Assembly (NCBI GenBank): GCA_040757115.1
Contig: JBFLYA010000113.1
Span: 1-12,679 of the forward strand
Source of the DNA: a bacterium
GTDB lineage: Bacteria; UBA9089; CG2-30-40-21; SBAY01
Direction: 5' to 3'
DNA: 12,679 nt
This document shows, piece after piece, positions 1 to 12,679 of this stretch (positions within the stretch are counted from its first letter, which is position 1; each line of letters opens with the position of its first letter). The notes under the pieces were generated by a model. It saw nothing but the letters and a program-made list of their open reading frames with translations, was not told where the DNA came from and did not search any database. The position numbers and the translations under genes are program-made.

Positions 1-94
1 TGGAAAACAACAAATTTCCATAAATTTCTATTAGTTTCTATTAATTTCAATTTTTTTAATAATATCTCCCTATCTCCTTAATCTCCACATCTCC
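1..94. repeat. Low-complexity repeat patchwork at left edge
   Basis: Three different simple repeats lie side by side with no gene. Positions 1-20 form a short palindrome (TGGAAA ... TTTCCA). Positions 25-50 carry a 10-bp unit, TTTCTATTAR, twice plus a part. Positions 64-94 carry ATCTCC four times, spaced 8-9 bp. No open frame with protein-like content is visible. The edge palindrome could be the apex of a longer inverted repeat whose other arm lies outside the window; that is inference. Confidence 0.6.
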
Positions 95-130
95 TTTTGT
101 TACACCACCTGAACGCTTACAAATTTTTTT

Positions 131-232
131 AACCACAAAGATCACAAAGAGTTTCACAAAAGAGTCAAAGATTTTTGAGAGAATAAATTTTTCCCTTTAT
201 TTCTTTGTGTATTCTTTGTGTACTTTGTGGTT
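131..232. repeat. Imperfect inverted repeat of CACAAAG units
   Basis: The left arm begins AACCACAAAG (131-140) and continues with further CACAAAG-like units. The right arm ends CTTTGTGGTT (223-232) after two more TTCTTTGTGT-type units. The arms are roughly complementary around an AT-rich centre near 165-200. It lies downstream of the dehydroquinate synthase gene, so its transcript could fold and act as a 3' end, but there is no classic GC stem with a U-run. I treat it as a dispersed intergenic repeat. Confidence 0.65.
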
Positions 233-255
233 AATTTCAGAGACCATTTAATTTT

Positions 256-292
256 CTTCGTGTCCTTCGTGTTCTTCGTGGTGAATAGTTAC
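256..292. repeat. 9-bp CTTCGTG tandem plus shared GGTGAATAGTTAC end
   Basis: CTTCGTG occurs three times at exact 9-bp spacing (256, 265, 274) and runs into GGTGAATAGTTAC (280-292), which stops two bases before the stop codon of the neighbouring gene. The same 13 bases recur in reverse complement near the right edge (12554-12566), again joined to a degenerate GAGA/CACAGAG tandem. The two copies therefore define one dispersed repeat family. Confidence 0.7.
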
Positions 293-294
293 AC

Positions 295-1290
295 TTATTT
301 TTCAATTATAGTTTCATCTATCTTCATCCCAAAATGTCTTCCAGCATCTTCCTGGTAGGCTAATACTTCACTTCCTTCTTGTAGCGAAACAATGGAGATA
401 GGACTTCCATCTGGTGTGCAAAGTCTGATAGTTTCTGCATTTTGGAGGATTAAAGAAACTATTTTTGAATTGATTTTTCCTTCTAACAACATCAATGGTC
501 TTTTTTCTATCTTTATTCTACCAACAATGGCTGATTGAGTTTGTCCTGTTGAATTAACAATTAATACTTCATCACCTGTTTTTAACTCGGATAAATATTT
601 AGTTTTACCTCCTGGTAGAAGTGTATAGGCATGGACAGCGCCGGCATTAACCCTGAAAGGTCTGGGTTCGACATAAGGATTTTCAACACTCTCTGAATGG
701 ACTAAAAACATTGCACCTGAAGAATTCCCGGCTAACATCCCTTCTCCTTGCTTCATATTGGTACAGGTATCAATACAAACCCTGTCTCCCATTCCCAGAG
801 GTTCTATTTTTGTAATTTTTGCAATGGCAATCTCTAATTTCTCTTGAGTATTTTTGATTAGTTGTGCACATCTTTTTATCTCATTTAAATCGGTTGTCTC
901 AAGCAGAACACCCGCAACTCCTTTTTCTAATATTTGAATAGCGATTTTTGTCTCTTTTTCATTATGAACATAAGCTATTAATCCGGCAGGATTTTGAGCA
1001 ATTAAATTCTCTAATGGGATAATTGTCCAATCGTTTGTTTTAATAATAAGTGTTTTGGATTTTGACAACTTAGCGGCGGTTTCTTCATCCTGTTTATTAT
1101 TGATTTCAAACTCAACGACATCTTCATTTAGTTTCAAATCACCATTTTTAGAGATAGTTTTAATTTTGCCCAATTCCTTTACCTTTTCCTCAAATCCTTC
1201 TTCAACCCAAATAGCATCTACGCCACTTTCTAATGCAGTTGTCACAACCGCTTTATTAAACGGAATAGATTTTAGCCAGATAGTTTTCAT
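295..1290 (-). CDS. aroB': 3-dehydroquinate synthase II (archaeal-type)
   Basis: The 331-residue product matches the 3-dehydroquinate synthase II family (type protein MJ1249 of Methanocaldococcus jannaschii). That enzyme uses NAD to deaminate and cyclise 2-amino-3,7-dideoxy-D-threo-hept-6-ulosonate into 3-dehydroquinate, the entry to the shikimate pathway. Family-typical features seen are the N-terminal MKTIWLKSIPFNK segment, a central MGDRVCIDTCTNMKQGEGML block followed by GNSSGAMFLVHSE, and an EPRPFRVNAGAVHAYTLLPG block near residues 205-227. Length is close to the family norm. The ATG at 1290 has a good ribosome binding site (AGGAGA, 7-base spacer). The ADTH synthase that would supply its substrate is not in the window. 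Bacterial relatives such as GriH take part in aminohydroxybenzoate synthesis, so a role in a secondary pathway is also possible. The gene follows the coiled-coil nuclease gene after a repeat-filled 125-base gap, so shared transcription is uncertain. Confidence 0.9.
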   Translation of the reverse strand: MKTIWLKSIPFNKAVVTTALESGVDAIWVEEGFEEKVKELGKIKTISKNGDLKLNEDVVEFEINNKQDEETAAKLSKSKTLIIKTNDWTIIPLENLIAQNPAGLIAYVHNEKETKIAIQILEKGVAGVLLETTDLNEIKRCAQLIKNTQEKLEIAIAKITKIEPLGMGDRVCIDTCTNMKQGEGMLAGNSSGAMFLVHSESVENPYVEPRPFRVNAGAVHAYTLLPGGKTKYLSELKTGDEVLIVNSTGQTQSAIVGRIKIEKRPLMLLEGKINSKIVSLILQNAETIRLCTPDGSPISIVSLQEGSEVLAYQEDAGRHFGMKIDETIIEK

Positions 1291-1314
1291 TTTAGATTCT
1301 CCTGAAAATAGTTA

Positions 1315-1387
1315 ATTAGAGATTAGAGAATTAGTGAATTAGAACCTGCACTCTTGCTAATCTCTAATCTCTAATCTCTAATCTCTA
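1315..1387. repeat. Heptanucleotide inverted repeat (TAATCTC/GAGATTA)
   Basis: The right arm is four perfect 7-bp CTAATCT units in a row (1357-1384) plus CTA. The left arm (1315-1342) is built from GAGATTA/GAATTAG variants and can pair with it, with small bulges, around a loop of roughly 15 bases. The 14-mer ATTAGTGAATTAGA (1330-1343) recurs exactly at 9900-9913 inside the large palindrome upstream of pdxA. The hairpin fills most of the gap between two co-directional genes and could attenuate transcription, though it lacks a U-tract. Confidence 0.75.
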
Positions 1388-1415
1388 TGCCCGATTTTCA
1401 TCCTCCTCGTATCAT

Positions 1416-2177
1416 CTATTCTTTTGTTTCATATTTGTAGACCTTTGGTTTAAAATCAACCTTATTTTTTAAAACCATGGTATCTTCTTTTAAAGACAAA
1501 AGATAAAATCCTTCTTTTTCTGCAATCCTTACTGCATCATGGGATGGATTCATATAGGCAATTGCACCAATTACTGGTAGATCATTGTATTTAGGAAAGA
1601 ATTCATAGAAAGAGGAAATGTCTTCTAATGCGTCGTTTATATCTCTTGGTTCAAAATATGTCTTTACCTCAACTATTATAACATAGTCCTGGTTTTCTCC
1701 CCTGGCTATGCTTAATAGGTCTAATTCTAAGGTATTTCCGTTCATATGAGAAAGAGCCCTTGGAAAGGTTTGGATAATCTTTATCCCTCTTTTTGAAAAT
1801 GCCTCTGTTAGAGATACAAGTGCCATACCCTCTGTTAATCTTCCCCAACCATCTGATATGCCTGCTACCAATTTCCTTGTTTTTTCAAACTCTTTATCTG
1901 TCTTCTTAAACATAGCCCTTAATTCCTCATCTGTTTTTTTAAGTTGCTCATCTGTTTTTTTAAGTTGCTCATCTGTTTTTTTAAGTTGCTCATCTGTTTT
2001 TTTAAGTTGCTCATCTGTTTTTTTAAGATGTTCATCTGTTTTTTTAAGTTGCTCATCTGTTTTTTCTTGAGCCTTTTTGAGGGTTTCTTGAGATTTTCTA
2101 AACTCTTCCTGGCTCTTTAAAAGTCTTTCTATTCTTCTATCTACATTATCAAGTCTTTGTTCAACCTTCATAGCCAT
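1416..2177 (-). CDS. Coiled-coil PD-(D/E)XK nuclease-like protein (DUF3782-type)
   Basis: The product has 253 residues. Residues 1-105 are a charged coiled coil whose core (about 39-86) is a near-perfect 7-residue repeat, KTDEQLK, seven times. Residues 106-253 resemble the PD-(D/E)XK-like domain of coiled-coil DUF3782 proteins: GRLTEG with E116, then D153 (LELDLLS) and E170-V-K172 (IIVEVKTYF), which fit the E...D...ExK catalytic layout. A nuclease or DNA-binding role is therefore inferred from the motif only; the biological target is unknown. The ATG at 2177 is chosen over the in-frame ATG two codons later because GGAGGTGAT lies 9 bases upstream of it. It follows the Uma2 gene by 15 bases, so the two nuclease-fold genes are probably co-transcribed. 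The tandem DNA repeat inside suggests that coiled-coil length varies between strains. Confidence 0.75.
   Translation of the reverse strand: MAMKVEQRLDNVDRRIERLLKSQEEFRKSQETLKKAQEKTDEQLKKTDEHLKKTDEQLKKTDEQLKKTDEQLKKTDEQLKKTDEELRAMFKKTDKEFEKTRKLVAGISDGWGRLTEGMALVSLTEAFSKRGIKIIQTFPRALSHMNGNTLELDLLSIARGENQDYVIIVEVKTYFEPRDINDALEDISSFYEFFPKYNDLPVIGAIAYMNPSHDAVRIAEKEGFYLLSLKEDTMVLKNKVDFKPKVYKYETKE
1927..2065. repeat. 21-bp tandem repeat coding for heptads
   Basis: Six full 21-bp units start at 1927, 1948, 1969, 1990, 2011 and 2032, and a partial seventh starts at 2053. They are nearly identical; the unit at 2011 carries the visible change (AAGATGT instead of AAGTTGC, giving His for Gln). The unit is a multiple of three, so gain or loss of units keeps the frame and changes coiled-coil length by seven residues, two helical turns. 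Confidence 0.95.
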
Positions 2178-2192
2178 TTTATATCACCTCCA

Positions 2193-2747
2193 TTAAAATA
2201 TCTCTTTAAGATTAAAATTTAGCCCTTTGATTAAATTTGATTTAACCACATCCCCTATTTTATAAATGCCCGTATCTTCATACAACTTGCCTGTATGAGA
2301 AAATATCTGGAGTGTTTTTTTATCTGCATCTAATAGCCAGTATTCCTTTACTCCATAAGTTTCATAGAGTCTCTTTTTTAATAGTTTATCCAAATTTTGG
2401 GTATAAGGAGAGGTGATTTCAATAATTAAATTGGGTGCACCTTCAATATACTTGTCCTTGATTATATTCAGATTCTCTTTAGAGATAAAGAATATATCTG
2501 GTTGGACAACATCTTCATCTGAAAACAGAACATCACAAGGTGCATAAAATACCTCCCCTAATTTATTAATTTTAACAAATTGTTGTAGAATTTCAAATAA
2601 TTTGGCTGATATCCTTTGATGATAAGGAACTGGTGCTGGACTCATATAAACCTCCCCCTGTATTATTTGATACCTTTTCCCGTCATCCGGGAACTGAACA
2701 TAATCCTCGTATGTCCATTTTTCTTCTTTTGTAGCTAAAATTGGCAT
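2193..2747 (-). CDS. Uma2-family putative restriction endonuclease (copy A)
   Basis: The 184-residue product belongs to the Uma2 (DUF820) family, which has a PD-(D/E)XK nuclease fold; the cellular role of the family is poorly known. Seen in order: WTYEDYVQFPDDGKRYQIIQGE with E32 (Q-G-E-V), HQRIS, APCDVLFSDEDVVQPD with the metal-binding D84, LIIEITSP with E110, then KKRLYETYGVKEYWLLD. I place the start at the ATG at 2747 and not at the TTG at 2762, because the TTG lies within the ribosome binding site itself (GAGGAGG, 6 bases before the ATG). A second copy at 8113-8673 has the same sequence around its start. It lies 74 bases after the sugar-nucleotidyltransferase fusion gene and 15 bases before the coiled-coil nuclease gene. 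Confidence 0.85.
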   Translation of the reverse strand: MPILATKEEKWTYEDYVQFPDDGKRYQIIQGEVYMSPAPVPYHQRISAKLFEILQQFVKINKLGEVFYAPCDVLFSDEDVVQPDIFFISKENLNIIKDKYIEGAPNLIIEITSPYTQNLDKLLKKRLYETYGVKEYWLLDADKKTLQIFSHTGKLYEDTGIYKIGDVVKSNLIKGLNFNLKEIF

Positions 2748-2753
2748 TGCTTT

Positions 2754-2760
2754 CCTCCTC
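2754..2760 (-). promoter_or_regulatory. Ribosome binding site deciding the Uma2 copy A start
   Basis: Read on the minus strand this is GAGGAGG followed by AAAGCA and the ATG at 2747. The 14 bases from GGAGG through the ATG (GGAGGAAAGCAATG) are identical at Uma2 copy B (8671-8684). This supports the ATG and rules against the upstream in-frame TTG. Confidence 0.8.
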
Positions 2761-2763
2761 AAA

Positions 2764-2818
2764 ATAGACTATAGACCATAGACTAACTTACCTCCTGTCT
2801 ACTACCTACTACCTACTA
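2764..2818. repeat. Two heptanucleotide tracts (ATAGACY and YCTACTA)
   Basis: Three 7-bp units ATAGACT/ATAGACC/ATAGACT occupy 2764-2784. Three units TCTACTA/CCTACTA/CCTACTA occupy 2798-2818, separated by 13 bases. They fill the gap between the end of the nucleotidyltransferase fusion gene and the ribosome binding site of Uma2 copy A. These are the same kind of 7-bp degenerate tandem seen elsewhere in the window, but with a different unit sequence. Confidence 0.75.
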
Positions 2819-2821
2819 TTT

Positions 2822-5302
2822 TTATCCTCTTTCTTTAAATTTATTAATCTTCTGGATATATTCTGTGGCTAATTCTTCGCTTTTTTCTTTCGAGCCTGCC
2901 TCAGCATAGACATGAAATAGTGCCTCATCCTGGTCTGGTAATAGCAAGACCCAATCCTTTCGGCGATATATTTTAATGCCATCAATCAATTCGATATGTT
3001 TATCTTTAACCTCTTCCATTATCCATCGCATTAAACTCCCTTTTAATTCCCAGGGACAGGAGATTCTTTCATGATGGACATAGAATGGTGGGATAGAATC
3101 GACTACATCACTTAATTTCATTCCTTTAGATGATAGAAACTCAAGTAATTTCAAACTGGAAACCATACCATCAAAACACTGTTGAAATTGAGGGAAAATG
3201 AATCCCCCATGTCCATTACTAATCATAATTAAATCTTTATCAAAGATTTTTTCTTTATAAGTAGTTTTGATATATTTAATTCGGTCTTCATTCATCTGGG
3301 CAATAATCCTGGTGGCTGTGACTGGAATACCAATTTTTCCTTCTTTAACCGTCTCGCAAGCCAATTTTGATAATAAGGCGACATTTAAGTTAGCAGGAAT
3401 AATTCTACCTCGGTCATCCACCAGGAAAATTCTTTCAGCCTCCTGGTCAAATAAAATTCCAAGGTCTGCATCAAGTGTCAGGACAATATTTGATAATTGT
3501 TTTAATGCCAAAGATATACTGGCGGGTGTGTTAATTACTCTTTCTGGATCCGTATAGGCATTGAGGGCAATGACATCACAGCCTAATCCTTCTAAAACCG
3601 TTGGAAATACTGTTGAGATACTACCAAAGCCGTAATCGATGATAATCTTAAATTTAGATTGAGCGATTAAACTAGCATTAATCACATTTGATAATCCTTC
3701 TCGATAGCACTCGATTATCCGATAGGGGAAGGATATTACTCCTATTTCTTCTACCTTTGCCCTTCGGAAATCTTCGCGGTAAAAAAGTTGTTCAATGGCT
3801 TTTTCTTTAGTCGCGGAAATATCTAATCCAGAGGTTTCAAAGAAGCGAATTTCTATCATTTTAGGGTCGTAAGAGGCACGAGCAATATGTAATCCGCCGT
3901 GTGCATTCAAGATATTACTCTGGAATCGGGCAACAGGCATAGGGATAACACCCATATCCCAGACATTTATTCCTACGGATAAAATCCCGGACATCAAGGA
4001 GCGATTTATCATTCTGGAGGTTTTATGTGCATCACGGCTGACAATAACATCTGCATTTTTAGCCAGAGATGCGGCATAAGCAGCACCGAGGCGACAGGCA
4101 AATTCAGGTGTGATTTCCATATTGGCTAATCCCACTACTCCACGACTACCAAATAAACTCCGTGTCCATTTCTCACCCCAGATAAGGCTTGTCGATAATG
4201 TCACCCCATCTTCTACGATTTTATAAGGCCACATCTTGACATTTGTTCTTATAATACAATCACTTCCAACAACACAACCATCTCCAATTATTGCCTCTAT
4301 TTCTAAGAATGAGCACTTTTTGATATAAGATTCCTTTCCAATAACATTTTCTCGTAATTCACAACTATTCCCGATATGAACACCATCCCAGAGAATAGAA
4401 TTGGTAATTATTGAATTTTCTTCAATAATACAATTGTCTCCAATACAAGAATTAGTAATCTTCACCCCTTCTCCTATACTACAATGCTTACCAATAATAA
4501 CATTGCCTTCAAGATTTACTCCATCGGCGATTATGGAATGCTTATCTTTCCAGATATTTTCTTTTTTCTCACCACAAATCTCAATATTTACCTTTTGGGT
4601 TAAAACATCATAATGTGCCAATCGATACTCGGTTAAATTACCAATATCCCTCCAATATCCTGTAGCAACATATCCATAAAGTGGAGAATTTTCGGCAAGT
4701 AATTTAGGAAATAAGTCCTTACTAAAATCAAACATCTCCCCTTCAGGAATATCTTCAAGAACCTCTGGCTCCAATACATATACTCCCGTATTAACTGTAT
4801 CTGAGAAAACCTCTCCCCAGGAAGGTTTTTCGAGGAAACGCTTTATTCGACCTGTGTTTGAATCAATAAGGGTGATACCATATTGTAAAGGATTGGTTAC
4901 CGCGGTTAAGGTAATTGTGGCGATAGCCTTTTTTTCTTTATGAAATTTAATAATAGATTTTAAATCAAAATCGGTCAAAACATCCCCACTAATAATCAAA
5001 AATGGTTCTTTATTCAGATGTTTAGCCGCATTTTTTACACTGCCTGCTGTTCCAAGATCTTGAGTCGCCGAGACATAAGTAACATTTACCCCAAATTTCT
5101 CTCCATTCCCAAAATAATCCATAATTATCTCAGGTTGATAATAAAGGATAACGACAATATCCTTTATCCCATACTTTTTCAAAAGAGAAATGATATGTTC
5201 CATCATAGGTTTATTAGCCAAAGGAACCATAGGTTTGGGGATATTGCAGGTAAGTGGTCGCAACCGCGTCCCAAAACCACCAGCCATAACTACACCTTTC
5301 AT
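2822..5302 (-). CDS. Sugar nucleotidyltransferase / beta-helix / degenerate phosphomannomutase fusion
   Basis: The product has 826 residues in three parts. Residues 1-235 are a nucleotidyltransferase domain with GGFGTRLRPLT (8-18), PKP (22-24) and D107 in the SGD motif; it probably makes GDP-mannose or a similar NDP-sugar for envelope glycans. Residues 255-375 are left-handed beta-helix hexapeptide repeats. Residues 385-826 align with phosphomannomutase/phosphoglucomutase, as in the annotated mannose-1-phosphate guanylyltransferase fusions of cyanobacteria and other bacteria. Three mutase signatures are altered: the metal loop DGDxDR reads DQEAER (619-624), the sugar loop GGEGNGG reads SNGHGG (695-700), and the C-terminal phosphate loop RPSGTEP reads LPDQDEA (788-794). 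The phosphoserine region keeps S477 but in ASYDP instead of ASHNP. The mutase part is therefore probably non-catalytic and may bind a ligand or regulate. The ATG at 5302 has AGGAGG 8 bases upstream. Confidence 0.88.
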   Translation of the reverse strand: MKGVVMAGGFGTRLRPLTCNIPKPMVPLANKPMMEHIISLLKKYGIKDIVVILYYQPEIIMDYFGNGEKFGVNVTYVSATQDLGTAGSVKNAAKHLNKEPFLIISGDVLTDFDLKSIIKFHKEKKAIATITLTAVTNPLQYGITLIDSNTGRIKRFLEKPSWGEVFSDTVNTGVYVLEPEVLEDIPEGEMFDFSKDLFPKLLAENSPLYGYVATGYWRDIGNLTEYRLAHYDVLTQKVNIEICGEKKENIWKDKHSIIADGVNLEGNVIIGKHCSIGEGVKITNSCIGDNCIIEENSIITNSILWDGVHIGNSCELRENVIGKESYIKKCSFLEIEAIIGDGCVVGSDCIIRTNVKMWPYKIVEDGVTLSTSLIWGEKWTRSLFGSRGVVGLANMEITPEFACRLGAAYAASLAKNADVIVSRDAHKTSRMINRSLMSGILSVGINVWDMGVIPMPVARFQSNILNAHGGLHIARASYDPKMIEIRFFETSGLDISATKEKAIEQLFYREDFRRAKVEEIGVISFPYRIIECYREGLSNVINASLIAQSKFKIIIDYGFGSISTVFPTVLEGLGCDVIALNAYTDPERVINTPASISLALKQLSNIVLTLDADLGILFDQEAERIFLVDDRGRIIPANLNVALLSKLACETVKEGKIGIPVTATRIIAQMNEDRIKYIKTTYKEKIFDKDLIMISNGHGGFIFPQFQQCFDGMVSSLKLLEFLSSKGMKLSDVVDSIPPFYVHHERISCPWELKGSLMRWIMEEVKDKHIELIDGIKIYRRKDWVLLLPDQDEALFHVYAEAGSKEKSEELATEYIQKINKFKERG

Positions 5303-5438
5303 TGTCTTATCCTCCTCTCTGTTATTTTTGATTTTTGATTGTAGATTTTATAATTAACTAATTGCTAAAAGCGATAGGGCAATTTCATTTACTCACCTTT
5401 TGCATGATTATGAGATACTTGAATCCCCTTAAGTAAAA

Positions 5439-5466
5439 ATTATATATCCTTGCTCTTTCATGCCAG
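5439..5466 (-). promoter_or_regulatory. Possible promoter in the 181-base gap before the nucleotidyltransferase fusion
   Basis: Read on the minus strand: CTGGCA as a weak -35 (5461-5466), a 16-base spacer, and a perfect TATAAT -10 (5439-5444), about 137 bases upstream of the ATG at 5302. The gap 5303-5483 otherwise holds a short ATTTTTG duplication (5324-5337) and no gene that I can see. The call rests only on consensus match in AT-rich DNA. Confidence 0.35.
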
Positions 5467-5483
5467 ATTGGTGTATTTGATGA

Positions 5484-5708
5484 CTATCTTGTCTCAAAAT
5501 TATCAATACCCCAAGCATGACATTTTGGACATCCGATAGGTTCACCCACATAAGCCTCTCCATACCCCATATTTTTTACCCAGTTTGGTGTTTCACTTAT
5601 ATATTCAGGTTCTTCCGCATTTGTAGCCATACAGTAGTTATAACTGTTAATCTGAAACACTAAAGAATTTCCCTTATAATTACAGTTTTTGCATTGGTAT
5701 TTTGTCAT
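5484..5708 (-). CDS. Small zinc-ribbon-like protein, third gene of the restriction-modification cassette
   Basis: I do not recognise a named family for this 74-residue product. It has two Cys pairs, C6-x2-C9 near the start (YQCKNCNY) and C60-x2-C63 near the end (CPKCHAW), as expected for one zinc ribbon, with a Tyr- and Asn-rich middle. Its ATG at 5708 overlaps the TGA of the HNH endonuclease gene as ATGA, with a purine-rich AGAGGAAGAG just upstream, so translation is probably coupled. Being the last gene of a methyltransferase-HNH pair, it may be an accessory or regulator of that system or an unrelated passenger. The coupling and the ordered Cys pairs argue that it is real despite its small size. 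Confidence 0.65.
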   Translation of the reverse strand: MTKYQCKNCNYKGNSLVFQINSYNYCMATNAEEPEYISETPNWVKNMGYGEAYVGEPIGCPKCHAWGIDNFETR

Positions 5709-6316
5709 TTCTCTTCCTCTTTTTGGTTACCGTTAGGTCCTGGTATATGGCTATTGATACCATATTTATTGTAGCATTCAAACAAGCATTTACAAAAATT
5801 GATTATTTTCTTATCACCGACTTTAACTGCTTGTTTGTACAAATTAATAAAATATCTTTTACCTCCTTCAGTTTGAGAGAAATTTTTCTTACGGAGGTTG
5901 CATTCCATACATAATGTTTGTCCATTATCAATAGTATTATCTCCACCTTTATCTTTTGGTTTTATATGGTCTGCACATAACTCAACACCTTCATATCTAC
6001 CACGACCACATAGAACACATTTATAATTATCTTTTTTAAATATTTCTTCCTTCACTTCGGGCGGGAAATCGAAGAGTTCAATTTCCTTTATATAATCAGG
6101 TTCGTATCTGTAAACTCCCTTTTTGACTTTTATTAGTTTGCCTTCTTGATGAAATTTACGGATTTGACGCCAGGTATCACGGGGCTTTTTGCCATACAAT
6201 TTTAGATATTGCTTTTCAACCCAGTCAACAACTGGTCCATGCTCTAAATCTTTTTTCGAATGTTTGCGGAAATATTCCATTACTAAATCCGCGATGGTTT
6301 TTATTCTATCACCCAT
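5705..6316 (-). CDS. HNH endonuclease, probable type II restriction enzyme
   Basis: The product has 203 residues. Residues 1-75 look like a helix-turn-helix/winged-helix DNA-binding part ending in GVYRYEPDY. Residues 85-145 are an HNH nuclease: zinc pairs C100-x2-C103 and C136-x2-C139, D116-H117 (ADHIKP), N131 (DNGQTLC) and N140 in the place of the last His (an HNN variant). The tail to 203 is polar and Lys/Glu rich at its end. The ATG at 6316 is 5 bases after the methyltransferase stop, and its ribosome binding site (GGAGGAA) lies in the last codons of that gene. A nuclease directly following a DNA methyltransferase is the classic type II restriction-modification layout, so it probably cuts the site that the partner methylates. 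The recognition site cannot be read from the sequence. It could instead be a homing-type HNH enzyme, which is less likely given the context. Confidence 0.82.
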   Translation of the reverse strand: MGDRIKTIADLVMEYFRKHSKKDLEHGPVVDWVEKQYLKLYGKKPRDTWRQIRKFHQEGKLIKVKKGVYRYEPDYIKEIELFDFPPEVKEEIFKKDNYKCVLCGRGRYEGVELCADHIKPKDKGGDNTIDNGQTLCMECNLRKKNFSQTEGGKRYFINLYKQAVKVGDKKIINFCKCLFECYNKYGINSHIPGPNGNQKEEEK

Positions 6317-6321
6317 TAATT

Positions 6322-7116
6322 TTATTCCTCCAATTCTAATGTAATCTGGTTTATTTTTGCTTCTTTTATAAGCCTCTGTTTGGCAATTTCACAATAATTT
6401 CTATCAATTTCAATACCAATTCCATTTCTATCTGTTAGAACGCAAGCAATCAAGGTAGAACCGCTACCCAAAAATGGGTCAAGCACGATGTCATCTACAA
6501 AAGTAAAGAGTTTTATGCACCTTACTGGAAGATTTACAGGAAATGGTGCAGGATGCCCAATTCTTGTCTTGCTTTCACCCATAAAAGTCCAGACACCATT
6601 TGTCCATTCCATGAATTCTTTCTTAGTGATATCTGATTTTTGCGTTCCACTTATTTTTTTCCACTTTTCCTTATACAACACAGCAATCATTTCAACAGGT
6701 GCAATAACATAAGGTGCGGTTGCAGAAAGCCACGAACCCCAGGCTGTTCTTCTTGATATATTTTGCTCATTCCATACAATTGTCGAGTGATATTTAAAGC
6801 CCACTTTTTTGGCTATTGAAATAATATCAGCATAAACACTTTGTTGACCACCTTTATTTTTGTCAAGGGGAATGTTTAAGCAGAACCGCCCATCTTCTCT
6901 TAAAAGTTTATATGCCTTCTCAAGCCATTTATAAGTAAATTCAAGATAAACCTCATAAGGAATTTTATCATCATAAGCGTTGTATCTAATATCTACATTA
7001 TAAGGTGGGGAAGTCACAATTAAATCTATCGAGCCTCCTGTGATTTCATCAGAAATTAAGAAATCATCATTATATATTTGTATATTTTCTGCTTGAAAAT
7101 AAAGTTTTTCATTCAT
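6322..7116 (-). CDS. Site-specific DNA methyltransferase (N4-cytosine or N6-adenine), beta class
   Basis: The 264-residue product methylates an exocyclic amino group of DNA using S-adenosylmethionine. Motif IV TSPPY (35-39) comes before motif I DPFLGSGST (213-221) with GIGIEID after it, so the order is that of the beta class. TSPPY with Ser is common in N4-cytosine enzymes, but N6-adenine enzymes also use it. The middle region (about 70-200) should hold the target-recognition part. I favour the ATG at 7116; an in-frame TTG at 7140 would add eight residues (MKKNDDIK) and neither has a clear ribosome binding site. It is the first gene of the cassette with the HNH enzyme (5-base gap) and lies 44 bases after rsmA, so it may depend on read-through from the pdxA-rsmA operon. 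Confidence 0.88.
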   Translation of the reverse strand: MNEKLYFQAENIQIYNDDFLISDEITGGSIDLIVTSPPYNVDIRYNAYDDKIPYEVYLEFTYKWLEKAYKLLREDGRFCLNIPLDKNKGGQQSVYADIISIAKKVGFKYHSTIVWNEQNISRRTAWGSWLSATAPYVIAPVEMIAVLYKEKWKKISGTQKSDITKKEFMEWTNGVWTFMGESKTRIGHPAPFPVNLPVRCIKLFTFVDDIVLDPFLGSGSTLIACVLTDRNGIGIEIDRNYCEIAKQRLIKEAKINQITLELEE

Positions 7117-7160
7117 TTTAATATCATCATTTTTTTTCAACTAACCCACATTCCAATACA

Positions 7161-8093
7161 TTAGCTACTATCTGCTGTTTCTTTTAGAAACTCGCTTACC
7201 CTTCCAAATTCTGCTAAGGTTAATGTTTCTCCTCTCCTTTTGCTATCAATCCCTAATTCAGCCAGGGCTTTGGCTAATTTATCCTTACTCATACCAATAT
7301 CTGAAATGGCATTAATTAGCATTTTTCTTCTCTTTGAAAAGGCGGCTCTAACTACTTTAAAGAAAAATTGCTCATCCTTTACTGATATTGATGGTCTGTC
7401 TAAGATATTTAACCTTAAGACAACTGAATCTACCTGTGGCTGAGGGTAAAAACATTGCCTGCTTACCTCACATATTCGTTCTACATAACAATGATATTGC
7501 ACCAGAACAGATAAGGCACCGTAGATTTTTGTCCCTGGTTTAGCCAGGATTCTATCCCCAACCTCTTTCTGCACCATTAAAATTAATGTTGAGAAGTTCT
7601 CTTTTGCCTCAAGGAGATGTCCAATCACAGGCGTTACAATATAATAAGGCAAATTGGCTACTACCTTTATCTTCTTTTCTGCTGAAAATCGGGGCTCGGG
7701 ACTCGGGACTCGGGACTCGGGAGGAGTCTGTCTTTTGTCCTCTGTCCTCTGTCTTTGGTCTTCTCTATCTAACACTTCAGACAAATTTACCTTTAAAATA
7801 TCCTCCTTTATTACCAAAACATTTGTATATCCCGCTAATTCTTGATTGAGAATATTTATCAACACCGGGGCAATTTCAACCGCAATAACCTTTGAGACTA
7901 ACGGGACTAATTGACTGGTTAAAATACCAATTCCGGCGCCAATCTCTAAGACGGTATCCTCTTTCGATAATTGCGCCGCTGAAATTATTTGCTTAAGTAT
8001 CCCTTCGTTCACAAGGAAGTGTTGTCCTAATTTTTTTTGGGGTCTGATATTGTTTTGTAATAGTATTTTCTTCGTATCATCAAGTAAAGACAT
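7161..8093 (-). CDS. rsmA: 16S rRNA dimethyladenosine transferase RsmA/KsgA with an in-frame repeat insert
   Basis: RsmA dimethylates two adjacent adenines in the 3'-terminal helix of 16S rRNA (A1518/A1519 in E. coli) during small-subunit assembly. Seen: RPQKKLGQHFL (18-27), SAM motif VLEIGAGIG (48-56), acidic EIAP after strand 2, catalytic NLPYY (147-151), and the C-terminal FSKRRKML signature. The ATG at 8093 gives 310 residues; a TTG at 8129 would add 12 residues but overlaps the upstream gene, and the protein start MSLLDDTKK fits the family better. Residues 109-139 (DNA 7677-7769), between the DILKVNL strand and KVVANLPYY, are an Arg/Pro/Glu-rich stretch absent from normal RsmA. Removing it leaves 279 residues, near the 273 of E. 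coli KsgA. The gene is 19 bases after Uma2 copy B in an operon with pdxA. Confidence 0.93.
   Translation of the reverse strand: MSLLDDTKKILLQNNIRPQKKLGQHFLVNEGILKQIISAAQLSKEDTVLEIGAGIGILTSQLVPLVSKVIAVEIAPVLINILNQELAGYTNVLVIKEDILKVNLSEVLDREDQRQRTEDKRQTPPESRVPSPEPRFSAEKKIKVVANLPYYIVTPVIGHLLEAKENFSTLILMVQKEVGDRILAKPGTKIYGALSVLVQYHCYVERICEVSRQCFYPQPQVDSVVLRLNILDRPSISVKDEQFFFKVVRAAFSKRRKMLINAISDIGMSKDKLAKALAELGIDSKRRGETLTLAEFGRVSEFLKETADSS
7691..7768. repeat. Composite heptanucleotide repeat inside rsmA
   Basis: Two adjoining 7-bp tandems. CTCGGGA is present four times (7695-7722), preceded by GGGG. After a short junction, six degenerate units of TCTGTCY type follow (7727, 7734, 7741, 7748, 7755, 7762). 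The coding strand of rsmA reads through them without a stop, giving a motif rich in QR, TE and PSPEPR. The same two tandems in the same order, with the shared junction AGTCTGTC, occur in pdxA at 9528-9619. Confidence 0.92.
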
Positions 8094-8112
8094 TATTTGC
8101 ACCAATACATCG

Positions 8113-8673
8113 TTAAAATACTTCACCAACTTTAAAATGAAAATCCTCTAATAGGACTGAAGAAAGAGTATCTTCGGACTTAAAGATACCATAAGTTTTA
8201 TATCTTCCTTCTTCTAAGGTCAAAACCTCTATCTCTTTTCTATTTGCGTCAACTAACCAGTATTCTTTGACACCACATCTTTCATAAAGCCTTTTTTTCG
8301 TAATTCTGTCCCTCTGGGCAGAGTTTGGCGAGATAATCTCTATCAGTAAATCCGGTGAACCTTGTATATTATCTTTTGTAATGATATTGAAATTTTCTTT
8401 TAAGACAAAGATAATATCTGGTTGAACAACATCTTCGTTACTTAAAACAACATCACAAGGGGCATCAAATACCTCTCCTAACCCTGATTTTTCTAATACT
8501 TGCATAATTTTAAATTCCATTCTTTTTGAGATTCGTTGATGCCATACATTTGGTGCTGGTGCCATAAAGAATTCACCTCCAATCAATTCATACCGATTGT
8601 CAGAGTCTATATCCCAGGTAAGATAATCTTCGTAGGTAAATTTTTCTTGTTTTGGCATAGTTGCTGTAGTCAT
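8113..8673 (-). CDS. Uma2-family putative restriction endonuclease (copy B)
   Basis: The 186-residue Uma2 (DUF820) product has a PD-(D/E)XK fold. Family landmarks: FTYEDYLTWD, IGGEFFMAPAP with E34, WHQRISK, APCDVVLSNEDVVQPD with D86, LLIEIISPNS with E112, and KKRLYERCGVKEYWLVDA. It is clearly paralogous to copy A (many identical blocks, roughly half of positions by eye) but differs throughout, so the duplication is not recent. Its ATG at 8673 overlaps the pdxA stop as ATGA, and its ribosome binding site (AAAGGAGG) lies in the last codons of pdxA, so translation should be coupled. It sits between two housekeeping genes, pdxA and rsmA, and has no evident link to either pathway. Function is unknown beyond the predicted nuclease fold. 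Confidence 0.86.
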   Translation of the reverse strand: MTTATMPKQEKFTYEDYLTWDIDSDNRYELIGGEFFMAPAPNVWHQRISKRMEFKIMQVLEKSGLGEVFDAPCDVVLSNEDVVQPDIIFVLKENFNIITKDNIQGSPDLLIEIISPNSAQRDRITKKRLYERCGVKEYWLVDANRKEIEVLTLEEGRYKTYGIFKSEDTLSSVLLEDFHFKVGEVF

Positions 8674-9755
8674 TGCTTTCCTCCTTTTATCTTTGCCATT
8701 TTTGCCGCCAATTTAATTGCCTCTAATATACTTGTTGGATTGGCTATATTTTTCCCGGCAATATCAAATGCAGTGCCGTGGTCAGGTGAGGTCCGAATTA
8801 TAGGCAAACCAATCGTTACATTTACGGCATCATCAAAGGCTAATAATTTTAAAGGAATAAGTCCCTGGTCGTGATACATTGCGATGACGACATCAAATTC
8901 ACCTTTGACGGCACGATAAAAAACAGTATCTGGCGGATAGGGTCCTCTGGCGTTAATCCCTTTGCGTTGAGCGACCTCAATCGCCGGGATAATCTCTTTT
9001 TCCTCCTCTTTGCCAAATAACCCTCCTTCGCTGGCGTGTGGATTTAATCCAGCTACGGCAATTCCTGGCTTTTTTAGTCCAAAATAATCCTTAAATGCAG
9101 ATTGAGTTAATTTAATCGTGGTCAAAACCTTTTTCCTTGAAAGTTGCCGGATTGCCTTGTATAAAGGGATATGAATACTTACCAGAACAACCTTCAAAGA
9201 ATGACTTACAAACATCATCGCATATTGGCGTCTATGGGTTAAGTCCGCCAAAAAATCTGTATGTCCGGCGAAATGAAATTCTGCTTTCTTCATTGCCTCT
9301 TTATTTATCGGTGCGGTTGTAATCGCCTGAATTTCATTATCCAGAGCTAGATTAACTGCTTTTTTTATGAATTCTATAGCCGCCTTACCAGTTGTTCTGC
9401 TTATCTTCCCAATCTCTAATTCATCTAATTTAATATTATCTAAATCAAGACAATCAATCGTTCCAAACTGAAATTTAGCCTCTGATACATCTTGAATAGA
9501 ATTAATCTTTAATCTGTCCTCAAAATTGGGGCTCGGGGCTCGGGGCTCGGGACTCGAAACTCGGGGTTCGGGAAAAGTCTGTCCTCTATTCTCTATCCTC
9601 TGTCTTCTGATTTCTGCTAACAATACCTTCGCATCACCAATCACTATTGGGCAACATTCCTCATAAATAGAAGGCATATTTAATGCCTTAATAATTACTT
9701 CAGGTCCAATTCCTGCGGCATCACCCATCGTGATACCAATAATCGGTTTTCCCAT
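8670..9755 (-). CDS. pdxA: 4-hydroxythreonine-4-phosphate dehydrogenase PdxA with an in-frame repeat insert
   Basis: PdxA oxidises 4-phosphohydroxy-L-threonine with NAD(P); the product decarboxylates to 3-amino-1-hydroxyacetone phosphate for pyridoxal phosphate synthesis by the DXP-dependent route. Seen: GITMGDAAGIGPEV (7-20), TAPINKEAM (147-155), metal ligand His in AGHTDFLA (H165), GLNPHASEGGLFG, MYHDQGLIPLK, and the C-terminal RTSPDHGTAFDIAG signature. The ATG at 9755 follows AGGTAGG-type purines. The product has 361 residues; residues 49-81 (DNA 9513-9611), between DAKVLLAE and LKINSI, are a repeat-derived Arg/Pro/Glu-rich insert. Without it the length is 328, against 329 in E. coli PdxA. 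It heads a tight pdxA-Uma2-rsmA operon. No convincing promoter was found in the palindrome upstream. Proteins of the PdxA2 subfamily have other substrates, so substrate assignment is by family. Confidence 0.93.
   Translation of the reverse strand: MGKPIIGITMGDAAGIGPEVIIKALNMPSIYEECCPIVIGDAKVLLAEIRRQRIENRGQTFPEPRVSSPEPRAPSPNFEDRLKINSIQDVSEAKFQFGTIDCLDLDNIKLDELEIGKISRTTGKAAIEFIKKAVNLALDNEIQAITTAPINKEAMKKAEFHFAGHTDFLADLTHRRQYAMMFVSHSLKVVLVSIHIPLYKAIRQLSRKKVLTTIKLTQSAFKDYFGLKKPGIAVAGLNPHASEGGLFGKEEEKEIIPAIEVAQRKGINARGPYPPDTVFYRAVKGEFDVVIAMYHDQGLIPLKLLAFDDAVNVTIGLPIIRTSPDHGTAFDIAGKNIANPTSILEAIKLAAKMAKIKGGKQ
9528..9619. repeat. Composite heptanucleotide repeat inside pdxA
   Basis: Six 7-bp units of CTCGGGR type with drift start at 9532, 9539, 9546, 9553, 9560 and 9567. 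Six units of TCTGTCC/TCTATCC type then start at 9578, 9585, 9592, 9599, 9606 and 9613. The two blocks join through AAAGTCTGTC, matching the junction in rsmA. The coding strand has no stop in the used frame. The last TCT-type units fade into normal pdxA sequence, so the right boundary is approximate. Confidence 0.9.
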
Positions 9756-9772
9756 ATCACCTACCTATTGTA

Positions 9773-10051
9773 AGGTAATCGGTAATATAGCAGTTATTAG
9801 TCAAAATTTTACTCAGAGTGGATAAGTAAAAAATCCCAAATCCCAAGCACCAAATCTCAAATAAGCACCAAATTCCACATACCAAAAAGCGAATTAGAGA
9901 TTAGTGAATTAGAGATTAGATTTTACTAATTCGCTAATTCGCTTAATTCACTAATTCACTAAATGGAATTTGGAATTTGTGATTTGGAATTTCAGAACCC
10001 TATTTATGTCAAATTTCGATTAATAAGTGCTATAATGGTCACCGATTACCT
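9773..10051. mobile_element. 279-bp nested imperfect palindrome with terminal inverted repeats (MITE-like)
   Basis: This element fills most of the 308-base gap between pdxA and the GGDEF gene. The outer ends are inverted: AGGTAATCGGT at 9773 and ACCGATTACCT ending at 10051, followed inward on both sides by TATAGCANTTATTA-like and CAAAATTT/CGAAATTT sequences. Next inward are AAATCCCAAATCCC/CACCAAAT units (9831-9880), facing TTGGAATTTGTGATTTGG (9961-9993). The core arms are GAATTAGAGATTAGT units (9889-9919) and CTAATTCGCTAATTCG units (9926-9960) around a loop of about 6 bases. No coding frame and no clear target duplication are seen. A transcript would form one long hairpin. Whether it is mobile, or a structural or termination element, cannot be settled here. 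Confidence 0.7.
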
Positions 10052-10063
10052 GATTATCTTCCT

Positions 10064-12502
10064 CTACGGCGTATATAATATTACCTTATTTCTCCCGCGT
10101 TGTTTTGCCTCATAAAGGGCTTTATCTGCCTTGGCTAATAAGTCTTTTTCTGTTTCTATGCCGGGATTTGGATATGTAGAAACCCCCAGACTGGCAGATA
10201 ATTGATGTGGGGTGCCTTTGACAAATTCAATACTATTATTCGCAATATTAGCCCGAATAGATTCAGCAATTGAAAAGGCCGTATTTTGGTCTGTCTCTGA
10301 AAAAACAACCGCAAACTCATCTCCACCAAATCGAGATAAAACACCTTTGTCTTTAATAGTGTCTTTAATTATATCCGAGATAGTTTTAATCAGTCGATTT
10401 CCCGCCTGGTGACCATAGGTATCATTGACATGTTTTAAGCGGTCGAAATCAAGCATCGTCAGGGATACTGGTTTATTATATTGTTTAGCAAAGGCAAATT
10501 CTTTTTGCAAATACTCTTCAAAATATCTATAATTATAAACCTTGGTTAATTCATCTCGTTCGGCTAACTCTCGTATCTTAGCAAATAACCTTACTTTTTC
10601 AAGTGTTTCTGAGATTTGATTGGCAATAATCGTTAATAATCTTCTTTGTAATGGACTAAATGCATCTTCATTAAAACTGTTGAGTGCTATAAGTCCAATT
10701 ATTTCATCTCGATGAGTTAAAGTGGCCATAAGTGTAGATTGAAACCGCTCTATTCCTACCCAGAATAACTCGGATGAGGTTCCTTCAGCTGTATGGTAGA
10801 TTATTTTAAATTCTTTTTGGGGATATATCTCCGTCCATTTTTTCTCCACTCTGTTTTTGACATCCTGGATACACTCCGCATTTATAAAGCAAACTTGTTT
10901 TATCTCACTGATGATACGGTTATCATCTACAAGCAAATATGTTCCGGCATGATAATTAAAAAACGGTTGAATCTTATCCAATACCCAGCCAAGTATCTCC
11001 TGGGGCATCTTCATTAAAGGAATCTCACGAGAAATACTGTATAATATCCCTAATTCTTCTGTTTGTGCTTCTAATTCTTCCTTTTCTTTGATTAATTCCT
11101 CCTTTTCTTTTTCTAATCGCTCTTTTTCTTTAATGAGAGTGTCTGTTTTCTTTGCCTTTTCTTCTAAGTTGGTCTTTTCTTTCGCCAGGAATATTTTTTC
11201 CTTTTCTAATACTTCTATTTCTTTTAATAATTTTTCTCTATCTTCTTCTTCTTCTGATACCTTTAGTTTTTCTTTCAGAAGCTCTTGTTTCACTCTAATT
11301 AATTCTTCTTTAACCCGTATCATTTCTTCTTTTTCTTTTAATTGGGTTTCTATATCAACCTTTTCTTTTATAAGTTCTTGTTTTGCCTCTTCTATTTCCT
11401 CCTTTTCTTTTATTTCCACTTCAATTTCTTCGGTAACCTTTTCCTTTTCCTCACTATAGTATTTCTTAGCATTTTTAACGGCAATCGCCGCATGACCACA
11501 GATTATCGAGAGTAGTTTCAAGTCTGTTTCATTAAAAGGTCTTCTTGTTTTCATATTATTAACATTGATGATACCAATTATTTCAGTGCCAATTTTTAAA
11601 GGGGCTGAAATTAGAGATTTAGTGTAGTATTTCGGGGAGCTTTTCTGGACATGAAATCGTGTATCTGCTGTTATATCACCGACCAGCAAAGGCTCACCTG
11701 TTTTAGCCACATAACCTACCACACCTTTACCAACCTGTAATTTAGTTTTGGAAATATGTTCCTCATCCAGACCAATAGCGGCTTTGATAGTTATATCCTC
11801 TTTATTATCTTCAACTATCATTAATGAGGCAATTTCAGCGTTCATTGCCCTTGCTGTCAAATTCACTATCAATGGGTAAAGTTTCTTTGGTTCTAAAGTC
11901 AACATTAGACTTCGAGATTCTTCAAAGAGTTTATAAAATTCCGAGATGGCTTCAACTTCACCTTCTTTGCTGGATAGTTGTTGAAGTTTTATCTTTGAAT
12001 CTATGGCTAACTGGGTCAACATAGCAACTAATTCTACATCCAATTCTAATCCTTCAACCGTTGTGGATGGTATTTTACTCAGGCTATCGGCAAAGGATTT
12101 TGCGTCTAAATTAAACTTTTTAATTACCTGGGCATAGTGTTCATGTTTTAAACTTGCATTTACGACCTGACAGCCACCAATTACGCCAATTAATGTTGAG
12201 TTACTGATTATTGGGCAGGTAGCCCCTAAAAATCCTGCATGACAGGGAAATACCGTAGAAACCTTATTATCCTGAGCATATTGAATAGAAGCAAGCCATG
12301 TTTCCTCACATTCCTTCTTGCCTTGTGGGGTAGTATAAATCATCCGACAATGTGGTTTCCAGTGTTCTTCACGAAATACAGATTTCCCTTCATTATTAAC
12401 TATCCAGGAATAAGATAACCCTATTTTATTGAGTAAAACCTCTTTGGCTACAGTCCATTCTCGACTTTCTACAAAAGTTTTTAAAATCTCATTATAATCC
12501 AT
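10064..12502 (-). CDS. PocR-GAF-coiled coil-GAF-GGDEF sensor, probable diguanylate cyclase
   Basis: The 812-residue protein shows no transmembrane segment by eye, so it is probably cytosolic. Residues 1-175 form a PocR ligand-sensing domain with C52, C65, C87, C96 and C111 and the PIISNSTLIGVIGGCQ block. Residues 185-345 are a GAF domain (GVVGYVAKTGEP, ISAPLKIGTEIIGIINV). Residues 347-480 are a long Lys/Glu coiled coil, and 480-640 a second, more divergent GAF. Residues 645-812 are GGDEF: DELTKVYNYRYFEE, then GGDEF at 726-730 preceded by SRF, and LYEAKQRGRN near the end. The catalytic motif is intact, so cyclic di-GMP synthesis is expected. The RxxD inhibitory site expected just before it reads KDKG, so feedback inhibition through that site is probably missing. 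The ATG at 12502 follows the strong GGAGGGAGGAG. No partner genes are adjacent. Confidence 0.88.
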   Translation of the reverse strand: MDYNEILKTFVESREWTVAKEVLLNKIGLSYSWIVNNEGKSVFREEHWKPHCRMIYTTPQGKKECEETWLASIQYAQDNKVSTVFPCHAGFLGATCPIISNSTLIGVIGGCQVVNASLKHEHYAQVIKKFNLDAKSFADSLSKIPSTTVEGLELDVELVAMLTQLAIDSKIKLQQLSSKEGEVEAISEFYKLFEESRSLMLTLEPKKLYPLIVNLTARAMNAEIASLMIVEDNKEDITIKAAIGLDEEHISKTKLQVGKGVVGYVAKTGEPLLVGDITADTRFHVQKSSPKYYTKSLISAPLKIGTEIIGIINVNNMKTRRPFNETDLKLLSIICGHAAIAVKNAKKYYSEEKEKVTEEIEVEIKEKEEIEEAKQELIKEKVDIETQLKEKEEMIRVKEELIRVKQELLKEKLKVSEEEEDREKLLKEIEVLEKEKIFLAKEKTNLEEKAKKTDTLIKEKERLEKEKEELIKEKEELEAQTEELGILYSISREIPLMKMPQEILGWVLDKIQPFFNYHAGTYLLVDDNRIISEIKQVCFINAECIQDVKNRVEKKWTEIYPQKEFKIIYHTAEGTSSELFWVGIERFQSTLMATLTHRDEIIGLIALNSFNEDAFSPLQRRLLTIIANQISETLEKVRLFAKIRELAERDELTKVYNYRYFEEYLQKEFAFAKQYNKPVSLTMLDFDRLKHVNDTYGHQAGNRLIKTISDIIKDTIKDKGVLSRFGGDEFAVVFSETDQNTAFSIAESIRANIANNSIEFVKGTPHQLSASLGVSTYPNPGIETEKDLLAKADKALYEAKQRGRNKVILYTP

Positions 12503-12552
12503 TCTCTCCTCCCTCCTTTACTAATTTTGGAGTTAATTCGGCAATCCAAAAT

Positions 12553-12588
12553 CGTAACTATTCACCGCAGAGACGCGGAGACACAGAG
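12553..12588. repeat. Dispersed repeat: GTAACTATTCACC plus GAGACRC tandem
   Basis: CGTAACTATTCACC (12553-12566) runs into the GCAGAGACGCGGAGACACAGAG tract, split here as GCAGAGACGC and GGAGACACAGAG, a degenerate 8-9 bp tandem. The first 13 bases after C12553 are the reverse complement of 280-292, where they are also joined to a short tandem. It lies between the GGDEF gene and the downstream end of the GxxExxY gene, in a 92-base gap that otherwise holds only the GGDEF ribosome binding site. Confidence 0.7.
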
Positions 12589-12594
12589 AAAAAA

Positions 12595-12679
12595 TTAAAA
12601 TCTATTGGCTATACGCTTAATTCCATCTCTTAGAACAGAAACATTAAAATTGATCAATAAACCTATCCTTTTATTCATC
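12595..12679 (-). CDS. GxxExxY-family protein, C-terminal fragment cut by window edge
   Basis: The last 27 codons of a gene read on the minus strand, ending in TAA at 12595-12597. The translated tail RIGLLINFNVSVLRDGIKR is the typical end of GxxExxY proteins, a small family of about 125 residues of unknown biochemical function, named for a conserved motif that would lie outside this window. An ATG at 12678 is in frame but is probably an internal Met, because the family is much longer. The stop is six bases from the dispersed GTAACTATTCACC repeat. Confidence 0.7.
   Translation of the reverse strand, partial: MNKRIGLLINFNVSVLRDGIKRIANRF

Follow-up and report, generated by a model that had tools for sequence, protein, structure and literature searches.

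Repeat arrays within pdxA and rsmA/ksgA

The window (the whole stretch of DNA analysed, 12,679 nucleotides, from the genome designated G000) contains pdxA and rsmA/ksgA, 1.8 kb apart on the minus strand, and each open reading frame holds two arrays of tandem 7-bp units. The features are as follows.

7161–8129, minus strand: rsmA/ksgA, the second host gene (open reading frame; Pfam RrnaAD, E = 3.9e-62)
7676–7688, minus strand: edge of the ksgA array, ATTTTCAGCAGAA, which is near the intergenic edge ATTTTCAGGAGAA
7689–7722, minus strand: CCGAGTC-type array in ksgA (TRF)
7729–7764, minus strand: AGAGGAC-type array in ksgA (TRF, 7727–7764)
8670–9755, minus strand: pdxA, which carries the insert (open reading frame of 361 aa; Pfam PF04166, E = 1e-110)
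9518–9527, minus strand: edge of the pdxA array, coding strand AATTTTGAGG (GATTTTGAAG in the congeneric genome G005)
9528–9572, minus strand: CCGAGTC-type heptamer array in pdxA (TRF); peptide PEPRVSSPEPRAPSP
9573–9583, minus strand: junction of the two pdxA arrays, which contains AGTCTGTC on the plus strand and overlaps the start of the AGAGGAC array
9578–9608, minus strand: AGAGGAC-type heptamer array in pdxA (TRF, 9578–9601, and sequence); peptide RRQRIENRGQ

The two pdxA arrays found by TRF (9528–9572 and 9578–9601) are adjacent and both have period 7. The coding strand across the insert reads ...AGAAGACAGAGGATAGAGAATAGAGGACAGACTTTTCCCGAACCCCGAGTTTCGAGTCCCGAGCCCCGAGCCCCGAGCCCCAATTTTGAGGACAGA..., and the order in the coding direction is the AGAGGAC-type array, a short junction and the CCGAGTC-type array ending in AATTTTGAG. 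The template strand is the G-rich strand of the CCGAGTC array. PdxA outside of residues 46–80 aligns with solved PdxA structures, and residues 46–80 replace 9 native residues of 4jqp, the best solved PdxA homologue. An earlier note on this DNA gave a length of 328 for the protein minus its insert; the arithmetic is correct (361 − 33 = 328), but relative to 4jqp the net excess is only about 26 aa. In KsgA, about 23 residues (125–147) have no counterpart. Both insert sites are places of protein length variation across the phylum. The same note proposed that pdxA and rsmA carry one array pair in equal order and with the same junction, and here TRF and the sequence agree: the junction 8-mer AGTCTGTC (plus strand) is identical in the two genes.

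An intergenic segment upstream of pdxA, positions 9831–9992 of the window, displays four heptamer-like arrays that form two nested inverted pairs, AAATCCC.../GGAATTT... around GAATTAGAGATTAG.../CTAATTCGCTAATTC..., and a long hairpin is possible.

Both inserts are found at identical sites in G005, an independent congeneric genome. The CCGAGTC array of pdxA is longer there by 42 bp (6 heptamers, 14 aa) and the ksgA insert by 99 bp, with a quite different junction. Between the two genomes dN/dS is 0.11 for pdxA outside the insert, which is purifying selection, and 0.26 for ksgA; thus both genes are in working order with the inserts in place. The presence of both inserts in G005 and the purifying selection on pdxA make an assembly artefact unlikely, and as judged from the sequence comparison the inserts are real and old. 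Orthologous arrays of the two genomes are mostly shared and the remainder are complex replacements; the comparison of G000 with G005 yielded no array-free orthologue bounded by clean target-site duplications. The Uma2-like gene situated between pdxA and ksgA is present in three tandem copies in G005 (L160, 1240–2960) and in one copy in the window (8113–8673).

Reading frames of the arrays

As 7 = 1 mod 3, a heptamer array runs through all three reading frames. Six-frame translation shows that the three forward frames of both blocks give rotated (G)QRTEDR and PSPE(S/P)R cycles, since the arrays are 7-periodic and every forward frame yields the rotated peptide. In the ksgA block none of the six frames contains a stop. 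In the pdxA block stops are present in frames +1 and +2 only, at array positions that carry point changes, and the frame used is free of stops. The frame shared by the two genes had been taken as evidence for a dispersing element, but this argument fails because any stop-free heptamer array presents one 7-residue cycle in every frame. What can be read from the peptide common to PdxA and KsgA is a unit with no stop codon and a fitting total length, and nothing about a shared frame.

Period-7 arrays in the genome

A search of G000 for GACTCGGx3 with up to 3 mismatches gave 269 overlapping matches, compared with 9 for the reversed control. With the pdxA block as DNA query 48 matches were found, and the AGAGGAC unit gave 43 overlapping matches at up to 2 mismatches. 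The hundreds of overlapping GACTCGG matches and the 48 pdxA-block matches bear out the proposal of the earlier note that the peptides are of DNA-repeat origin and that the repeat is dispersed.

A census of tandem arrays covered about 0.46 Mb of G000 from the ends of the larger contigs, chosen regardless of repeats, and in addition stretches around matches. In the 460 kb of contig ends there are 61 arrays of period 7, while periods 5, 6, 8, 9 and 10 are represented by 0, 3, 14, 16 and 5 arrays, respectively. A mononucleotide shuffle produced no arrays at periods 6–8, and the period-7 excess is not due to chance. The excess is also found in G005 and in G006 and G007, which are related genomes that differ from G000 by a genus. 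The 61 sampled arrays fall into 32 unit classes; about a quarter are inside long open reading frames and about three quarters outside.

Contig C77 of G000 carries a 1330 aa open frame with 19 period-7 arrays (L163, 12754–16743), in which AATTACC and GACTCGG units alternate with roughly regular spacing.

Array edges

The CCGAGTC arrays share a common edge, CGATTTT(C/G)AG, on intergenic as well as genic copies. It is seen in ksgA and at two HdrA-type sites and, slightly changed, in pdxA. More generally the edge CTGAAAAT / ATTTTSAG adjoins both genic and intergenic arrays, and the edge at positions 9518–9527 in pdxA is of the ATTTTSAG type that borders many other CCGAGTC arrays. For this edge, TGAAAA is present in 57 of 420 array flanks in G000, where 3.4 are expected, and it accompanies 10 unit classes. 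Many intergenic arrays adjoin a TGAAAAT-bounded module whose slot holds differing arrays (GACTCGG, AGTAGAA and AGCGAAT types); the pdxA and ksgA blocks have no inverted ends. Shared edges and the TGAAAA excess together suggest that arrays have been copied along with their edges and not grown locally.

Intergenic modules bounded by ATTTTCA and TGAAAAT, which enclose a hairpin such as CCCACTCCCTGTGGG, adjoin heptamer arrays at several places in G000 (L169, 7100–7700; L061; L064; others).

Arrays within open reading frames

Arrays were assigned as genic by open reading frames and not by a trained gene caller. Hosts with Pfam support are PilM/PilN, PilB (T2SSE), PilC (T2SSF), QueC, CarB (carbamoyl-phosphate synthase large chain), TrpE, HdrA-type flavoproteins and TMEM260-like O-mannosyltransferases. 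Three HdrA-type genes of G000 have GACTCGG arrays directly ahead of VM(I/V)QCVGSRE.

Different units are found at one protein site in different genomes. The PdxA site is occupied by a perfect (AGAATTC)5 in G007 and by (CAGGTGY)4 in G006. Each of these units is dispersed in its own genome: arrays of AGAATTC give 22 matches in G007 and 0 in G000, those of CAGGTGT 25 in G006, 28 in G007 and 0 in G000, and GACTCGG arrays give 0 matches in G006 and G007. These differences at the PdxA site, between genomes that are a genus apart, may represent replacement of one array by another or independent insertions. A TMEM260-like site between ...LLIFI(L/I)LKW and YLYLF shows four units at one place: AATCGGT and AAAACTC in two G000 genes, AAAATCC in G006 and, by DNA alignment, an AACGCTC-type array in G005. 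In G006 the insert in ksgA at this site is the palindromic sequence CAGGTTTACAACCTGGTA in an 18-bp direct duplication (L131) and not a heptamer array, and thus the ksgA site is less clear than the pdxA site.

Among genic arrays, 86 of 92 have a stop-free coding strand, compared with 56% for a random heptamer at 37% GC; the other six show a coding-strand stop in the consensus unit, and some genic calls are therefore misassigned. When an array is open on both strands, 31 of 34 gene-by-unit cases (p = 8e-7) use the strand whose peptide is the more hydrophilic, or 13 of 16 when counted by unit class (p = 0.02). Length also appears constrained. All seven non-zero genic length differences between G000 and G005 are multiples of 3, as opposed to 6 of 14 intergenic ones; some of these comparisons are paralogue pairs. 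The view that genic copies survive in a frame free of stops is thus borne out but incomplete, because orientation (hydrophilicity) and 3n length are filtered as well. In genes with GGGACTC arrays the sense strand is the C-rich strand, and G-quadruplex-prone runs are thus kept from the mRNA.

Comparison with known repeat systems

The arrays resemble the STRRs of filamentous cyanobacteria, in which several families of 7-bp units are dispersed per genome and intergenic pairs form hairpins (PMC2670836). As in STRRs, the 7-bp tandem unit is in excess over other periods, several unit families are present at many unlinked loci in one genome, and the arrays are mainly intergenic (about three quarters of the 61 sampled), the pdxA and ksgA copies being the exception. 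Unlike STRRs, the arrays are here in frame in many conserved genes, genus-own units occupy one protein site, and the host is not known to be cyanobacterial.

The G3N4 heptamers are 89–93% intergenic in Xanthomonas and 68% in Nostoc, with few genic copies described (Rehm 2015, PMC4692102). They share with the present arrays a 7-nt unit, dispersal and variable copy number, but here non-G units are numerous and the same protein sites are used repeatedly. The template strand of the pdxA and ksgA arrays carries at least four G3 tracts spaced by 4 nt, as in G4 heptamers of the GGGNATC type, a likeness of primary sequence, and the unit is GGGACTC / GGGGCTC in place of the GGGNATC and GGGGA(C/T)T of Rehm 2015. 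A scan of genome contigs with the GACTCGG 21-mer shows the GGGACTC unit also in Xanthomonadales, Microbulbifer, Geobacter and Planctomycetota; at least 120 genome stretches from these and other groups carry the exact GACTCGGx3 array (L192–L311). The AAATCG edge of G000 is found in 0 of 144 GACTCGG arrays among the matches listed from other phyla, and the sequences lend no support to a common origin with those arrays.

The TAACTGA repeats of marine Beggiatoaceae have stops in one orientation and read through in the other (PMC4679880). They are likewise dispersed heptamer arrays; however there is a single unit, found mostly upstream of start codons, and no copies in the cores of conserved proteins are described. 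A further parallel is the Rickettsia palindromic elements (RPE), by which peptides of repeat origin are inserted in frame into numerous unrelated genes of metabolism (PMC10969869), and in-frame insertion into unrelated conserved genes is seen here also. But RPE are palindromes of about 150 bp, fixed in sequence and used in a single frame, whereas the present elements are direct tandem 7-mers of variable length, frame-neutral and with no inverted ends.

Origin of the pdxA insert

The pdxA insert is probably a pair of STRR-like dispersed heptanucleotide arrays situated in a tolerant site of PdxA and filtered by selection on the protein. Period-7 arrays of many unit sequences are scattered through the genomes of this family, and the recurrence of one unit at unrelated loci, often with an equal edge, points to the copying of arrays to new sites and not to the origin of each from local sequence. 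Copy number changes, presumably by slipped-strand replication that lengthens and shortens the arrays, and template switching or a MITE-like carrier may seed new sites. A stop-free unit reads through every frame (7 = 1 mod 3). Genic arrays show 3n differences between genomes and the hydrophilic orientation, so that selection on the protein decides which of them persist, and one protein site holds different units in different genomes. The peptide itself is perhaps tolerated and not useful.

It is unlikely that pdxA and rsmA received both arrays through transposition of one defined, mobile composite element that resembles a MITE or an RPE. The two genes do agree in order, orientation and junction, two further genic copies of the pair are found on contig C30, the ATTTTSAG edge is common, and in pdxA the CCGAGTC block lies between near-identical GGACAGACT / GGACAGATT. 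However the joined AGAGGAC–CCGAGTC pair accounts for only 4 of the 62 CCGAGTC arrays examined in G000, all of them genic, and the other 58 have no partner array; thus the pair is not the unit of movement. In addition the junctions differ in the G005 ksgA and in both C30 copies, the pair lacks terminal inverted repeats, and the direct repeats that flank the CCGAGTC block are AGAGGAC units themselves. The single composite element of the earlier note is not supported, in view of the solitary arrays and the G005 ksgA junction.

Growth of each array in place by slippage, starting with a heptamer present there by chance and with no transfer from site to site, is quite improbable. A preference for 7-nt units is known in long simple sequence repeats; among long repeat units, period 7 is given as the most frequent in many bacteria, and a polymerase footprint has been suggested as the cause (Mrazek 2007, cited in PMC4679880). 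The array copy number also differs between species. But the same small set of units is met again at unrelated places, with common edges, and local growth does not produce this. Very unlikely is a reading in which the arrays are functional and kept for DNA or RNA structure, as a G-quadruplex (GGGACTC being G3N4) or a regulatory element. The G3N4 heptamers of Xanthomonas and Nostoc form G4 in vitro (PMC4692102), and the C-rich sense strand of the array-bearing genes is what would be expected if G4 in mRNA were avoided; however the units here are mostly A/T-rich and incapable of G4, a relative has the non-G4 unit AGAATTC at the PdxA site, and the hydropathy rule for the peptides holds for non-G units too. 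Gene conversion between pdxA and rsmA alone, which their 1.8 kb distance might favour, or an assembly artefact is exceedingly improbable and was rejected: the genome search shows more than two copies, with hundreds of matches elsewhere, two more genes on C30 have the pair, and both inserts are present in G005.

A broader reading can be put forward only tentatively and is rather doubtful: arrays of 7-bp units would be actively copied to new sites, protein genes included, the set of units would be particular to each genus and would shift with time, and conserved enzymes would repeatedly gain and exchange low-complexity inserts at the same surface sites. We found no description of the recurrent use of one protein site by different heptamers in the open-access literature, a scope outside of which most subscription journals lie.

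The arrays provide a simple rule for the entry of non-triplet repeats into proteins, in that a stop-free 7-bp unit is frame-neutral and only total length and peptide character are selected. Sites that carry different units in related genomes can serve as natural replicates for testing where proteins tolerate inserts. The same origin explains such segments as PSPESRV, NPKSEIR or GQRTEDR, which gene callers and structure predictors will meet in housekeeping proteins of uncultured bacteria.

The window displays a further heptapeptide repeat, KKTDEQL, in a 253 aa open reading frame (1416–2177), where it is encoded by seven 21-bp repeats that are 95% alike (1919–2065).
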